A DNA stretch of 64,000 nt from Streptomyces viridosporus (lineage in GTDB: Bacteria; Actinomycetota; Actinomycetes; Streptomycetales; Streptomycetaceae): NCBI RefSeq assembly GCF_002078235.1, contig NZ_MSGP01000004.1:1-64000 (forward strand), read 5' to 3'. Shown piece after piece: positions 1-64,000 of the stretch (position 1 is its first letter; the number at the start of each line of letters is the position of its first letter). The notes beneath the pieces were generated by a model. The model had not been told where the DNA came from and searched no databases. It saw only the letters and a program-made list of their open reading frames with translations. Made by a program: the position numbers and the translations under genes.

Positions 1-3
1 GAG

Positions 4-19
4 TGTGTATAAGAGACAG
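4..19 (+). other. Nextera transposon-adapter remnant at contig edge
   Basis: The 16 bases TGTGTATAAGAGACAG are identical to the 3' part of the Nextera/Tn5 mosaic-end adapter. They lie at the very edge of the window and are followed directly by genomic sequence. This is library artefact rather than biology, and it shows that the left window edge is a contig end. Confidence 0.9.
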
Positions 20-279
20 GGGGACGGTGTGGGAGTGGGGGTGACGTGCGTGCTCCGCGGGTGCGGCGCACCGCTCGACGCGTCGCTCCGCCCGCCTCCC
101 AGGAGGTACGCCGCCGAACCCAGCAGGCCGGCGGTCACCAGCAGGCTGGTCAGCAGGCTCTGGCCCCGGCGGCGCGGCCGTTCCCGGCGATGGGCGGACC
201 GGCGTCGGCGACCGGCGCGGTGACTGGCCGTGGTGCTGCCGGTGGCGGGTGCGGATTGCCGCTGTCGTGCCGAATGCAT
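20..279 (-). CDS. N-terminal part of a membrane-anchored or secreted protein, cut by the contig end
   Basis: A frame without stops starts at the ATG complementary to 277-279 and runs off the left edge. It encodes a basic, Arg-rich N-terminus of about 45 residues, one hydrophobic helix (LLTSLLVTAGLLGSAAYLL), and then a Gly/Ser/Pro/Thr-rich stretch (HVTPTPTPSP). This is the usual layout of a type II signal-anchored exported protein such as an actinobacterial sortase or a secreted lipid-binding protein, but no catalytic domain is present. It diverges from the two-component operon starting at 444. Codons read inside the adapter at 1-19 are artefact. Confidence 0.5.
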
Positions 280-431
280 GGCAGCTCAATCTGGTGATCC
301 CAGATGATCCCCATGAGCCGGTGCCGTCACGGAAAGATAACGACGCCCCGTGTTCCCCGGCCCATGTGATCGTTGTGTAACGGCGGTCGGAGAGGGGCCT
401 TCCTCGGGACGGTCATCTCGTCCGGTCTGCT

Positions 432-437
432 TACACT
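432..437 (+). promoter_or_regulatory. Candidate -10 element giving a leaderless response-regulator transcript
   Basis: TACACT ends six bases before the ATG at 444. That spacing would place transcription initiation at or next to the start codon, a common leaderless arrangement in Streptomyces. No clear Shine-Dalgarno sequence precedes the ATG, and no strong -35 element was recognised. This is inference from motif and spacing only. Confidence 0.35.
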
Positions 438-443
438 GCCGAA

Positions 444-1130
444 ATGCCACGGGTCCTGATCGTCGAAGACGACCTAGATGTCCGCAGGGCCGTCCAACTG
501 GGTCTGCGGCACCAGGGGCATGAGGTCTTCGCCGTGGAAACGGGGGAGGAAGGGCTGGAGCAGCTCCTCCCCTTCCGGCCGGACGTCGTCGTGCTCGATC
601 TCATGCTGCCCGGCATGTCCGGCCTGGACGTGTGCCGCCGGATCAGGGACCGCGACCAGGTGCCGATCATCATGGTGACGGCCCGGGGGGACGACGTCGA
701 CGTGGTCGTGGGACTGGAGACCGGTGCGGACGACTACGTGGTGAAGCCCGTGCAGGCCCGGGTGCTCGACGCACGGATACGGGCCGTACTGCGCAGACAG
801 GACGCGTCGCTGCCGGACGGCACCCGTCCCCGGGCGGAGACGCACGGCGAGCTGGTCGTCGACCGCGCCGGGCTCGTGGTGACGCACCGCGGCGAACCCG
901 TCACCCTCGCCCCCTCCGAACTGCGGTTGCTGCTGACCCTGTCGGCCTCGCCCGGCCAGGTGTTCAGTCGCCAGCAGCTGCTGGAAGCGGTCTGGGAACA
1001 CAGCTACCACGGCGACATACGGCTCGTGGACGCCTGTGTGAAGCGACTGCGCAACAAGCTCGGCGAGGGCAGGAATCCCCGTTACGTGCAGACCGTACGC
1101 GGATTCGGTTACCGCTTCGGCACCTCGTGA
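444..1130 (+). CDS. OmpR-family response regulator, AfsQ1-like
   Basis: This 228-residue two-domain regulator has a receiver domain at residues 1-118. The acidic pair is in VLIVEDD, the phospho-acceptor is Asp52 in VVVLDLMLPGM, and the conserved Lys is in DDYVVKPVQ. A winged-helix DNA-binding domain follows at about 130-228, with the LVDACVKRLRNKL recognition region and TVRGFGYRF end. The VVGLETGADDYVVKPVQ segment closely resembles Streptomyces AfsQ1, which controls antibiotic and stress genes. It overlaps the following kinase gene by four bases (GTGA), so the two should be co-translated. Orthology to AfsQ1 itself is not proven. Confidence 0.9.
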   Translation: MPRVLIVEDDLDVRRAVQLGLRHQGHEVFAVETGEEGLEQLLPFRPDVVVLDLMLPGMSGLDVCRRIRDRDQVPIIMVTARGDDVDVVVGLETGADDYVVKPVQARVLDARIRAVLRRQDASLPDGTRPRAETHGELVVDRAGLVVTHRGEPVTLAPSELRLLLTLSASPGQVFSRQQLLEAVWEHSYHGDIRLVDACVKRLRNKLGEGRNPRYVQTVRGFGYRFGTS

Positions 1131-2758
1131 GCGACCGGACGTCCGCGCGGACACGGAGGACCGTACGGACGCGGAAGACCGCCGGGGAGCGGAGAACCGC
1201 ACCCGAGGTCCCCACGGCTGAAGAGCCCCCCGCCGCCGTACCGGGTGCCGGCCCCCGGCGGTTCCTCCGGGCGGCCCTGGCACGCATCCCGCTCCCCCTG
1301 CGCGGTCTGCGCCCCCGCCTGCTGACGTCCTTCGTCCTGGTGGCCATGGCCAGCTCCCTGGGCACCGGGGCCCTCGCCTTCCGCGAGGCGCGCACGGGGG
1401 TGCTCCAGCAGAGCCAGGACTCCGTCATCAACCGGTTCCGTACGAGCGTCGACGCCGTCGCGCCCTCCATCCCCATTGCCCCGAACCAGGCGGACCTCCA
1501 GTCCGCGGTGGACCAGGTGCTGTACGCGAACCGTTCGTCGGGCTGGCGGATCATGGCCACGTACGGTGGCCACCGCGCCTATGCGCCGAGCGCCGGTTTC
1601 GTCGAGCTGAGCCCCGAAATGCTCCGGTCCGTCCGGGACCGACGTGTCGCGGTGTTCCAGCGGATGAACGTCGACGGGCGTCCTCGTCTCGTCGTCGGCA
1701 TGCCCGTCACGTACACCTGGGGCGAGGGCCTGGAGACCAGGCTCTCCGGGCTCGTGATGTACCTGGAGGTCCCGCAGACCACCGAAGAGGGGTACATCGA
1801 GGCCATGGTCCACGGCATCGAGCGGGCCACCCTGGTGGCCCTGTGCCTCGCCGTCGTCCTGGCGCTGCTCGCCGCGAGCGGCGTACTGCGTCCCGTACGG
1901 GCGCTGCGCCGGGCGACGCGCCGGATGGCCGCGGGGCATCTCGACGTCCGGCTGGACGTCACCGGCTCCGACGAACTGGCCGATCTCTCCCAGTCCTTCA
2001 ACGAGACGGCGGCCGAACTGGAGCGGACCGTACGGGAGCTGCGCCGCCTGGAGGCCCAGGGGCGCCGCTTCGTGGCGGACGTCTCCCACGAGCTGCGCAC
2101 GCCGCTGGCGGCGATGTCGGCGGTCACCGACGTGCTGGACCTGGAGGGAGAAGGGGAGACCGGTGAGGCGCTGCGGCTCATCAGCGAGGGAACGAACCGG
2201 CTGAGCGGATTGGTGAACGACCTGATGGAGATCTCCCGTTTCGACGCGGGGGCGGCCGAACTCAACCGGGACGAGATCGACCTGGCCGAGTCCGTACGGC
2301 GCACCGTCGCCTCCCGGTGGCGGCAGGAGCAGGTGGAGACCCGGCTGCCCGGACCGGGTGAGCTCCGCGCGCGCGTCGATCCGCGCAGACTCGACGTGGT
2401 GACGGCCAATCTGATCGGCAACGCGCTGCGGCACGGAGCGCCGCCCGTGCGGCTGACCATGGGGGTACGAGTGGACGGGGCGGGCATGGCGTGGGCCGTC
2501 ATCGAGGTGACCGACAACGGACCGGGGATCGCCGAAGAGGCCATGCCGCACATCTTCGAGCGGTTCTACAAGGCGAGCACCTCACGGGCCAGGAGCGAGA
2601 GCAGCGGGCTGGGTCTGGCCATCACGGCGGAGAACGTGCGCCTGCACGGGGGGCGCATCCGGGCGGCGAACCTGCCCCGGGGCGGCGCGGTGTTCACGGT
2701 CGAACTCCCGCTGTACCGCGACGACACCGACACCGAGGCCGACGGGGGCACCCGGTGA
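1127..2758 (+). CDS. Membrane sensor histidine kinase, partner of the upstream regulator
   Basis: The 543-residue product starts at a GTG overlapping the regulator stop. A basic N-terminal tail leads into a first membrane helix (LLTSFVLVAMASSLGTG), an extracytoplasmic sensor region of about 150 residues, and a second helix (ATLVALCLAVVLALLAASGVL). A HAMP linker and a HisKA dimerisation domain follow, with the phospho-acceptor His321 in SHELRTPLAAMS. The HATPase domain has the N-box (NLIGNALRHG), G1 (DNGPGI), F (FERFYK) and G2 (GLGLAI) motifs. All catalytic motifs are intact, so it should be an active kinase and phosphatase for the upstream regulator. The signal sensed is unknown. Confidence 0.92.
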   Translation: MSDRTSARTRRTVRTRKTAGERRTAPEVPTAEEPPAAVPGAGPRRFLRAALARIPLPLRGLRPRLLTSFVLVAMASSLGTGALAFREARTGVLQQSQDSVINRFRTSVDAVAPSIPIAPNQADLQSAVDQVLYANRSSGWRIMATYGGHRAYAPSAGFVELSPEMLRSVRDRRVAVFQRMNVDGRPRLVVGMPVTYTWGEGLETRLSGLVMYLEVPQTTEEGYIEAMVHGIERATLVALCLAVVLALLAASGVLRPVRALRRATRRMAAGHLDVRLDVTGSDELADLSQSFNETAAELERTVRELRRLEAQGRRFVADVSHELRTPLAAMSAVTDVLDLEGEGETGEALRLISEGTNRLSGLVNDLMEISRFDAGAAELNRDEIDLAESVRRTVASRWRQEQVETRLPGPGELRARVDPRRLDVVTANLIGNALRHGAPPVRLTMGVRVDGAGMAWAVIEVTDNGPGIAEEAMPHIFERFYKASTSRARSESSGLGLAITAENVRLHGGRIRAANLPRGGAVFTVELPLYRDDTDTEADGGTR

Positions 2759-3381
2759 GGGGCTCGCGGACGGCAGCGCTGCTGTCCGGGCTCACGGCCG
2801 TGGCCGCGGTCGCGCTCACGGCGTGCGGAGTCCCCCCGTCCGGTGTCATCGAGACCGGTGCGCCGGCGAGCGGCATGTTCTCCCCCAGTGCGACACCACC
2901 CTCGACGCCCGCCACCATCCCCCTCTTCTTCCTGCGCGACGGGGAGTTGACGCCCTACCCCCGCCGGATCGACGACGCCGGGGACCTCGAGGCCGTCGTA
3001 CGCCTGCTGTTCGAGGGGCCGACCGCGAACGAGGCCGCGATGGCCACCACGGAGCTGCCCCGCCTGACGGACGCGCCGCGGATGGCGATCGACGGCGGCA
3101 TCCTCTTCGTCAAACTCCCCGGTGAGACGGCTCCGCTGAGCCGTCGGGCCATGCTCCAGCTGACGTGCACGGTGAACCACGCGGCTTCGCCGGTCCCCAC
3201 TGCCGTCCCCCGCGCCGACGCGGAAGCCGACGGCGACACCGCGCGCCGTTCCGCCGCGCCCAGCAGCCTCCATGTGTTCGGGGACGGATGGGCGATGACG
3301 CAGTCGGACCACGCGTGCCCCGTCGTGTCCCCTCCGCAGGAGCAGCCGGAAGCACCGACCCCGTGGGGGCCCTCCGGCTGA
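2755..3381 (+). CDS. Lipoprotein with GerMN-like domain, third gene of the two-component operon
   Basis: It starts at a GTG overlapping the kinase stop (GTGA). The 208-residue product has a signal peptide and lipobox (LTAC at about residues 18-21), a short Pro/Ser/Thr linker, and then a compact domain. That domain contains LFFLRDGELTPYPR and VVRLLFEGPTANEAAM, typical of GerMN sporulation/germination modules. Lipoproteins encoded with Streptomyces two-component systems often modulate the kinase from outside the membrane. That role is inferred here from gene order. The C-terminal 40 residues are Pro-rich and probably disordered. Confidence 0.8.
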   Translation: MRGSRTAALLSGLTAVAAVALTACGVPPSGVIETGAPASGMFSPSATPPSTPATIPLFFLRDGELTPYPRRIDDAGDLEAVVRLLFEGPTANEAAMATTELPRLTDAPRMAIDGGILFVKLPGETAPLSRRAMLQLTCTVNHAASPVPTAVPRADAEADGDTARRSAAPSSLHVFGDGWAMTQSDHACPVVSPPQEQPEAPTPWGPSG

Positions 3382-3560
3382 CCACCGGACGGCCCCCGCC
3401 CAGGACGGCCCCCGCCCAGGACCGGAACCGGCCTTCCGGCCACAGCCCCCGCCTGACCGCGCGGTGGCAGGCCGGCCGACCGCTTCCGGGCATATGCCTC
3501 ACTCGTTCCTGTGAGGCCTTCTACACTCACCGTCACGTGACGCACCGAAGTGGGGGCCGG

Positions 3561-3895
3561 ATGGCGCTGAACGAGACGGCCGGGCAGGGGGACGGCACCG
3601 CGGCGGGACCGACGCCGGAAGGCCTGCTGTCGGTCATGGGGGCCGGTGCGCTGGAACCGTACATGGCTCCCCGCGGCCTGGGGGTCGTGGTTGAGGGAGT
3701 CACCGTGCTGGACCCGCTGGAGGCGGGGCCGCCCCGGGGGCAGGTGGTGCTGGCCGTGGGCGTCGATCCGCACGCGACCGCCGCCGTCGACGTCGTGCGC
3801 GAGGCCGCCGGATCGGGCGCGGCCGCGGTGGCCTTCGGGCCGGGGAGGTCGGGGCGGCCCCCGGAGGCGCTGCGGGCGGCCGCGGATGCGGGCGT
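3561..3895 (+). pseudogene. PucR-type transcriptional regulator, N-terminal fragment
   Basis: From the ATG at 3561 the frame encodes about 112 residues resembling the PucR-family N-terminal ligand domain (the GVTVLDPL and VVLAVGVD segments, then AAAVAFGPG). Homology ends near 3895, where the sequence changes abruptly into an antisense tpg fragment. The PucR central and C-terminal HTH regions are missing. The frame continues to 4340 but no longer encodes recognisable PucR sequence. The break is a recombination junction, so this is a non-functional remnant. Confidence 0.7.
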
Positions 3896-4167
3896 CGTCG
3901 GTAGTACCGGACGCGGCAGTGAAACCGAACCGAGCCCGGGTGTCGACGACCAGGCCCGTGCTCATGGCGGCCTGACGGCGAGCACGTTCGCGGACGCGGG
4001 GCTGCCACCGTTCGCGCACCGCGTCCGCAAGGCGCCGGGCAAGGTCGGCACGGGGCCGACGGATCTGGTCCTTCACGTACCGCTCCATCGTGCGCTGCGA
4101 GACGCCGAGCCCGTCAGCCACCGCGCGGGTGCCTTTGAGCTGCTTCACGAGGTAGCGCATCTGCGCG
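3896..4167 (-). pseudogene. tpg: Telomere terminal protein Tpg, internal fragment
   Basis: The minus strand encodes AQMRYLVKQLKGTRAVADG, then SQRTMERYVKDQIRRPRADL and DTRARFGFTAASGTTDDARIR. These match the HTH-containing first half of Streptomyces Tpg, the protein attached to the 5' ends of linear replicons. About 20 N-terminal residues and the whole C-terminal half are absent, and both ends are joined to unrelated DNA. In intact loci tpg lies downstream of tap in the same orientation. Here the fragments are head to head, so the locus has been rearranged and cannot make terminal protein. Confidence 0.82.
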
Positions 4168-5390
4168 CACGGCCTGACGATCGACGAAGTGGCCACCATC
4201 CTGAGGGTGCGCCGTGCCACTGTGTCCGGCTGGGAGTCCGGCAAGACCGAGCCCCGCCCGCCCGAGCGCGACGTCTACGCCCGGATGCTGGACAAGCTCG
4301 CGGAGCTCTACCTCACCGCCCCGGCTGCGCCCGCTCCTGACACTGCGGCGCCAGCCACGTCCACTGCCGCACCCGCCCCGGCGCAAGCGCAGACCCCGTC
4401 CACGAGCCAGACGTCCGAGGCCACGGACACGTCTGCATCCGAGAACACCCAGGCCTCTGCCCCCGCTCCTGCCGCCGCTGCTCCGGCGGTCGCGTCCCGT
4501 CCGGCGCGCACCGCCAGGCCGTCGTCGACGTCGCGCCGCCCGGGTGCGAAGCAGGCGGCCCCGGCCGGCACCCCGGCGGGCGGCGCCGACCCGCGGTTCG
4601 AGAACGGGCCGCTGGCGGTCGTCGACGTCGACACGGATGGGCAGGTGCTGGCGTACTGCACCGGCGGCCTGGTCCTGGACGTGCCCGCCAAGTCGCTCCC
4701 GGCCCTGGTGGAGTGGACGCTGAAGGAGGCGAAACTCGGGCAGCCGAGGCTGTCCGGCCCCGGCAAGGACGCCGACCCGCTGCTCGTGCTCACCGAGGCC
4801 GCCCTGAAGCGCTACGGCCTTCCCACCACCCTCACCGAGGAGGAGCGCCTCGCCGGACGGATCCCGGAGAACCACAAGGTCATCAAGCAGCTCGCGCGCG
4901 CCGACTGGAAGCTGACCAAGCGCGGCCTCGGGCCGTGGGCGCGCATCTACCGCCCCGCCACCGGCTCGGAGCGGGCCTGCGTCCAGCTGTGCATCCCCTC
5001 CTGGCACGCGCTCGACTCTCGGCACTGGGGCGCGGCCGCACAGCTCCCGCCGGCCGAACTCGCCCGGGTCCTGGGCGTGTACGCCTCCCGCGTGATGACC
5101 CCGCGTGGCTCCACCGCCGTGACCGGCCTGGAACTGATGACCGCGCTGCACCCGCCGACGCGGGCCTCCGAGCCCGACGCCGACGGCAAGCGGCACTCCG
5201 AGCACAACCCCGGCTCCCTCGGGAAGGACCCGGTGGACTGCGCGCCGTGCGAGGCACCCGACGGACACCCCGTCCTCAAGGACCTACCCCGGTTCCACGT
5301 GCGCGGCCCCGGCGGAGAAGCTCTTCGAGGAGGCGTACGACTGGGCACGGCCGATGACCGACGCGGAGTGCACCCTGCGCCTCGCAACCG
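4168..5390 (+). pseudogene. tap: Telomere-associated protein Tap, truncated and frameshifted
   Basis: The frame reads LTIDEVATILRVRRATVSGWE (HTH), followed by an Ala/Pro-rich linker. A domain follows with DADPLLVLTEAALKRYGLP, GPWARIYRP and ELARVLGVYASRVMTPRGS, all characteristic of Streptomyces Tap, which recruits Tpg to telomeres. The first ~20 residues are missing at the junction near 4167. Near 5310 the coding frame shifts (EKLFEEAYDWARP continues in another frame), and homology ends around 5385, losing roughly the C-terminal 350 residues. It is a decayed remnant. The open frame from 4189 to 5430 should not be read as an intact protein. Confidence 0.85.
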
Positions 5391-5458
5391 GCGATCGGCT
5401 TTCACGGGGGTCGTAACCCTCCGCGCGTGACACTGTGACGCAGATCACGTAAGGCGTA

Positions 5459-5483
5459 GAACCTGTGCGCATCATCGGGCGTC
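5459..5483 (+). promoter_or_regulatory. Candidate ECF-sigma promoter, probably autoregulatory
   Basis: GAACC at 5459-5463 and CGTC at 5480-5483 are separated by 16 bases. This is the classic -35/-10 architecture of ECF sigma-factor promoters (GGAAC-N16/17-CGTC). It sits directly at the start of an ECF sigma gene, so self-activation is likely. Expected transcription start is around 5490-5492, which coincides with an in-frame GTG at 5492. Confidence 0.5.
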
Positions 5484-5491
5484 TGGCTGGT

Positions 5492-6052
5492 GTGAGATCA
5501 CGCGTGAGAACACTGGACGAGCTGGACGAGGAGCGCCTCGTCCGGCTGGTGGCTAGAGGTGACCGCGGGGCGTTCGACGAATTGTACCGGCGCACGTCGC
5601 CGTGGCTGGCTGTGCGTTTGCGCCGCCGCTGCGCGGACGAGCAGATCGTCGCCGAGGTCATGCAGGAGACCTATCTGGCGGTGTGGCGCGCGGCCGGTGC
5701 GTTCGCCGGGAGTACGGTCGGCGGGACGGCCGTCGGATGGTTGTGGACGATCGCGGCGCGCCGCCTCGTCGACGCGTTCCGGCGCCGTGCCCACCATGCC
5801 GAGCCGCCCGTTGCCGCCGCCGAGCGGGCGGTGGTGCCCGCGGCGGAGGACGAGGCACTGGCCGGGACCGTCGGCGGGGACGTCGGTGACGCCCTTCGGC
5901 AGCTGGCGCCGGAACTTCGAGAGGTCCTGCAGGCCATGGTGCTGGACGGGTTCTCCGTGCGGGAGACCGCCGTCCTGCTCAGACTGCCCGAAGGCACGGT
6001 CAAGACCCGCGCCCGCCGGGCCCGGATCGCAATGCGGGAGGCGCTGAGATGA
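5492..6052 (+). CDS. ECF-type RNA polymerase sigma factor
   Basis: Sigma region 2 covers DELYRRTSPWLAVRLRRRC to VMQETYLAVWR. Region 4 covers LAPELREVLQAMVLDGFSVR with the HTH LPEGTVKTRARRAR. The size (186 residues) is typical for ECF sigma factors. The frame could start at 5465, but the promoter-like elements at 5459-5483 would then overlap the coding sequence, so the GTG at 5492 (or 5504) is preferred. It overlaps the anti-sigma gene (ATGA) and heads a five-gene transport operon, so it probably switches on the downstream exporter in response to envelope or antibiotic stress. Confidence 0.9.
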   Translation: MRSRVRTLDELDEERLVRLVARGDRGAFDELYRRTSPWLAVRLRRRCADEQIVAEVMQETYLAVWRAAGAFAGSTVGGTAVGWLWTIAARRLVDAFRRRAHHAEPPVAAAERAVVPAAEDEALAGTVGGDVGDALRQLAPELREVLQAMVLDGFSVRETAVLLRLPEGTVKTRARRARIAMREALR

Positions 6053-6876
6053 GCGGGGAACACGTGTCGATGCGGCTGCTCGACGACTACGCACGTGGTG
6101 ATACGGAGATGGCCGTGGACACGGTATGGGCGTTGGAGGCCCATCTGGAGACGTGCGCGATGTGCCGGAGTCGTCTGGCGGCCTCCGTGGCCACCGAGGT
6201 GCCCGGCATCGCCACGCTCCTCGACACCGTCCAGGCCGGTCTGGAACCGCAGTTGGACGCAGCCGTCAGGACACCCTCGCGGCGACGCCGCCCGAGGTGG
6301 CTGTCGGCCTGGCTGACGCCGGCCATGGCCCCGTGGCTGGCCATGACCGGCGTCGTTGCCCTGATGGCGCTGCTGCTGGACTCGCTCGCCCCGCCTGCGT
6401 TCTTCGGCGACATCTCTCCCGTGTCGGCGATCGCACCCGTGCTGCCGCTGTGTGGTGTCGCCGCATCGTGGTCGCGCGGCCTGGACCCGGCGCACGAAAT
6501 GACGGCCTCGACCGCCCGAGCCGGCCTGCCCCTGCTCCTCAGGCGCACCACGGCGGTTCTCGTGGTGGTCCTGCCCGGGCTCCTGGTGGGGGGCTGGCTG
6601 ACCGGAACCACGACGGCCGCGCAGTGGCTGTTGCCCTCCCTGGCCTTCACCTCCACCGCCCTGGCGCTGGGCAGCGTGGTCGGCGTGACTCGCGCCGCCA
6701 CCGGGCTGGCGGTCGCGTGGGGCGTCGTCGTCGTTGCACCCACGTGGATCACCGGCCACGTCCCCCTTGCCCTGCGAGTTGTTTTCCGGCCCGACCAACT
6801 GCCCGTATGGGGGCTGCTCCTCGCGCTCGGCATTGGCGCCGTGATCACCCGCAGAAACGCGTACTCAACGCTGTGA
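6049..6876 (+). CDS. Membrane-bound zinc-type anti-sigma factor
   Basis: The 275-residue product overlaps the sigma gene by four bases. Its cytoplasmic N-terminus carries the ZAS zinc motif His-x3-Cys-x2-Cys in AHLETCAMC. After a basic linker come about six hydrophobic segments, beginning with WLAMTGVVALMALLL. The paired arrangement predicts that it binds and silences the ECF sigma factor until a membrane signal releases it. The sensory part is entirely transmembrane, without an extracytoplasmic domain of note. That resembles anti-sigma factors linked to ABC exporters. Confidence 0.85.
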   Translation: MSGEHVSMRLLDDYARGDTEMAVDTVWALEAHLETCAMCRSRLAASVATEVPGIATLLDTVQAGLEPQLDAAVRTPSRRRRPRWLSAWLTPAMAPWLAMTGVVALMALLLDSLAPPAFFGDISPVSAIAPVLPLCGVAASWSRGLDPAHEMTASTARAGLPLLLRRTTAVLVVVLPGLLVGGWLTGTTTAAQWLLPSLAFTSTALALGSVVGVTRAATGLAVAWGVVVVAPTWITGHVPLALRVVFRPDQLPVWGLLLALGIGAVITRRNAYSTL

Positions 6877-6911
6877 AACCATCGTCGACCTTCGAAAGGG
6901 ACCCCCGCACG

Positions 6912-7718
6912 ATGCCCACCACAAACGCGGCCGACACCGCGCCGAAAACCTATGCCTGGGAGATCCGGGCCAGCGGCCTGAGGGTACGCGTCGGACGCAA
7001 GAAGATGGCCGTTGACGGACTCGACCTCTGCATGGGCATCGGCACCCACGGCCTCCTGGGACCCAATGGAGCAGGAAAAACCACCCTGATCCGGACGCTG
7101 GCCACCGTGCTGCGCCCCACTGACGGCGAACTGGAGATGCTCGGCACCTGCGTGGGCCCGATGGCTGACCACCGGGCCCTGCGCCGCCGGATCGGCTACC
7201 TGCCGCAGGATTTCGGCTACTACAAGCGCTTCACGGTGCGTGAGTTCGTTGAGTACATGGCCTGGTTGAAGGAGGTTCCGAAGGCGGCCGTCCCCGCAGC
7301 CGTCCAGCGGGCCGTGGAACGGGTGGGCCTGGCGGACCGCGCCGACCAGCGGATGAAGACCCTGTCCGGCGGCATGGTGAGGCGGGCTGGCATCGCTCAG
7401 GCCATCGTCAACGATCCCGCGGTGCTGCTGCTGGACGAGCCGACAGTCGGCCTGGACCCGGCGCAGCGGTTGCGCTTCCGCGAGCTGTTGCAGGAACTGG
7501 GCCGCGACACGTGTGTGGTCGTCTCCACCCATCTGGTCGAGGACGTCGCGGCCGCCTGCTCCGACGTGGTGCTCTTCGCCGACGGCCGCCTCGTCTTCCA
7601 GGGCACGCCGGACGACCTGGCCGCGGCGGGCGGCCCCGAATACCCGGGCGGCAGCCCTCTGGAGCGCGGCTACTCAGCACTGCTCCAGGACTCCGAGCAG
7701 CCGGGAGGCACCTGGTGA
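6912..7718 (+). CDS. ABC transporter ATP-binding protein
   Basis: The 268-residue ATPase starts at the ATG at 6912, preceded by GAAAGGGA. Walker A is GPNGAGKTT (about 50-58), the Q-loop lies in YLPQDFGYY, the signature is LSGGM, and Walker B is AVLLLDEPTVGLD followed by the switch histidine in STHLVED. The compact form and IGYLPQDFG segment are typical of two-component exporters that pump antibiotics or lipids. It overlaps the permease gene by GTGA. Confidence 0.92.
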   Translation: MPTTNAADTAPKTYAWEIRASGLRVRVGRKKMAVDGLDLCMGIGTHGLLGPNGAGKTTLIRTLATVLRPTDGELEMLGTCVGPMADHRALRRRIGYLPQDFGYYKRFTVREFVEYMAWLKEVPKAAVPAAVQRAVERVGLADRADQRMKTLSGGMVRRAGIAQAIVNDPAVLLLDEPTVGLDPAQRLRFRELLQELGRDTCVVVSTHLVEDVAAACSDVVLFADGRLVFQGTPDDLAAAGGPEYPGGSPLERGYSALLQDSEQPGGTW

Positions 7719-9112
7719 ACGCGCGAGTCCTGCGCACCGAGCTGAAGCGCTCCATCGCCCCGTGGCCCGGCATCGTCGTCCTGGCGGGCAGCCTGGCGGT
7801 CCTCCTGCTGATCGACGGGCTCTGGTGGCAGGGTGACGCGGGATGGACGGCTCAGTGGACCTCCATGGCCCTGTGGACCCGGTACCTGCTGAGCTTCTGG
7901 TGGCCGCTCGTGGTGGGTCTGGGCGCGGTGCACGGGCTACGCGACTCCCGCTCGCGGATGGCCGAACTGCTGACGACCACGCCGTTGCCGGCCTGGCGCC
8001 GTGCGGCGCTGCCGGCCGGCGCAACGGCACTCGTGCTGACGTCCGGCTTCGGCCTCCTGGTCCTCGTAGGCGGAGTCCAGGTGGCCCTCGGCGCCACCGC
8101 CTACACGAGTCTCGGCTGGCTACCGATCTCGCTGGTGGCGGCGCTGTCCCTCGTCGCAGGGGCCGTGTTCGGCATGGGTGTCGCGCGGGCCGTGCCCTCT
8201 GCACTCACCCCGCCGGCCCTGACGGTGTTCCTCTTGCTGACGGCCCTCTCCCTGCAGCAGAGCAATGAGGAGGCGCTGCCGTCGAGCGTCGCGCCGAACC
8301 GGCTCGCCCTACTGTTCCCGGCGACTGCGGAGCCGCGGGAGATGCTGCTGACCCTGTCCGGCTCCGTCCACCTCGGCCAGACACTCTGGCTGCTCGGCCT
8401 GCTCGCCACCGGTTTCGCACTGCTGTCGGCCGCGACCCTCCGGGCCCGACTGCTCGCGGTGGCCCCCGCCCTGGCCGGCGCAGCCCTGGCCCTGCTGATC
8501 CTCCCGGCCACTCCGCGCGACACCTACGTCATCGACAAGGCCGCCGCCACCCTGGTCTGCGACGGACCGGTGTGCGTGACGCAGGCGAACCGCTCACACC
8601 TGCCTGAACTCGCGCCGCGCGGCAAGGACGCGCTGCGCGTGCTGCACGACGCCCTGGGCAACAAGGCGCCGAACTCGGTGCGGGAGGAAACCGGGCTGCG
8701 CGCGCTCGGCGACGAACGCCGACTCTCCGGCGACGCGGTGCTGGTCGACTTCGGCGACCCGCTGATCGCCCATGCGACAGGGGCGGAACTGACCCGGCTC
8801 CTGGTCGCCCAGGGCCTGGCACCGAACTGCGCACCGCGCACCCCTTGGGAGGGCGGGGGGCAGGTCGACATTCCCGTACAGAGCATCGCCGCGAGCTGGG
8901 CACTAGGCGATCACCAGCTCAAACCGCTGCAGAAGCCGGACCCCTACGCGTACTCGCAGCGTGAATGGGCGGACGCCGACGTCGCCTGGCAACGGCTGAT
9001 GGCGTTGTCACCGGCCGAGCAGCGCTCGCGGATCGCCGAGGTGCACGCCGCCGCTCTCTCCTGCACGGCCCACGACGAGCTTTCGGTGTTGGCGGGGAAG
9101 GCGTCGCAATGA
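7715..9112 (+). CDS. ABC exporter membrane subunit
   Basis: The GTG start overlaps the ATPase stop. The 465-residue protein has about six to seven hydrophobic helices in the first 300 residues. One early helix is GIVVLAGSLAVLLLIDGLWW, and another segment is LVLTSGFGLLVLVGGVQVAL. A soluble extracytoplasmic C-terminal region of ~165 residues contains paired Cys (TLVCDGPVCVT). The position between the ATPase and another membrane gene identifies it as the translocating partner. The large C-terminal domain is unusual for ABC-2 permeases and may bind substrate or a partner outside the membrane. Confidence 0.8.
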   Translation: MNARVLRTELKRSIAPWPGIVVLAGSLAVLLLIDGLWWQGDAGWTAQWTSMALWTRYLLSFWWPLVVGLGAVHGLRDSRSRMAELLTTTPLPAWRRAALPAGATALVLTSGFGLLVLVGGVQVALGATAYTSLGWLPISLVAALSLVAGAVFGMGVARAVPSALTPPALTVFLLLTALSLQQSNEEALPSSVAPNRLALLFPATAEPREMLLTLSGSVHLGQTLWLLGLLATGFALLSAATLRARLLAVAPALAGAALALLILPATPRDTYVIDKAAATLVCDGPVCVTQANRSHLPELAPRGKDALRVLHDALGNKAPNSVREETGLRALGDERRLSGDAVLVDFGDPLIAHATGAELTRLLVAQGLAPNCAPRTPWEGGGQVDIPVQSIAASWALGDHQLKPLQKPDPYAYSQREWADADVAWQRLMALSPAEQRSRIAEVHAAALSCTAHDELSVLAGKASQ

Positions 9113-9681
9113 GGTGGCTGATCCTGTACGCCCGTTCACGACAGGTGCCCACCTCGGCCGCAGCGGTCGCGCTCGTCGCGCTGGCGGCGTGGGCCTTCAA
9201 CCAGGACGGCGCCGGCCCGGTGAACCTGGGGATCGCGGTCCTGATCCTCACCGCGAACGTGGCGGCCGCTTCCGTCGGGCTCGGTGGGCGGGACGTCGCG
9301 CTGGATCGGACGGCCGCGATCTGGTGGATGCCCCGGCGGGCGGCGCACGTGCTGCTGGCCGGCGCGGTCGCCGGGGCGGCTCTGCTGGCGGTCCAGGCAG
9401 CTGGAGCCAAGCTCGCCCCGGCCGCGCTCGTCGTCCGCGACAGCGCTGGCTTGGTCGGCCTGGCCGCGCTCGGGGCGGTGCTCTGCGGGGCCCAGTTCGC
9501 ATGGACCCTACCGGTCGGCTGGGTCGCGTTCACCCTCCTCGTCCCGGCTCCGCCCGGCATCGCGGGAGAGGTGAGCGGCTGGATGATCATTTCCCCCGCT
9601 ACGACGGCCTCCACCGCGACCGCGTGGGCCCTGCTGGCGACCGGCACCGTGCTGTACGCCGCAGCAGGACCGAGACGGTAA
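9109..9681 (+). CDS. Multi-pass membrane protein, last gene of the exporter operon
   Basis: It overlaps the previous gene by ATGA and encodes 190 residues with about six hydrophobic segments (for example SAAAVALVALAAWAF and AAHVLLAGAVAGAALLAV). No family motif was recognised. Its position in an overlapping operon, followed at once by strong hairpins, suggests a second permease or accessory subunit of the ABC exporter. Confidence 0.75.
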   Translation: MRWLILYARSRQVPTSAAAVALVALAAWAFNQDGAGPVNLGIAVLILTANVAAASVGLGGRDVALDRTAAIWWMPRRAAHVLLAGAVAGAALLAVQAAGAKLAPAALVVRDSAGLVGLAALGAVLCGAQFAWTLPVGWVAFTLLVPAPPGIAGEVSGWMIISPATTASTATAWALLATGTVLYAAAGPRR

Positions 9682-9697
9682 CGGACGCGCCCCGCGC

Positions 9698-9738
9698 TGA
9701 GCGCTTCAGTTGGCGAAACTCGCCAACTGAAGCGCTCA
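9698..9738. terminator. Perfect 19-bp hairpin ending the sigma/ABC operon
   Basis: Bases 9698-9716 and 9720-9738 are perfect reverse complements with a three-base loop (AAC). The hairpin lies 17 bases after the last stop codon. A U-tract is missing, as is usual for actinobacterial terminators. It may act for transcripts arriving from either side. Confidence 0.75.
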
Positions 9739-9744
9739 GTCACG

Positions 9745-9770
9745 GCCCCGGACCGCAGCAGGTCCGGGGC
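9745..9770. terminator. Second, GC-rich hairpin in tandem
   Basis: GCCCCGGACC at 9745-9754 and GGTCCGGGGC at 9761-9770 pair perfectly around a six-base loop. It follows seven bases after the first hairpin, forming a tandem terminator. Confidence 0.6.
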
Positions 9771-9844
9771 TCGTTCGCGTACCCGCGGGGGTTCGGATGT
9801 TCATGCACGCGACGCCGCGCCCAACGAACACCGTCGCGTACGGG

Positions 9845-10069
9845 TTACGACGCGCGCGGTGGCCGGGCAAGCCGGTGCAGAGTGCGGCACGGCATGTCCT
9901 CCTCCACGCCGATGCCCAGGCACACGAAAAGTTCGGTGTCCTTCTTCTGCACCGCGACCGCGGCCCGCGCCGCGTCTTCCTCGTCCGGGTAGATCCAGAG
10001 GCTGGCCCGTCCCGTGTCTCCAAAGACGGCCATGTCCAAGAAGCCCTGTCTCTCCCGGTCGGTCTTCAC
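9845..10069 (-). CDS. Small hypothetical protein
   Basis: The GTG-started frame encodes 74 residues (DMAVFGDTGRASLWIYPDEE, then a helical AARAAVAVQKKDTELFVCLG segment) with the composition of a real folded protein. The same frame stays open upstream without a start codon and still looks coding (FELAVRFEVKTDRE). The gene may therefore be 5'-truncated or may use an unrecognised start. No family was recognised, and no ribosome-binding site precedes the GTG. The rest of 9771-10287 shows no other convincing gene. Confidence 0.35.
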   Translation of the reverse strand: MKTDRERQGFLDMAVFGDTGRASLWIYPDEEDAARAAVAVQKKDTELFVCLGIGVEEDMPCRTLHRLARPPRAS

Positions 10070-10244
10070 CTCGAAGCGGACCGCCAGCTCGAACGGTTGA
10101 GGCGCCCGCCCGTACTGTGCGACATCCCGTGAGTTCCCCTGAGCTCTGCTGACTCCCTGGGCCCGTGGCCGGGGGGTTCTTCCTCCTTCGTGTGCTCTGG
10201 TGGCCTGTGACGTAACTTCGGGATTTCTGAAGCGTTCTCATCTC

Positions 10245-10267
10245 GTCCGACCGACCTGTAGTCGGAC
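10245..10267. promoter_or_regulatory. Inverted repeat upstream of the recombinase trio
   Basis: GTCCGAC (10245-10251) and GTCGGAC (10261-10267) form a 7-bp inverted repeat with a nine-base spacer, ending 20 bases before the TTG start at 10288. Its position between promoter and ribosome-binding site (AGGCGAGGAG, 10271-10280) suits an operator, possibly for the HTH protein encoded by the second gene of the trio. Confidence 0.3.
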
Positions 10268-10287
10268 CGAAGGCGAGGAGGCTCGGG

Positions 10288-11367
10288 TTGGCGGCGCTGG
10301 CAGTCGTACGGGACCTGGGTGATCACTGGGCGCCCGCGTCGGCGGAGGAACTGGAGCGGTTCGAGACCGACGTGCTGTCAGGATTCGTTCTCGCGCGGGC
10401 CTCGGCAGGGCTGGCGGACGGCACCATTCGCGGGGACGTCGGTCACCTGGATCAGATCAGGTCCTGGTTCGGCCGACCGTTGTGGGACATGGAGCCCGCC
10501 GACGCGGATGCGTACTTCGGGAAGGTACTGCGGCACTCGCCCAGCGGCACCCGGCTGGGCCGGTCACAGGCGCTGAGTACGTACTTCATGTTCCTGGAGC
10601 TGCGGCACAAGGTCGAGATCCACCGGATGACCGGCCGGGTGGTCGAGTGCCCGATCGACGAGATGAACCGGCCGCGCGGGGCCAAGGATGCACAGTTGCG
10701 GATCCCGCCGAGCGAGCCGGAGGTCGGGGCGCTGTTCACGGGCTGGGGTGGCGAGCTGGCGACCTGCAGGAAGTTCGCCCCGACCGCCCGGAACTACACC
10801 GCCTCGAAGCTGATGTCCCAGGTCGGCCTGCGGGTGAGCGAGGCATGCGGCCTCGACCTGGACGACATCAAGTGGGACCTGGGCCGCTTCGGCAAGCTCC
10901 ACGTCCGCCACGGCAAGGGCACCCGCGGCTCGGGGCCGCGTGAGCGGATGGTGCCGCTGATCAACGGTGCCGACCGGACGCTGCGGTGGTTCATCGAGGA
11001 CGTGTGGGGTCAGTTCGACGACGATCACACACGGCCTGGTGCCCCGCTGTTCCCGAGTGAGCGGAAGAACACCGACGGTTCCGCACGCCGGGTCGGCGAC
11101 GACGCCCTGCGCAACGGTCTCGACAACGCCGTCGAGGCTCATCTGCCGGGCTGGACAGACAGGTTGACGCCGCACGTCCTGCGGCATTTCTGCGCGTCCC
11201 AGCTCTATGGGAATGGGCTGGACTTGCTCGCGATCCAGGAGGTTTTGGGACATTCCTGGATTGCCATCACGATGCGGTATATCCACGTGCAGCAGACCCG
11301 GGTCGAGGACGCCTGGGTCGCCGGGATGGAACGGGCCGCGAAGCGGCTGGAAGGGCTGGCCCGATGA
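10288..11367 (+). CDS. Tyrosine recombinase (integrase), first gene of a recombinase trio
   Basis: TTG start at 10288, seven bases after GAGGAG. The 359-residue product has an N-terminal SAM-like core-binding region (to about 140) and a catalytic domain. The domain holds the full active-site set: Arg182 (GLRVSEACGLDLDD), His296 and Arg299 (LTPHVLRHFCAS), His322 (VLGHSWIAI) and the nucleophile Tyr331 (TMRYIHVQ). It should therefore cut and rejoin DNA. It overlaps the next gene by ATGA, and the three genes look like one mobile unit. The attachment site was not identified. Confidence 0.9.
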   Translation: MAALAVVRDLGDHWAPASAEELERFETDVLSGFVLARASAGLADGTIRGDVGHLDQIRSWFGRPLWDMEPADADAYFGKVLRHSPSGTRLGRSQALSTYFMFLELRHKVEIHRMTGRVVECPIDEMNRPRGAKDAQLRIPPSEPEVGALFTGWGGELATCRKFAPTARNYTASKLMSQVGLRVSEACGLDLDDIKWDLGRFGKLHVRHGKGTRGSGPRERMVPLINGADRTLRWFIEDVWGQFDDDHTRPGAPLFPSERKNTDGSARRVGDDALRNGLDNAVEAHLPGWTDRLTPHVLRHFCASQLYGNGLDLLAIQEVLGHSWIAITMRYIHVQQTRVEDAWVAGMERAAKRLEGLAR

Positions 11368-11693
11368 GGTGGAACCTGCGGCTGACCGCCGCGAACAAGG
11401 GTATCTGGAAGGCGTCCGAGCTTCAGCGGAGCCTGGCCGAGCACGGCTTGGTGATCTCGGCCGGAAAGATGTCCGGGCTGTGGTCCGGCCAGCCGGTCTC
11501 CCTCAAGCTGGACGACCTGGACGTCATCTGCGTCGTGCTGGGCTGCGAGATCGGCGACCTGTTGGTCCCGGAACCGCAGAAGGTTACCCGCCCCGGCGAG
11601 GAGAACATCAGCCGGACCGCTGTCGGTGCCGCCGCACCGGTTCCGGCGGTGGTGCCCAAGCGTCGCGACGGCCGGTCGCTGCCGCCTGCATGA
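11364..11693 (+). CDS. Small HTH (Xre/Cro-like) regulator in the recombinase trio
   Basis: This 109-residue protein starts with RWNLRLTAANKGIWKASELQ and continues LAEHGLVISAGKMSGLWSGQP and LDDLDVICVVLGCEIGDLL. That is the five-helix HTH layout of Cro/C1-type proteins, with a Pro-rich C-terminal tail. It is coupled by four-base overlaps to recombinase genes on both sides. Likely roles are control of the trio or action as an accessory factor (excisionase-like) in recombination. This is inference. Confidence 0.8.
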   Translation: MRWNLRLTAANKGIWKASELQRSLAEHGLVISAGKMSGLWSGQPVSLKLDDLDVICVVLGCEIGDLLVPEPQKVTRPGEENISRTAVGAAAPVPAVVPKRRDGRSLPPA

Positions 11694-13309
11694 GCCGGTA
11701 TCCGAAGGCCTACTACAAGCCCACCGACTCCTGCGACGGCTGCCTGGCCTGGGGCGACTTCAGCGGACGGCTCTGTCCGACCTGCTACATGTTCGGCCGC
11801 AGCCACGCGACGGCCGTCTGCACCGGCTGCCGCCGTGTCCAGCCGCTGAAGTGGGATTTCTGTCGTCTGTGCTGGTGCCAGGCCCGGTTGGGGGCCCAGG
11901 CCGCTGTCGACCAGCTGGCCGCGGAGGCCGATGTGAGGGCGCGCCTCAACGCGGTCCGGCACCATCAACTGTTCTTCATGGGCATGCACCACCGCAACGG
12001 ATCGGCACCCGCCCCTCGGCGGCGCGGCGGACGGCGGGGCGCCCCTCGCAAGCCGCCGCCCGCGCCGGCCTGGCGGCCGAATGCCGACTGGAGACAGCTG
12101 CCGCTGTTCGGACAGGTCCCGCGCGACTACGGCCTCCTCGACCCCTCCGGCGTCGACTTGACCAGCCCCTGGCTGACCTGGGCGAAGTACCTCGCTCACC
12201 GGTTCGCCGAGGCACGGGGCTGGGGACGCAACATCCGCTTCGCCGTCAACCGCGGCCTGGCCCTTGTCCTCACCGGGTACGTCGAGGGCGACGCCATCCG
12301 GCACAGCGAGATCTTCACCCCGCTCCGGTCCCGCGACCTCCCGGTCGGCCACGTCGTCACGGTCCTGGAGGAGATGGGGATCTTCGAGGACGACAGCGAA
12401 CCCTCCTTCGAGGGCTGGCTCGCCGAGCGTCTGCAGGGTCTCGCACCCGGCATCCGCTCGGAGGCCGAGCGCTGGACCCGCGTCCTGCGTGACGGTGGCC
12501 CCCGCAGCCTCCCGCGACGGGAAGGCACGGTCTGGCTCTACCTCAACCGTGTCCGGCCGGCCCTGCTGGAATGGTCGGACCGCTATGACCACCTGCGGGA
12601 AGTGACCCGCGACGACGTCCGGACCTACATTAAGACACTGCACGGCCACCACCGGCGTGACCAACTCGTGGCCCTGCGCTCGCTGTTCTCCTGGGCCAAG
12701 CGGAATGGACTGCTTTTCCGCAACCCGACCAGCCGGATCAAGGTCGGCCAGTACGAGTACGGCGTGCTCCAGCCGCTGGTCCCCGCCCAGGTCGGCCGGT
12801 CCGTCGCGGCGGCCACCACCCCGGCAACACGACTCATCCTCGCCCTCGCCGCGGTGCACGCCGCCCGGGTCGCCCAGATCGGCATGCTCATGCTCGACGA
12901 CGTCGACCTCGGCAACCGACGGCTGACCATCGCCGGACGCGTCCGCCCGCTCGACGACCTCACCCTGAAACTGCTGCTGGACTGGCTGGAGCACCGGCGA
13001 AACCGGTGGCCGAGCACCGCGAACCTCCATCTGCTGATCAACAACCAGACCGCCACCAAGACCAGCCGCGCCAGCAACCGCTGGATCAGCTCCTCGATGC
13101 GCAGCCAGGACGCGACGCTGGAGCGGCTCCGCGTCGACCGGCAGCTCGAAGAGGCCCTGACCCACGGGCCTGATCCGCTTCACCTGGCCGAGGTGTTCGG
13201 GCTCGACGAGAAGACCGCGATGCGCTACGCGGACTCCGCACGGGCACTACTGGAACAGGCAGCCGAGCACTCGGCATCGCCCTCAGGAAAAGAACTTGGC
13301 CCGGATTGA
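11690..13309 (+). CDS. Zinc-ribbon protein with degenerate tyrosine-recombinase domain
   Basis: The ATG overlaps the HTH gene stop, giving 539 residues. The N-terminus has repeated Cys pairs (CDGC, CPTC, CTGC, CRLC within residues 15-70), predicting zinc ribbons. A basic linker follows, then a core-binding-like region and a recombinase-like C-terminal domain. Alignment by eye places Arg393, Arg481 and Tyr513 at catalytic positions. The first His is replaced by Glu478 (ERLRVDRQL) and the second by Leu505 (VFGLDEKTAMRYA). It may be a structural or target-selecting partner rather than an independent recombinase. Its 3' end overlaps the minus-strand gene at 13225. Confidence 0.75.
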   Translation: MSRYPKAYYKPTDSCDGCLAWGDFSGRLCPTCYMFGRSHATAVCTGCRRVQPLKWDFCRLCWCQARLGAQAAVDQLAAEADVRARLNAVRHHQLFFMGMHHRNGSAPAPRRRGGRRGAPRKPPPAPAWRPNADWRQLPLFGQVPRDYGLLDPSGVDLTSPWLTWAKYLAHRFAEARGWGRNIRFAVNRGLALVLTGYVEGDAIRHSEIFTPLRSRDLPVGHVVTVLEEMGIFEDDSEPSFEGWLAERLQGLAPGIRSEAERWTRVLRDGGPRSLPRREGTVWLYLNRVRPALLEWSDRYDHLREVTRDDVRTYIKTLHGHHRRDQLVALRSLFSWAKRNGLLFRNPTSRIKVGQYEYGVLQPLVPAQVGRSVAAATTPATRLILALAAVHAARVAQIGMLMLDDVDLGNRRLTIAGRVRPLDDLTLKLLLDWLEHRRNRWPSTANLHLLINNQTATKTSRASNRWISSSMRSQDATLERLRVDRQLEEALTHGPDPLHLAEVFGLDEKTAMRYADSARALLEQAAEHSASPSGKELGPD

Positions 13310-13575
13310 CGCGACTTGGAGTCGGCGTCAGCAGATCCTTGGGAGAGGCGCAGGCACTCATCCCAGGCTTCAAGAAAGCTCTCGTAGGTGTTGAGGCGTT
13401 CTTGGCGCATCCAGTGACCGTGCTCGACGGCACCTTGGTCCTGTACTTGCCGCCGGACGGCTTCGGCGTTCTTTTCCGCGCCGAACTTAGCTGCCCGCGC
13501 CCCAACAACCGCTCCCAAGCCGGTTGCCCCTAACCCGATCACTGCGATGGCGAGAGGAACCACGAAATCCGTCAC
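13225..13575 (-). CDS. Small membrane-anchored protein, probably C-terminally truncated by the recombinase element
   Basis: The 116-residue frame starts with one transmembrane helix (FVVPLAIAVIGLGATGLGAVVG). A charged helical region follows (EKNAEAVRRQVQDQ, then HWMRQERLNTYESFLEAWDECL), resembling small Streptomyces membrane proteins of unknown function. The last ~30 residues lie antisense to the recombinase gene or just beyond its stop codon at 13309, and lose the helical pattern. The element boundary therefore probably lies near 13310 and has replaced the native C-terminus. Confidence 0.55.
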   Translation of the reverse strand: MTDFVVPLAIAVIGLGATGLGAVVGARAAKFGAEKNAEAVRRQVQDQGAVEHGHWMRQERLNTYESFLEAWDECLRLSQGSADADSKSRQSGPSSFPEGDAECSAACSSSARAESA

Positions 13576-13649
13576 GGCGGCACATCATGGCTGCTCAATC
13601 AGTTCAAGGGAACACCGCGTCGTGCGGCCTGACAGCAGGACCAACGGCA

Positions 13650-13769
13650 TCACAGCTCGTCAATCAACCGCGAATACATGAACATGTCCCGGCGTTCGTC
13701 CCCCACCTGTTGCCATCCACGCAGCACCGAGCGCAACCCGCGCGGAGCAACCTCACCGCTGCTTCATCA
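13650..13769 (-). pseudogene. C-terminal fragment of an unidentified gene
   Basis: The minus strand encodes about 35 residues (GLRSVLRGWQQVGDERRDMF, then MYSRLIDEL and a stop) that look like the end of a real protein. In-frame stops lie just upstream and no start codon is usable. It may be the tail of an acyltransferase-like gene, but that is a guess. Confidence 0.3.
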
Positions 13770-13811
13770 ATGACGACAGAGGGTGTCGGGTTTACGGCCG
13801 ACGATGGACGT

Positions 13812-14333
13812 ATGCGCGAAACCCCAGAAGAACTCAACAAGCTCCAGTCCCTCCTCGACTCCTCCCTCTCCGGCTCGACCGCACACCTCCGCTCGATCGT
13901 CGAGGGCCGCACCATCACGGCGGCGCAGCTCACCGGGGTCCTCACCGGCATGTGCACGCTCGCCCTCTCCACGGTGACCGCAAAGGGCGAACCGCGGATC
14001 AGCGGCGCCGACGGGCACTTCCTGCACGGCCGGTGGCACTTCGGCACGGCGCGCAACGCCGCCAAGGCCCGTCATCTCGCGGCCCGTCCGGCCGCCAGCG
14101 TCGCGCACATGCGCGGCGAGGACCTCGGCGTGTTCACCCACGGCACGGTGGAGGAGCTGAACCCCGAGGACGCCGAGACCACGGCTGACTGGCAGGAACT
14201 CCTCGCCTACTTGAAGGACTTCTACGGCGACGACGACGCCTTCGACTGGAACCGCGAGGTCGTCTACTACCGGCTGAACCCGCACTGGATGACCGTCTAC
14301 GCCCCCGACCTCGACAAGCTCACCGGCACGTGA
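13812..14333 (+). CDS. Pyridoxamine 5'-phosphate oxidase-family flavoprotein
   Basis: The ATG at 13812 gives 173 residues with the split-barrel flavin/F420-binding pattern. Segments include CTLALSTVTAKGEPRISGAD, LHGRWHFGTARNAAKARHL (cofactor phosphate-binding) and ARPAASVAHMRGEDLGVFTHG, ending in YYRLNPHWMTVYAPD. Members of this family bind FMN or F420 and reduce small molecules or act in heme metabolism. The substrate cannot be assigned. It stands alone between remnants, so it is probably a monocistronic host gene. Confidence 0.82.
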   Translation: MRETPEELNKLQSLLDSSLSGSTAHLRSIVEGRTITAAQLTGVLTGMCTLALSTVTAKGEPRISGADGHFLHGRWHFGTARNAAKARHLAARPAASVAHMRGEDLGVFTHGTVEELNPEDAETTADWQELLAYLKDFYGDDDAFDWNREVVYYRLNPHWMTVYAPDLDKLTGT

Positions 14334-15036
14334 CGCCGGGCCCGTCGACGAGGGCCTGCACCTGCGCTTACGTGGGTGCGGGGCCGGTCGACGGCGCGCC
14401 GTCGCGTACCGCCAGCGCCGTGGCGACGGCCTCGCCCAGCGCCCGCCGGTACAGCAGCGACCCGAGGCTGCCCCGCCCCCAAGCTCTCAACTCCGCTTCG
14501 CTGCGTTCGAGCAGGGGGCCGCTCGGCGTCTTGCCGGTCCAGGGGACCAGGAACGGCAAGGTCGCGAGTTGGCCCCGAACCCACGGAAGCAACTCCGCAG
14601 AGCACGACGACGGACCCTTGAGTTCCCACCGAGAACCCTTCAGTTTGCGTGAACTTACGGGACTCAAGGCCCTGTTCTCCCGAAACTACGGCGAAGTGAC
14701 AAGTAGCGCTCATGCAGAGAGTCGGCCAATAGCTCGGCCACCGCGCGGCAGCAGGTGCTCCCCCTCCGCCACGGTCTATGGGTGCGGTCTGCTCGCGCGC
14801 GTGCATCCATGACGGCGGCTGGACAGCGACTGGCCCGTGCCGGGTGGCCGCCGCTGTGGCACCCGAACAGGTGTCGGTCGTGCGTTGCGGCGTTCCCCGC
14901 TCCGACCGCACCGCGGAGCCGGGACCCAATGGGCATCATGTTTGCCCAGTTCAGAGACTGTCCACTTTTTTCCTACCTCTTCTGTGGACCGGCCAAAGCT
15001 GGATTGGGACCGAGGTCGGGCGCAAGAGTGTTGCCC
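14334..15036. other. Intergenic stretch without a convincing gene
   Basis: About 700 bases. The best candidate is a minus-strand frame at 14368-14667 (99 codons), whose last part (GSLLYRRALGEAVATALAVR) looks protein-like. Its start region is poor and several overlapping frames are equally long. No hairpins, RNA genes or transposon ends were recognised. Confidence 0.4.
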
Positions 15037-15240
15037 ATGACAGTTACTCGTTACCGCGTGCTGGTAGTCGTCTTGGTGGGTCTCCTTGCTGCGGCCGTCG
15101 CCGTGATCCTCGCCGCGCTCGACAAGCACGCCGTTACGGATGCCATCCGGAACGCTGGCGTCGCATTTGGCGGGACCACCACGCTGGGCCTGTTGCTGAG
15201 CACCGCACTCAAGGACAACCCCGGCCAGGGGGTTCAGTGA
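15037..15240 (+). CDS. Small two-helix membrane protein
   Basis: The ATG at 15037 gives 67 residues: a first helix YRVLVVVLVGLLAAAVAVIL, a short charged turn (DKHAVTDAIRNAG), and a second hydrophobic stretch (GGTTTLGLLLSTAL). Similar tiny membrane proteins are common in Streptomyces and uncharacterised. The upstream context is poor and no clear ribosome-binding site is present. Confidence 0.5.
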   Translation: MTVTRYRVLVVVLVGLLAAAVAVILAALDKHAVTDAIRNAGVAFGGTTTLGLLLSTALKDNPGQGVQ

Positions 15241-15306
15241 CCCCTTACTGGAGCGAGGGCATGTATGTGGAGCCCACCTCAGACCAACCCGGCGACGAGA
15301 AGTGGT

Positions 15307-16206
15307 TTAAGAGGGCGTTTATGCAGGTCAAGACCTATATGCGGCTCTCGTCCCTGACCTGCTTTGAGGGCCTTCATCCCATAGGCAGCGAATGACGCTC
15401 TTCACGGTGAATGCTCGGTCATCCGTCTCGTTCGCTTCTACACCGGGAAGTCCGTCCGGTGTGAAGTTGCCGCGGAATCGCCCAATGAACAGCGGAACCG
15501 AGCACTCCGCCTCACCCATGATCACGCTACGTCGTGAGCGAGCGCAAGCCGTACCCCAGCGACCTGTCCGACGCCCGATGGGCCCTGATCGAGCCGACCC
15601 CGGCGGCCTGGAGAAAGGCCCGGCTCGACCGCAGGCCAACCGGGCAGACAGCCAAAGTCGAATTACGGGACGTTTTTAGCGCGATCCTCTATATAAACCG
15701 CACGGGAATCCCCTGGAAATACCCCCCGCATGACTTCCCGAACCACGCCACTGTCTATGCCTACTACGCGGCCTGGCGCGACGAGGGAATCTTCGCCCGG
15801 CTCAATGACGACCTGACCGGACTGGCCCGCGTGAAGGAAGGGCGCAAGCCCGAGCCGACCGCCTCCGTGATCGACACCCAGAGCGTGAAGACTTCCACCA
15901 ACGTGCCCGTGACCCGCCAGGGAACGGACGCCGCGAAGAAGATCGTCGGCCGGAAGCGCGGCATCCTCACCGACACGATCGGCCTCACCCTCGCCGTGAC
16001 CGTCACCGCCGCCGGCCTCTCGGAGAACGCCCTGGGAATCCGCCTCCTCGACCAGGCGAAAGAGACCTACCCGACCATCGCGAAAAGCTGGGTCGACACC
16101 GGCTTCAAGAACGCCGTCGTCGAGCACGGCGCCCGCCTTGGAATCGACGTCGAAGTCGTCAATAGGAACCCGAAGACCCGCGGCTTTCAGGTCGTCAAAA
16201 GGCGCT
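15307..16206 (+). mobile_element. IS5-family insertion sequence, left part only
   Basis: The sequence TTAAGAGGGCGTT at 15307-15319 also occurs, reading inward from the opposite end, at 37079-37091 beside a related transposase remnant on the minus strand. These are therefore the left and right terminal inverted repeats of the same IS family. Here the element runs from its left end to about 16206, where it is abruptly replaced by another transposase. Confidence 0.65.
15534..16206 (+). pseudogene. IS5-family transposase, C-terminally replaced
   Basis: Residues 1-224 match actinobacterial IS5 transposases: LSDARWALIEPTPAAWRKAR, NRTGIPWKYPPHDFPNHATV, the first catalytic Asp in SVIDTQSVKTS, GRKRGILTDTIGLTLAV, and DVEVVNRNPKTRGFQVVKRR. 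The closest relative in this window is the minus-strand fragment at 37119. The expected catalytic-Glu region (WVVERSIGWI in that copy) is missing because the frame passes at about 16207 into an unrelated transposase tail. The open frame to 16496 is a chimera and should be inactive. Confidence 0.8.
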
Positions 16207-16615
16207 GGCACACGATCATGGACGGGCGGGTGCTGCGCTCGGGCGATCGTGTCGGCATCGAGCAGGAGATGTGGTCGCTGCTGGCGCTCTACCAACTCCT
16301 GCGCACGGCGATGGTCGATGCCGCCGAGTCCCGCCCAGGCACCGACCCGGACCGCTGCGGCTTCACCATCGCCCTCCAGACCGCCCGTGACCAGGTCATC
16401 AGGCCGCCGGCGTCATCGTGGACGCCACCGACCCAGTCGGCACCATCGGACGCCGCGTCCTGGCCGCACTCCTGCCGTCCCGTCGCCCCCGCGTGAGCAC
16501 CCGCAAGGTCAAATCACCGGCCTCCCGGTACGACGAACGACACGATGATGGCAGACCCGAGCACAGCCGCACCGTCACCAGCCTCGACGTCAGTGTCCTC
16601 GAACCTTCAGAACCG
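16207..16615 (+). pseudogene. IS4-type transposase, C-terminal remnant with frameshift
   Basis: From 16207 the frame encodes GRVLRSGDRVGIEQEMWSLL, LRTAMVDAAESRPGTDPDRC and FTIALQTARDQV, typical of the C-terminal third of Streptomyces IS4-group transposases. Near 16400 the homologous sequence switches frame (VIVDATDPVGTIGRRVLAAL, RVSTRKVKSPASRYDERHDD), and it fades near 16615. It is a broken tail without DDE core. Confidence 0.7.
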
Positions 16616-16929
16616 CAGCCCGCGCTGCCCACCGCCTCCCGGGACGACCGGCATGCCGCCCCCGCCGGGCGCCGCAGACACCGAATCCTGGCCCTGCTCG
16701 AAGAGACCCCACCCGCCTGTGGAGACCCTGCGACATCGCGGCTCACTTCGGCGACGTCACCCTGGACACCATGTACAGGCAACTCTCCAGATGGGCCGAG
16801 AGCGGACTCATCCACGAGATCGGCCCCGGCCTCTGCACCCCCACAACTTGGTCACCAACTCCCTTGCAGTGACATGGAGATCGTTAACTACCCGGTCTTG
16901 GGACAAGGCCGGTCGATCGCTGGTGGCCC

Positions 16930-17108
16930 GAGATCGCCGCATCCATCGACACCGCCACAGCAATGCCAAGAGCGAGGGCATCAACCGCGTGACCAAGCTC
17001 GTCGCTCGCAACGTGTTCGACTTCCGCAATGCCGACCACCAGCGCCTACGAACACGTTGCGTCATCACCCGCCGAGCCCGCGGACATCTCCGCACTGCTC
17101 AACTTTGA
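16930..17108 (+). pseudogene. ISL3-type transposase, C-terminal remnant
   Basis: The plus frame ending at 17108 reads HSNAKSEGINRVTKLVARNV, then FRNADHQRLRTRCVITRRAR. This is the well-conserved end of ISL3-family transposases, including the SNAKSEGIN catalytic-Glu region. Everything upstream is missing. The bases from 16616 to 16930 hold no recognisable gene. Confidence 0.65.
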
Positions 17109-17149
17109 AGAGTAGGTATTCTGTCAATCATGCGAGTTAAGGCTGCGGC

Positions 17150-17890
17150 GTGATCGACGGTCTCGAACGGGCCGTGCGGATACTGGACCTGTTCTCCTCC
17201 GATGCTCCCGAGTGGACGGTCAGCGACGTGTGCCGCGCACTCGACCTCCCCAAGACGACGGTCTGGGATTACATGCAGAGCATGGCCGCTCTCGGTCTCC
17301 TGCGCCGCACGGGGCGCGGCCGCTACCGGCTCGGATGGCGCTCCTTCCAGCTGGGACTCCGCGCGCGGATGACCTCAGAGATCTCCGGTCCGGCTTGGTC
17401 AGAGATGCGCGACCTGGTCGACACCCACCACGAGACGGTTCAGCTGGCGGCCCGCTACCGCGGCGAGGTCGTCTACCTGGAGAAGATCGCACCGCACACC
17501 GGGGTCCGAGTCAACGCGACCCGGGTGGGCGAACGACTCCCGGCGCACTGCACAGCGGCCGGCAAGGTGCTGTTGGCCTACCTCTCCCCCCGTGAGCTCC
17601 GAACCGTCTATGGCGAAGGCGAGCTGAGGTCTCTCACGGCTCGTTCCATCACCACGCTCTCGACGCTGGAGACGGAGCTGTCCTCGGTTCGTGAGCGCGG
17701 GTACGCCCTGGACGTCGAGGAAGCCGTCGAGGGCATGTGCTGTGTCGCCGCACCGATCAGCAATCGACACGGCGACGTGTCGTGGGCACTGAGCATGAGC
17801 TTCCTCGAGTACCGGTTGCCCACCCATGGAGATGCGTACGCCCGCGCCGTGCTCGAGGCAGCTCGACGGCTCTCCGAGCACGCACCGTGA
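17150..17890 (+). CDS. IclR-family regulator of the HyuAB/LigAB catabolic genes
   Basis: GTG start. The 246-residue product has the N-terminal winged HTH (GLERAVRILDLFSS, LPKTTVWDYMQSMAALGLL) and the IclR effector domain (GEVVYLEKIAPHTGV, LPAHCTAAGKVLLAY, GYALDVEEAVEGMCCVAAPI). It lies in the same orientation 232 bases upstream of hyuA, and the gap contains two adjacent palindromes. IclR proteins next to aromatic-degradation genes usually respond to the pathway substrate. Here the effector is unknown. It begins right after the transposase graveyard, marking the left border of the island. Confidence 0.9.
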   Translation: MIDGLERAVRILDLFSSDAPEWTVSDVCRALDLPKTTVWDYMQSMAALGLLRRTGRGRYRLGWRSFQLGLRARMTSEISGPAWSEMRDLVDTHHETVQLAARYRGEVVYLEKIAPHTGVRVNATRVGERLPAHCTAAGKVLLAYLSPRELRTVYGEGELRSLTARSITTLSTLETELSSVRERGYALDVEEAVEGMCCVAAPISNRHGDVSWALSMSFLEYRLPTHGDAYARAVLEAARRLSEHAP

Positions 17891-17936
17891 CTCGATCCAT
17901 CGGATCGCCCGACTCCCGAGGTGGCGCTTCGGCGCC

Positions 17937-17964
17937 TGTTCGGCTGAGCCGAACAACGCGTTGT
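17937..17964. promoter_or_regulatory. Two adjacent palindromes, candidate IclR operator
   Basis: TGTTCGGC and GCCGAACA (17937-17944, 17948-17955) form an 8-bp inverted repeat around TGA. The perfect 12-base palindrome ACAACGCGTTGT (17953-17964) overlaps its end. They sit between the IclR gene and hyuA, about 160 bases before the hyuA start. The first could also fold as a weak terminator for the IclR gene. Confidence 0.4.
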
Positions 17965-18122
17965 CGACGAATGTGGAGCAGGTTACGGTCGCGGAAACAC
18001 CGCCTCCTTCTGGTGAATCCCAGATTCGGTTCGCACTGGCTGCGCTATTCACGTGAGCTGCAATTGCACTGATGCGCTCCACGTCCTCCAGCGCGCCGGT
18101 TCAACGCAATGGAGTCCTCTTG

Positions 18123-20207
18123 ATGGCGAACGCAAACAACAAGGCGAGTCGACGGATCGGAATTGACATCGGAGGTACTTTTACCGATCTCTTCGTGGTT
18201 GAAGGGAACGGTGAGTCTCGTATTTACAAGTCCCCGACCACTCCGCACGATCCGTCCGTTGGCTTGCTGAACGGATTGACCAAAGCAGCCGACAGCTTCG
18301 GTGAGTCGTTGGAAGACTTCCTCGGCGGGGTGTCCACGATCGTGCACGGCACGACGATTGCGACCAACGCCGTCCTGACCCGTCAGGGGGCGAGGACCGG
18401 CTTCGTCACGACGCACGGCTTCCGTGACCTGCTGAACATGCGCCGCGGCATCCGGGAGCGCCAGAACGACTCCAAGTACGCGCCACCGGCTCCGCTTGTC
18501 CCCCGGAATCTCATCGCCACGGTCCGCGAGCGTATCGATGTATCCGGCAACGAGGTCGTGGCGCTGCACGAGGAGGACGTGCGTGCGGCAGCGCGCCAGT
18601 TCCGCGAGCAGGGCGTCGAGGCGGTCGCGGTCTCCTACCTGTGGTCCTTCCTGGATCCCGCTCACGAACAACGCACCGCAGAAATCCTGCGCGAGGAACT
18701 CCCCGGCGTCTTCATCACGATATCCAGCGATGTCGTGCCCCAGATCCGCGCCTACGAGCGACACAGCACCACGGTGTTGAACGCCTTCGTCGGACCCAAG
18801 CTGCGGAACTACCTGGCGAACATCAAGCAGCAGCTGGCAGACCGCGGCTTCGGCGGAACCCTGCTCATCGTGCAGTCCAACGGCGGTGTGATGTCGCCCG
18901 AGATCGCCAGTGATTCGGCAGTCAATGCCCTCATGTCCGGCCCGGCGGCCGGGCCGGGGGCGGCCCTGCAGTACGCCCGTCGGCACGGCTCCGAGGACGT
19001 CATCACCGTCGACATGGGAGGCACCAGTTTCGACGTCGCGCTGGTGCGCGACGGCGAGTCGTTGCTCACCAGCGACAGCGAGATCGGCGGATATCGAGTC
19101 GCCCTGCCCATGCTGGACATTCACACCGTGGGTGCGGGTGGCGGTTCGCTGGTGTGGGTGGATTCCGGCGGCATCCTCCGGGTCGGTCCGCAGAGCGCCA
19201 CCGCCAACCCGGGGCCTGCCTGCTACGGCCGCGGTGGCGAGAACCCCACGACCACCGATGCCGATCTCCTCATGGGCTACCTGAACCCGGACATGTTCGG
19301 GGACGGTGCCTTCACCCTGGACGTCGAAGCGGCCCGCACGGCCGTCGAGGAGAAGGTCGCGAAGCCGCTGGGGCTCTCGGTCACCGAAGCGGTCGAAGGC
19401 ATCTACCGCGTGGTGAACGCGACCATGGCCGAGGCCGTCAGCGCCGTCTCGGTCAAGCGCGGTGTCGACCCTCGTGAATTCACCATGGTGGTCGCCGGCG
19501 GCGCCGGCCCGATCCACGCCGTGCCGATCGCGCAGGAACTCGGTATCAACCGCATCGTCGTCCCCCGCGAGTCGTCGGTGTTCTGCGCCGTCGGCACCCT
19601 CCTGACCGACCTCAAGCACCTGTACGCGCGCACCTTCGTCTCGGACATGGACTCCTTGGATCTGGACCGGGTCAGCGAGCTGTACCGGGAGATGCGGGAC
19701 GAAGCCGTCGAGACGCTCCGCTCGGAGAACGTGGAGGACGACGCGATCGACCTGTTCTTCAGCGCTGACGTGCGTTACATCGGCCAGTTCACCGAGATCG
19801 AGGTCCCCGTGACCTTCAACGGCGAACTCACCCCGGAATCGATCAAGCAGCTGGTCAGCGACTTCGAGGCGAAGCACGAGGCCCTCAACGGTTACGCCAT
19901 GCCCGGGGAGGCCACCGAGCTCATCAACGTGCGCCTCACCTCGTTGGGTCGCACCGCCAAGCCCGCCCTCGCCGACCACGCCTCCGTGGGCGAGGACCCC
20001 TCGGCCGCGCGCAAGGGCACCCGTGAGGCGATCTTCTCCGGCTCACTCATCCAGACCGACGTCTACGACGGCCTTGCCCTGCGCCGTGACAACCGCATCC
20101 TCGGCCCCGCGATCATCGAGCAGCCCACCACCACCGTCGTCCTCATCGAGGGCTACGCCATGACGGTGGACTCGCAGGGCCACTACGTCATCGAGCCGGC
20201 GAACTGA
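18123..20207 (+). CDS. hyuA: Hydantoinase/oxoprolinase A-subunit family protein (HyuA)
   Basis: The 694-residue protein has the ASKHA-fold N-terminus GIDIGGTFTDLFVV and HGTTIATNAVLTRQGARTGF. It also has the central signature LMSGPAAGPGAALQYA, ITVDMGGTSFDVALVRDGE and TVGAGGGSLVWVD, ending in a beta-rich domain (NRILGPAIIEQPTTTVVL). Family members hydrolyse hydantoins or 5-oxoproline with ATP, or carboxylate ketones, always with a HyuB partner, encoded next. Its place beside a ring-cleavage dioxygenase and an amidase is unusual. It suggests a cyclic amide, ureide or carboxylation step in an aromatic pathway. The exact reaction cannot be read from sequence. Confidence 0.9.
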   Translation: MANANNKASRRIGIDIGGTFTDLFVVEGNGESRIYKSPTTPHDPSVGLLNGLTKAADSFGESLEDFLGGVSTIVHGTTIATNAVLTRQGARTGFVTTHGFRDLLNMRRGIRERQNDSKYAPPAPLVPRNLIATVRERIDVSGNEVVALHEEDVRAAARQFREQGVEAVAVSYLWSFLDPAHEQRTAEILREELPGVFITISSDVVPQIRAYERHSTTVLNAFVGPKLRNYLANIKQQLADRGFGGTLLIVQSNGGVMSPEIASDSAVNALMSGPAAGPGAALQYARRHGSEDVITVDMGGTSFDVALVRDGESLLTSDSEIGGYRVALPMLDIHTVGAGGGSLVWVDSGGILRVGPQSATANPGPACYGRGGENPTTTDADLLMGYLNPDMFGDGAFTLDVEAARTAVEEKVAKPLGLSVTEAVEGIYRVVNATMAEAVSAVSVKRGVDPREFTMVVAGGAGPIHAVPIAQELGINRIVVPRESSVFCAVGTLLTDLKHLYARTFVSDMDSLDLDRVSELYREMRDEAVETLRSENVEDDAIDLFFSADVRYIGQFTEIEVPVTFNGELTPESIKQLVSDFEAKHEALNGYAMPGEATELINVRLTSLGRTAKPALADHASVGEDPSAARKGTREAIFSGSLIQTDVYDGLALRRDNRILGPAIIEQPTTTVVLIEGYAMTVDSQGHYVIEPAN

Positions 20208-20230
20208 CCGGTTTGAAGGGAATCAATCAG

Positions 20231-21982
20231 ATGACACAGACGCGACCCACGTCCAACCCCATTCTCGTGGCCGTGATCGGCAGCGCCCTGGACGGCATCA
20301 CCAGCGAGATGGGCGAAACCATGCTGCGCACGTCGCGCTCGCCGATCTTCGTGGAAGCCCGCGACTTCGCGACCTCCATCTTCAGCGCAGACTGCCGGCT
20401 GCTCGCCCAGACCCACTACATTCCCGTCATCGGTGGGGCGACGCCGTTCGCCCTGCGCGCCATCGCGGAGTTCTTCGGTGATGACGTGAACGACGGCGAC
20501 ATCTTCATTCACAACGATCCGTTCAACGGCGGCTCGCATCTGCCCGACATCACCATTGCCCGGCCGGTCTTCTGGAACGGTGAGCTCGTCTTCTGGGCGA
20601 CGACCAAGGGGCACAATGTCGACGTCGGTGGCGGCGGTGTCGTCGGGTTCAACCCCGGAGCCCGGGATGTCCTGGAGGAGGGCATCCGGATCCCCCCGGT
20701 CCGTGTCGTCGAGAAGGGCGAGCTGCGGCGTGACACCTGGGAGCTCCTCCTCTCCAACGTGCGGATGCGTGCCCTGGTGGAGAGCGTGCTGAACTGCCAG
20801 ATCGGCGCCACTGCGATCGGCGAACGGCGCCTCAAAGCGCTCCTGGAGAAGTACGGACCGCAGACCATCAGCGACGCCACCGATGAGCTGCTGCAGGCGA
20901 GCGCACGCCAGGTCCGCGCTGAAATAGCTGAAATCCCCGACGGCGAGTACAGCGCCGAAGCGCTGCTCGACAATGACGGCATCGACAAGGACCGGTCCTA
21001 CCGGATCGCCCTGACGATCAGGGTCGACGGCGAGAACCTCACCTTCGACTTCAGTGAGAGCGACGAGCAGGCCAAGGGCTTCATCAACAGCACGATCGCC
21101 AACACCGTCTCCTCGGCCCATCTGGCCCTGTTCGGCTGCATCGACCCGGACATTCGCTACAACGCCGGCGCCATCGAACCGATCGACGTCGTTGCCCCCG
21201 CCGGCTCCATCACCAATCCCCATGACCCGGCGCCCGTCGCCGCGTGTACCGTCCCGACCTGTGAGGCCATCGCCTCAGCGGTCTGGGTGGCTCTCTCCCA
21301 GGCCATTCCCAGCCGCGCCCACGCCGGCTGGGCCCGCTGGTGCACGCCTGCCACGATGGGGATGAATCCCCGCACCGGGCGTCACTTCGGCGACCTCCAC
21401 TTCCTGGGCAAGGGCGGCAGCGGTGCCACCGAGGGCTTCGACGGCTGGGACCACCTCTCCCCCTCGAACACCCTGGGCGGACTGCGCGCTCCGGACCCCG
21501 AACTGCATGAGCTGGACACGCCGTACCTGCTGGAGGAGCTCGAGTACCTCCCCGACAGCGCGGGGGGCGGCCAGTGGCGTGGCGGTCTCGGCGTGCGTTA
21601 CCGGTGGCGGGTACTGGCCGACGACATCGCCTGCGCCACCTACGGCAGCGGCTTCATGCCCGAGACCGCGCCCGTGGGCCTGCTCGGTGGCGAGCCCGGC
21701 ATCGTCCAGAGCCTGACCCTGACCCGCGCCGGCGCCGACCCCGTCGAGATCGAGTCCAACTCGTTCTACACGCTCAACAAGGGCGATGTCTTCGAGGTCA
21801 TCTCGAGCGGTGGCGGCGGGTTCGGCGATCCGCATCTCCGCCCCGTCGAGCTGGTGGTGCGCGACGTCCGGGACGGCGTGGTCTCGATCGACGCCGCCCG
21901 CACCGTCTACGGCGTCGACATCGACCCCGACACCCTGGAAGTCCGTCAGGACGAGACCCGGAAACTGCGCGCCGCGGGCTGA
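20231..21982 (+). CDS. hyuB: Hydantoinase/oxoprolinase B-subunit family protein (HyuB)
   Basis: ATG at 20231, about 11 bases after GAAGGG. The 583-residue product has the HyuB hallmarks: SEMGETMLRTSRSPIFVEAR at the N-terminus, IFIHNDPFNGGSHLPDITI, and TTKGHNVDVGGGGVVGFNPG. The C-terminus has GGQWRGGLGVRYRWRV and SSGGGGFGDPHLRP. It forms the catalytic or scaffold partner of HyuA. No separate small subunit, as in acetone carboxylase, is encoded nearby, which favours an amide-hydrolysing over a ketone-carboxylating enzyme. That is inference. Confidence 0.9.
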   Translation: MTQTRPTSNPILVAVIGSALDGITSEMGETMLRTSRSPIFVEARDFATSIFSADCRLLAQTHYIPVIGGATPFALRAIAEFFGDDVNDGDIFIHNDPFNGGSHLPDITIARPVFWNGELVFWATTKGHNVDVGGGGVVGFNPGARDVLEEGIRIPPVRVVEKGELRRDTWELLLSNVRMRALVESVLNCQIGATAIGERRLKALLEKYGPQTISDATDELLQASARQVRAEIAEIPDGEYSAEALLDNDGIDKDRSYRIALTIRVDGENLTFDFSESDEQAKGFINSTIANTVSSAHLALFGCIDPDIRYNAGAIEPIDVVAPAGSITNPHDPAPVAACTVPTCEAIASAVWVALSQAIPSRAHAGWARWCTPATMGMNPRTGRHFGDLHFLGKGGSGATEGFDGWDHLSPSNTLGGLRAPDPELHELDTPYLLEELEYLPDSAGGGQWRGGLGVRYRWRVLADDIACATYGSGFMPETAPVGLLGGEPGIVQSLTLTRAGADPVEIESNSFYTLNKGDVFEVISSGGGGFGDPHLRPVELVVRDVRDGVVSIDAARTVYGVDIDPDTLEVRQDETRKLRAAG

Positions 21983-22028
21983 CCACCGCGCCCCCATCCC
22001 GCTTTCGAGCAACGAAGGAAACCTCACC

Positions 22029-22895
22029 ATGGCCAACATCAGCCTCGCCGTGGCCGCGAGCCACGCTCCGGGCCTGATCGGCATGTTCGATCAGGCGCCC
22101 CGAGAGTCACAACAGGTAGTCAGCTCCGCCTACGGTTCGTTGGCACGACAGATCCGTGAGGCCGATCTCGATGTGATCATCATGGTGGCCAACGACCACA
22201 TGGCGAACAATCGCATCCGGGAATACCCGGATTTCATCGTCGGTATGGCACCCGAGCACCGCGGCCCGGCCGAATTCTTCAAGGACTGGCTGGCGTGCGA
22301 CGAATACGCGATCCCGGGCCGCCCAGATATCGCCGAAAAGATCCTCAATGGTCTGAGCCAGCGGGGCGTGCGCGTCTCCGCGACCCGTGAGAATCTCAAC
22401 TTCGACGACAACATTTCTGTTCCGGTGGTCAAGACCGAGATCGAAGCCAGCGGCGTTCCGATCATCCCCATCCTCCAGAACGTCACGGTTCCCCCCTTCC
22501 CCGATCAGCACCGCTGCTATGAGATCGGCCGGCAGCTGGCCGATCTCATCGAGAACGACCTGCCGTCCGACCTGCGCGTCGGCCTCTTCGCCACCGGCGG
22601 CATGAGCCACGAGCCCGGAGGTGTCCGGGACTTCTGGATCGATGAGGACTTCGACAACTGGTTCCTCGGCCTGCTCGCGAACGGCGACCACGACAAGGTC
22701 TTGGCCGAGGTCACCCTGCAGCGGCTGGAGGAGGCCGGCAGCGGCGGTACCGGAGAGCTGCTGAGCTGGATCCTCGTCATGGGAGCGATCGGCGAGCGGC
22801 ACTGCAATGTGCTCGGGTACACCGCCTGGGACAAGTGGCGCTGTGGCATCGGTGCCGTCAGCTGGGACATGACGTCGGCGCCCGCCGGACGCTGA
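22029..22895 (+). CDS. Class III extradiol ring-cleavage dioxygenase, catalytic (LigB-type) subunit
   Basis: This 288-residue protein of the LigB superfamily has its metal-ligand region in AVAASHAPGL (His13). It also has VANDHMANN, the HRGPAEFFKDWLACDEY segment and TGGMSHEPGG, which holds the expected catalytic His. Enzymes of this class insert O2 next to the hydroxyls of catechol-like substrates, with Fe(II). A separate LigA-type subunit follows 14 bases later, so the pair is heteromeric like protocatechuate 4,5-dioxygenase and 2-aminophenol 1,6-dioxygenase. The downstream hydrolase and mhpDFE imply a product that breaks down to 2-hydroxypentadienoate, unlike the protocatechuate 4,5 pathway. 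Confidence 0.85.
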   Translation: MANISLAVAASHAPGLIGMFDQAPRESQQVVSSAYGSLARQIREADLDVIIMVANDHMANNRIREYPDFIVGMAPEHRGPAEFFKDWLACDEYAIPGRPDIAEKILNGLSQRGVRVSATRENLNFDDNISVPVVKTEIEASGVPIIPILQNVTVPPFPDQHRCYEIGRQLADLIENDLPSDLRVGLFATGGMSHEPGGVRDFWIDEDFDNWFLGLLANGDHDKVLAEVTLQRLEEAGSGGTGELLSWILVMGAIGERHCNVLGYTAWDKWRCGIGAVSWDMTSAPAGR

Positions 22896-22909
22896 GAGGA
22901 GAGCTCACC

Positions 22910-23236
22910 ATGAGTCTGGAAGGCATCAACCGAGCCCTGGTCTCCCACGATCTGGTGCAGGACCTCAAGTGGAACGCCGACCTGCGCCAGGAGTTCGAGG
23001 AGGACGAGTCGGCCGTGCTCGACCGCTACGAGCTGACCCCGGCCGAACGCACCGCCATCGAGGAACGGGACTTCCGTACCCTCTACGACCTGGGGTTCCA
23101 CCCCTACCTCGGGGCACAGTTCGCCCGGATCCTCTTCGCCAACAACAAGTCCGGCGCCACCAGCGCTGTCCAGCATCTGCTGGCCTCGATCCGTCGGGAA
23201 CCGGCTCCGGGCCACGGTGAAGCGAGCGAAGCGTGA
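22910..23236 (+). CDS. Class III extradiol dioxygenase, small (LigA-type) subunit
   Basis: The ATG at 22910 follows GAGAGGAGAG. The 108-residue all-helical protein resembles the alpha subunit of LigAB enzymes: NADLRQEFEEDESAVLDRYE, LTPAERTAIEERDFRTLYDL and GFHPYLGAQFARIL. In LigAB the small subunit lids the active site and shapes substrate choice. It overlaps the amidase gene by GTGA, so ring cleavage and amide hydrolysis are translationally coupled. Confidence 0.85.
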   Translation: MSLEGINRALVSHDLVQDLKWNADLRQEFEEDESAVLDRYELTPAERTAIEERDFRTLYDLGFHPYLGAQFARILFANNKSGATSAVQHLLASIRREPAPGHGEASEA

Positions 23237-24219
23237 CGCAGGAGACCACCTGCCCGGCCCCGGCCGACTCGCCGGGGCCGGGGCACCGCGTCCACGAGCT
23301 CCCTGCCGGACCGGACACCGTTCGAGTCGGGGTGATCGATCCGGCCGCGCCGCCGGTGCTCACGATCGACCCCGGCGACGAGGTCACCCTGTCGACCTGG
23401 GGGCATTGGGGCGACAAGGTGACACCGGACACCGTCATGGAGGACTTCCCGGCCCTCCGAGCGGCCTTCCCGGACGCTCTCGGGCCCCACTCCCTCACCG
23501 GCCCCATCCATGTGCGCGGAGCGCGTCCCGGCGACACCTTGGTGGTGGACGTGCTGGCGCTCACGCCCGCAGCACACGGGTTCAACCTGGTGGTGGCCCA
23601 GCCCCGTGGCCGGGGCGTCCTCCGCGACCGGTTCCCCGCAGGAACGATCCGCCACTTCGACCTGGACCGCAGCTCCATGACCACCACCCTCGGTGGCAAG
23701 GTGCGCGTGCCCCTCAAACCGTTCCTGGGCATCATGGGAGTGGCGCCGGCCGAGGACGGTCCGCGGAGCACGGTGGAACCCGGCTGCTTCGGCGGCAACA
23801 TGGACCTCTCCGCACTCGTCGTCGGCTCCCGTCTCAGACTGCCCGTCTTCCGGGACGGTGCCGGCTTCTACTGCGGTGACGGCCACGCGGTCCAAGGGGA
23901 CGGCGAAGTGAACCAGACCGCCATCGAAACCGGCATGGACCATGTCCGGTTGCGGTTCACGGTGGAACAGGGAGTGCGGCTGCGTACCCCCCGGGCCGAA
24001 ACCGAGACTCATTTCGTCTCCACCGGTTTCGGGAAGACCCTCGAGGACGCCGCCCATGACGCGGTGGACGACCTGGTGAACTGGCTGGTCGAGGAAGGCC
24101 TCGACCCAGAAGAGGCCTACAGCCTCTGCTCCATCGCTGCGGATGTCCGCGTGACCCAGATGGTGAACGGCGTCGTGGGCGTTCACGCCGTCATCGAGAA
24201 GCTCACCCGCCGGCCGTGA
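23233..24219 (+). CDS. Acetamidase/formamidase-family amidohydrolase
   Basis: The GTG start overlaps the LigA stop, giving 328 residues. Family landmarks are GDEVTLSTWGHWGDKVTPDT, TGPIHVRGARPGDTLVVDVL, FLGIMGVAPA, PGCFGGNMD and the metal-site segment GDGHAVQGDGEVNQTAIETG. FmdA/AmdA enzymes hydrolyse short amides to acid plus ammonia. Coupled to the dioxygenase, it may release ammonia from an amide or formamide side product of the aromatic substrate, though the actual amide is unknown. The first ~20 residues are Pro-rich and variable. Confidence 0.88.
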   Translation: MTQETTCPAPADSPGPGHRVHELPAGPDTVRVGVIDPAAPPVLTIDPGDEVTLSTWGHWGDKVTPDTVMEDFPALRAAFPDALGPHSLTGPIHVRGARPGDTLVVDVLALTPAAHGFNLVVAQPRGRGVLRDRFPAGTIRHFDLDRSSMTTTLGGKVRVPLKPFLGIMGVAPAEDGPRSTVEPGCFGGNMDLSALVVGSRLRLPVFRDGAGFYCGDGHAVQGDGEVNQTAIETGMDHVRLRFTVEQGVRLRTPRAETETHFVSTGFGKTLEDAAHDAVDDLVNWLVEEGLDPEEAYSLCSIAADVRVTQMVNGVVGVHAVIEKLTRRP

Positions 24220-24264
24220 CCGGCGCCTCGGCCGTTGCAGGACAGCACAGTGAAAGGAATGCCG

Positions 24265-25125
24265 ATGACCACCATCGAGATCCCCGAGTATCGAACCGCC
24301 GCCTTCTTCGGCCTCGAAGACAAGTGGTTGCCCACCGGTGACGGCGAGCTCACCCACTACCACGAACTCGGCGAAGGGACCCCGATCCTCTTCCTGCACG
24401 GCTCGGGGACCGGTGTCACCGCCGCCGCCAACTGGTGGCTGAATCTGCCTCGCCTCGCGGAGCAGGGGCGCTGCGTCGCCGTCGACTCCATCGGCTACGG
24501 CCAGACCGTCGTGGCGCCGGGCACCGAATACGGGATCCGGGAGTGGGGCCGGCATGCGCTGCGCGTCCTCGACGCATTGGGCATCGACAAGACCTGGATC
24601 ATCGGCAACTCGATCGGCGGCTGGATCGCCCTGCAGCTCGCCATCGACGCCCCCGAGCGTCTCCTGGGCATCGTCTCGATGGGCACCGGAGGCGCGAAGA
24701 AGACCGCAGCACTGGCGGGCCATGCCAAGCCCGAACTGTCGCCGGCCGGCATCCGCCGCACCCTGGAGCAGTTCGTCGTGGACAGGGACCTGGTCACCGA
24801 TGAACTGGTCAACCTGCGCTATCAGGCAGCCCTGAACGACAGCGCGTCGAGCCGGCTGAAAGAGGTCGTGGCAGCCCGCGACCGCGACCGGGACGTGCTG
24901 CCGCTCGACCTCGACGCACTCTCGAAACTGGACATACCCGTGCTGCTGATCCACGGGATGCAGGACGTGGTCATCCCGGTCTCGCGGACGTGGGAACTTC
25001 TGAACACCATCCCGAACGCCGACGCACACCTCTTCAGCCAGTGCGGCCACTGGTCCCAGGTCGAACGCGCCGAGGAGTTCAACGAGGTGGTCGGCCAATA
25101 CCTCCGTAGGCACGCGGGCCGCTGA
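24265..25125 (+). CDS. Alpha/beta hydrolase, probable meta-cleavage-product hydrolase
   Basis: The ATG at 24265 is chosen because AAGGA lies six bases upstream. The alternative ATG at 24259 abuts the ribosome-binding site. The 286-residue product has an HGSGTG oxyanion loop, the nucleophile elbow GNSIGG (Ser), the acid in GMQDVVIP and the catalytic His in CGHWSQVERAEEF. This is the set seen in HsaD/BphD/MhpC enzymes, which split C-C bonds of ring-cleavage products. Together with mhpDFE downstream, it predicts release of an acid plus 2-hydroxypenta-2,4-dienoate. Confidence 0.85.
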   Translation: MTTIEIPEYRTAAFFGLEDKWLPTGDGELTHYHELGEGTPILFLHGSGTGVTAAANWWLNLPRLAEQGRCVAVDSIGYGQTVVAPGTEYGIREWGRHALRVLDALGIDKTWIIGNSIGGWIALQLAIDAPERLLGIVSMGTGGAKKTAALAGHAKPELSPAGIRRTLEQFVVDRDLVTDELVNLRYQAALNDSASSRLKEVVAARDRDRDVLPLDLDALSKLDIPVLLIHGMQDVVIPVSRTWELLNTIPNADAHLFSQCGHWSQVERAEEFNEVVGQYLRRHAGR

Positions 25126-25134
25126 TCGCGGGCA

Positions 25135-25365
25135 TCGACGTCGTCGACCCGGGCCTGATCCACGACATACGCATCGACGAGTCGAACGACCCTGACGTCG
25201 GCGGCCTGCCCGCTCACGAACGTCATCGAGGACCAGGCCAAGTCCGCCACGGAGGGCCTCGTCAGCGAGCTGCGCATCAACTGGGTCCGGATGCCGCCGT
25301 GGGGCCCCGACAAGATCACGGACGACGGCCGCGAGCAGCTGCGGGCGCTCGCGTTCAACGTCTGA
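25135..25365 (+). pseudogene. DUF59 (metal-sulfur cluster assembly) gene, decayed
   Basis: Reading frames here encode DVVDPGLIHDIRIDESNDPD and, in another frame, TSAACPLTNVIEDQ, LRINWVRMPPWGPDKITDDG and REQLRALAFNV with a stop. These pieces match the ~105-residue MIP18/DUF59 proteins that follow SUF operons. The 5' end is missing, and about ten codons plus the frame are lost in the middle. It is a remnant of the ancestral locus between the two catabolic blocks. Confidence 0.75.
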
Positions 25366-25385
25366 GATCAACGTATGGGACAGCG

Positions 25386-25429
25386 ACACGGAGACGGCGA
25401 GATCCGTACGGATCTCGCCGTCTCCGTGT
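25386..25429. terminator. 44-base perfect palindrome, probable terminator
   Basis: Arms 25386-25407 and 25408-25429 are exact reverse complements with no spacer (centre GTAC), 20 bases after the DUF59 remnant stop. In Streptomyces such long GC-rich hairpins commonly end transcripts. It would stop both the catabolic operon and read-through from the right. Confidence 0.7.
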
Positions 25430-25501
25430 GTCCCCGGCGGTGCGTGTCAAATCGTTCCCCCAATATGTACGGCCGTATACAACGCTCGCCAGGCTCCCGC
25501 C

Positions 25502-25798
25502 ATGGGATACGTGATGCTCGCGGGTGCCATCACCGCCGAAGTAGCCGCCACGACCACCATGAAGTACAGCGACGGCTTCAACAGGCTCGGACCGTCGCTG
25601 GTGCCCCTCCTCGGATACGTGGTGTCCTTCGCGCTGCTCGCCCAGACCCTCAAGAGCATGTCCACCGGCACCGCTTACGCCACCTGGGCCGGGATCGGAA
25701 CGGCGGCCGTCGCGGCGATCGGCCTGGTGCTGTTCGGGGAGGGGCGGAACCTGGCCAAGGTCAGCGGGATCGTGCTGGACCTGGGCGGAGCCCACTGA
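25502..25798 (+). CDS. Small multidrug-resistance (SMR) transporter with shortened fourth helix
   Basis: The 98-residue protein shows the SMR pattern: GYVMLAGAITAEVAATTTMK with the essential membrane Glu, LVPLLGYVVSFALLAQTLKS, and AYATWAGIGTAAVAAIGLVL. The usual fourth helix is contracted to KVSGIVLDLGGAH, lacking about eight residues compared with typical members. Activity is therefore doubtful. Its stop overlaps a TetR start (TGATG), the standard SMR-repressor arrangement. Confidence 0.8.
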   Translation: MGYVMLAGAITAEVAATTTMKYSDGFNRLGPSLVPLLGYVVSFALLAQTLKSMSTGTAYATWAGIGTAAVAAIGLVLFGEGRNLAKVSGIVLDLGGAH

Positions 25799-25905
25799 TG
25801 GCCCGCCGCTACGACCCTGAGCGGCGGCAGCGCATCATCGACGCGGCCATCCGTGTGGTGGGCCGCAAGGGCATCGCCGGGCTGAGCCACCGCTCGGCCG
25901 CGGCG
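25798..25905 (+). pseudogene. TetR-family regulator, N-terminal fragment
   Basis: The ATG overlaps the SMR stop and encodes ARRYDPERRQRIIDAAIRVV and GIAGLSHRSAAAE, the start of a TetR HTH. Similarity stops near codon 36, where the sequence runs into the 3' end of the minus-strand IclR gene. The insertion of the mhp block apparently removed the rest of this repressor. Confidence 0.7.
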
Positions 25906-25923
25906 GAGAGGGGCACGGCAGTG

Positions 25924-26673
25924 TCAGCGGCCTCGGCGCGCGAGCGTGGAGCCCAGCGCTGTTGCCGCGGCACGCACGGCGGTTTCGTGGGATTCGGGGC
26001 GGAAGCGTCCGACAGGGCCGGTCACACTGATGGCGGCCACCACCGTGTGCCCGTCGGGCTTGAGGACCGGCGCGGCCACACAGAGCAGCCCGGGCGTCGA
26101 CTCCTCCCGCTCGTAGGCGACACCGGTTTCGACCGCCTTCGAGAGCTGTCTGCGCAGAAGGCCTGGCGCGATGACGGTATGGGGCGTTCGGCGCTCGAGA
26201 GGGCCGGTCAGTACAGCGGTCTGCTCGTCTTCTCCGGCATGGGCCAGCAGCACCTTGCCGATCGCAGTGCAGTGCATCGGCATACGCCCGCCGGTGCGCG
26301 ACGGCGCCTTGGCCTGGCGGTGTCCACCGATCTTCGCGATGTAGACGACCTCGTGGCCCTCGCGCACGCCGAGGTGCACCGTCTCGTGGGTGCGCTCGTA
26401 CAGATCCTGCAGGAACGGCATCGCCAGCTCCAGCAGTGTGCGCTCGGTGGCCGCACGCAGGCCCAGCTCGAAGAGACCGCCGGAGAGCTGGTAGCCGTGG
26501 GCGGTCTTGTCGAGCAGCCGGTGGTGGACCAGGTCTCCGGCCACGCGGTGGACCGTGCCCTTGGGCAGATCGGTACGCCGGACCAGCTCGGCGAGCGGCA
26601 GCACTGAGTCCGCCGGGCCGAACGCGCGCAGGATCGCCAATGCCTTGCCCAGGACGGTGTTGCGGTCCTCCAT
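25924..26673 (-). CDS. IclR-family regulator divergent from mhpDFE
   Basis: This 249-residue protein has a winged HTH (VLGKALAILRAFGPADSVLP, LPKGTVHRVAGDLVHHRLL) and an IclR effector domain (EVVYIAKIGGHRQAKAPSRT, PMHCTAIGKVLLAHA, ESTPGLLCVAAPVL). It is transcribed away from mhpD with 69 bases between, so shared control of both promoters is likely. It is only distantly similar to the IclR protein at 17150, so the two halves of the pathway appear to have separate regulators. Confidence 0.9.
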   Translation of the reverse strand: MEDRNTVLGKALAILRAFGPADSVLPLAELVRRTDLPKGTVHRVAGDLVHHRLLDKTAHGYQLSGGLFELGLRAATERTLLELAMPFLQDLYERTHETVHLGVREGHEVVYIAKIGGHRQAKAPSRTGGRMPMHCTAIGKVLLAHAGEDEQTAVLTGPLERRTPHTVIAPGLLRRQLSKAVETGVAYEREESTPGLLCVAAPVLKPDGHTVVAAISVTGPVGRFRPESHETAVRAAATALGSTLARRGR

Positions 26674-26742
26674 ACGAAGAGCGTACCGCTGAGTGGAACG
26701 CCGACGTGGAGTTCGCTTCGACCATGCCGCAGATTGGGCACC

Positions 26743-27549
26743 ATGCCCGAGACCCAGCCCGCTGTCGGCACCGACAGCATCGCCGCCGCCGCGGCCCGGC
26801 TCCGTGAGGCCGCGGCCACTGGCATCCCTGCCGCGCCCGTGCGCGACCTGATCGGCCCCGACGACGTCCAGGCGGCGTACGCCGTGCAACTGCAGCTCAC
26901 CGCCGAGCGGATCGAGGCCGGTGCCACGGTCGTCGGCCGGAAGATCGGCCTCACCTCCGTGGCCGTACAGGAGCAGCTCGGCGTCGACCAGCCCGACTTC
27001 GGCATCCTCTTCGACGACATGGAATACGCCGACGGCGCGGTCGTGCCGGCTGGCGCGATCCTCCAGCCGCGGGTCGAGGCCGAGATCGCCTTCGTGCTCA
27101 AGGCCGACCTGGCCGAGGGGCCGCTCGACGACGCCCGGGTGCGCGAGGCCATCGACTACGCCGTGGCCGCGATCGAGATCTGCGGCAGCCGCGTGGCCGA
27201 CTGGGACATCAGCTTCGGTGACACGGTCGCCGACAACGCCTCCGCCGGCGGCTACGTGCTCGGCACGCAGCGGGTGTCGCTCAAGGAGTTCGACCCCGTC
27301 GCGGCCGAGATGACGATGGCGATCGACGGCGAGACCGTCTCCACCGGCAGCGGCGCCGCCTGCCTCGGCGACCCGGTCAACGCCGTCGTTTGGCTCGCCC
27401 GCCAGGCCCGCGAACTGGGCGCGCCACTGCGCGCCGGCCAGGTCATCCTCTCCGGCGCGCTCGGCCCGATGCGCCCGGTGACGCCGGGCAACGCCGTCCA
27501 GACCACTGTCACCGGCCTCGGCACGGTGTCGGTCACCTTCTCCGAATAA
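26743..27549 (+). CDS. mhpD: 2-keto-4-pentenoate hydratase
   Basis: The 268-residue product matches MhpD/fumarylacetoacetase-fold hydratases: GRKIGLTSVAVQEQLGVDQP, FGILFDDMEY, metal-binding PRVEAEIAFVLKADL, and IEICGSRVADWDISFGDTVA. It adds water to 2-hydroxypenta-2,4-dienoate, giving 4-hydroxy-2-oxovalerate for the aldolase encoded two genes later. The upstream GTG/TTG frame extension adds only three residues. ATG 26743 is used. Confidence 0.92.
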   Translation: MPETQPAVGTDSIAAAAARLREAAATGIPAAPVRDLIGPDDVQAAYAVQLQLTAERIEAGATVVGRKIGLTSVAVQEQLGVDQPDFGILFDDMEYADGAVVPAGAILQPRVEAEIAFVLKADLAEGPLDDARVREAIDYAVAAIEICGSRVADWDISFGDTVADNASAGGYVLGTQRVSLKEFDPVAAEMTMAIDGETVSTGSGAACLGDPVNAVVWLARQARELGAPLRAGQVILSGALGPMRPVTPGNAVQTTVTGLGTVSVTFSE

Positions 27550-27558
27550 GGAGTGACG

Positions 27559-28521
27559 ATGGGCAAGACGAAGGTCGCCGTCATCGGGTCGGGCAACATC
27601 GGCACCGACTTGATGATCAAGATCATGCGCACTGCGCGCCATCTCGAGATGGGGGTCATGGTCGGCATCGACCCGGCCTCCGACGGCCTGGCCCGCGCGA
27701 GGCGCTTCGGGTTCGAGACCACCGCCGAGGGCGTGGACGGGCTGCTGAAGTCGCCGCAGATCGACGAGATCGGCATCGTCTTCGACGCCACCTCGGCCAG
27801 TGCGCACAAATACAACGACGAGAAGCTGCGCCCGCTCGACATCCGGATGATCGACCTGACGCCGGCCGCGATCGGGCCGTACGTCATCCCGGCGGTCAAC
27901 CTCGACGAGCACCTCGACGCACCCAACGTCAACATGGTCACCTGCGGCGGCCAGGCCACGATCCCGATCATGGCCGCGATCAGCCGGGTCGCCCCGGTGG
28001 CGTACGGCGAGATCGTCGCCTCGATCGCCTCCAAATCGGCCGGCCCCGGTACGCGGGCGAACATCGACGAGTTCACCGAGACGACCTCCGCGGCGATCGT
28101 GGAGGTCGGCGGCGCCCAGCGGGGCAAGGCGATCATCATCCTCAACCCGGCCGAACCGCCGCTGATGATGCGTGACACCGTCTTCGCGCTGGTCACCCTG
28201 CCCGAGGGGGAGGACGGCGAGACCGCGAAGGCGCAGATCACCGAGTCGATCCGGAAGATGGTGGCCGAGGTCGCCGCGTACGTCCCGGGTTACCAGATGG
28301 TCCAGGAGGTCCAGATCAGCGAGATTTCGGCCGATCAGCCGATCGAGACGCTGCTGATCGACGGACCGGACACGCGACCGACCCACCAGGTGTCGGTCTT
28401 CCTCAAGGTCGAGGGCGCGGGCATGTACCTCCCGGCGTACGCCGGAAACCTCGACATCATGACCTCGGCCGCGGTCCAGATGGCCGAGAAGATCGCTGCC
28501 GCGAAGGAGACCTCGAAGTGA
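27559..28521 (+). CDS. mhpF: Acetaldehyde dehydrogenase (acetylating)
   Basis: TAAGGAG ends five bases before the ATG at 27559, deciding the start over the GTG at 27553. The 320-residue enzyme has a Rossmann NAD-binding start ([17 protein letters not shown]), the catalytic Cys in [13 protein letters not shown], and the conserved [16 protein letters not shown]. It converts acetaldehyde, NAD and CoA to acetyl-CoA. It forms a channelled complex with MhpE, whose gene overlaps it by GTGA. Confidence 0.94.
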
Positions 28522-29543
28522 GCACCCCGATCTTCGTGCAGGACGTCACCCTCCGCGACGGGATGCACGCCGTCCGGCACCGCATCACGCCCGACGACGT
28601 CAAGCGCATCGTCGTGGCGCTGGAGGAGGCCGGCGTCGACGCGATCGAGGTTGCCCACGGCGACGGCCTCGCCGGCGGCTCGGTCAACTACGGCCCTGGC
28701 TCCCACACCGACTGGGAGTGGATCGAGGCCGCCGCCTCGGTCATCAAGAACGCCCGCCTCACCACCCTGCTGCTGCCGGGCGTGGGCACCATCGACGAGC
28801 TCAAGCACGCCTACGACCTCGGTGTCCGCTCGGTGCGCGTGGCCACACACTGCACCGAGGCCGACATCTCCGCCCAGCACATCGCCGCGGCCCGGGAGCT
28901 GGGCATGGACGTCTCCGGCTTCCTGATGCTCTCCCACATGGCCGAGCCCGAACAACTCGCCCAGCAGGCCAAGCTGATGGAGTCCTACGGAGCCCACTGC
29001 GTCTACGTCACCGACTCCGGCGGCCGGCTGACGATGAACGACGTCGCCGCCCGGGTGCGCGCCTACCGCGACGTCCTCGACCCGGCCACCGAGATCGGCA
29101 TCCACGCCCACGAGAACCTCTCGCTGTCCGTCGCCAACTCGGTGGTCGCGGTCGAGAACGGCGTCCGCCGCGTCGACGCCTCGCTCGCCGGACACGGTGC
29201 GGGCGCGGGGAACTGCCCCATCGAGGCGTTCATCGCGGTTGCGAACCTGTCGGGCTTCAAGCACAACTGCGACCTGTTCAAGCTGCAGGACGCCGCGGAC
29301 GACATCGTCCGGCCACTGCAGGACCGACCGGTCCGGGTCGACCGCGAGACCCTCACACTGGGCTACGGGGGCGTCTATTCCAGCTTCCTGCGGCACGCGG
29401 AGGTCGCCTCGCAGCGGTACGGCGTCGACGTGCGCGACATCCTGATGGAGTGCGGTCGGCGCCGCCTGGTCGGCGGACAGGAGGACATGATCATCGACAT
29501 CGCCCTCAACCTCGCGCCCGGCCGGCAAGTGCTCTCGCTCTAG
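28518..29543 (+). CDS. mhpE: 4-hydroxy-2-oxovalerate aldolase
   Basis: GTG start overlapping mhpF, with GAAGGAGA just upstream. The 341-residue DRE-TIM aldolase has [73 protein letters not shown] and the C-terminal communication domain. It splits 4-hydroxy-2-oxovalerate into pyruvate and acetaldehyde. The stop is TAG, whose final G belongs to an insertion sequence. The pre-insertion stop would have been TAA, so the protein is unchanged. Confidence 0.94.
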
Positions 29544-30639
29544 GGCGCGTATCGGGTTGCGATCAAGAGGTGGCCCGGGTGAGGTCTTTGATCCAGATCA
29601 TGGAGGCCCGGAGGTGGAGACCGGCGAGGTAGCTGTCCGGGGTCTTGTCGTACCGGGTGGCGATGCCTCGCCAGGCCTTGAGCTTGTTGATCAGCCGTTC
29701 GACGGTGTTCCGTTCCTTGTAGAGGCCGGCGTCGTGGCTGACAGGCCGACCACCCTTGCTGCCCTTCTTCGTCCGGTTCGCGGTCTGGTCCCTCTTCTCC
29801 GGGATGACCGCCTTGATACCGCGTTTCCGCAGGTGGACGCGGTTGCCGCGGGACGAGTAGGCCTTGTCCCCGGCGACCGCGTCCGGTCGGGTCCGAGGAC
29901 GGCCGACGGGTCCCCGGACCCGTATCCTCCTCGGCACGGGGATGAACTGCGGGCTGTCCGCGGCCTGCCCCGCGGTCAGGACAAACGCCAACGGGCGGCA
30001 CCAGCGGTCGGCGGCCAGGTGGACCTTGCCGGTCAGACCGCCCCTCGAGCGTCCGAGCAGGGCGGCCTTCAGCCGGAGTCCGCGACGGCGCCGGACGCGT
30101 CGCCGTTCCTCTCGTGCCGGGTCGTCTCCGGCGTCCCGCCCGACTTGTTCCTCCGGCCCGCCCCCCTTTGCCGGGCCTTCTCCTCCTCGGCAGCGGCCTT
30201 CTCCAGGGCGGTGAGCGTGTCGGCACGGAGGTGTGTCCCGGCAGCATCCTGGTGGGCCCTGGCGGTGGTGGAGTCCACGCTGACCAGGGACAAGTCCACC
30301 GCGTCCCGCTTCGCGGCTTCCGTGATCAGGCCCTCCAGGAGCGCCTCGAAGACGCCGGCGTCCCTCCACTGCCGGAAGCGGTTGGAGACGGTCGACCAGG
30401 CACCGAACTCGGCCGGCATCTCCCGCCACTGCCCCGCCGTCCTGAAGCGCCAGATCACGCCCTCGAACTGTTGCCGCAGCCGCCCGGGATACGGGCCGTA
30501 CTCGCCAATTGGCAGGTACGGCTCGATGAACTCCCACTCTGCTCTGTCAGTTGCACTCGCGTCATGCAGAACGACCTACCGGATCGGGCACCGCCACGAG
30601 AGCAAGTCCCGCAGTTTGATCACAACCCAATACGCGCCC
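29543..30639 (-). mobile_element. IS5-family insertion sequence with TA target duplication
   Basis: Terminal inverted repeats start GGGCGCGTAT at 29543 and end ATACGCGCCC at 30639. Over 24 bases they differ at only two positions. TA flanks both ends (29541-29542, 30640-30641), the expected target duplication. The element carries one frameshifted transposase and sits exactly in the mhpE stop codon. Confidence 0.85.
29563..30563 (-). pseudogene. IS5-family transposase in two frames
   Basis: The first half (WEFIEPYLPIGEYGPYPGRL, GQWREMPAEFGAWSTVSNRF, first catalytic Asp in LVSVDSTTARAHQDAAG) is in one frame. The second (GRSRGGLTGKVHLAADRWCR, VAGDKAYSSRGNR, catalytic Glu in NTVERLINKLKAWRGIATRY) is in another, with the switch near 30070. 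IS5-group elements often use programmed frameshifting, so this may be functional. However, the first frame also lacks a clear start codon (a stop precedes VVLHDASATD), so inactivation is equally possible. Confidence 0.75.
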
Positions 30640-30669
30640 TAAGCGTCACTGCCTGACCGGGTTCTGCTG

Positions 30670-31608
30670 TCAATTTGTTTCGACGTCAGAGGATCGTCTC
30701 GCGGCCTGCGCCCGATACCGTCCCGGTGTGGTGCCGAACTCCCGTTGAAAGGCGTGTGAGAGCGCGTACGGGCTGCCGTAGCCGACTCGGTCGGCGATGG
30801 TGGCCAGGGTGTCCGGGGTGTCGCGGAGCAGGGTGGCAGCGCGGATCACGCGCCACCAGGTGAGGTACGCCATCGGAGGGCGGCCGACCAGGGTGGTGAA
30901 CCGGCGCGCCAGGGTGGGACGGGAGACGCCCGCCTCCGCCGCCAGACGGTCATTGCTCCACGGCGCGGCCGGGTTCGAATGCAGCGCCCGCAGGGCGGCG
31001 GCCGCCACCGGGTCGCCCAGTGCGCGGGGCCAGGCTCCGCTGGGAGCCTCGGCCATCCAGGCGCGGATCATGTAGACGAGGAGGAGGTCGAGCAGGCTCG
31101 GGAGTGCCGCGCAGGAGCCGGGTCGGATCTCGTCCAGCTCACCGGCGAGCAGATCGATGGCGGCACGGAGTTCGAGGTGGCTGCCTACTCGGCTGGGAAG
31201 ACGGACGACCTCGGGCAGCTCTGCCATGAGCGGGTGCATGCGGCTGCAGTCCAGCCAGTACTTGCCGCAGAGCACCTCTGTCTCGTAGTTGTCGGGCTGG
31301 GTCCGCGGCTTCGTCTCCACAAGCCATTGCTCGAACGGCACCGCCTTCTTCTTCGCGACCGCCGCGTCGACCGGGAAATCGGCGATCACATGGCCTGTGC
31401 CATGGGGCAGCAGCACCGCGTCACCCACGCCGAGGGGCAGGGGGGCGCTGCCGTCGGTCAGTAGCTGGCAGTGGCCCTTGAGGACGACATAGAAGCCCGC
31501 GCCGTCGTACGGGTCCAGTCGCGCGCACCAGCTCCCGCTTGTCCGCAGCCGGTGGAACCAGGGGTGCCCGAGGTGCACGGCAGAGATCGCATCGCTCACC
31601 ACATCCAT
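30670..31608 (-). CDS. AraC-family regulator with cupin sensor domain
   Basis: The start at 31608 (MDVVSDAISAVHLG) is preferred over 31671, which would place 21 atypical residues in the divergent promoter. The 312-residue product has an N-terminal AraC cupin-type domain (GAGFYVVLKGHCQLLTDG, LPLGVGDAVLLPHGTGHVI) with a Cys-containing CGKYWLDCSR segment. The C-terminus carries the two AraC HTHs (WSNDRLAAEAGVSRPTLARR, LATIADRVGYGSPYALSHAF). It diverges from the hydrolase gene at 31713 and probably regulates it. Confidence 0.88.
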   Translation of the reverse strand: MDVVSDAISAVHLGHPWFHRLRTSGSWCARLDPYDGAGFYVVLKGHCQLLTDGSAPLPLGVGDAVLLPHGTGHVIADFPVDAAVAKKKAVPFEQWLVETKPRTQPDNYETEVLCGKYWLDCSRMHPLMAELPEVVRLPSRVGSHLELRAAIDLLAGELDEIRPGSCAALPSLLDLLLVYMIRAWMAEAPSGAWPRALGDPVAAAALRALHSNPAAPWSNDRLAAEAGVSRPTLARRFTTLVGRPPMAYLTWWRVIRAATLLRDTPDTLATIADRVGYGSPYALSHAFQREFGTTPGRYRAQAARRSSDVETN

Positions 31609-31712
31609 CCGTCCAAGATATGCGCCGTATGAAGGATGAGACGCATTCGTATTTTCTTGAGCCGAACGCATATCAGGATGATCGTTCGATATCCCTTAAG
31701 GTCGATCACGTG
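31609..31712. promoter_or_regulatory. Divergent promoter region of AraC and hydrolase genes
   Basis: This stretch is clearly more AT-rich than its surroundings. It contains related direct repeats (GACGCATTC, GAACGCATA) and an inverted ATATGCGCCGTAT. AraC proteins bind such half-sites between divergent genes. Which repeat is the operator cannot be decided by eye. Confidence 0.4.
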
Positions 31713-32651
31713 ATGAACGAGAACGAGAGCGTGCAGAACATGGTGCTGGGGGACGTCGAGGTCATCCGGATTGTCGAGTGGCACGAACCGTTCCTGCCCA
31801 CCTCCGGCATGTTCCCGGGAGCTGCCGCCGATGTATGGAAGGACAACGAGGACTGGCTGGCACCGGACCACTGGGAGCCGGACAGCGGCTTGGCGGTGCT
31901 TGCTTTGCAGAGCTGGGTGCTGCGCAGCGCGGGCCGGACCGTCCTGGTCGACACCGGAGCGGGGAACGGTCGCGAACGACCGGGCATGGGACCGTTCCAC
32001 CACTCCCGGAGTGATTTCCTCGGCCTCCTGGCGAGGGCCGGTGTCCGCCCGCAGGATGTCGACGTCGTCGTCAACACCCACCTCCACGTCGACCACGTCG
32101 GCTGGAACACCGTCGACGCGGGCGGGCAGTGGATACCGGCGTTCCCCAACGCCCAATACCTCATTCCGGCCGCCGACGACTTCCACTACGGTCCGGACAA
32201 CGCGTACGGGAATGGCGCGCAGCAGGCCGACCGCCTGATCTACGAAGACAGCATCGCGCCCATCCACCAGGCCGGACAGGCCGTGCTGTGGGACGGCCTC
32301 CACCGCATCGACGAACACCTCACCCTGGAGTCCGCACCCGGTCACACTCCCGGCTCATCGGTGCTGCGACTCGCATCCGGCAGCGACCGGGCAGTCTTCG
32401 TCGGGGATCTGCTGCACAGTCCGGTGCAGATCCTGCACCCCTGCTGCAACAGCAGCGCCTGCCTGGCACCAGAACAAGCGGTGGTCAGCCGCCGTCGGAT
32501 TCTCGGGCGGGCGGCCGACGAACGGGAGTTGCTCGTTCCCGCGCACTTCGGTGGCGCAGGGGCCCTGGAAATACGACGGGACAGTGACGGGTTCGCCCTC
32601 GGCCCATGGGCAACAACCAGCCGGAAGAAGAGTGCGTCCGCCTTCGAGTGA
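31713..32651 (+). CDS. Metallo-beta-lactamase-fold hydrolase
   Basis: The ATG at 31713 gives 312 residues. The zinc motif is THLHVDHVGWNT, with further ligands in ESAPGHTPGSSV, FVGDLLHSP and LLVPAHFGG, all in the right order for the MBL fold. The SGMFPGAAADVW and PHHSRSDFLGLLARAG-like segments suit quorum-lactonase/organophosphate-type hydrolases. The substrate is unknown. Control by the divergent AraC regulator suggests response to an imported small molecule. The region 32652-32780 holds no gene. Confidence 0.85.
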   Translation: MNENESVQNMVLGDVEVIRIVEWHEPFLPTSGMFPGAAADVWKDNEDWLAPDHWEPDSGLAVLALQSWVLRSAGRTVLVDTGAGNGRERPGMGPFHHSRSDFLGLLARAGVRPQDVDVVVNTHLHVDHVGWNTVDAGGQWIPAFPNAQYLIPAADDFHYGPDNAYGNGAQQADRLIYEDSIAPIHQAGQAVLWDGLHRIDEHLTLESAPGHTPGSSVLRLASGSDRAVFVGDLLHSPVQILHPCCNSSACLAPEQAVVSRRRILGRAADERELLVPAHFGGAGALEIRRDSDGFALGPWATTSRKKSASAFE

Positions 32652-32781
32652 GCCGTGACCTCGCCCGCTCACCGCCCCGCCGTCCTCCGAAGCCCTCGAC
32701 GCCTCGGCGGACGGCGCGACCATCGCCACCTGCGTCAGCCCGGGAGCCCACGGGCTGAGCGCACGACCATGAACACCATCC

Positions 32782-34278
32782 TCAAGACGCTGCGCCGGCT
32801 CTGTCCTTTCTGACGCCTGATCGACAGAACATTTGGCTCAGCAGCCGGACGGTGACGGCGTCAGGCCCATTCCATGCCGAGATGGGTGAGCGCGGCGCGT
32901 TGATCGGGGGTGAGTGAGCGCTTTCCAACCTCACGCTGACGCGTGGTGAAGAACGAGAACAGTCTTCACGATGTCGGTGATGCGGTTGGTGCTGCAGCGG
33001 AGTTTTCGCAGCAGGCGCCAGCCCTTGAGCGTGGCCATGGCCTGCTCGCCGACGCAGTGGATCTTGGCGTGGGTGGTGTTGTGCCGTCGCTTCCACTGCT
33101 TGAGCCGTCGGCGGTGGACTCAATCCATCAACGCAACAGGCCGTCAGCCTATCGGCTGGCGTATCGAAGCCGGGCGTGTTGCGAGGGCGGCTATTCAGTT
33201 TCGGCACGATGGCGTCGAGGTCGTCCTGGGTCAGGTGCCCCATGCTGGTGCCTTTGGGCAGGTACTGACGGAGCGGGCGATTGGTGTTCTCGTTCGTGCC
33301 GCGCTGCCACGGGCTGCGCGGGTCGGCGAAGTACACGTCGAGGCCGGTGGCAGCGGTCACCTCCTGGTGACCGGCGAGCTCCACCCCGCGGTCCCACGTC
33401 AGGGTCTTGCGGAGCGTGGTGGGCAGGCTGCGTAGCTTGTCGGACAGCCGCGCGGTAACGGTGGCCGCGTCCCGGCCATCGAGCTGGACCGGGACCGTGA
33501 AGCGGGTGGAACGTTCGACGACCGTGGCGATCTGAGTCAGGCCGCGGCCCAGAAGCAGGTCACCCTCCCGGTGGCCCGGCACCGTGCGGCTGCCGGCCTC
33601 GACCGGCCGCTCGCGAATGAAGACCGCGTCCTTGATCTGCGAACGCCACTGGCCCGAGACGGTGTTGTGGATGTTGCGCCGGGTCGGGCGGCCGGACCGC
33701 AGATGTTTCTGCAGGGCCTTGGCCAGCACCCCGCGGGCCGGCATGAACAGGGACTTGTAGATCGTCTCGTGGCTGATCCGCATCCCCGAGCCGGGCGGGT
33801 AGGTCTTGGCCAGGTGGCCGACGATCTGCTCCGGTGCCCAGTCCTCTGCCGGCTTCTCTGCCACCAGTTCCCGCAACTGCTGATTCACGCCCGGCAGGCA
33901 TGGCTTGGGGCGTCGTGCCCGGTCCCGGGCCCGGTCCTCGGCATCCACGGCTCGGTAGTGCCTGGGTCCCTTGTTCCGTGCGATCTTCCTGCTGATGGTC
34001 GACGGGGCTCGGCCCAGGGTTCGGGCGATCTCCCGCATCGAGTCGCCCCGGGCCAGACCGCGCGAGATCTGCTCGCGCTCAGCCGGCGTCAGGTGGCAGG
34101 ACCGCCGACGCCGAACCCGCGGAACATATCCGCCGTTGGACTTGAGGATCGTGAAGATCGACCCTGGAGGACGGCCCAGTGCCCGGGATATCTCGCTGAT
34201 CGACTCGCCTGCCTTCCAGCGGTCCCACAGCTCCCGCTTCTGCGCATCCGACATGCCCGGACGCCCCAACCGCGCCAT
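32782..34278 (-). CDS. IS30-family transposase, read-through into flanking remnant
   Basis: The IS30 part (33113-34278) has an N-terminal HTH (LTPAEREQISRGLARGDSMR, APSTISRKIARNKG), SHETIYKSLF, and the DDE core: HREGDLLLGRG, LTWDRGVELAGHQ, YFADPRSPWQRGTNENTN. It ends at RNTPGFDTPADRL. No stop codon is met before the left inverted repeat, so the open frame runs on into the older transposase remnant and ends at 32782. The last ~115 residues are therefore not native. The catalytic core is intact. Confidence 0.85.
   Translation of the reverse strand: MARLGRPGMSDAQKRELWDRWKAGESISEISRALGRPPGSIFTILKSNGGYVPRVRRRRSCHLTPAEREQISRGLARGDSMREIARTLGRAPSTISRKIARNKGPRHYRAVDAEDRARDRARRPKPCLPGVNQQLRELVAEKPAEDWAPEQIVGHLAKTYPPGSGMRISHETIYKSLFMPARGVLAKALQKHLRSGRPTRRNIHNTVSGQWRSQIKDAVFIRERPVEAGSRTVPGHREGDLLLGRGLTQIATVVERSTRFTVPVQLDGRDAATVTARLSDKLRSLPTTLRKTLTWDRGVELAGHQEVTAATGLDVYFADPRSPWQRGTNENTNRPLRQYLPKGTSMGHLTQDDLDAIVPKLNSRPRNTPGFDTPADRLTACCVDGLSPPPTAQAVEATAQHHPRQDPLRRRAGHGHAQGLAPAAKTPLQHQPHHRHREDCSRSSPRVSVRLESAHSPPINAPRSPISAWNGPDAVTVRLLSQMFCRSGVRKDRAGAAS
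32931..33112 (-). pseudogene. IS5-type transposase remnant interrupted by IS30
   Basis: The minus strand encodes LKQWKRRHNTTHAKIHCVGE, then MATLKGWRLLRKLRCSTNRI and TDIVKTVLVLHHAS with a stop, the C-terminus of a DDE transposase of the HARBI/IS5 type. It is cut at 33112, where the IS30 element begins. The few codons upstream of the cut continue on the far side of IS30 (34336-34361). Confidence 0.7.
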
Positions 34279-34335
34279 CCGACACCTCCGGCACCTGTTC
34301 TACCTGGGGTGTTGCGTTGAACGATTGAGTCCACC
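33113..34335 (-). mobile_element. IS30-family insertion sequence with GGC target duplication
   Basis: Left end GGTGGACTCAATCCATCAAC (33113) and right end, read inward from 34335, GGTGGACTCAATCGTTCAAC: 26-base terminal repeats with two mismatches. GGC lies directly outside both ends (33110-33112 and 34336-34338). The element is inserted in an older IS5-type transposase remnant. Confidence 0.88.
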
Positions 34336-34444
34336 GGCGCGTACCTGAACGGTGCGCGCATGCCCGACTAGGGCCTGTCCGATGGGTCGTGTGAGCTGGT
34401 CAGGCGCCGTGGCCTAGTGTTTGCTGCTGGACGGAGGGGGTCGC

Positions 34445-34840
34445 TTGTCACGCGATACAGCCGAAGCAGAGGCTCGGATGAACGGGATCACGTTTCCTGC
34501 CTGGCACGGAAAGCACTACGTGACCCTGGCTGAGCTATTGGTCCGCCTCGGCAGTTTCGGCCTGGACCTGACGTGGCGCGTCGAGTTCGACGAGATCGTC
34601 GATCCTCGCTGTGCCGAGTTGGAGAGACGGTCTGCCGATGCCGGCATGGACACGTTGACGCTTCTGTCGCTGACGACCCCCTTCCTCCAGTTGATCGACG
34701 CCGAAGCCCGTGGGTTCGCCAAGGACGAGCTGGTGGTCATCCTGATCGAAGCAGACAGCTCGTTGTGGGAGGTCAGGGCTGTCGACGAGCGCGTACTCAG
34801 CGAACTCCGTCGCCACTGTCCGGATGCAACAGACCTCTGA
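34445..34840 (+). CDS. Passenger protein of the IS5-family element, unknown function
   Basis: A TTG at 34445 lies four bases after GGAGGGGG. ATG 34478 is an alternative. The 131-residue acidic protein reads GITFPAWHGKHYVTLAELLV, LDLTWRVEFDEIVDPRCAEL and DELVVILIEADSSLWEVRAV, with coding-like composition and no transposase similarity. It is convergent with the transposase and lies wholly inside the inverted repeats. It may modulate transposition or be a captured host gene. No family was recognised. Confidence 0.6.
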   Translation: MSRDTAEAEARMNGITFPAWHGKHYVTLAELLVRLGSFGLDLTWRVEFDEIVDPRCAELERRSADAGMDTLTLLSLTTPFLQLIDAEARGFAKDELVVILIEADSSLWEVRAVDERVLSELRRHCPDATDL

Positions 34841-34849
34841 GCGGGGCTT

Positions 34850-35743
34850 TCACCCCGGGCGGAGCCATAGGCGGATCGCACCAGCGGTGACCGTCCCGTG
34901 GAAGACGTAGGCCCTCTTGTCGTAACGCGTGGCGATGGCTCGGAAGGTCTTGAGCCGGTTGATGGCCCGCTCGACTTCGTTGCGGCGCTGGTAGATTGTC
35001 TTGCCGAACCCTGTGGGTCGGCCGCCTTTGCTGCCGCGGCGCTGGCGGTTGGCCCGCTGGTCTCTCGGCTCGGGGATCGTGTGCTTGATCTGGCGCCGGG
35101 GCAGGTGCCGCCGGTTGCGGCGTGACGAGTACGCCTTATCTCCCCCGACGTGGTCGGGCCGGGTGCGCGGTCGTCCACCAGCCTGCCGGGGCACGCGGAT
35201 CTCCTCCAGTACGGGAATCATCTGCGGTGCGTCCCCCACTGGCCGGGCGTGATGACAAACGCGAGCGGGCGGCGCCCGCCCTCCCCGGCGAGGTGGATCC
35301 TGCAGGTGAGCCCGCCTCGCGAGCGTCCCAGGGCCTCGTCGGAGCGATGACGCGCCGGTCTCCTTCGCCGACCGGAAATCTTCGGGGCCCGAGTGGGCCC
35401 GAGTGGAGGCGCCAGCCGCGTGCTGATGAGCCCGACAAGCCGTGGAATCGACGCTGCCCATGCTCCAGTCGATCCGGCCTTCGGCATCGGCGTCGGCCTG
35501 GACGGCCGGCGGGATCCTCTCCCCCGTGCCGTCCGCCGACCACCTTCGATGGCGGTCGTGAACCGTCTTCCACTTGCCGAAGCGGGACGGCAGCTCCCGC
35601 CGGGGGAGGCCGGTCCGTTGCCGGAACAAGATCCCGTTGATCACACGGCGGTGGCATTGCCAGCGTCCACCCTGGCCGCGATTCGCCGGCGAGTGCGGCT
35701 CCAGCCGAGCCCACTCTTCATCCGAGAGATCCCCCCGCCCCAT
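34850..35743 (-). pseudogene. IS5-family transposase with internal frameshifts
   Basis: Pieces in order: LSDEEWARLEPHSPANRGQG and GLPRRELPSRFGKWKTVHDR; MGSVDSTACRAHQHAAGAST with the first catalytic Asp; then in another frame GRSRGGLTCRIHLAGEGGRR; then back to VGGDKAYSSRRNR (second Asp) and NEVERAINRLKTFRAIATRY (Glu). At least two frame changes lie between 35220 and 35490, more than a programmed frameshift needs, so the gene is probably dead. Confidence 0.75.
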
Positions 35744-35797
35744 GTCCCATGGAACGAGTTCCTAACCAGAGCGTCACACGACCCATCGGACACCGCC

Positions 35798-36137
35798 TAG
35801 CGCCGTGCCACCAAGAGCATGTTGGCCCTGGTTGGCCGGATCTCCGCCGCAACGGAGGTCCAGCTGGGGTAGGCCCGTATCATCGCGGCCGCCAACGAGT
35901 TTGCCGGCCGCACGGTCGTGCGCGTGCTGCGGATCATCGCCCCGCGGGACGGCGCTGAACCTCGAACCGGCCAACATCGCCCCGGAGCAGCGGCCGCACC
36001 CGCCGGGTTGGAGCGAACCCGGAAGACCGCGTCGGACGGCTACTGCCGCGCCGGGTGGACCCGGCCATCGCGAAAGCGGTGGAGCAGCAGACCGCCGCAA
36101 TGCGCGTGCTCAGCGCCCAGGCGTTCCCAGATGTCCC
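35798..36137. other. Degenerate stretch, no intact gene
   Basis: Short frames such as TKSMLALVGRISAATEVQLG and IIAAANEFAGRTVVRVLRII look protein-derived but are broken by a stop and a frame change. This is probably a fragment of an unidentified gene left between insertion sequences. Confidence 0.35.
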
Positions 36138-36627
36138 GTCTCAACGGAGTTTGACCAGTCTCAACGGAGTTTGACCGGTGCCCGAGGGGGCCGGTCCGAG
36201 GACCAACGAAGTCATTCTTTCGGGTCCGCGGGGCCGGTGGCCCCGGCGGCCCCGCGGCGGCTGCCGCCTCCAGCAGGGACCAGCCGTCGATCTCCACCAC
36301 CCGCCGCCCCTCCGGCTGCCACCCGCGGGCCGACGCCGCATCGAGCAGGGCTCGGACGGCGCCGGGTTCGTGCAGGTTCAGGGAGGCACCCCGGGTGTAC
36401 CCCACGTCTCCAGAGCCCAGGGGGGCTCCGCCCGGGACGTACCGGCCCGGGCCCTCGGTGAAGACGATGCGCAGTGAGCCGCCAGCGCCGGCTGGCTGCG
36501 GGTACAGCGTGAGGGTCTCGCAGCATGACCGGCCGCTGTCCGTCACGCTGTGGCTGTGACGGAGCGTCCACAGATACGCGCGCCCGTCGGCAATCAGCCG
36601 ACGGGGCTTCTTCGGATGGCGGGGCAC
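36040..36627 (-). CDS. Hypothetical protein, C-terminus probably altered
   Basis: The GTG at 36627 gives a frame starting VPRHPKKPRRLIADGRAYLW and TLRHSHSVTDSGRSCCETLT, with LRIVFTEGPGRYVPGGAPLG and GWQPEGRRVVEIDGWSLLEA. This pattern belongs to conserved Streptomyces proteins of unknown function. The native protein probably ends near 36180, because the remaining ~45 codons run through the tandem repeats into remnant DNA. No catalytic motif is visible. Confidence 0.6.
   Translation of the reverse strand: MPRHPKKPRRLIADGRAYLWTLRHSHSVTDSGRSCCETLTLYPQPAGAGGSLRIVFTEGPGRYVPGGAPLGSGDVGYTRGASLNLHEPGAVRALLDAASARGWQPEGRRVVEIDGWSLLEAAAAAGPPGPPAPRTRKNDFVGPRTGPLGHRSNSVETGQTPLRRDIWERLGAEHAHCGGLLLHRFRDGRVHPARQ
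36138..36176. repeat. Tandem duplication of a 19-base sequence
   Basis: GTCTCAACGGAGTTTGACC occurs at 36138-36156 and again, after one base, at 36158-36176. A related sequence (GTCTCAACGGAAGT) is found at 46021, next to the small hydrophobic peptide copy. It may be a transposon-end or recombination-associated motif. Confidence 0.7.
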
Positions 36628-36987
36628 GGAGCCGAGGGTACGCGGCCTGATCCACAAGCTCCTGCGGTGACCAGACTTCGATGAGATGAACAGGACGGTC
36701 GTCAAGCTTCGGTGGGACCGGTCACGGCACCGACGGACCACCAGCCGGAGAAGCGGGGCCCATGCGCGCATCCACGGACACCACCGCCCCGGCCCCGGAG
36801 GGCCGTGGCCTCCAGCCGCCTGCCCACGGCGTCCCCTCCCCGGCCCTGCTCGCCCGCGCCGAACCGCGGCTACGCCCGCTTCCTCGCCCAGCACACCGAG
36901 GGCCAGAACGACCGCGCTGACGGCAGCGAGGACCCAGCGGTGACCGCCGGTCACCCGCGCGAGACCGCCCCAACAGCGAGGCCCGTC

Positions 36988-37122
36988 ATGCACACCAGCA
37001 CGCACACGGTCCTGTACGACCCCGACGGCCTGATCGAAGCGGAACTCCCGCTCGATCGCGAGCTGTACGAGAACCTCGTTAAGAGGGCGTTCAATGTGGC
37101 CGAGTTGCTACTTATGTCCTAG
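36988..37122 (+). pseudogene. Small gene interrupted by IS5-type element
   Basis: ATG at 36988 begins MHTSTHTVLYDPDGLIEAEL, then PLDRELYENL. At 37079 the inverted repeat of the IS begins, and the last ~14 codons of the frame are IS sequence. The native 3' part is not found nearby. Confidence 0.55.
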
Positions 37123-37627
37123 TAGGTTCCTCGCCGGGTTGGCGTAGTTTCGTCCGTTACGCGCTTGGCGAGGTTGTCGATCGAAGCGATGTGGATCATG
37201 GCTTCGGAGCTGGCAGCGAGGGTCTCGTAGTCGCGGGCAAGACGCCTGTGCATCATGATCCAACCGATGCTCCGCTCCACCACCCAACGTCTTTTCAGGA
37301 CGTGGAAGCCGCGGGTTCCTGGGTTTTTGTCGACAACTTCGACATCGATCCCAAGTTTCGCGCCGTGTTCGACGACGGTCTTCTTGAAGCCGGTGTCGAC
37401 CCAGCTCTTGGCGATGGTTGGATAGGTGTTTTTCGCCTGGTCGAGGAGGCGTATCCCCAGGAGGTTTTCGGAGAGGCCGGCGCCGGCGACGGTCACGGCG
37501 AGGATCAGGCCGATGGTGTCGGTCAGGACGCCCCGCTTCCGGCCCACGATCTTCTTCGCGGCATCGGTTCCCTGGCCGGTCACGGGCGCGTTGGTGGAGG
37601 TCTTGACGCTCTGGGTGTCGATGACCG
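37079..37627 (-). mobile_element. IS5-family element, right half
   Basis: Its terminal repeat TTAAGAGGGCGTT (37079-37091) mirrors the left end at 15307. The element extends to about 37627, where it is fused to the 3' end of the SUKH-like gene, so its left half is deleted. The two partial copies are about 22 kb apart in opposite orientation. Confidence 0.7.
37119..37625 (-). pseudogene. IS5-family transposase, C-terminal part
   Basis: The minus frame reads VIDTQSVKTSTNAPVTGQGT (first catalytic Asp), GRKRGVLTDTIGLILAV, YPTIAKSWVDTGFKKTVVEH and the catalytic-Glu region RRWVVERSIGWIMMHRRLAR, with a normal end. The N-terminal ~110 residues are missing. It is close to the fragment at 15534 and supplies the tail that copy has lost. 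Confidence 0.8.
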
Positions 37628-37629
37628 CC

Positions 37630-38154
37630 TCAGTTCCTGATGAGAGGCTCGTAGGGGTGACCCTCCGGGGTGAAGATGAGAACGAAGTCCTCTCCCACCC
37701 GAACGGCTACCTCCCGCAAGCGGGCCAAGGCATCTGCCTGCTCCGGAAGGTCGAGGCCAAGGGCTGTGGCGGCACGGTCTCTCCGGGCGACGAGGTCCGG
37801 CATGTCCTCCAGGTACTCGGCCGCGAACTCGCGACTCTCCTCGTCCGTGAACGCCTGACAGTCGCGCCACCACGGAGCGACCAGCAGCAGCCGCAGGAGC
37901 TCGGGCAGGCCGATCGCAACCAGAGCCGCGCCCCCTTCGGAGTCGGCATAGAGGATCGGACGTTCCTCGCCGCCTTCACCGCAGAAGAAGTACGTGCCCC
38001 CGGCACCGTCGCCGGCGAAACCCTCGAGCGCGGCGCCCGAGACGAGGTGAACTTCCTCGACATGGTCGCCTCGGTCCAGGTCGAAGTCACCCGGCCAAGC
38101 GAGAAAACGGGCAGCTTCGGCCTGCTCGCGGACGACAGTGATCAACGATTCCAT
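37630..38154 (-). CDS. SMI1/KNR4 (SUKH)-like protein
   Basis: ATG at 38154 gives 174 residues: AARFLAWPGDFDLDRGDHVE, GAGGTYFFCGEGGEERPILY, DSEGGAALVAIGLPELLRLL and VAPWWRDCQAFTDEES. The Gly-rich centre and the order of segments resemble SUKH proteins, which are often immunity partners of polymorphic toxins. No toxin gene is adjacent. The end at 37630 falls directly on the IS junction, so a few native residues may be lost. Confidence 0.55.
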   Translation of the reverse strand: MESLITVVREQAEAARFLAWPGDFDLDRGDHVEEVHLVSGAALEGFAGDGAGGTYFFCGEGGEERPILYADSEGGAALVAIGLPELLRLLLVAPWWRDCQAFTDEESREFAAEYLEDMPDLVARRDRAATALGLDLPEQADALARLREVAVRVGEDFVLIFTPEGHPYEPLIRN

Positions 38155-38198
38155 GAGCCGCAGCCTACGGTCCGCTGCTTGACAAGCATCATTGGGAA

Positions 38199-38948
38199 TC
38201 AGTCTCGCCGACCGGACGTGGTGGCGCGCAGCAGGGGTGGACTGAGCAGCCATGCTTCTCCGCGGCGGTAGAGAGCAGCCGGGCGCCCGGTGGGAGGAAG
38301 CCGATGGTGTCCGGTCGGCTGTACGAACCCTGTGGTGTTGAGTACCTTTCGGCGGAAGTTGCTCGGGTCGAGGGTCTGTCCCCAGATCACTTGGTACACC
38401 GTCCGCAGCTCTGTGAGCGTGAATGCCTCACCGCAGAAGGCAGTGGCCACAGCGGTGTACTCGAGCTTTCGGCGGACCTCTTCCAGGGCTTCCGTCAGGA
38501 TTTCCCGGTGGTCGAAGGCCAGGCCTAGCGTGCCGTCCTCTAGGCGGGCTGCAGGGGCCCAGAAGGCACGTTCGGCGTCCGTGCCGCCCACGGGGTCCGG
38601 CAGGTCGGGTCCTAGTGCGAGGTAGACGACCGTCACCACTCTGCCTCGGGGGTCACGTCCGGGGTCTCCGTAGGTGCCGAGCTGCTCCAGGTGAAGTCGG
38701 CTGCCGTCGATGCCGGCTTCTTCCGACAGCTCACGGAGGGCTCCCTCACGGAGGGTCTCGTTTTTCTGTACGTAGCCTCCGGGCATTGCGGGCTTGCCGA
38801 GGAAGGGCTCCAGACCGCGCTCGACCAGGAGCATCATCAGCTGATCGTCTCTGAGGGTGAAGATCGCGAGGTCCACGGTCAGCCATGAGGCTTCGACCTC
38901 GTCCGAGTCTTTCAGCCAGTCTTCCACCTGCACCCCTAAAGGTCTCAT
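38199..38948 (-). CDS. Nudix-domain transcriptional regulator, NrtR type
   Basis: Start at 38948 (MRPLGVQVEDWLKD) is preferred because a palindrome lies just upstream and would overlap the alternative start at 38969. The Nudix domain contains a complete Nudix box (GGYVQKNETLREG, then ALRELSEEAGI). A C-terminal winged-helix domain follows (LTELRTVYQVIWGQTLDPSN, FRRKVLNTTGFVQPTG). This architecture is that of NrtR regulators, which sense ADP-ribose and usually control NAD genes. Here the divergent operon encodes membrane and nucleoside-phosphorylase proteins, implying control of an unusual target by an NAD-derived signal. Confidence 0.85.
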   Translation of the reverse strand: MRPLGVQVEDWLKDSDEVEASWLTVDLAIFTLRDDQLMMLLVERGLEPFLGKPAMPGGYVQKNETLREGALRELSEEAGIDGSRLHLEQLGTYGDPGRDPRGRVVTVVYLALGPDLPDPVGGTDAERAFWAPAARLEDGTLGLAFDHREILTEALEEVRRKLEYTAVATAFCGEAFTLTELRTVYQVIWGQTLDPSNFRRKVLNTTGFVQPTGHHRLPPTGRPAALYRRGEAWLLSPPLLRATTSGRRD

Positions 38949-38969
38949 TGACTTAAACCCTGCCGACAC

Positions 38970-38990
38970 TTATGGTCGCATCAACCATAA
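38970..38990. promoter_or_regulatory. Candidate NrtR-type operator in the divergent promoter
   Basis: TTATGGT (38970-38976) and ACCATAA (38984-38990) form a perfect 7-bp inverted repeat with a seven-base spacer, 23 bases before the start of the operon at 39013. It is an AT-rich island in GC-rich DNA. Size and position suit a dimeric winged-helix repressor acting on both divergent genes. Confidence 0.6.
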
Positions 38991-39012
38991 CTGTAGGAGT
39001 CGGGGGCAGGGC

Positions 39013-40749
39013 ATGACCACTTCCCACGCACCGCCAGCACAGGAGACATCGCTCGAACCCACCGCCGCCACCCGCCACTTATGTGCTGGCGTGTATGTGG
39101 ACGAGCGCTTCCGCGACCTTGTGATCGGCCAAGTCTGCACAGCGCCGCACCGCAGGGTCGCCCCGTCCTACGGCTTCGACATCGTCCCCGTCATGCATCA
39201 CGCCTGGCGTGCCGCCGCACTCAGCGCGCTCCCCCGCGCCACGGTCATCGCTGCGGTGGTAAGCCCCGTGCTCACCGGATCCGTTCCCGCAGCGATTCTC
39301 ATCGCCAGCGGCTTCGGCCTTCTGTTACTGCTCCGTCTCACCAAGCTGATTCATGGCATTGATCGCCAGGCGATCCCGGCACAGAGGTCCAGACGCAGCG
39401 GCCTGGGCCCGTTACGGGCCTATCGCTTCCTCCTCCGGCTTCTGTTCCCGCGCGTCACAACCCGCAAGGCATACGCGATCAAACGCGTCACCACGGCCGC
39501 TCTGTGGCTGACCCTGACCATTCTGGTCATCGCACTCGTCTATCCACAGCAGGCACTGACGGCACTCCTCCTGGCCATGGCGGTCACCGTCGTCTACCTC
39601 GCCGTCGGAGCCACACGGCAGCTGATCCTCAACCGCATACTGCGCACGCGCACGCTGCGTCCCGCCCGCCTGTCCGGCCGGCAGCGCGCCGCCGACCGCC
39701 AGCAGCACCACATGTGCGCCGTGTACCGCCGCCCTAGGCATAGCGACGACGAGGACGACGACCTCACTGTGTTCACGCTCTTCGGTGACGAATCACCGTT
39801 CATCGGGGCGGGCGAGCTCATCTACCAGTGGAACCCGCCGATGAGCATCCAACTGCTGCGACCCGAGAACGACGACCATGCACCGCTGCACGAGCGTGAG
39901 CACCCCGTGCCACCCTTCCAGGCACACGAACTCGTCGAATACCTGCGCGAAGCCGTCCTGCCGCTGAACACCGACAGCCACGACGTACGACTGCCGGCAG
40001 AAGTCCGGGACCGAGTCTATGTCGCCGAGACCGATGTCGCCGCTGACCGGTCACTCCTTCCGCACCACTTCACCCGAAGCGAACTGCGCTCCATCATCAA
40101 CACGCCGGAGTCGAAGCAGCACCACTTCCTCGAGATCACCACTCCCGCCGACGGGTCCGAATTCGTTGCGACCGTCCTCCTGCACGTCAGCCTGCAGGGA
40201 CGCACCTTGAGCCTCTCCACAGCGGCGTGTGTGCTCGCGCACACACCACGGTCATTCCAGCGAGCTGAAGAATTCGGCCACCACGGCGCTGCAGCCGTCA
40301 TATGGGCGGCCCTCACCGAACTGACCACGCTGCCCTCCGAAATCCAGCACTCGTGGCGGATCTTCCGCTATCTCTACGCGCTGGCGAAGGCAGCCGCCCT
40401 GCCCTGCGACCTCACCACGACACCGATCCGCAACATCCTCATCGGCAGCCGCGTCAGCATACGAGAGGAATCATCCCAGGAATGGACCAAGGTCCAGCTC
40501 GAGAAAAGCGACATTCTCGGACGCCTGAAAACCATAGAGCAGCGTCTCTTGAGTGCCGCCAGCGACTTCCTGCGGGCCAAGAACGTCGACACATCCGCCT
40601 TCGATGACCGCGCCCTCAAGATCATCAACAGCGGAATTTTCAACTTCGGTGACAACAACACCTTCAGCAACAACGCTGTAGGCGACGCGGCTCAGGTCGG
40701 CGTCGCCGCAAACCAGCCCGCACAGCCCGACAACGGAGCAGCCCCGTGA
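39013..40749 (+). CDS. Four-helix membrane protein with C-terminal Gly/Asn-rich signalling-like motif
   Basis: 578 residues. Two hydrophobic pairs lie at about 72-107 and 160-198. A cytoplasmic region follows with an acidic patch (DDEDDDLTVFTLFGDESPFI) and several mixed alpha/beta segments of no recognised family (FLEITTPADGSEFVATVLLH, SLSTAACVLAHTPRSFQRAE). Near residues 539-557 the tail reads NSGIFNFGDNNTFSNNAVG. The next protein starts with a clearly related motif, 11 of 19 positions identical. Paired motifs on adjacent proteins are the hallmark of amyloid-type signalling partners. The GTGA overlap with the next gene couples translation. The role is unknown. Confidence 0.75.
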   Translation: MTTSHAPPAQETSLEPTAATRHLCAGVYVDERFRDLVIGQVCTAPHRRVAPSYGFDIVPVMHHAWRAAALSALPRATVIAAVVSPVLTGSVPAAILIASGFGLLLLLRLTKLIHGIDRQAIPAQRSRRSGLGPLRAYRFLLRLLFPRVTTRKAYAIKRVTTAALWLTLTILVIALVYPQQALTALLLAMAVTVVYLAVGATRQLILNRILRTRTLRPARLSGRQRAADRQQHHMCAVYRRPRHSDDEDDDLTVFTLFGDESPFIGAGELIYQWNPPMSIQLLRPENDDHAPLHEREHPVPPFQAHELVEYLREAVLPLNTDSHDVRLPAEVRDRVYVAETDVAADRSLLPHHFTRSELRSIINTPESKQHHFLEITTPADGSEFVATVLLHVSLQGRTLSLSTAACVLAHTPRSFQRAEEFGHHGAAAVIWAALTELTTLPSEIQHSWRIFRYLYALAKAAALPCDLTTTPIRNILIGSRVSIREESSQEWTKVQLEKSDILGRLKTIEQRLLSAASDFLRAKNVDTSAFDDRALKIINSGIFNFGDNNTFSNNAVGDAAQVGVAANQPAQPDNGAAP

Positions 40750-41645
40750 CATACAACCAAGGCATCATCAGCCACGGCAACAACAATCACTTCAGCAACA
40801 TCGCAATCGGGGCGCATGCCCGAGCCTCCGCGACCGCGCCCCAGAACTCCGCCGAGCCCGCCACCGAACCAGAAACCCGGTGGGACCTCGGAATCGTCAC
40901 CATCCTCAGCGAAGAACTCCGCTCCGTCATCGACGCGTTACACCTCCACCGGCACAAGAAGCCAAACGGCCTCTACTTCTACCAAGGCGAACACACCGCC
41001 CCCGGCGCCACCTCGCGCATCGTGGCCACACAGACACAAAGCCAGGGCCAGCGATCCACCATGGCCGCCCTGGAAAACCTCCGACGCTACTACAACCCCC
41101 GTCTGTGGGCCCTCGTCGGCATCGGAGGCGGCATCCATGATGACCACGCCCGAATCGGCAACGTCATCGTCTCCACCGACGTCGTCTACTACGAGAGCCG
41201 CAAGATCAACCCCCGGGGAGACACCCGCCGCCGCGGAGAACACCGGCAGGCACCCGCCCAAGTCGTTCATGCCGTGAATGCCTACTTCACCGATCACGGG
41301 ACACCGGCGCGCATCAACGGCCAAATGACCGCACACGCCGGCGACCAGTACGAGGTGTACCCCGGAGTCATCGGATCCGGCGAAGCCGTCATCGCCGACC
41401 GGGCCAGTGACGTGCGGACGTACCTCACCACTTACCACGAGAAGGTCCTGGCGGTAGACATGGAAGCCGGCGGGCTGAGCCAGTACTGGCAGGAGAACTC
41501 TGTCCACGGCGCGGATAACCCCGGCTGGATCGTCATCCGCGGCGTATCCGACAACGCCGACGAAGAAAAGGGTCACAGCCATCACGAGCTCGCCGCCAGG
41601 AACGCCGCCCATGTCCTCAGCCGACTGCTCCCCTACCTATGCTGA
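40746..41645 (+). CDS. Nucleoside-phosphorylase-fold protein with N-terminal copy of the shared motif
   Basis: GTG start overlapping the membrane-protein stop, giving 299 residues. Residues 4-22 are NQGIISHGNNNHFSNIAIG, matching the tail of the upstream protein. After a Pro/Ala/Glu linker comes a PNP_UDP/MTAN-like domain: LGIVTILSEELRSVIDAL, LVGIGGGIHDDHARIGNVIV, the ribose-binding Glu in VLAVDMEAGGL, and IVIRGVSDNADEEKGHSHHE. Such domains cleave or phosphorolyse nucleosides and also occur as effector domains of NLR-type immune proteins. With an ADP-ribose-type regulator beside it, a nucleotide- or NAD-metabolising effector is plausible. Confidence 0.82.
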   Translation: MTYNQGIISHGNNNHFSNIAIGAHARASATAPQNSAEPATEPETRWDLGIVTILSEELRSVIDALHLHRHKKPNGLYFYQGEHTAPGATSRIVATQTQSQGQRSTMAALENLRRYYNPRLWALVGIGGGIHDDHARIGNVIVSTDVVYYESRKINPRGDTRRRGEHRQAPAQVVHAVNAYFTDHGTPARINGQMTAHAGDQYEVYPGVIGSGEAVIADRASDVRTYLTTYHEKVLAVDMEAGGLSQYWQENSVHGADNPGWIVIRGVSDNADEEKGHSHHELAARNAAHVLSRLLPYLC

Positions 41646-42370
41646 AAAGCCCGAGCGCCGCCAGCACAAACCAAGGAGACAACTTCTACCACCGGAGCCT
41701 CGACATGAACGCCTTCCTGCTCGGGATCCTCAGCTCCCTCGTCACCAGCGCCCTCCTGCTCGCCCTCAGCCTCCTGCGCGCCTCACGCCCCCTGTGGTGG
41801 CTCACCGCCGCCTGCTCCTGGTTCACCGGCACAGGACTCCGCCGCGTCTACCGCCTCCAATCCGCCGCAGAGCACAACCTGAGCCAGGACCTCACCCGCG
41901 CCCGCTGGGTCAAAGTCATGGCGGGGCGCGGCAACATACTCACCCGCGAAGCCTTCGCCCCACTCTGGTCAGGCGACACCTCCCCCGCGTCCGTCCAGAT
42001 CCTGCTGCCCGACCCGGACACACCGCACGACTCATGGCTCGACCGCCGCTCGCACGATGTTTCCCGCTTCGACCCGGGCTTCACCTCGGATCTGCTCAGA
42101 AGCCAGGTCCGCGCCAACATCGACTACCTCTCCCAAGCCGCCCGCACACAGCGCAACATCCAGCTGCACAGCTACAACCTCCCCCACACCTGCCGCGTCA
42201 TCGCCACCGACAAGGTCGCCTACCTCACCTTCTACAGCGACAACGCTCACGGCAGAAACTCCCCCTGCCTGTACGCACGGGCTCCCGGCCTCCTCTACAC
42301 CATCGCTCTCCAGCAATTCGACACAGCCTGGGCGAACAGCACAGAAACCCGCACCACACCACGGCACTGA
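41639..42370 (+). CDS. Membrane-anchored protein, third gene of the operon
   Basis: ATG 41639 overlaps the previous stop. An internal ATG at 41705 is the alternative. 243 residues: one or two N-terminal membrane helices (NAFLLGILSSLVTSALLLAL, RPLWWLTAACSWFTG), then a soluble domain with WVKVMAGRGNILTREAFAPL, VQILLPDPDTPHDSWLDRRS, and a tail RVIATDKVAYLTFYSDN and LQQFDTAWA. The pattern recalls DUF5919/phospholipase-D-like regions found in Streptomyces regulators, but the HKD motif is not evident. It may be a membrane effector or anchor. Confidence 0.65.
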   Translation: MLKSPSAASTNQGDNFYHRSLDMNAFLLGILSSLVTSALLLALSLLRASRPLWWLTAACSWFTGTGLRRVYRLQSAAEHNLSQDLTRARWVKVMAGRGNILTREAFAPLWSGDTSPASVQILLPDPDTPHDSWLDRRSHDVSRFDPGFTSDLLRSQVRANIDYLSQAARTQRNIQLHSYNLPHTCRVIATDKVAYLTFYSDNAHGRNSPCLYARAPGLLYTIALQQFDTAWANSTETRTTPRH

Positions 42371-42533
42371 CGTCGGTTGGCCGGACAGCGGCGCCACGCC
42401 TCCTGCCCGGAAGGACAGGCAGCGGTCGTCAGCAGTCGGAACCCACCGCCCGCTTCATGCCGCCCTCGCCCTGCTCTGTTGGCCCGTTGACGACGGAAGT
42501 CTCCGCGAGCTCGGTCAACACAGCCAATGGGCA

Positions 42534-42611
42534 GTGTGCATCGCGAAGTTGCTGGTCACGGGTCTGGTGTGCGCGGGGTTCGGGGCGCTCGTGCTGGTCG
42601 TGGGTTGGTGA
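42534..42611 (+). CDS. 25-residue hydrophobic peptide, copy 1
   Basis: A GTG-started frame encodes MCIAKLLVTGLVCAG followed by FGALVLVVGW and a stop. A second copy with 18 of 25 residues identical and the same length lies at 46034-46111 on the other strand. Conservation of frame, length and hydrophobicity in two diverged copies supports a real peptide, perhaps membrane-inserted. An IS5-type end starts right after this copy. Confidence 0.4.
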   Translation: MCIAKLLVTGLVCAGFGALVLVVGW

Positions 42612-42612
42612 C

Positions 42613-42840
42613 TTCGATGAAGATCGTCGGTCATCGGGCTACTTCGTGGTTGGTGGGGACCAGCATGCCCTGACCAGGGCGGTCGCCCATTTCGGGTCGG
42701 TACGGACCTTGCCGAGCACGCGCCAGTTCTTCAGGTGCGCGAAGCTGTGCTCGACCGGCGCCCGGACGGCGGCCAGCGCCTTGTTGAACAATTCCCGGCT
42801 GCGGTTCAGCGGCCGGTTGCGGGCCGCCTTGTAACCGGCC
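42613..42840 (-). pseudogene. IS5-family transposase, C-terminal remnant
   Basis: The minus strand encodes YKAARNRPLNRSRELFNKAL, AAVRAPVEHSFAHLKNWRVL and GKVRTDPKWATALVRACW, almost the same as the end of the complete transposase at 44454. Everything upstream is missing. The tip of the element is shared with that copy. Confidence 0.75.
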
Positions 42841-42898
42841 GCTGCGTGGGGAGTCGGGAACGTTGGACACGCGAGTCGGTCGCGGCGGGTCGACTGGC

Positions 42899-42941
42899 GA
42901 CCGGTAGGGCTGGCCCCGCCCCGACCGGTAGGGCCGGCCCC
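42899..42941. repeat. Short direct repeat upstream of DUF418 gene
   Basis: GACCGGTAGGGCTGGCCCC (42899-42917) is repeated 24 bases on as GACCGGTAGGGCCGGCCCC (42923-42941), one mismatch in 19. It lies 60 bases before the DUF418 gene and could be a paired regulator site. Confidence 0.55.
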
Positions 42942-43001
42942 ACCACGGATTCTCGGGCGCACCGGCTCGTGCCACGCCCCCACCGTTCCTAGCGTTCTTG
43001 C

Positions 43002-44171
43002 ATGACGGAAACGCTGCGACCGCGCACCCCAACCCGGTTACTTGATGTCGACGCGCTGCGCGGGTTCGCGCTGTTCGGCATCCTTGTCGTGAACCTTGCG
43101 TACTTCGCCTCCGGCTACCCGTTCCACCTCGTCGCCGATCCGGCGCACGGCTCCTGGCTGGACGACTCCGTCGAGTTCGGGGTCCGGTTGCTGTTCGAGA
43201 TGAAGTTCTACCTACTGTTCTCGTTCCTGTTCGGCTACAGCTTTACCTTGCAGCTGGCCGCCGCGGGCAGTGCCGGCGCGAACTTCACCGCGCGGTTCGT
43301 CCGCCGGCTCAGCGGACTTTTCGTGCTCGGCGGCCTGCATGCGGTGCTGCTGTTCCAGGGCGACATCCTGACCACCTACGCGCTGCTTGGCCTTGTTCTG
43401 CTTGCCGTGCACCGGATCCAGCCGAGGACCGCGGTCATCGCCGCGGGGGCGATCGTCGGTTTCATGGCGGTCGGGATGGCCGTGGCTGCGCTGGCCGGCG
43501 TGGAATTGGTTACCGACCAGGACGCCGCGCTCGCCGGCGGTCGCGCGTCGACCGATGCGCTTGCCGGCGGCCTGGGTTCGGTGATCGGCGAGCACCTGCG
43601 CTCGCTGCCGACGATGGCCGGAAGTCTTGCTGTGCAGGGCCCGCTCGCGCTTGCCGCGTTCCTCGTCGGGCTGGCCGCCGGCCGGCGGAAGTTGCTCGCC
43701 GACGGGACCGGCAGGCACACGGTCGCGCTGCGCCGACTGGAGCTGGTCGGGTACCCGATCGGGCTCGCCGGCGCGCTGGTGTTCGCGATCAGCGGCGGCA
43801 CCGCCAGCCCGGCCGGGCTGGCGGCGAGCATCCTGACCGCGCCGTTGCTGGTCAGCGCCTACGTGGCGACCCTGCTACGGGTGTTCGCCACCCCGCGCGG
43901 CGGCCGGCTGGCACGGGCGCTCGCGCCAGCCGGCCGGATGGCGCTGTCGAACTATCTCGGTCAGTCTCTGCTGGGCGTGCTGATCTTCACCGGCGTAGGG
44001 CTCGGGCTGACCGGAGACACGCCGCCGACGGTCGTGCCGGTCGTCGCCGTCGGCATCTTCGCGGTCCAACTGGAGCTGAGCCGATACTGGCTCGCGCGGT
44101 ACCGGTACGGCCCGGCCGAATGGGTACTGCGGGCCGTCACGAACGCGGAGCGTCCCCGGATGCGCCGCTGA
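43002..44171 (+). CDS. DUF418 family membrane protein
   Basis: 389 residues beginning TETLRPRTPTRLLDVDALRG, FALFGILVVNLAYF. The FEMKFYLLFSFLFGYSFTLQ and RLSGLFVLGGLHAVLLFQGD segments and the C-terminal APAGRMALSNYLGQSLLGVL block define the DUF418/YeiB family. About ten membrane helices are predicted by eye. The family is linked to acyl transfer or envelope functions but remains poorly characterised. It stands alone between two transposase copies, so it may have moved with them. Confidence 0.9.
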   Translation: MTETLRPRTPTRLLDVDALRGFALFGILVVNLAYFASGYPFHLVADPAHGSWLDDSVEFGVRLLFEMKFYLLFSFLFGYSFTLQLAAAGSAGANFTARFVRRLSGLFVLGGLHAVLLFQGDILTTYALLGLVLLAVHRIQPRTAVIAAGAIVGFMAVGMAVAALAGVELVTDQDAALAGGRASTDALAGGLGSVIGEHLRSLPTMAGSLAVQGPLALAAFLVGLAAGRRKLLADGTGRHTVALRRLELVGYPIGLAGALVFAISGGTASPAGLAASILTAPLLVSAYVATLLRVFATPRGGRLARALAPAGRMALSNYLGQSLLGVLIFTGVGLGLTGDTPPTVVPVVAVGIFAVQLELSRYWLARYRYGPAEWVLRAVTNAERPRMRR

Positions 44172-44453
44172 CCTCTGCCGACAAGTCACACACTCCCCGA
44201 CAGAGTCGCTCACTGACCGCCAGGAACCGTTCCTCGGGCTGTCACAGGGAGAGGTGGCCGGGGGCTTGCGCAGCCGCTTCCTGTGTGGCGATGACGCCGT
44301 TCAGATCTTTGCCTTCTGGCACGGAGACCGCGTGCCGCGGGTGCTCTCTGAGCACGGCGCATCGTGAAAACCGCACGTCAGATGGCCTGGTGTGCGTAGG
44401 CGTCGGTAGGCTCGGGCAGGTCCGGAGCGGTAGTCCACCGACAAGGTCGTCCG

Positions 44454-45320
44454 TCAGCGGGCGACTTTCCGGTTCGTCAGCACCAGCAGGGCCCGAACCA
44501 GCGCAGTCGCCCACCTCGGGTCCGTGCGGACCTTGCCAAGGACGCGCCAGTTCTTGAGATGGGCGAAGTCGTGCTCGACCGGGGCCCGCACCGCGGCCAA
44601 CGCCTTGTTGGACAGCTTCTGACCACGGGTCAGGGGCCGGTTGTGGGCGGCCTTGTAGCCGGTAGTCACCGCCGGGTCGGCGTCCGGACCGGCATCGTCG
44701 AGGCCGACGAATCCCAGGTCGGCGATGGCTCCGAGCCCGGCTTCCCTCAGTTTCTGGGTGAGCTTGTCGTGCCGGCAGGCGGTGATCTCCGAGGTGCGTC
44801 CGAGGCGGGCCGTCGAGATCCACAGCAGCCGACCCCGGTCGTCGGTGAGCGCGATCACCAGCGGGCCATGGCATTTATTCTTGCCGGAGTAGTTCCTCCG
44901 GTTCTCCTTCCCGGTCCTGCGCCGGGTACGGATCACCGATCCGTCCAGCAGCACGACTCCGCCACCCGTTCGGGCGATCTTCTTCAGGGCCCGCTCCAGA
45001 CGCGGGGCGCGGGCGGCCAGCAGACCGACGGCCTCCCGGACCCATCGGGTCACGGTGGTGCGGTGTATTCCGTTGCCGCCGGCCAGGTCGCCGGGCCGCT
45101 GGTCACAGCGCAACACTGCCAGCACGATGGTGGCGACCCTCCCCGCGGGCAGGGCCCGCCACCGCGAGCCGATCTTCTTGAGGTGGCCGCGGATCAGGTC
45201 GGCGAGCCAGCTCAGGGTGGCACTCGACAGCGGCAGACGGGCGGTGCAGACAAGGCCATCAGGGCCCTCGACGGCGATGTTGTTTTTCTTCGCACCAAAC
45301 TCAACTGCCGCCGGGGGCAA
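44454..45320 (-). CDS. IS5-family (DDE_Tnp_4-type) transposase, complete
   Basis: 288 residues with an N-terminal helical HTH region (VLRCDQRPGDLAGGNGIHRT, TVTRWVREAVGLL). The DDE core has VVLLDGSVIRTRR (first Asp), LGAIADLGFVGLDDAG (second Asp) and APVEHDFAHLKNWRVLGK (Glu). No frameshift is visible, so it may be active and could mobilise the remnant at 42613. It lies 37 bases downstream of the passenger-like gene at 45358. Confidence 0.85.
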   Translation of the reverse strand: MPPAAVEFGAKKNNIAVEGPDGLVCTARLPLSSATLSWLADLIRGHLKKIGSRWRALPAGRVATIVLAVLRCDQRPGDLAGGNGIHRTTVTRWVREAVGLLAARAPRLERALKKIARTGGGVVLLDGSVIRTRRRTGKENRRNYSGKNKCHGPLVIALTDDRGRLLWISTARLGRTSEITACRHDKLTQKLREAGLGAIADLGFVGLDDAGPDADPAVTTGYKAAHNRPLTRGQKLSNKALAAVRAPVEHDFAHLKNWRVLGKVRTDPRWATALVRALLVLTNRKVAR

Positions 45321-45357
45321 GCTGGTTACGCGGTCCCGGTGCCCGTCTCCCGCGCGG

Positions 45358-45813
45358 CTACGGGCGGGCGGTGAACCGCCCGTCGGGTCGCTTGTGCAGC
45401 CAGCTGCGGTCGGCGAGCTTGGTCATCTTCGCGCGCAGCGGTTCCAGCTTGCCGCGCACCGTCACCTGAAGGCCCAGCTCCTCGCCGACACCCCTGACCT
45501 GGACCGGGCCGTCGGCGGACCGCACGATCGCCAGGATCCTGCGGTAGTCGGCGGGCAGGGCGACCTCATCGGGATTCTCGCTGCGGTGCGGGATCAGCAG
45601 GACCGCCCGCCCCGCCACCCGGGCGGGAGTCGGGGCGACGGCCGCGGCGGCCTCCTCCGCGGCCCGGTCCTGCTCGGCCAGCCGCATCAGGACCCGCTCG
45701 GCGATCACCAGCTCCTCCCGCTCGGCCCGGACCTCCTGCAGCTGCTTGACTAACTCCTCGGCGAGCGTGTCCAGTTCGCTCCGGCGAGCCGCGATCCGCT
45801 CCAGCTCCTGCAT
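45358..45813 (-). CDS. Coiled-coil/HTH-like hypothetical protein next to the transposase
   Basis: ATG at 45813, preceded by GGGAGGGTGCGGGG. The 151-residue protein has an N-terminal coiled coil (QELERIAARRSELDTLAEEL, LQEVRAEREELVIAERVLM). The C-terminal half resembles a winged helix (LPADYRRILAIVRSADGPVQ, VRGKLEPLRAKMTKLADRSW). I recall similar proteins as frequent and repeated in Streptomyces genomes, often near insertion sequences. It may be an accessory gene of the neighbouring IS or a DNA-binding host protein. Confidence 0.7.
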   Translation of the reverse strand: MQELERIAARRSELDTLAEELVKQLQEVRAEREELVIAERVLMRLAEQDRAAEEAAAAVAPTPARVAGRAVLLIPHRSENPDEVALPADYRRILAIVRSADGPVQVRGVGEELGLQVTVRGKLEPLRAKMTKLADRSWLHKRPDGRFTARP

Positions 45814-46033
45814 CCCCGCACCCTCCCGCACTCTTCCGGCGTACCGGTCCGGTGACGGATCGTAAGAGCGGGGCTGCGGCCAGCGCAGCAGATCCCGAGA
45901 ACACCCACGGCTGAACGGTCAGACGATCTTGCTCGCGGGGCCACTTCCTGGCTGAAGCGGTGGCTGCCCGCAGCAGAGCCGGGTCACCGTTTCGCGGTTC
46001 TGCCCACGGTCCGAGTCACTGTCTCAACGGAAG

Positions 46034-46111
46034 TCATCCGCCCACGACCAGCACGAGCACCCCGAAGCTCACGCACACCAGACCCGCGACCTGCAACTTC
46101 ACGATGCACAC
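46034..46111 (-). CDS. 25-residue hydrophobic peptide, copy 2
   Basis: Minus-strand GTG start, MCIVKLQVAGLVCVS then FGVLVLVVGG. Same length as the copy at 42534, with 18 identical residues. An in-frame stop lies two codons before the GTG, so translation must start about here. It is followed by the CTTCCGTTGAGAC motif related to the tandem repeat at 36138. Confidence 0.4.
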   Translation of the reverse strand: MCIVKLQVAGLVCVSFGVLVLVVGG

Positions 46112-46850
46112 GGCTCAATCACGTGAGGCTCCAGTCCTGGCTCGGTAACCGGCGCCGACCGCCGGCAGAGGCCGCAAGAAGACCGTAGACGACGCACACA
46201 GACAAGGCGGGATCCCGGGTGACGGGTCAGGGTGTGGGTTCTTGCGCCTCGGGACGGGTGGTTGGCGTAGCGAGCAGCTCCTGGACGCGTTGGGCGAAGT
46301 CGTCGCTGGGGAGAGGCAGCTCGGTTTCAGGTTCGCGGAGGTAGCCGGCGGTGACCGCCCGGACGCCTCCGGCCGGTGGAGACATCCCGCACGTTTGCAC
46401 CGTGCGCGCCCCGACCTCTCCCCCGCCCACGTTCCCCGTCTGACGTCACCACCGCGCTGACGGCGCCCGAGCCCCAGCCGCGTCCGCGTCGCCCATCCCG
46501 TCCTCCCTCATCCTCAACTCCAGCCAGGGCATGGGCGAAGGGGGTCGCAAGGGGGATGTCGGCGGTCCGACCACGCCGTACGCCCGTGATGACCTGGGCG
46601 GACTCCGGGACGCTGCGGAGACCGGCGCAACACTCAGCGCAACCTCTACCGCAGTTACACCGCTCGTTTGACAGAACCCACACTCGGTACACCAATAAAC
46701 CCCCCTCCGAGCGTTAGCAGCGCGCCGAGGACGGCGGCCCCATGAAGGTTGGCGCCGGTCAGCGGGTCGTCGTCGGAGGCTCTCCATGCTGCCCGGCCGA
46801 CGAATCCCGCCTTGGCGGTGGTGCCGCCTCGGGTCAGCACCCTGCGGGTG
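46112..46850. other. Intergenic stretch with only weak coding candidates
   Basis: A minus-strand frame at 46227-46385 (52 codons, ending DDFAQRVQELLATPTTRP) and another at 46655-46840 (DPLTGANLHGAAVLGALLTL) have some protein-like composition. Neither has a convincing start or family. No repeats, transposon ends or RNA genes were recognised. Confidence 0.35.
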
Positions 46851-47702
46851 TCACGGGTTCCAGGTCATGGTGGCGTAGACCCGGTCGAAGCGCCGTGCGG
46901 CCAGGTCCTGCCGGGATATCGACCAGGAGTAGAGGGCCGTCTCCAGGCCGTCGAGCCCGTGCTCCCACTGGGCGAGGCACACCCAGTCCTCGGGACGTAC
47001 GTCCGTGTCGGGCGCGGGCAGTTCGCCTCGGGCCACCGCTCGTGCCGCTTCCCGTCCGGCCGCCACGCTGGGGTCCTCCGCCCAGTCCTCGTCCTCTGCG
47101 TATCCACCGAGCTGAAGCCCGAGGCCGATGCTCTCGCCCGGGATCTCCGTCCATACCTCGACCAGTTCGTGTGCGTGGGGGTGTTCCGGGTGATCCTTGC
47201 AGTCCAGAGGCTGCCCGGGAGCGTAGACCGAGGTGTAGTACGGCAGGGAGACGCCGGCAGCCAGGCGGAGCAGCCCTTCCGGGAGATCCGTTTCGTACGG
47301 GTAGTTCCTCCATTCCGGGTCGAGGTCCACAGGGCGTTCCTCGACGGGCGTGCCCGCGGGAATGTGGAGTGCACTGCCCAGGTTTTCTACCCCGATCCGG
47401 TCGGGGTCGGGGTCGGCGAACAGCAGCAGGTGACCGTCGGCGGGCAGGTCGAGGTCGGTCACTCCTGCGGGCAGCGCGGCGAGGTCGATGGTGGCGGCGA
47501 GCTTGCACCAGGGATCGGGGGCGTCCGCGGGAAGCATGAGGGGCCCGCCGAGCCGGCCCACCACCGGCCCGTCCCCCCTGGTGCCCAGCAGGGCGCAGGG
47601 TCGAGCGAGGTCCGTCCACCGCGCGATGTCGTCCGGGGGGATGCCCTCTGCGAGGGCCCTCTCACGGAACTCATTCAGTGTGTCCAGGTTTTCGAGGGAC
47701 AT
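46851..47702 (-). CDS. DUF1963 family protein
   Basis: 283 residues: DIARWTDLARPCALLGTRGD, VVGRLGGPLMLPADAPDPWC, ATIDLAALPAGVTDLDLPAD and GHLLLFADPD. This is the YwqG/DUF1963 order in which a Gly-Gly-x-P loop precedes a 'LFAD' strand. The C-terminus has IGLGLQLGGYAEDEDWAEDP and VCLAQWEHGLDG. Function is unknown, and these proteins are often found near toxin-immunity loci. It lies 71 bases downstream of the LRR gene in the same direction, so an operon is likely. Confidence 0.85.
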   Translation of the reverse strand: MSLENLDTLNEFRERALAEGIPPDDIARWTDLARPCALLGTRGDGPVVGRLGGPLMLPADAPDPWCKLAATIDLAALPAGVTDLDLPADGHLLLFADPDPDRIGVENLGSALHIPAGTPVEERPVDLDPEWRNYPYETDLPEGLLRLAAGVSLPYYTSVYAPGQPLDCKDHPEHPHAHELVEVWTEIPGESIGLGLQLGGYAEDEDWAEDPSVAAGREAARAVARGELPAPDTDVRPEDWVCLAQWEHGLDGLETALYSWSISRQDLAARRFDRVYATMTWNP

Positions 47703-47773
47703 GGGGAGTCTCCTTGCGGCCAGGTTGGTTCGACAGGGGGGATCGCGCCGGGTGAGGGGCGGATTGTGGACGG

Positions 47774-49393
47774 TCAGCGGTGCAGCGTGACGGTCACGCC
47801 TCGTGCCCTGAGTTCGGTCACCACAGGGTCGGGGATGCCCGACGGTGAGGTCGCGTTCCGTTCGGCCAGGTGGACGTGTGCCAGCGACGGCATGTCGAGC
47901 AGGGGCCGGATGTCCGTCAGGGACCGGCAGTGGCGCAGGTCGAGTTCTGCGAGGTGGGGCGAAGCGGTGAACAGGGTGATGTCCTTCAACTCGGCCCAGT
48001 ACGGGCCGGCCACGGTGAGTGAGCTGAGCCGTTCCACCGGTATGCCCTCGGCCGAGGGAGAGTCCTTCAGGGAACGGAGGGTCAGTTCACGCAGGCTGGA
48101 GCAGTCCTGAAGAGCACTGAGCGATTCCAGGTCCTCCATGTACAGCAGGGTTAGCGTGGTCAGCGGGGATCCGGACAGGTCACCGAGGTCGCGGACGGCG
48201 GAACCGTTGATCTTCAGCGTGCGCAGCGCGGGCAGGCGGCCGAGACCTCTGAGGTCGGTCAGCGCGGAGCAACTGGTGAAGGTCAGCTTCCGCAGTGCCG
48301 GCAGGTCGCCCAGCCCTTCTGTGGTGCGCAGTACCGGGCTGCCGTGGATGCCGAGCTTCGCCAGCCGGGGGTGGCCGTCCAGCCCTTCGAGCGTCGTCAG
48401 CTCGTTGCAGCTGTCGAGTTCGAGGGACCGGAGCCGGGGGAGAGCCGCGAAGGGCGACAGGTCGCGGAGGTGGTCGCCGCTCAGCCGGAGGTGCGCGAGA
48501 TTCGGCAGCTCGGCGAGTCCGTCCAGGTCCGTGAGAGACCTGCAGGAGCGGAGATCCAGGGATTCCAGAGCGGCGAGCGCACCGCCGAACACACGGAGGG
48601 AACGCACCTTGGTCCAACTCAGCCTCAGTTGACGCAGACTGCTGAGGTTCAACAAGGGCTCGAAGTTCTCGACGGCGCCGCACCTGTTCAGATCGAGGCG
48701 GGTGAGCCGGGAGAGACGGCTGATCGGGGTGAGGTCCTCCACGCTCGTGCAGCCACCGAGATCGAGGTCCGTGAGACCGGTGAGTTCATCGACCTCGGTG
48801 AGGTCGGTGAGCCCGTCGCACTGGTAGAGGTCCAGCTTCTCGAGCATCGTGAGATGCCGCAGACCGTGCAGGGAAGAGGCGTACGGCAGCCGCAGTTCCG
48901 TCCTGCCCTCCTGACGGAACGCCGGAGCGAGCAGGTGCTCGGCGAAGGCGTCCGGGTCAGGGTGCGTCCTCCACATGCGGACGAGGAACTTGGACGCGTA
49001 CGGGTCCAGAGGGATGAACCGGGCGGCCAGCTTCAGGGCGTGCCCGCCGTCACCCGGCGCGGACAGCTCCACGAGTTTCCCGACGGCCTTGCGCGCACAG
49101 TACGCGGGGGCCGACAGGTCCTCGCAGAAACCGGGCGCGGCTCCGCCGGCCCTCGCCCACAATCGGAGCAGTTCCTCGGTGGAGCAGTCGGAGACGCCGC
49201 TGTACCGGACGGCCAGACGTAACGCCGCGTCGCCGCCGCCGGACGCCGCCAGCAGCATGAGTTCCCTGACCGCCTCACTCGCCTCGGCGGGACTCGCGGT
49301 CTCCAGAAGCACCGTTGACTGACCTGTTCGCACTGCTGTGCTGTCGTCCCGTGCATCGCCGGCGGGCACACCGGGGGGAGTTGGTTGTGTCAT
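47774..49393 (-). CDS. Leucine-rich-repeat protein, NLR-like without NTPase domain
   Basis: ATG at 49393 is preferred over the frame opening at 49486. The 539-residue product begins with about 180 helical residues (ASEAVRELMLLAASGGGDAA, VGKLVELSAPGDGGHALKLA) that resemble the region after the NACHT module in actinobacterial NLR proteins. About fourteen leucine-rich repeats follow (for example LEKLDLYQCDGLTDLTEVDE, LTRLDLNRCGAVENFEPLLN, LAELDLRHCRSLTDI). No P-loop is present. It could be a decoupled sensor part of an NLR or a stand-alone binding protein. Confidence 0.8.
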   Translation of the reverse strand: MTQPTPPGVPAGDARDDSTAVRTGQSTVLLETASPAEASEAVRELMLLAASGGGDAALRLAVRYSGVSDCSTEELLRLWARAGGAAPGFCEDLSAPAYCARKAVGKLVELSAPGDGGHALKLAARFIPLDPYASKFLVRMWRTHPDPDAFAEHLLAPAFRQEGRTELRLPYASSLHGLRHLTMLEKLDLYQCDGLTDLTEVDELTGLTDLDLGGCTSVEDLTPISRLSRLTRLDLNRCGAVENFEPLLNLSSLRQLRLSWTKVRSLRVFGGALAALESLDLRSCRSLTDLDGLAELPNLAHLRLSGDHLRDLSPFAALPRLRSLELDSCNELTTLEGLDGHPRLAKLGIHGSPVLRTTEGLGDLPALRKLTFTSCSALTDLRGLGRLPALRTLKINGSAVRDLGDLSGSPLTTLTLLYMEDLESLSALQDCSSLRELTLRSLKDSPSAEGIPVERLSSLTVAGPYWAELKDITLFTASPHLAELDLRHCRSLTDIRPLLDMPSLAHVHLAERNATSPSGIPDPVVTELRARGVTVTLHR

Positions 49394-49561
49394 GGGAGGA
49401 CTGTAGGGGCCAGGTGTGACATGAAGCTTCTCCTTGCTCGTGGACACCTGGAAACTGGGATTCTGAGGTTCCAGAGGAAGTAGCACCAGGTGGGAAGCAA
49501 GTACACGAAGTGGTACACCGAGGAGTTCAAGCGGACGCGATCGGAGAGGCAGCGGGTAGCG

Positions 49562-50285
49562 TCAGATCTTCGCGCGCGGCCCGTGGTGATCGAGCTTGGC
49601 GAGGGTGGTTGCGGCGACGGTGAGCTTGCCGGTGTGGACGGAGGCCAGTTGGTGCGCCGCGGCAAGCAGGACGGCGATGCGGTTGTCGAGCGCGGTGGCA
49701 CCAGCTCCGTCGAACACGAAGAGCGCGGGCGGGAAGGTCCCTTCGGTACGCGGGTGGCGGGTCAGCCACTCCTACTTGCCGGTGCTCTTCCACACGTTGG
49801 TGCGGTACTCGTCGTAGGTGGTCAGCTTGGCGGTGAGCTTGCCGAAGGTCATCGACGCGCGGTCCACCTCTACGAACACGTGCGGCGGGTTGGTGTAGGG
49901 CGGGTGGGTCAGGACGTCGGTCACGAGGCTCTGGTGGCGGGACAGGGTATGGGCGACTTCCGCTTCCCACCCCCCAGCGTACCGACGCCGTGCCGGTGGA
50001 AGGCGATGGCGCTCTGCGTGAGAGCCAGGGCATGCCGGGCCGCGAGCGAGGAGGCGGCCTTCTCTCCGGTGACCAGGCGGCCGCGGTCGAGCGCGAAGTC
50101 GAGGGAGAGCGCCATGTCGAGTCCAGGTTGGGTCAGGAACCAGCGGGATTGATCCGGCCCTTGCGGTCGATCCGGTCGGCCAGGCCCTCGGTGCGCAGGT
50201 TCCGCAGGACGCGGCGTGCGTAGTCGTCTCCTTGGTGGTACGGGGTGAACAGCTGGTGGAGCTGTGCGGGGGTGGCGACGCGGAC
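49562..50285 (-). pseudogene. Replication-relaxation family protein, decayed
   Basis: In three frames of the minus strand: RVATPAQLHQLFTPYHQGDD and ARRVLRNLRTEGLADRIDRK (winged helix); LDMALSLDFALDRGRLVTGE and AARHALALTQSAIAFHRHGV; and FVEVDRASMTFGKLTAKLTT with the tail TVAATTLAKLDHHGPRAKI. This is the order found in replication-relaxation proteins of actinobacterial plasmids and integrative elements. Several stops and frame changes break it. It is evidence of a former plasmid or integrative element. Confidence 0.7.
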
Positions 50286-50541
50286 CTATGCGGCGGGCCG
50301 GCGGACGCTGGTACGGCTCGCGCACACCCCCGACTGGACGGAGGTCGAGGTTACCACCGCCGGGACGACCGACGCCGTTTCCGCGCCCGCCGCCCCGCTG
50401 GACGGCGGTCCGCACGTCTCGGGCGGCCGGGGCCTGGCCGGGCTGCGGGAACGGGTGGAGATGCTGGGGGCGAGTTCGCGGCGGGGCCCTTCCCCCAGGG
50501 CGGGTTCCGCGTGCACGCACGCCCCTCGCCGGGCCGCATGA
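50268..50541 (+). pseudogene. NarL-type histidine kinase, C-terminal fragment
   Basis: The plus strand encodes LVRLAHTPDWTEVEVTTAGT, HVSGGRGLAGLRERVEMLG, and after a frame change EFAAGPFPQGGFRVHARPSP. These are the G2 box and tail of a HisKA_3-type sensor kinase. The dimerisation and sensor parts are missing. It is joined to the decayed response-regulator gene by an ATGA overlap, the ancestral operon layout. Confidence 0.7.
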
Positions 50542-51227
50542 GTATTCCGCCCCCTGCGTTCAGGGTGCTGGTGTGCGAGGACCAGGCCCTCGTGCGTGCC
50601 GACTTCGTCACGATCCTCTCCGCCCAGCCCGGCATGGAGGCCGTGGACGGCCGGGAGGCGGTCCGGAGCGCGCGGGAGCTGAAGCCGGACGTCGTCGTCA
50701 TGAACATCCGCATGCTCCTGCTCGTCGGAACCGAGGCCACCCGCCGCCTGACGGGGCCCGACTCCGCCACCTCCGCCAGGATTTTCGTCGTGATGACCTT
50801 CAACGTCGACGAGTCGTGTACGAGGCCCTGCGCGCCGGCGCCAGCGGCTTTTTGTTGAAGTACGCTCCACCGCCCGAACCGATCAACGCGGTGCGCGTCG
50901 TCGCCCGCGGCGAGTCCCTCCCGGCCCCCGTACCCTGATCGGCCGCTTCTCCGAACGCGTACGCCCCTCAGCCGCCCCCCCCACAACCCCCGAGCACGAG
51001 CGCCTCAAGGTTCTCACCCCGCGAGCACGAGGTCCTTCTCCTCATCAGCGAGGGCCTGCCGAACGCCGAAATCGCCCACCGAACCGGTCATCGGCCACGA
51101 GACCGTGAAGACCTACGTCTCCCGCATTCTCACCACACTGGATCTCCGCGACCGCGTCCAGGCGGTGGTCCTGGCCTATCGGGCGGGGTTGACCGGGGGG
51201 CGGCAACCGAGCCTGACGGCCCTGTGA
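50538..51227 (+). pseudogene. NarL/FixJ-type response regulator, decayed
   Basis: Receiver start FRVLVCEDQALVRADFVTIL. The phospho-acceptor position reads VVVMNIRML, Asn where Asp is expected. The frame changes near 50815 (VYEALRAGASGFLLKYAPPP) and twice more before the LuxR HTH pieces SPREHEVLLLISEGLPNAEI and VGHETVKTYVSRILTTLDLR. It is non-functional by several independent lesions. Confidence 0.75.
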
Positions 51228-51456
51228 TGCCGTGCGGCGCGGCAAGCTGGCAGCAGCGGCTCGTTCCCGCCCACAGCTCATCCGATACGCCTCACGGCGG
51301 CCGCTCCGTTCTCAGGATCGGCCCGGGATCCCCCGAGCGAGCTACCTGTTTCGTCCTCTCTGGGGTGACGCGCGCCACCGGTGGTCTCTTGTTGACTCGA
51401 ATCGTCAACACGACGGCCGGACAAGGCCGACCAGCCCAGTAGCTAAGGACAACACC

Positions 51457-53064
51457 ATGACCACGACACGCAGTTCCGCACAGCACGGTTTCCCCAGAGG
51501 CCGCCGAATCACCGCAGCTCTGCTGGTTTCCACGCTGGCAGGAACCGCACTGGCCGCGTGTGGTGCCGACACCAAGGGCTCGCAACCGGCCAAGGTCTCC
51601 GGCAAGAGCGTCGGCGAGACCGCGGGCGACGCCAAGATCACCTGGGGCAAGTGCCCGGCCCTGGCCGAGGGACAAACCCGTGACCCCCACCTGGCCTGTG
51701 GAACGTTGGAGGTGCCACTCGACTACCAGAAACCGGGCGGCATGAAGATCGACGTGGCGGTCTCCCGGCTGTCCACCGCACAGCCCGGGAAGCGACATGG
51801 CGTTCTGCTGCTGAACCCCGGCGGGCCGGCCCTGGGAGGTCTCGACATGCCCGAAACCATGGCGTCCACACTGCCGAAGTCCGTGCTGGACCGCTACGAC
51901 CTGATCGGTTTCGACCCGCGCGGCGTCGAACACAGCACCCCACAGAGTTGCGGTCTGCAGGACCCCAGCGTGTCCGGGCTCTTCCCCTATCCTGCCGCGG
52001 ACGGCTCGATCACCAAGAACGTGGCCCTCGCCAAAGCCGACGCCAAGCAGTGCGCCGACACGGTGGGCAAGAACCTGCGGTACTACAACACCGTCAACAC
52101 CGCCCGGGACATGGACCGCATCCGCCAGGCGCTCGGTGAGAAGAAGATCTCCTACTGGGGCCAGTCCTACGGCACCTACCTCGGCGCCGTCTACCGCTCC
52201 CTCTTCCAGGACCGCACCGACCGGATGATCCTGGAAGGCAACGTCGACCCCACCAAGGTATGGGCCGACCAGGTGGCGGACACCTGGGGCAAGGGCATGG
52301 CCGACCGGTTCCCCGATGCCGCCCGCGTCGCCGCGGCGCAGGCCGACACCCTCAAGCTGGGCACGAACGTCGCGCAGGTGACCCGCACCTACCTCACCCT
52401 CGCCGACCGGCTCGACCGCACGCCCGCAGCGATTCCCGGCGCATCGGTGTCGCTGGACGGGGCGCTGCTGCGGAACATGACCTACGCCCTGCTTCTGCAG
52501 AACAACACCCTTCCCGTGCTCGCCAAGTTCTGGAAGGCCGCCGACAACCTGGCCCACGGCAGCACCACGGCCGCCGACACCGCGGTTCTCAAGGAGGTGT
52601 TCGCCGACACACCGATGTCCCCGGGCATCCCCGCGGACAACCAGGCCACCATGTTCATGGCTCTCACCTGCGGCGACGCTGAATGGCCGCACGACGTCGA
52701 CGGCTACGCCGCCCGCACCACCGCCGATCGCGAGAGGTGGCCGCTCACCGCGGGCATGCCCGCCAACATCTGGGCATGCGCCTACTGGGACAAGCCTGCT
52801 GAGGCGACTGCCAAGGTCGTGAGGGGCGGCCCGCGCAACACCCTGATCCTGCAGAACCGCCGGGACAATGCCACTCCGTGGGAAAGCGGCGTCGGGCTGC
52901 ACAAGTCCCTCGGCGCCGGCTCTGCCTTCGTCGGCGTCGACAACGGCGGGCACCACGTCTACGGCGAAGGCTCCGCCTGCGCCGACAAGGCCACCGTCGG
53001 CTTCCTGACCACCGGCCACCTGCCGGACAAGGACGTCTACTGCACCGACGTCACCCAGAAGTAA
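51457..53064 (+). CDS. Secreted lipoprotein alpha/beta hydrolase, tripeptidyl-aminopeptidase-like
   Basis: ATG at 51457 after TAAGGAC. 535 residues with a signal peptide and lipobox (TALAACG, Cys at about 28). The hydrolase core has GVLLLNPGGPALGGLDMPET (oxyanion region), YDLIGFDPRGVEHSTPQSC, the nucleophile elbow YWGQSYGTYLGAVY, and the C-terminal TAP-like domain with GGPRNTLILQNRRDNATPW and catalytic His in VGVDNGGHHVYGEGSACAD. Streptomyces Tap/SlpD-type enzymes clip tripeptides from secreted proteins. It is one of the few intact genes in a decayed stretch. The frame upstream of 51457 is non-coding. Confidence 0.9.
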   Translation: MTTTRSSAQHGFPRGRRITAALLVSTLAGTALAACGADTKGSQPAKVSGKSVGETAGDAKITWGKCPALAEGQTRDPHLACGTLEVPLDYQKPGGMKIDVAVSRLSTAQPGKRHGVLLLNPGGPALGGLDMPETMASTLPKSVLDRYDLIGFDPRGVEHSTPQSCGLQDPSVSGLFPYPAADGSITKNVALAKADAKQCADTVGKNLRYYNTVNTARDMDRIRQALGEKKISYWGQSYGTYLGAVYRSLFQDRTDRMILEGNVDPTKVWADQVADTWGKGMADRFPDAARVAAAQADTLKLGTNVAQVTRTYLTLADRLDRTPAAIPGASVSLDGALLRNMTYALLLQNNTLPVLAKFWKAADNLAHGSTTAADTAVLKEVFADTPMSPGIPADNQATMFMALTCGDAEWPHDVDGYAARTTADRERWPLTAGMPANIWACAYWDKPAEATAKVVRGGPRNTLILQNRRDNATPWESGVGLHKSLGAGSAFVGVDNGGHHVYGEGSACADKATVGFLTTGHLPDKDVYCTDVTQK

Positions 53065-53144
53065 CCCACCGGAACGCAGTGCTTCCCTGTCCGGCCGGGC
53101 CTGTAAGACGTTCGGTGCAACTCCCGGTCATGGAAGATGCATCG

Positions 53145-53720
53145 ATGACCAGCAACAACATGGCCGAGGCCGGGTCCGTCGAGTCGTCTGAAGCGACGCC
53201 GGCAAAGTATGTGGACGACCAGCTGATCCACGAGTTGGTGGGCCGGGCTCAGGCCGAGGGCCTTCAGCTGACCGGTGAGGGCGGGCTGTCCCCGGAGGGG
53301 GCAGCCCCCACCAGCAGCCGACCAAGCGGCTCCTGGAGTCCGCCCCGGAAGGCGAGATCACCGGCCATCTCGGCTACGACGAGCACGATCCGGCCGGGAA
53401 GAACGACGGCAACTCACGCAACAGCACCTGAGCCAAGACCGTGCTCACCGACGTCGGCCCAGTCGAGACAGCCGTTCCCCGCGACCGGGAAGGCAGCTTC
53501 GAGCCGAGGATCGTCAAGAAGCGGCAGAAGCGTGACCGGCGTCGACGAGATGGTCATCTCGCTCGCTGTGAAGGGCCTGACCACCGGTGAGGTCCAGGCT
53601 CACCCGGCGGAGGCCCATGGCGCCGACGTGTCCCACCAGACGATCTCCACGATCACCGGCAAGGTCCTGGACGGCATGGCCGAGTGGCAGAACCGGCCGC
53701 TCGACGCCGGGCGGTTCCCA
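53145..53720 (+). pseudogene. IS256-family transposase, N-terminal part with frameshifts
   Basis: Plus-strand pieces: YVDDQLIHELVGRAQAEGLQ; in another frame HLGYDEHDPAGKNDGNSRN; back to VDEMVISLAVKGLTTGEVQ, VSHQTISTITGKVLDGMAEW and QNRPLD. These are the first ~190 residues of a mutator-type transposase. The DDE core is missing after 53720, and at least two frame changes occur. The bases from 53721 to 53960 hold only unclassifiable fragments. Confidence 0.75.
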
Positions 53721-53963
53721 GCAGTGGTTGCGAACCACCTGGTCAATGGGTCTGCCAGGGATTCTCGCAATCTCTCCGACCGACAGGCGGCCGAGACGGT
53801 GCGGTGCCGGATCGACTCCACTCAGTGATCCAGTGCGCCGAAAGCGATACTCAGGCACGGCATCGCCGCCTTCCCGTGGTCAAGGCGCCACGAGTCATCG
53901 ACACGCGCTCGCGGCATGGTCGAACGGTTTCCACCCACCATCCGCCGCCGGTCGCAACCACCT

Positions 53964-54445
53964 TCATTCACAAGCCAGTTGGCGGACGAAGCACACGGCG
54001 AGAGGATGACCGACGTAGGGACCGTAGCCCTCGGTGCGGGCGTAGCCCTCGCGCTCGTAGAACCTGATGGCATCGGGCTGAAGCACACCCGTCGACAGGT
54101 GCAGCACCTTGTAACCGAGGCGGGACGCGTGGTCCTCCGGCGTGCGCAGGATGCCCGTCGCGACACCCGTGCCACGGAGTTCGGGGACGACGTACATGCG
54201 CTTGATCTCGGCCGTGTCCTCGGGCAGCCGTCGCAGCGCGCCGCACCCGTTGCGTTGCCCTCGGCGTCCCGGGCGACGAGGAACACGTCGGTGTCCCGCG
54301 CCGTGGGCTTGTCGGTCTCCTGGTCGGGTATGTCATAGCGCGCGGCCAGTTCCGCCTCCATGGCGGCGCGCAGGCGCACGCCGTCGGCGCCGTCCCGCGG
54401 CTCCTCGGAAATGGTCGGCATCGCGGCACTCCGTTCCTCGCTCAT
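53964..54445 (-). pseudogene. GNAT N-acetyltransferase with one frameshift
   Basis: Start MSEERSAAMPTISEEPRDGA, then AAMEAELAARYDIPDQETDK and DVFLVARDAEGNATG in one frame. From about 54245 the homologous sequence is in another frame: LRRLPEDTAEIKRMYVVPEL, RGTGVATGILRTPEDHASRL (acetyl-CoA loop) and IRFYEREGYARTEGYGPYVG. A single one-base change separates them, so either a recent mutation or a sequencing error is possible. If corrected it would be a complete ~160-residue GNAT enzyme. Confidence 0.75.
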
Positions 54446-54560
54446 GACATCCTCATGATCCAACCAGCCGGGCGACCTCACCGGAAATGCCGATCCGACA
54501 GGGCACTCATGCCGAGCGGGCATGACCGCGTGTGCGCGCGGTCCGCCCTCGGCCGCCCGA

Positions 54561-55445
54561 TCACCCGTCTTTCGAGTCCCGATGGTTCCGCATGTACCGC
54601 ACGAACCGCCGGGCGTGCACGTTCGTCGAACGCGCCGAGGTAGCAACCTCCAGTCGGCTCGGGGAGAGCCCCTCCACCGGCCTGATCCGTATGCCCGGCA
54701 ACGCGTCGGGCAGGGTGGAGCCGTGGGCGAAGGCGATGGCCCGGCCCAGAATGACGGCGTTGAGCACGTCGGAGGAGGTATGCACCAAGGGGCCCCGCCG
54801 CCGCGGGTTCCGTCGACGTCGGCACCGGCCCAGTGATCCGCCTGCGCCTCGGGCATGCCTGCCCAGTGCGTCACAGGCTCGTCGCTGAGATCACCGACCG
54901 TGAGGTTCTCCCGGCTCGCCAAGTGGTGGTTCGTGGACAGCAGAACGGACCGCGAGTTCAGCGCGAGCAGGTCGGCGGTCAGGTCACGCCGGTCGTAGCA
55001 GTCCCGGAGGAACGTGACTTCCGACTCCCCCGCCCGCAGGTCGTCCGGCGGCAACACCCAGTCGCGCGGCACCATGTGCACGCGCATCCCGAGGTTCTCT
55101 TCCTCGAACGCCCGGCATCGGGCCTACACGGCCGCCACGTCGCACTCGGGAACGCTCACCGTCAACGTCACGGTGTCCGCCCGCGCCCCGGGCACGCTCC
55201 ACCGCGCGTCGCGCGTGCTCCACGATCTCGCGTGCCTCCGCCAACAACGCCTCTCCCGCGGGGGTGAGTTCCGTCCTGCGGTGGCTCCGTACGAGCAGCG
55301 TGACGCCGACCGTCCGCTCCAGCGCCCGCAGCGCCCTCGACAGCGCGGGCTGCGTGATCACAAGTCGCTCGGCCGCGCGCGTGGTGCTTCCGGCCTCTCC
55401 CACGGCGACGAGGTACCGGAGGTGGCGGAGTTCCAGATCGGGCAT
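54561..55445 (-). pseudogene. LysR-family regulator with two frameshifts
   Basis: HTH region intact: PDLELRHLRYLVAVGEAGST, RAAERLVITQPALSRALRAL, ERTVGVTLLVRSHRRTELTP. Near 55115 the frame changes (MVPRDWVLPPDDLRAGESEV, VLLSTNHHLASRENLTVGDL), and near 54790 again (MVHTSSDVLNAVILGRAIAF, RRFVRYMRNHRD). The order matches a complete LysR protein. The neighbouring GNAT gene also has one frameshift, so either local decay or read errors may be responsible. Confidence 0.75.
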
Positions 55446-55596
55446 GCCCCGACGGTACGACAGCACGCGGCCGGCCGGCCCGGCCCGGTCCAGGGGACAG
55501 GTACGCATGACGGCGACACGGGCAGGCCGGACTGCCGCGTGCGGTCCCGCTCGCCTCGGTCTGTGCCGTTCACGGTCCGGTGTGGACGGCGGACGG

Positions 55597-55647
55597 CGAT
55601 CTGCGCCAGCGCGCCGGATGAGATGGTCGGCGCGCTGGCGCAGATCG
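55597..55647. repeat. Perfect 20-bp inverted repeat at a gene truncation
   Basis: Bases 55597-55616 and 55628-55647 are exact reverse complements around an 11-base loop (GATGAGATGGT). The right arm is inside the winged-helix gene. The left arm repeats it in inverse and the gene's homology ends there. This is the signature of a fold-back inverted duplication. Confidence 0.75.
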
Positions 55648-55988
55648 TCGTCCAGATCCAGCTGCTGGTAGCGACGGCTTGTTGTGGCAAGGACCCGAGG
55701 TGCGAGCAGTCGCAGAATCCAGCGGGCGTCGTCGCTGGGGATGGTGTGCAGGGTACCGCGCATGTACCAGCCGCGGACGATGCTCCGCTCTTTCTCGTAT
55801 GCCGTGCGGATGGCCTGGGCGGTGATGTCCCGGCCGCGTACCCGGATGCCCAGGTCGGAGGCTGTGGCGTCCTGGGCCTGGATGGCGAAGACCCGTCGGA
55901 CGACCGCCTCGGCAGAGTCCTCCCGTGCTCCGCCGGCCAGGGCCTGGGCGTGGGCCCGCAGCCGGCGGACGCTCTCGTGGTCAAGCAT
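55617..55988 (-). pseudogene. Winged-helix DNA-binding (HTH_42) family protein, truncated
   Basis: ATG at 55988: LDHESVRRLRAHAQALAGGA, VVRRVFAIQAQDATASDLGI, VRGWYMRGTLHTIPSDDARW, ending LRQRADHLIRRA. This is the first third of the ~370-residue winged-helix family (related to AlkX/YcaQ DNA glycosylases, which also carry a QxQ-type motif, here QAQDA). The rest is replaced by inverted-repeat and unrelated DNA. It is next to an intact hydrolase gene. Confidence 0.7.
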
Positions 55989-56014
55989 CGGGCTGTGCCT
56001 CTCAGCCAGCGCGG

Positions 56015-56749
56015 TCAGGAGACGGCCTTGTCGAGGATGTCGGCGAGTTCGGCGGGCGCGGACAGCATCGGCCAGTGTCCGGTGGGCAGGTCGAAGCGCC
56101 GCCACGGCGGCTGGTTCAGGTAGGCCAGCATCGGCACACCGGCATCCAGCAGCCCCGTGAAGTCATGGCACGCGACCAGGACACGGTCCACACCGGGACC
56201 GGGCTCGGCCGGGCCGGCGAGACGCTGGGTGAAGGCGCCGAACGGCTGAGGGGTGGCACGCGAGCGCAGAGCGCCCCGCTGGCCCTCATCGAGCCCGTCG
56301 AGACTGCTGGACAAGCCCAGGACCTCAAACGGCGGCATCGGCAGCCGCCACCCGTCGCCAGACGCGTCGACCTGCTGGCGCAGCTGGTCCGCTGCCTGTG
56401 GTGGCATGAGGTCGAGCATGCACATGCCCGCGGCGAACGGGGCGCTGTCCACATAGACCACGCGCTCCAGCCGGTCACCGAGACGTCCGGCTGCCCCGGT
56501 CACCGGAGCAGCCGCATAGCTGTGGGCGACCAGCGTGACGTCGCGCAGATCGTTCCGCTCGACGAATCCCGTGATGTCCGCGATGTGCGCATCCAGGTCC
56601 GTCTCGGGTCCGCCCCGGTCTGCGTGCTCGGCCAGGCCCGTCAGTGTCAGCGGCAGCGCCGTGTGACCGCGCTCCCGCAGAGCGCGGGCGGTGTCTTCCC
56701 AGGCCCACGCCCCGAGCCAGGCGCCGGGAACGAGTACGAAGGTGGCCAT
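56015..56749 (-). CDS. Alpha/beta hydrolase
   Basis: ATG at 56749 after GGGAGA. The 244-residue product begins ATFVLVPGAWLGAWAWEDTA. The nucleophile region is VTLVAHSYAAAPVTGAAGRL (Ser in HSYAA), and the end is RRFDLPTGHWPMLSAPAELA with the catalytic His. The family includes salicylate- and methyl-ester esterases of the MenH/pyrethroid-hydrolase kind. It is divergent from the WYL regulator, with 79 bases between, a common regulator-target pair. Confidence 0.88.
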   Translation of the reverse strand: MATFVLVPGAWLGAWAWEDTARALRERGHTALPLTLTGLAEHADRGGPETDLDAHIADITGFVERNDLRDVTLVAHSYAAAPVTGAAGRLGDRLERVVYVDSAPFAAGMCMLDLMPPQAADQLRQQVDASGDGWRLPMPPFEVLGLSSSLDGLDEGQRGALRSRATPQPFGAFTQRLAGPAEPGPGVDRVLVACHDFTGLLDAGVPMLAYLNQPPWRRFDLPTGHWPMLSAPAELADILDKAVS

Positions 56750-56828
56750 GTGATCTCCCAGAAGTAGGTGCTGCGGGGAGCGTAAGGTCGATACAGGACA
56801 GAATCCGCCCTGAAATGCCGAGTGATCC

Positions 56829-57803
56829 ATGTCGCATCCCCTCACCCGCGTGCTGACCCTGCTGGAACTCCTCCAGTCGAACGCCCGGCTCACCGGGGCG
56901 GAGCTGGCAGACCGCCTGGACACCGACGTCCGCACCGTGCGCCGCTACACGGCCCACCTACGCGACTTGGGCATCCCCGTGGAGGCCGAACGCGGCCGCT
57001 ACGGCGGCTACCGACTGGCCCGCGGCTACCGCATGCCGCCTCTGGTCCTCACCAATGACGAGGCCCTCGCCGTCGTTCTTGGCCTGCTCGCGGCAGAACG
57101 TCTGGGCATGGGCACTGCCGCGCCGGCCAGTGCCGGTGCCTTGGCCAAGATCGAGCGGGTGCTTCCGCACGCCCTGCGCGAACCGCTCGCCGCCATGCGG
57201 GAGACCCTGTCCTTCACCGCCAACGCCGTGATCGGGCAGGCACCCGGAACCGGCGTCCTGCTGGCACTGGCCCAGGCCTCCCGCGCCCACACGACCGTCG
57301 GTATCAGCCACCAGTCCTGGCGCCAGGAACACACCGAACGCGACATCGCCCCATACGGCGTGATCTTCCACACCGGCCGCTGGTACGTCGTCGGCCACGA
57401 CCACCTCCGCGACAGCCTGCGTACCTTCCGCATCGACCGCATCGCCTCCGTCACCTCCCGAGCCGACAGCTTCACCGCACCCGACGGCTTCGACCCCGTC
57501 GCCCACCTGACCTCGACCCTCGCTCAGGGGCCCTACCGCTGGCAGGTCGAGGTGACGATCCATGGCCCCCTCGATGAGATCGCCCGTCGGCTGCCCCGCT
57601 CAGCGGTGACCCTCACGGCCCAGCCCACCGGCGTCCTGATGCGCACACGGGCAGAACGGCTGGACGGCATGGCCCACATGCTCGCCTCCCTGGAGTGGCC
57701 CTTCACCATCCACCATCCCGAGGAACTACGGCAGGCGCTCAAGAATCTGGCCGCCCAACTCACCGCAGCCGCCCAGCGGAGACCGGAAGAACTACCGCAG
57801 TAA
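56829..57803 (+). CDS. YafY-type HTH/WYL-domain regulator
   Basis: 324 residues. N-terminal HTH_11 winged helix (RVLTLLELLQSNARLTGAEL, DTDVRTVRRYTAHLRDLGIP, GRYGGYRLARGYRMPPLVLT), central region (GLLAAERLGM), WYL domain (GVIFHTGRWYVVGHDHLRDS, LRTFRIDRIASVTSRADSF) and C-terminal WCX extension. WYL domains bind ligands or nucleic acid and often respond to DNA damage or metabolites. It probably controls the divergent hydrolase. Confidence 0.92.
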   Translation: MSHPLTRVLTLLELLQSNARLTGAELADRLDTDVRTVRRYTAHLRDLGIPVEAERGRYGGYRLARGYRMPPLVLTNDEALAVVLGLLAAERLGMGTAAPASAGALAKIERVLPHALREPLAAMRETLSFTANAVIGQAPGTGVLLALAQASRAHTTVGISHQSWRQEHTERDIAPYGVIFHTGRWYVVGHDHLRDSLRTFRIDRIASVTSRADSFTAPDGFDPVAHLTSTLAQGPYRWQVEVTIHGPLDEIARRLPRSAVTLTAQPTGVLMRTRAERLDGMAHMLASLEWPFTIHHPEELRQALKNLAAQLTAAAQRRPEELPQ

Positions 57804-57821
57804 ATACCGGATTTACTGCGG
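57795..57821. promoter_or_regulatory. 11-bp inverted repeat after the WYL gene
   Basis: CCGCAGTAAAT and ATTTACTGCGG pair perfectly around ACCGG, overlapping the WYL stop codon. A related sequence (ATTTACCGCGACAGGG) recurs at 57889 just before the DUF3800 start. It may be a terminator for the WYL gene or an operator for the gene downstream. Confidence 0.45.
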
Positions 57822-57914
57822 CAGGGCCTCTACCGTGATCATCGCGACCTGCGGCGGGGCATTCCGGCCGCCTGGGCGAGGTGTACGCATTTACCGCGAC
57901 AGGGAGGCGGGCCG

Positions 57915-58394
57915 GTGCGGTTCGCATTCATCGACGACAGCCCGCGCACAGCGGCCGCTGTCCCCCGGGCTGCGCTCGACCCGCTGCACGCCTACGGGGC
58001 AGTGATCGTCCCCGAGGAATCACTCGTCCCCTACGCCGAACGCCTCGCCGCTCTCCGTACCCGCCTCGGGCTGCCGCCCAGGACGGAGTTCAAGTGGAAC
58101 CCCTACAGCGGGCCGCTGCACAAGAACTGGGAGGCGCTCCGCGAGGCGCGTCCGCAGATGCTGCAAGACGCCCAAGATCTCGACGTCTCGGCGGTCGTCG
58201 TCATCTGCGCGACGAAGCGGATGCCACCTCCTGGGGCGAGGAGAAAGTCCAGCCGGAGATGCTCAAGTACCTCTACGAGCGCGTCTCCACGGTCCTCGAC
58301 ACCGCCGGCCACAGCGGCATCCTCATCGCCGGCAGCGAGCACGCTGCCCCCTACCGGGACCTGATCATGAGTCTGCTGGCGAAGAACCCTACCC
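57915..58394 (+). pseudogene. DUF3800 protein, frameshifted and 3'-truncated
   Basis: ATG or GTG near 57915: RFAFIDDSPRTAAAVPRAAL, RTRLGLPPRTEFKWNPYSGP, DLDVSAVVVICATK. After 58220 the continuation is in another frame: TSWGEEKVQPEMLKYLYERV, HSGILIAGSEHAAPYRDLIM. DUF3800 proteins begin with a conserved acidic 'DDS/DES' motif and are suspected nucleases. Homology ends at about 58394, where a transposase begins. Confidence 0.7.
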
Positions 58395-59060
58395 GTTCGA
58401 CGCGAAGCCCCTGGCTCCGGAGCGCAAGGGTCCCGTCGGCTGCCGGCCCCGGCCCCGCTACCGCCACCGGGCACCCTCAGTGGCCGCCCTGGCCACCGAG
58501 CTCGGACAGGAAGCGTTCACCTCCCTCACCTGGCTGCAGGGCTTACGCGGCGCGTTACGCTCCCGCTTCGCCGCTGTGCGTGTCCGCCCGGTCGGCAAGG
58601 CCGTCGAGCGTCCCATCCGGGCCGCCGCCTCGGCCGGACAGGGCTGGTGAGACGGCACCCTGCCCGACAGCTGGCTGCTGGTCGAATGGCCCGAGGACGC
58701 CGGGGCTCCCACCGAATACTGGCTGTCCAGCCTGCCGGCCGACACCCCGCTCGCCGACCTGGTCCGGCTGGCCAAGGTCCGCTGGCGCATCAAGCACGAC
58801 TACCGCGAACTCGAGCACGGCCTGGGCCTGGACCACTTCGAAGGCCGGTCCTGGCCCGGCTGGCACCACCACGTCACCCTCGTGACCGCGGCCCATGCCT
58901 TTCTCACCGAACAGCGTCTGGCCCCCAAAGCACCCACACCGGGCTCACTCTCTACCAGACCCTCGACGCCCTCCAGGACGTCCTGAGGTGCTGGACCGGC
59001 ATCTGCACCACCTGCCACCAGCCCCTGCCCAGCAGGCCACACACGACATCAAGATCGAGA
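58395..59060 (+). pseudogene. IS701-family transposase, C-terminal half
   Basis: Plus-frame pieces: LGQEAFTSLTWLQGLRGALR, SRFAAVRVRPVGKAVERPIR; a TGA at about 58648 replaces an expected Trp codon (TGG); then LPDSWLLVEWPEDAGAPTEY, VRWRIKHDYRELEHGLGLDH and FEGRSWPGWHHHVTLVTAAH. The N-terminal half is missing. A nonsense codon and a downstream frameshift confirm decay. Confidence 0.75.
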
Positions 59061-59103
59061 CAGACCTAACGGAGTCCTACTCGACGGCCGCCAGATAAAG
59101 ATC

Positions 59104-59283
59104 ATGGCCCTCGTGGAGCAGGGCCTGGATCAGCAGGCCCGCGACCTGATCGACACCGCCCAGCCCACGGAGCCCTGGGAGACCGCCGTCGCCAACCTCC
59201 TTCGCGCTCACTGCCGCCCCGTCGCGGTACCGCTGCCGCGGGCCGACCTCAACCAGGCTCAGCACGCAACCGCCTCGTTTTGA
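59104..59283 (+). CDS. Small hypothetical protein or C-terminal remnant
   Basis: An ATG at 59104 opens MALVEQGLDQQARDLIDTAQ, PTEPWETAVANLLRAHCRPV and a stop. The composition is helical and coding-like, and the frame is also open a little upstream. It may be the end of a gene cut by the IS701 fragment. It overlaps the next gene by TTGA. Confidence 0.45.
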   Translation: MALVEQGLDQQARDLIDTAQPTEPWETAVANLLRAHCRPVAVPLPRADLNQAQHATASF

Positions 59284-59588
59284 CCGATCCCGAGCCCTCG
59301 ATCGCCGTGTTCCAGACCCGTGCGGGCCCGGCCGCCCTGGAATTCGACACCAACGGACCGCACACGAGCTCGCTTGTCCCAGCTCTTGCAAAAGTGGTCC
59401 GCCTCGACGCCTATGCCGCATGTGAAGTGCTGGGCCACCCAGCCGCCCGGGCATTCCTCGACACCGAGCAGGCATCTTCGCTCGGCTCGGTGGTCGCTAA
59501 CGCAGGTCTCGGTGCCGGCGCCCTGCCCGCGGACCACCAGCGATCTCTGTCCGAGTCCGTCGCCTTCGGCCAAGCCGAGCTGAGGTGA
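59280..59588 (+). CDS. Hypothetical protein coupled to the gene upstream
   Basis: TTG start overlapping the previous stop (TTGA). 102 residues: TDPEPSIAVFQTRAGPAALE, FDTNGPHTSSLVPALAKVVR, AYAACEVLGHPAARAFL. A single domain without membrane segments or known motif. The four-base overlap supports reality of both small genes. Confidence 0.55.
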   Translation: MTDPEPSIAVFQTRAGPAALEFDTNGPHTSSLVPALAKVVRLDAYAACEVLGHPAARAFLDTEQASSLGSVVANAGLGAGALPADHQRSLSESVAFGQAELR

Positions 59589-59645
59589 CTTCTGAGACGA
59601 CAAGGCGGCACCAGGCAATCCCCCGAAGGAGGTACCGCAACCCAC

Positions 59646-59726
59646 ATGAGTGATCGAACACAGCATCACAGCCCGCCATACTCAGCTACAGAAGGCGAGG
59701 GCCCAGTATTCGAATTCACGTTCTAG
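59646..59726 (+). CDS. 26-residue ORF with strong ribosome-binding site
   Basis: GAAGGAGG (59625-59632) precedes an ATG at 59646. The peptide begins MSDRTQHHSPPYSAT and ends GPVFEFTF. It lies in a locally AT-richer stretch between small coupled genes. The 13-base spacing is long, so this is a weak call. Confidence 0.25.
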   Translation: MSDRTQHHSPPYSATEGEGPVFEFTF

Positions 59727-59810
59727 ATTTCGCCCGTATCCACCCGTTACGGGGATGCAAGAACCCTCGTTACCCGATCACCAGTCCGCATCGCACCCCG
59801 AGGAGCCCTC

Positions 59811-59954
59811 ATGAATCCCGTACGCCTTCCTGCGTTCGTTCATCCCGCGTTCGAAAACGCCACCGGCACCTCGGGCACCCCTCTGCACTCCGCCGTCGAC
59901 CGCGACGCCCGGCCCACTCGTGAGTCACGACCGGATACGAGGTACCTGGCATGA
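59811..59954 (+). CDS. 47-residue ORF, first of a coupled small-gene set
   Basis: GAGGAG lies five bases before the ATG. Sequence NPVRLPAFVHPAFENATGTS and GTPLHSAVDRDARPTRES. It overlaps the next small gene by ATGA. No family is known. Polar composition without helices; a leader or precursor peptide is possible but unsupported. Confidence 0.45.
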   Translation: MNPVRLPAFVHPAFENATGTSGTPLHSAVDRDARPTRESRPDTRYLA

Positions 59955-60157
59955 CTCGCACCGCCATCCCGCTGAAGCCGGCACATCCGGACAAGGGGTA
60001 TGGCCGTCAGCTCGTCGCGGCTGACCGGGCGCTGAGAGCGTTCGCTGCAGTCAATGCCGCGAGCGCCCTCGCCTACGGTCTCCGGCACGGCAATGCCCTC
60101 GTGGCCGCGAGGGACCGAGGCGCCGTCGAACGCCTGGTGCAGGAGGACCGTCTATGA
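59951..60157 (+). CDS. 68-residue hypothetical protein
   Basis: ATG overlaps the stop of the 47-residue ORF. TRTAIPLKPAHPDKGYGRQL, VAADRALRAFAAVNAASALA, YGLRHGNALVAARDRGAVER: one amphipathic helical region. Its stop in turn overlaps an ATG at 60154 (ATGA), continuing the coupled series toward the Nudix genes. Confidence 0.5.
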   Translation: MTRTAIPLKPAHPDKGYGRQLVAADRALRAFAAVNAASALAYGLRHGNALVAARDRGAVERLVQEDRL

Positions 60158-60269
60158 GTGCGGACCGCACGTGTTCGCCAAGAAGCACACCCGTATCACC
60201 GTGTCCTGGCCGATCGTGCCCGGCAGCGCTGCCCTGCTCCTCGACCCTGGGACCTGCCAGGCCAGATGA
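60154..60269 (+). pseudogene. Small ORF, apparently frameshifted
   Basis: The ATG at 60154 reads MSADRT, but the protein-like continuation VFAKKHTRITVSWPIVPGSA and ALLLDPGTCQAR with a stop is in the neighbouring frame. A one-base change at about 60172 would restore a ~38-residue product. Low certainty. Confidence 0.3.
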
Positions 60270-60347
60270 ACGGCGGTGCCTCCTGATCGCTGCTCGCCGG
60301 TCCACGCTGCACACTCGCTCGTCCACCGTCTCGGAAGGCAGAGATAC

Positions 60348-61484
60348 GTGTCCTCTCCCGTCTCCCCTTCGGATCACGTCTCACCGCGTGCCGCTCTGCC
60401 GACAGCGCAGTACGCCGCATCCCGGCATGCGGTGTGGCTCGGCGCCGCCGCGATCATCACCGACGAGGTCGGCCGTGTCCTGCTGGTGCACCCCACCTAC
60501 CACAAGGACGGCTCGTGGCTGCTGCCCGGAGGCGTCGTCGAACCCGGCGAGCACCCGCACGTCGCCTGTCGACGCGAGATCACCGAAGAACTGGGCCTGG
60601 ATCTGCCCCTGTCGGCCGTGCTCGCCGTCCACTCCTTCTCCCCGCACCACCCCGACCTTCAGCCCGGTACGCCCTGCCCCGGCGAGGTCCGGTTCGTCTT
60701 CGACGGGGGAACCCTCAACCCCGACCAGGTGGAGGCGATCCGCCTGCCGCGCCGGGAGTTGTCCGAGTACGCCTTCCTGGAGACCCGGGACGCGGTGCAG
60801 CGGCTGCGGCCCGTGGACGGGCAGATCATGCTCGCCGCCTACCGTGCCCGGCTCGGGAACACCGCCACCGCTCACCTCGCCGACGGCCGGCACATTCTCG
60901 ACGTCCCGGCGTTGGACCGCCATGACGTCCACGTCCGCTACCGGCCCCTGTGGGACAGCCCTCTCAACCGCGGCCTCATCCCCGGGCAGATGCCTGTGCA
61001 GCAAGTCTGGGCGTGGTGCTTCGTCCCCGACGGCCGGGTCGTCCTCGTGGCCGACCTCGGCCCGCGGGGTGCGCTGCCGATGCTGCCCGGCGGCACCGTG
61101 GAGAAGACCGACGCGACGCCCGAGGACACCCTGCACCGCGAAGCCGCCGAGGAAGCCCAGCTCAGTCTGGCCGATCCGGTACGACTGGGCTGGGTGCTGG
61201 ACGAGACCGGCGAGGTCTACGGCGGCGTGGGGCCCAACGCCCGGCTCCGCCTGGCAGCCCGGGTCACCGCCATCGGCCCGGCGGCCGTCGACCCCGCCAC
61301 CGGCCACTCCTTCGCCCGCCTGCTCGCCACCCCCGCCCAGACGGCCGCCCTGCTGGGCTGGGGCCCGCCCGGCGCGCGGCAAGCCCAGCTCGCGGTGGAG
61401 ACGGCACGGGAGAGGTGGGGTCTGCCCGCCGCTCGCTCCGCCGCCATCGAGGAGATCCCTGCGGAGGGGATGCGGCTGAGCTGA
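60348..61484 (+). CDS. Double-Nudix hydrolase
   Basis: GTG at 60348 after GGAAGGCAGAG. 378 residues with two Nudix domains. The first is complete (VWLGAAAIITDEVGRVLLVH; box GGVVEPGEHPHVACRR and EITEELGL, about 61-84). The second is at about 225-360 (VQQVWAWCFVPDGRVVLVAD; box GGTVEKTDATPEDTLHR and EAAEEAQL), in which the box Glu is Asp and the final Gly is Gln, so catalysis may be lost. Tandem Nudix proteins clean up or modify nucleotide-sugar-like compounds. It is followed 56 bases later by a triple-Nudix gene. Confidence 0.88.
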   Translation: MSSPVSPSDHVSPRAALPTAQYAASRHAVWLGAAAIITDEVGRVLLVHPTYHKDGSWLLPGGVVEPGEHPHVACRREITEELGLDLPLSAVLAVHSFSPHHPDLQPGTPCPGEVRFVFDGGTLNPDQVEAIRLPRRELSEYAFLETRDAVQRLRPVDGQIMLAAYRARLGNTATAHLADGRHILDVPALDRHDVHVRYRPLWDSPLNRGLIPGQMPVQQVWAWCFVPDGRVVLVADLGPRGALPMLPGGTVEKTDATPEDTLHREAAEEAQLSLADPVRLGWVLDETGEVYGGVGPNARLRLAARVTAIGPAAVDPATGHSFARLLATPAQTAALLGWGPPGARQAQLAVETARERWGLPAARSAAIEEIPAEGMRLS

Positions 61485-61540
61485 CACGAACGACCGCCAG
61501 CCTCGACTCGTCCCGCTCCACGTCCCTCTGAGGTAGCCCC

Positions 61541-63025
61541 ATGCCGTTGTCGCACGACCACATCCGCACCACCGTCGCCACCTACCTCGCGCGCCACCCT
61601 CACGAGCGCGAGCAGCTCGGCGGCCTCCTGGACGCCCTCGACCGTCCCACCGACATCGCCAGCCGCTCCACCTTCACCGGACACGTCACTTGCGGCGCGA
61701 TCGTCGTCGACGACGTCGGCCGCGTCCTGCACGTGCTGCACCTGGCGAGCGGGAAGGTCCTCGCTCCCGGCGGACACACCGAGCCCGCCGACGAGTCCCT
61801 GGCAGCAGCAGCGCTACGGGAGTTGCACGAGGAGACCGGGATCCCGCCCCGGGCCGTCACGCCGTGGCCCGGTTACGAGACCGTGCCGTTCGACATCGAC
61901 ATCCACGACATCGACGCCCGCCCGGGCAAAGGCGAACCCGGCCACCAGCACTTCGACCTCCGGTTCCTCTTCCGCCTGCACACCGCGACCGAGGCGCCGG
62001 TGGTGCTGCAGGAAGAGGAGGTCGCCGGCATCGAGTGGCGTCCCGTGGGCCGGGTGGCCTCCTCCTCCCTGCGCGAGAAACTGCTCAAGCTAACCTCGGA
62101 GACTGAACCGGAGACGGCCAACGCCTCCGCCCTGATCTACAACGACCGCGGCGAGTACCTGCTCCACCTGCGCGACTACTTCCCCGGCCAGATCTGGGAG
62201 CCGGGCATGTGGTCCCTGCTGGGCGGCGGCCGAGAGCCCCAGGACGCCACCCTGGAGCACACCGTGCGGCGCGAACTGGCCGAGGAAGCCGGCCTCGACC
62301 TCGCCGACCTGACCCCGTTCGGCACCGAGTACGCCTCCGACGACGCCGTCGCGAGCGTGCCCATCGCCATCTACGCCGGCCGCTGGAACGGCGATCCCCG
62401 CGACCTCCGGCTGACGGAAGGGGTGATGCTGGCCTGGTTCGCCCCGGACGACCTCCACCGCCTGCGCATCGCGGACACCACCAGCGACCTCGTACGGCGC
62501 CACGCCGTCAGCCGCCCGGCCAGCACCACGCGGCAGAGCGGGCTCGCACCGCAGGAGGAGCGCCGTCCAGCTTCGCCGCACGGCACGGTCCTCAACGTCA
62601 TCGGCGTCCACCTCTACCTGGAGCGGCCCGACGGGACGGTGCTGCTCGGGCTGCGCCACCCCGACTCCGCATTCGCGCCGTCCACCTGGCACGTCCTGGC
62701 CGGCCACTGCGAGCAGGAGAGCGCCATCACCTGCCTGATCAGGGAGGCACGGGAGGAAGCCGGCCTGTACATCGAGCGCCAGGACGTCGAACTCGTCCAC
62801 ATCGTCCACCACATCGACCGTGCCGGGGACCGGCCCCGCATGGGCCTGTTTTTCCGCGCTCGTACCTGGAGCGGTGAGCCGGAGCTGCGTGAGCCGGACA
62901 AGTGCACCCAGTGGAAGTTCTGGGACCCCGCCACGCTGCCCGACAATCTCGTTTCCTACACCCGCCAAGCCATCGCGAAGATCCAGAACGGGAAGCTGTA
63001 CAGCGAGACGGGCTGGCCTGCATGA
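61541..63025 (+). CDS. Triple-Nudix fusion protein
   Basis: 494 residues with three Nudix domains. Box 1 is at about 77-101 (GGHTEPADESLAAAALR, ELHEETGI), in the NUDIX/GNAT-linked subclass. Box 2 is at about 228-252 (GGGREPQDATLEHTVRR, ELAEEAGL). Box 3 is at about 388-409 (GHCEQESAITCLIR, EAREEAGL), one residue shorter than canonical between Gly and Glu. Each is preceded by a typical strand (GAIVVDDVGRVLHVLHL; ANASALIYNDRGEYLLHLRD; NVIGVHLYLERPDGTVLLGL). It overlaps the kinase-dipeptidase gene by ATGA, so all five Nudix domains and the kinase appear to act in one process. Confidence 0.88.
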   Translation: MPLSHDHIRTTVATYLARHPHEREQLGGLLDALDRPTDIASRSTFTGHVTCGAIVVDDVGRVLHVLHLASGKVLAPGGHTEPADESLAAAALRELHEETGIPPRAVTPWPGYETVPFDIDIHDIDARPGKGEPGHQHFDLRFLFRLHTATEAPVVLQEEEVAGIEWRPVGRVASSSLREKLLKLTSETEPETANASALIYNDRGEYLLHLRDYFPGQIWEPGMWSLLGGGREPQDATLEHTVRRELAEEAGLDLADLTPFGTEYASDDAVASVPIAIYAGRWNGDPRDLRLTEGVMLAWFAPDDLHRLRIADTTSDLVRRHAVSRPASTTRQSGLAPQEERRPASPHGTVLNVIGVHLYLERPDGTVLLGLRHPDSAFAPSTWHVLAGHCEQESAITCLIREAREEAGLYIERQDVELVHIVHHIDRAGDRPRMGLFFRARTWSGEPELREPDKCTQWKFWDPATLPDNLVSYTRQAIAKIQNGKLYSETGWPA

Positions 63026-64000
63026 CCGGCACGCCGAGCGGCGCACACCGTCGTGTGTCCACTGTGACTGCGGCCGGCCGTGAGGACACCCGCCTGGTGG
63101 TGATCCGCGGCAACTCGGCGTCAGGCAAGTCAAGCGTGGCCCAGGGCCTGCGAGATCGCTACGGCCGCGGGATCGCGATCGTGGGCCAGGACGTGATCCG
63201 CCGGAACGTGCTCAGGGAACACGACACCGCGCGCGGCGCCAACGTCGCCCTGCTGGGCAGGATCGCACGCGAAGCACTGAACGCCGGCTTTCATGTGGTG
63301 CTTGAGGGGATCCTGTACGCCGATCGCTACAGCCACATGATCACGTCTCTGGTACGGGACCACCGTGGCGTCTCCTGCTGCTACTACCTGGACGTGCCGC
63401 TGGAAACGACGTTTGTCCGACACGCGTCGAAGGCGGATGCCGCGTACCTGGCGCAAGTCACCGACAGCCACCTCGCCTCCTGGTACCGCGAGCTGGATCT
63501 GCTGCCCGGCAGTCTGGAGACCGTGATCCCGGCCGACAGCACGCTGCAGGACACTATCGCGCGAATCCTGCGCGAAACCGACCTGGCCTCTGCCTTCCCC
63601 ATCCCACCGCCGCAGTGCAAGCCGTCACAGGGAGATTCGATGAACAGTCCGGTGTTGATGTCCGACCCGCGGGTCGCCGCGATCCCGGTGCGCGAGTGCG
63701 GGGAGCCGCTCGTCGACGTGCGTGACCACAGCTTCCGCGTCGATCCCCGCAAGCAAGATCCGCTGGGCGCATTCGCCCACGTCCGCGAGGGCGTCCTGGC
63801 CCGGCTGGAGCACGCCCGCTCGCTCCTGCCCGCCGGCACCGACCTGCTGTTCATCGAGGGCTACCGGCCGCTGGCCCTACAGCAGCACTACTTCACCGAG
63901 TACCGGGACGAGCTCGCCGCCGCTCACCCCGGCTGGACCGCTGAGCAGCTGCACCAGGCGGCCAGCCGGTACGTGTCGCCGCCGGAGATCGCGCCCCACT
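63022..64000 (+). CDS. P-loop kinase in frame with VanX-type D-Ala-D-Ala dipeptidase, runs off the window
   Basis: ATG overlaps the triple-Nudix stop. The frame is open to the window end (326 codons). Residues 1-200 form a small-molecule-kinase-like domain: LVVIRGNSASGKSSVAQGLR (Walker A), AIVGQDVIRRNVLREHDTAR, NAGFHVVLEGILYADRYSHM and YYLDVPLETTFVRHASK. From Met207 the sequence becomes a peptidase M15D domain: MNSPVLMSDPRVAAIPVREC, DLLFIEGYRPLALQQHYFTE and ASRYVSPPEIAPH. A GGGAG ribosome-binding site precedes Met207 (63640), so the dipeptidase may also be made separately. No stop separates the two parts. Confidence 0.82.
   Translation, partial: MTGTPSGAHRRVSTVTAAGREDTRLVVIRGNSASGKSSVAQGLRDRYGRGIAIVGQDVIRRNVLREHDTARGANVALLGRIAREALNAGFHVVLEGILYADRYSHMITSLVRDHRGVSCCYYLDVPLETTFVRHASKADAAYLAQVTDSHLASWYRELDLLPGSLETVIPADSTLQDTIARILRETDLASAFPIPPPQCKPSQGDSMNSPVLMSDPRVAAIPVRECGEPLVDVRDHSFRVDPRKQDPLGAFAHVREGVLARLEHARSLLPAGTDLLFIEGYRPLALQQHYFTEYRDELAAAHPGWTAEQLHQAASRYVSPPEIAPH
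63630..63642 (+). promoter_or_regulatory. Internal ribosome-binding site and in-frame start of the dipeptidase part
   Basis: GGGAG lies five to six bases before an ATG at 63640 that is in frame with the kinase. It allows either a fused product or separate translation of the VanX-type part. Such an internal start within an open frame is unusual and decides how the gene should be modelled. Confidence 0.5.

Follow-up and report, generated by a model that had tools for sequence, protein, structure and literature searches.

A group of genes in Streptomyces viridosporus raises the question of what two multi-Nudix proteins, a kinase, and a VanX-like peptidase could do together. The genes lie at positions 60348-64000 of the window, by which is meant the whole stretch of DNA analyzed, the first 64,000 nucleotides of contig NZ_MSGP01000004.1. 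The first gene codes for a protein with two Nudix domains and the second for one with three; a reading frame that joins a P-loop kinase to a VanX-like M15 peptidase comes third. A preliminary description had found five Nudix domains, a kinase, and a VanX-type part here, and the reading frames and domain scores bear this out. With a probability of about 0.5, the set is a cassette, linked to an exporter, that tailors a peptide or nucleoside product or protects the producer from it. The genomic side of this reading is well supported; its biochemical role is one that we infer.

Multi-Nudix proteins and the kinase-VanX reading frame

The double-Nudix protein (60348-61484, plus strand) has two Pfam NUDIX stretches, scoring 93.2 bits in the longer reading against a cut-off of 21.1. 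Its earliest possible start is at 60276, and the start that agrees with relatives is at 60348. Domain 1 covers 60441-60827. Domain 2 (61002-61205) has a box that reads REAAEEAQL and is degenerate, as first described. The protein is 90% identical to its counterpart in the relative G197. The triple-Nudix protein (61541-63025, plus strand) also stands as described, with three NUDIX stretches (61682-62059, 62117-62482, and 62600-62971) at 145.7 bits against the cut-off of 21.1. The catalytic RE..EE core is kept in all three domains of 23 out of 23 aligned triple-Nudix proteins, and toward its upstream side the complete Nudix box of 23 residues deviates from the consensus.

The kinase and VanX-like parts share one reading frame, whose start overlaps the triple-Nudix stop as ATGA at 63022-63025, confirming the coupling reported earlier. 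The kinase part (63022-63639, plus strand) is PRK06762-like, matches AAA_33 at 38.7 bits (cut-off 27), and has a Walker A-like GNSASGKSS, read by eye; its dN/dS is 0.19-0.30 against seven relatives. The VanX-like part (63640-64000 in the window, plus strand) matches Peptidase_M15 at 54.5 bits (cut-off 27). Residues R282, H326, D333, E394, and H397, in the R, H, D, E, and H catalytic columns, are invariant in 26 VanX-like sequences; we assume their roles from an alignment to 1r44 and from VanX numbering. The contig extends past the window end to 64860, and following it, as had been proposed, shows that the kinase-VanX frame runs without a stop to 64290. After it comes an ASCH-domain ORF from 64421 to the contig end, where it is cut (23.3 bits, cut-off 21.2). 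The relative of this ORF in G197 has a sixth Nudix domain. An AlphaFold model of the kinase-VanX ORF has a mean pLDDT of 54.4, too low for a fold search.

A free VanX-like protein is probably produced from an internal start alongside the full kinase-VanX chain. A Shine-Dalgarno-like AGGGAG (63629-63634, plus strand) precedes the start codon of the VanX part, which is at 63640. Of 35 distinct intact ORFs, 31 retain such a site together with ATG or GTG, suggesting that the free protein is made too. Site and start codon are both lost in locus L116 of S. parvulus, and they are altered in L102, L108, and G118. The glycine codon at the site is GGA in 30 of the 31 ORFs that have it, compared with 70 of 917 glycine codons elsewhere, in a count that omitted ORFs without the LMSD landmark (L116/G200, G246, and G118) and L123. 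Outside this count, G118 has CTG as the internal start, and G246 has AGGAAG and ATG.

The kinase-VanX junction does not stem from faulty assembly. The frame runs open across it in 31 of 32 L-series loci and in eight G-series relatives, two sets that overlap, as G203, G200, G195, and G116 are apparently the same strains as L117, L116, L097, and L118. This rules out an assembly or stop-codon artefact, and it answers the earlier question of whether the two parts are fused or separate in homologs. The in-frame fusion in the preliminary description is thus true of the ORF, but probably not of every product. With its mostly kept internal ribosome-binding site, the ORF is a neat example of one gene probably yielding two proteins.

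The cassette in relatives and in the window strain

The window set is the 3' portion of a larger unit. In the fullest relatives (for example G116 and L121) an ABC exporter and PIMT come first, double Nudix, triple Nudix, and kinase/VanX follow, and ASCH/Nudix and methyltransferase/Nudix come last. Cassette members, which were sought in the mapped relatives with reference proteins at an E value of 1e-12, come and go from locus to locus. The relatives' gene calls come partly from a GC3-based caller, and several family names (QueE, reverse transcriptase, kinases) were read by eye. Of 24 mapped relatives, 20 have an ABC exporter gene upstream of their triple-Nudix gene. A four-gene form stands alone in G171 and G155 as ABC-triple Nudix-Nudix(-APH)-MT/Nudix/PIMT operons. 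Some complete lanthipeptide loci (G262, G216, and G092) lack the kinase and VanX parts or have them in broken form, and L106, L120, and L123 hold broken copies. The neighbors are common to relatives, supporting the original view of the genes as a coupled, conserved set. Neither of the two patterns that were named as refuting that view, separate kinase and VanX genes elsewhere or unrelated neighbors, is seen.

The window copy is a partly decayed cassette, in which the lanthipeptide genes and the exporter are missing and remnants of two genes are left. One remnant (59077-59597, plus strand) is from c3reg, a protein of about 370 amino acids that follows LanBC-PIMT in intact clusters; it consists of two overlapping fragments in different frames (tblastn 4.8e-25 and 2.5e-21), and window positions 59076-60089 match G203 at 77% by blastn. 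The other (60087-60233, plus strand) is the C-terminus of the PIMT-type methyltransferase PIMT2 (tblastn, 53% over 49 amino acids, 4.5e-08), which is near full length in G203, G116, G216, G262, and G237. A search of the window genome for the FxLD methyltransferase (TIGR04364) gave nothing above the cut-off, the best match scoring 107.2 bits against 320. The exporter was not found there, its best match being 38% identical and elsewhere in the genome. LanB-N has four matches of 161 bits or less, on three other contigs. A search of the same genome beyond the contig end for the downstream part of the cassette gave only seven short weak matches at the DNA level. The preliminary description saw no obvious known pathway for these genes, a statement that is altered by their being the survivors of a larger cassette.

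The cassette occurs in many soil Streptomyces, often beside antibiotic-like gene clusters. At least 51 near-full-length triple-Nudix genes (those among the matches listed whose alignment spans at least some 450 of the 494 residues, with shorter matches excluded) are found in at least 46 of 295 Streptomyces genomes. In a class-wide sample none of 125 genera other than Streptomyces has one. The claim that fusion of three Nudix modules is rare is too strong for Streptomyces. Outside this genus, Actinacidiphila rubida has one triple-Nudix gene (L104) and there are matches on Embleya plasmids. The distribution is patchy and partly plasmid-borne.

Two kinds of biosynthetic genes are found near the cassette. 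FxLD methyltransferase, LanB, LanC, and FxLD precursor peptide genes adjoin homologous sets in G197, G203, G246, G116, G216, and G092, with the cassette downstream of the lanthipeptide genes; in G197 the FxLD methyltransferase scores 419.7 bits (cut-off 320), and LanC and a LanB elimination domain are also encoded. QueE/FolE genes of the 7-deazaguanine type are neighbors in G290, G237, and pFRL3; in pFRL3 phosphoribosyltransferase and aminotransferase genes are also present. FolE was confirmed by Pfam, and QueE/FolE in pFRL3 is by record annotation. Among the 51 listed near-full-length triple-Nudix genes, LanB is within 25 kb of 11 and FolE of 5, with both together at none; the remaining 35 loci have neither within that distance, and some of these are on short contigs. 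LanB proximity was computed with the 29 strongest LanB matches, and the weaker ones, followed by eye, are not near a triple-Nudix gene.

Linkage to FxLD-type methyltransferases is broader. An over-cut-off gene lies within 8 kb of 28 of the 51 listed triple-Nudix genes, compared with 0.21 expected for uniform placement in 9-Mb genomes. Part of this linkage comes from PIMT genes that belong to the cassette itself (as in G237, G107, G171, and G155), so a lanthipeptide core is shown only by the 11 LanB cases. Conversely, at least 127 of the 295 genomes have an FxLD methyltransferase, and a near-full-length triple-Nudix gene is nearby in 26 of them, suggesting that the cassette is not needed for the lanthipeptide core.

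Possible functions of the cassette

The enzymes and exporter may jointly tailor or detoxify a product within its producer. The Nudix domains would hydrolyze the product, or a precursor of it, in a form with a nucleotide-type phosphate linkage, the kinase would phosphorylate a hydroxyl of a small molecule, and the VanX-like zinc peptidase would cleave a short peptide or dipeptide. The exporter would take the finished product out. The cassette probably aids in completing or releasing the product, or in tolerating it. The theme of a nucleoside or peptide antibiotic, raised in the preliminary description, fits the genomic context, with LanB or FolE near 16 of the 51 listed triple-Nudix genes. Its other suggestion, salvage of wall precursors, gained no support from the analyses made. 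A cassette common to lanthipeptide clusters and 7-deazaguanine-type sets hints at chemistry or self-protection that is not discussed in the papers cited. Since the window strain has lost the exporter and the peptide-making genes, its enzymes would act alone or be vestigial.

A stronger version of this reading is quite unlikely as it stands. It would make the cassette a portable self-resistance and tailoring island, with the ABC exporter tied genetically to multi-Nudix, PIMT-type, and kinase/VanX-type enzymes. The island would serve FxLD lanthipeptides as well as 7-deazapurine-type nucleosides, since each product would go through a nucleotide-linked form. If it were true, lanthipeptides would be conjugated to, or processed through, a nucleotide. 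In a PADLOC scan of seven proteins for anti-phage defence systems, all five Nudix-bearing ones match the candidate family PDC-S07 at 16-52 bits, the methyltransferase part of two relatives' proteins matches mad2 (60 and 108 bits), and kinase-VanX and HIT have no match.

The set could instead be biosynthetic, making or attaching a moiety, derived from a nucleotide or a sugar, of a second metabolite that is not a lanthipeptide, and lie beside FxLD genes by chance. In G197 and G203 the set runs on into genes for a CxxCxxC protein, enolase-like, HAD, methyltransferase, PhyH, YrdC-like, and phosphoketolase-like proteins, and this module, together with the QueE/FolE neighbors, is what such a function would predict. 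However, only 6 of 32 kinase-VanX loci have the gene that opens the phosphoketolase module, two more hold fragments of it (some contigs end early), and no biosynthetic core is visible at the stand-alone four-gene units. Overall a biosynthetic function is somewhat unlikely. Housekeeping enzymes are known in the Nudix, M15, and AAA_33 families, and 44 of 47 loci with VanX only lack any reference Nudix protein of the set, as would be seen if the genes served general nucleotide and peptide house-cleaning unconnected to secondary metabolism. The non-random linkage to FxLD-type methyltransferases, the exporter, and LanB/FolE, and the patchy, partly plasmid-borne occurrence, limited to Streptomyces in the class-wide sample, make this very improbable.

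A different doubt concerns the window strain alone, whose genes might be a functionless, decaying remnant. The losses described above and the broken copies in relatives fit this, and the decayed surroundings, which may mean a dying locus, were counted against the cassette reading. Yet all ORFs of the set are open and their active sites are conserved. The domains of the set have dN/dS values of 0.13-0.54, and comparison with close relatives puts every domain below 0.6. Change counts are equal on the window and G197 branches (40 nonsynonymous and 42 synonymous each), with no excess of replacements on the window branch. A functionless remnant is unlikely, and the exporter-linked tailoring or self-protection cassette is preferred.

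Comparison with known systems

The cassette has apparently not been described previously, as no paper on it was found in the open-licence literature searched. Of the class I lanthipeptide families, the four largest belong to actinobacteria, have a PIMT-type gene, and are for the most part uncharacterized, according to the accessible text of PMC7268733. The fusion of PIMT with a LanB elimination domain and the role of PIMT are already published, as the available parts of PMC7268733 and PMC13001092 state. The main text of these two papers does not mention Nudix, and the pamtide paper (PMC10787088) has no Nudix, kinase, or plasmid term.

Among the closest known systems are the lanthimiditide clusters (FxLD class I lanthipeptides) that carry LanSA/PIMT, for example olv of Streptomyces olivaceus NRRL B-3009. 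The FxLD precursor, LanB, LanC, and PIMT fused to the LanB elimination domain also occur in relatives of the window set, whereas these lanthipeptide genes are gone from the window strain. In S. olivaceus NRRL B-3009 itself, contig 63 (L113) carries part of the cassette, and the 21 kb there give no match to LanB or LanC.

The kinase and peptidase parts resemble known families at a distance. PRK06762-type AAA_33 kinases are the best family for the kinase part (189.8 bits over residues 16-188, below the cut-off of 258); NCBIfam names PRK06762 'hypothetical protein'. The VanX-like part shares the R, H, D, E, and H columns with the VanX/DdpX D-Ala-D-Ala dipeptidases (M15) and aligns to PDB 1r44 over residues 64-196. 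It is far under the NCBIfam cut-offs (35.6 of 320 bits for VanX and 63.8 of 176 for PRK10178), and unlike VanX and DdpX it is joined to a kinase. Neither vanH nor vanA is among the annotated neighbors read.

Nudix enzymes in nucleoside-antibiotic clusters offer a functional precedent. TubG of tubercidin (PMC6112128) and Pur7 of puromycin (PMC11641026) have tailoring or protective roles, as given in the accessible text of these papers. Like the window set, tub and pur place a Nudix gene in a Streptomyces antibiotic cluster, with a kinase and an MFS gene in tub and an acetyltransferase in pur, according to the same text. TubG is described there as a protein of 168 amino acids, whereas the cassette has two- and three-domain Nudix proteins and a kinase-VanX ORF, and its loci differ in the biosynthetic core alongside.

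The gene set at the contig end

Judged from its sequence and that of its relatives, the gene set at the right end of the window appears to be an eroded copy of an accessory cassette that is conserved at natural-product loci of Streptomyces. No description of the cassette was found in the open-licence literature searched. A double-Nudix ORF (60348-61484, +) is followed by a triple-Nudix ORF (61541-63025, +) and by an ORF (63022 to contig position 64290, +) in which a VanX-like M15 peptidase follows an AAA_33 P-loop kinase in frame; the start of this ORF overlaps the triple-Nudix stop as ATGA. The preliminary description had proposed such a coupled set at 60348-64000, and the ORFs and their domains bear this out. 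It had also called for extending the contig, which totals 64,860 bases in an 8.1-Mb genome fragmented into 986 contigs; named relatives point to Streptomyces as its genus. Beyond the window the kinase–VanX ORF is completed, and an ASCH-domain ORF (+) lies 3' of it, truncated by the contig end. The ASCH protein of a relative, G197, has an extra Nudix domain at its C-terminal end. A further Nudix-domain gene at 38496-38867 (-; 58.5 bits) is distant from the set.

Fragments of a 370-aa protein (59077-59597) and of a second PIMT (60087-60233) lie upstream of the double-Nudix gene, and the genes found between these two in the relative G203, including the exporter, are missing from the window. The window genome has no FxLD methyltransferase above cut-off and no close exporter homologue (best 38%), and the downstream cassette part beyond the contig end was not found at the DNA level, save seven short weak matches. 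These fragments and missing parts mark the window locus as an eroded copy. Even so, the counts of replacement and silent changes on the window branch (40/42) are the same as on the branch of G197, which retains the lanthipeptide genes and exporter.

Gene order and linkage in relatives

Homologous sets in relatives show a long co-directional gene order. Seven genomes of the Streptomyces sample (G197, G203, G246, G116, G216, G262, and G092) have LanB, LanC, a LanB elimination domain–PIMT fusion, the 370-aa protein, and an ABC exporter. All except G262, whose stretch stops short of that region, have an FxLD precursor, ending at its C-terminus in CSTGDTCGSSCPSACTTS in five of the six and in CGTGDNCGSSCPSACTTS in G116. 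A second PIMT comes next in G203, G116, G216, and G262. The double Nudix follows in five loci (missing from G203 and G246), then the triple Nudix in all seven. Kinase–VanX is next, intact in G197, G203, G246, and G116, broken in G216 and G092, and absent from G262. After it stands ASCH–Nudix in five loci (missing from G262 and G092), and a methyltransferase–Nudix stands at the cassette end in G203, G246, and G116. The G197 methyltransferase scores 419.7 bits against TIGR04364 (cut-off 320), and its LanC and elimination domain exceed their family cut-offs. Remoter versions in G025, G266, and G269 have a triple Nudix at 52-54% identity, and their LanB/LanC are 35-45% identical to those of G197. 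The sets around these and G131 vary, with APH, MFS, HIT, GNAT–Nudix, Nudix–APH, methyltransferase–Nudix–PIMT, and PIG-L. In the plasmid-borne G025 locus (L045, 10275-11899), endonuclease/exonuclease/phosphatase-family and 2'-5' RNA ligase-like genes come after VanX, adjoined by HIT, Nudix, and PIG-L genes.

A conserved module lies 3' of the cassette in G197 (L032, 1-9200) and G203 (L039, 12829-19901). It encodes a CxxCxxC protein with zero Pfam matches, an enolase-like protein, a 149-aa unknown, a HAD protein, a methyltransferase, PhyH, and YrdC-like, phosphoketolase-like, and second PhyH-like proteins.

The triple-Nudix sample comprises 51 near-full-length genes from 46 genomes, among the matches listed. 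An FxLD-type methyltransferase gene over the cut-off lies within 8 kb of 28 of them, compared with 0.21 expected under uniform placement. Some of these methyltransferases are cassette members, so LanB is the better count of the lanthipeptide core. Among the same listed matches, LanB lies within 25 kb of 11 of the 51 genes and FolE of five; none has both, and 35, some on short contigs, have neither. Related Nudix sets adjoin 7-deazaguanine-type genes (QueE, FolE) in G290 (L035, L063), G237 (L080), and plasmid pFRL3 (L173), where QueE, FolE, phosphoribosyltransferase, radical SAM, aminotransferase, and fxlM are annotated nearby. G290 also has a reverse-transcriptase-like gene, read by eye. The tightly packed four-gene operons of G171 (L088) and G155 (L089), ABC – triple Nudix – Nudix(–APH) – methyltransferase–Nudix–PIMT, stand alone between genes that seem unrelated by eye, and the 20 kb examined around them gave no match to LanB. 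An ABC exporter gene lies upstream of the triple Nudix, with at most four genes between, in 20 of 24 mapped relatives whose triple Nudix is near full length; it was not seen there in G118 and G136, is a fragment in G281, and G099 is truncated by its contig.

A strong triple-Nudix match occurs in five of 345 class-wide genomes (126 genera), all in the window's genus. Outside Streptomyces, Actinacidiphila rubida has the set (L104) and Embleya plasmids have matches. Triple-Nudix homologues are found in 42 plasmid records, 39 of them from Streptomyces, and kinase–VanX homologues in 63, nearly all of one half, with one spanning at least 80% of the fusion. The three plasmid records examined are linear (367-437 kb). 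On one of them (NBC_01166), integrase genes lie close to triple Nudix and kinase–VanX, and the 37 kb examined contains no gene annotated for a lanthipeptide. Contig 63 of the olv lanthipeptide strain Streptomyces olivaceus NRRL B-3009 (L113) has a partial cassette, in which the match to triple Nudix begins at residue 200, and a 42% PIMT-type match; the 21 kb examined gave no match to LanB or LanC.

Conservation of the fusion and active sites

The proposed in-frame fusion of kinase to VanX holds in relatives. Among the best 79 of 226 confirmed stretches in named genomes, kinase and VanX are adjacent in 32 loci (L092-L123), and the junction is in open frame in 31 of these; L123 has three stops. 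L106 is broken in the kinase part and L120 at the VanX end. The other 47 loci have VanX without an adjacent kinase; in one of them a separate kinase lies roughly 10 kb from it. Among the matches listed for the 295 genus genomes, ten including the window's have a near-full-length kinase–VanX (at least 408 of 422 residues), G281 has a partial match, and 177 match either half.

The fused ORF has an internal methionine closely preceded by AGGGAG, at the position where the separate VanX of G131 begins. The glycine codon at this site is GGA in 30 of the 31 distinct ORFs with glycine there, compared with 70 of 917 other glycine codons in the counted ORFs. The Shine-Dalgarno-like site and ATG/GTG are kept in 31 of 35 distinct stop-free ORFs; the site is altered in L102, and the start is GTC in L108 and CTG in G118. 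The open junctions and these counts show that the fused form of the ORF is conserved and that a separate VanX start is retained in most relatives. Both site and start codon are lost in Streptomyces parvulus JCM 4068 (L116), so that there at least the fusion is the sole predicted product.

The active sites are conserved. All 23 aligned triple-Nudix proteins, down to about 50% identity, have the RE..EE core of the box in all three Nudix domains, while the upstream part of the boxes deviates from consensus. An alignment of 26 sequences shows no variation at five catalytic columns of the M15 fold. When the window is compared with close relatives, the kinase gives a dN/dS of 0.19-0.30 and VanX one of 0.13-0.21, with 0.18-0.37 in the triple-Nudix and 0.23-0.54 in the double-Nudix domains. 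The ASCH part, compared with G197, gives about 0.4, the 21-codon kinase–VanX linker 0.16-0.93, and the linker 5' of the third Nudix domain 0.34-1.26. Against the remoter triple-Nudix homologue of G025, domain values rise to 0.43-0.68, at a distance for which simple counting is least reliable.

Proposed role and precedents

Beyond the domains, active sites, gene order, conservation, and linkage shown above, we infer that the exporter and cassette enzymes may complete the product of an adjoining cluster, release it, or neutralise it. Related cassettes occur with a peptide core, with a 7-deazaguanine-type core, or alone, which suggests a role in protection or in processing tied to export rather than a biosynthetic step that is essential.

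Nudix enzymes of nucleoside-antibiotic clusters have jobs comparable to the role proposed here. TubG is described as carrying out the final hydrolysis in tubercidin (PMC6112128), and Pur7 is counted with the resistance-mediating enzymes of puromycin (PMC11641026). PIMT enzymes of lanthipeptide clusters form aspartimide/isoaspartate, and PIMTs fused with an elimination (glutamyl lyase) domain have been described (PMC13001092, PMC7268733).
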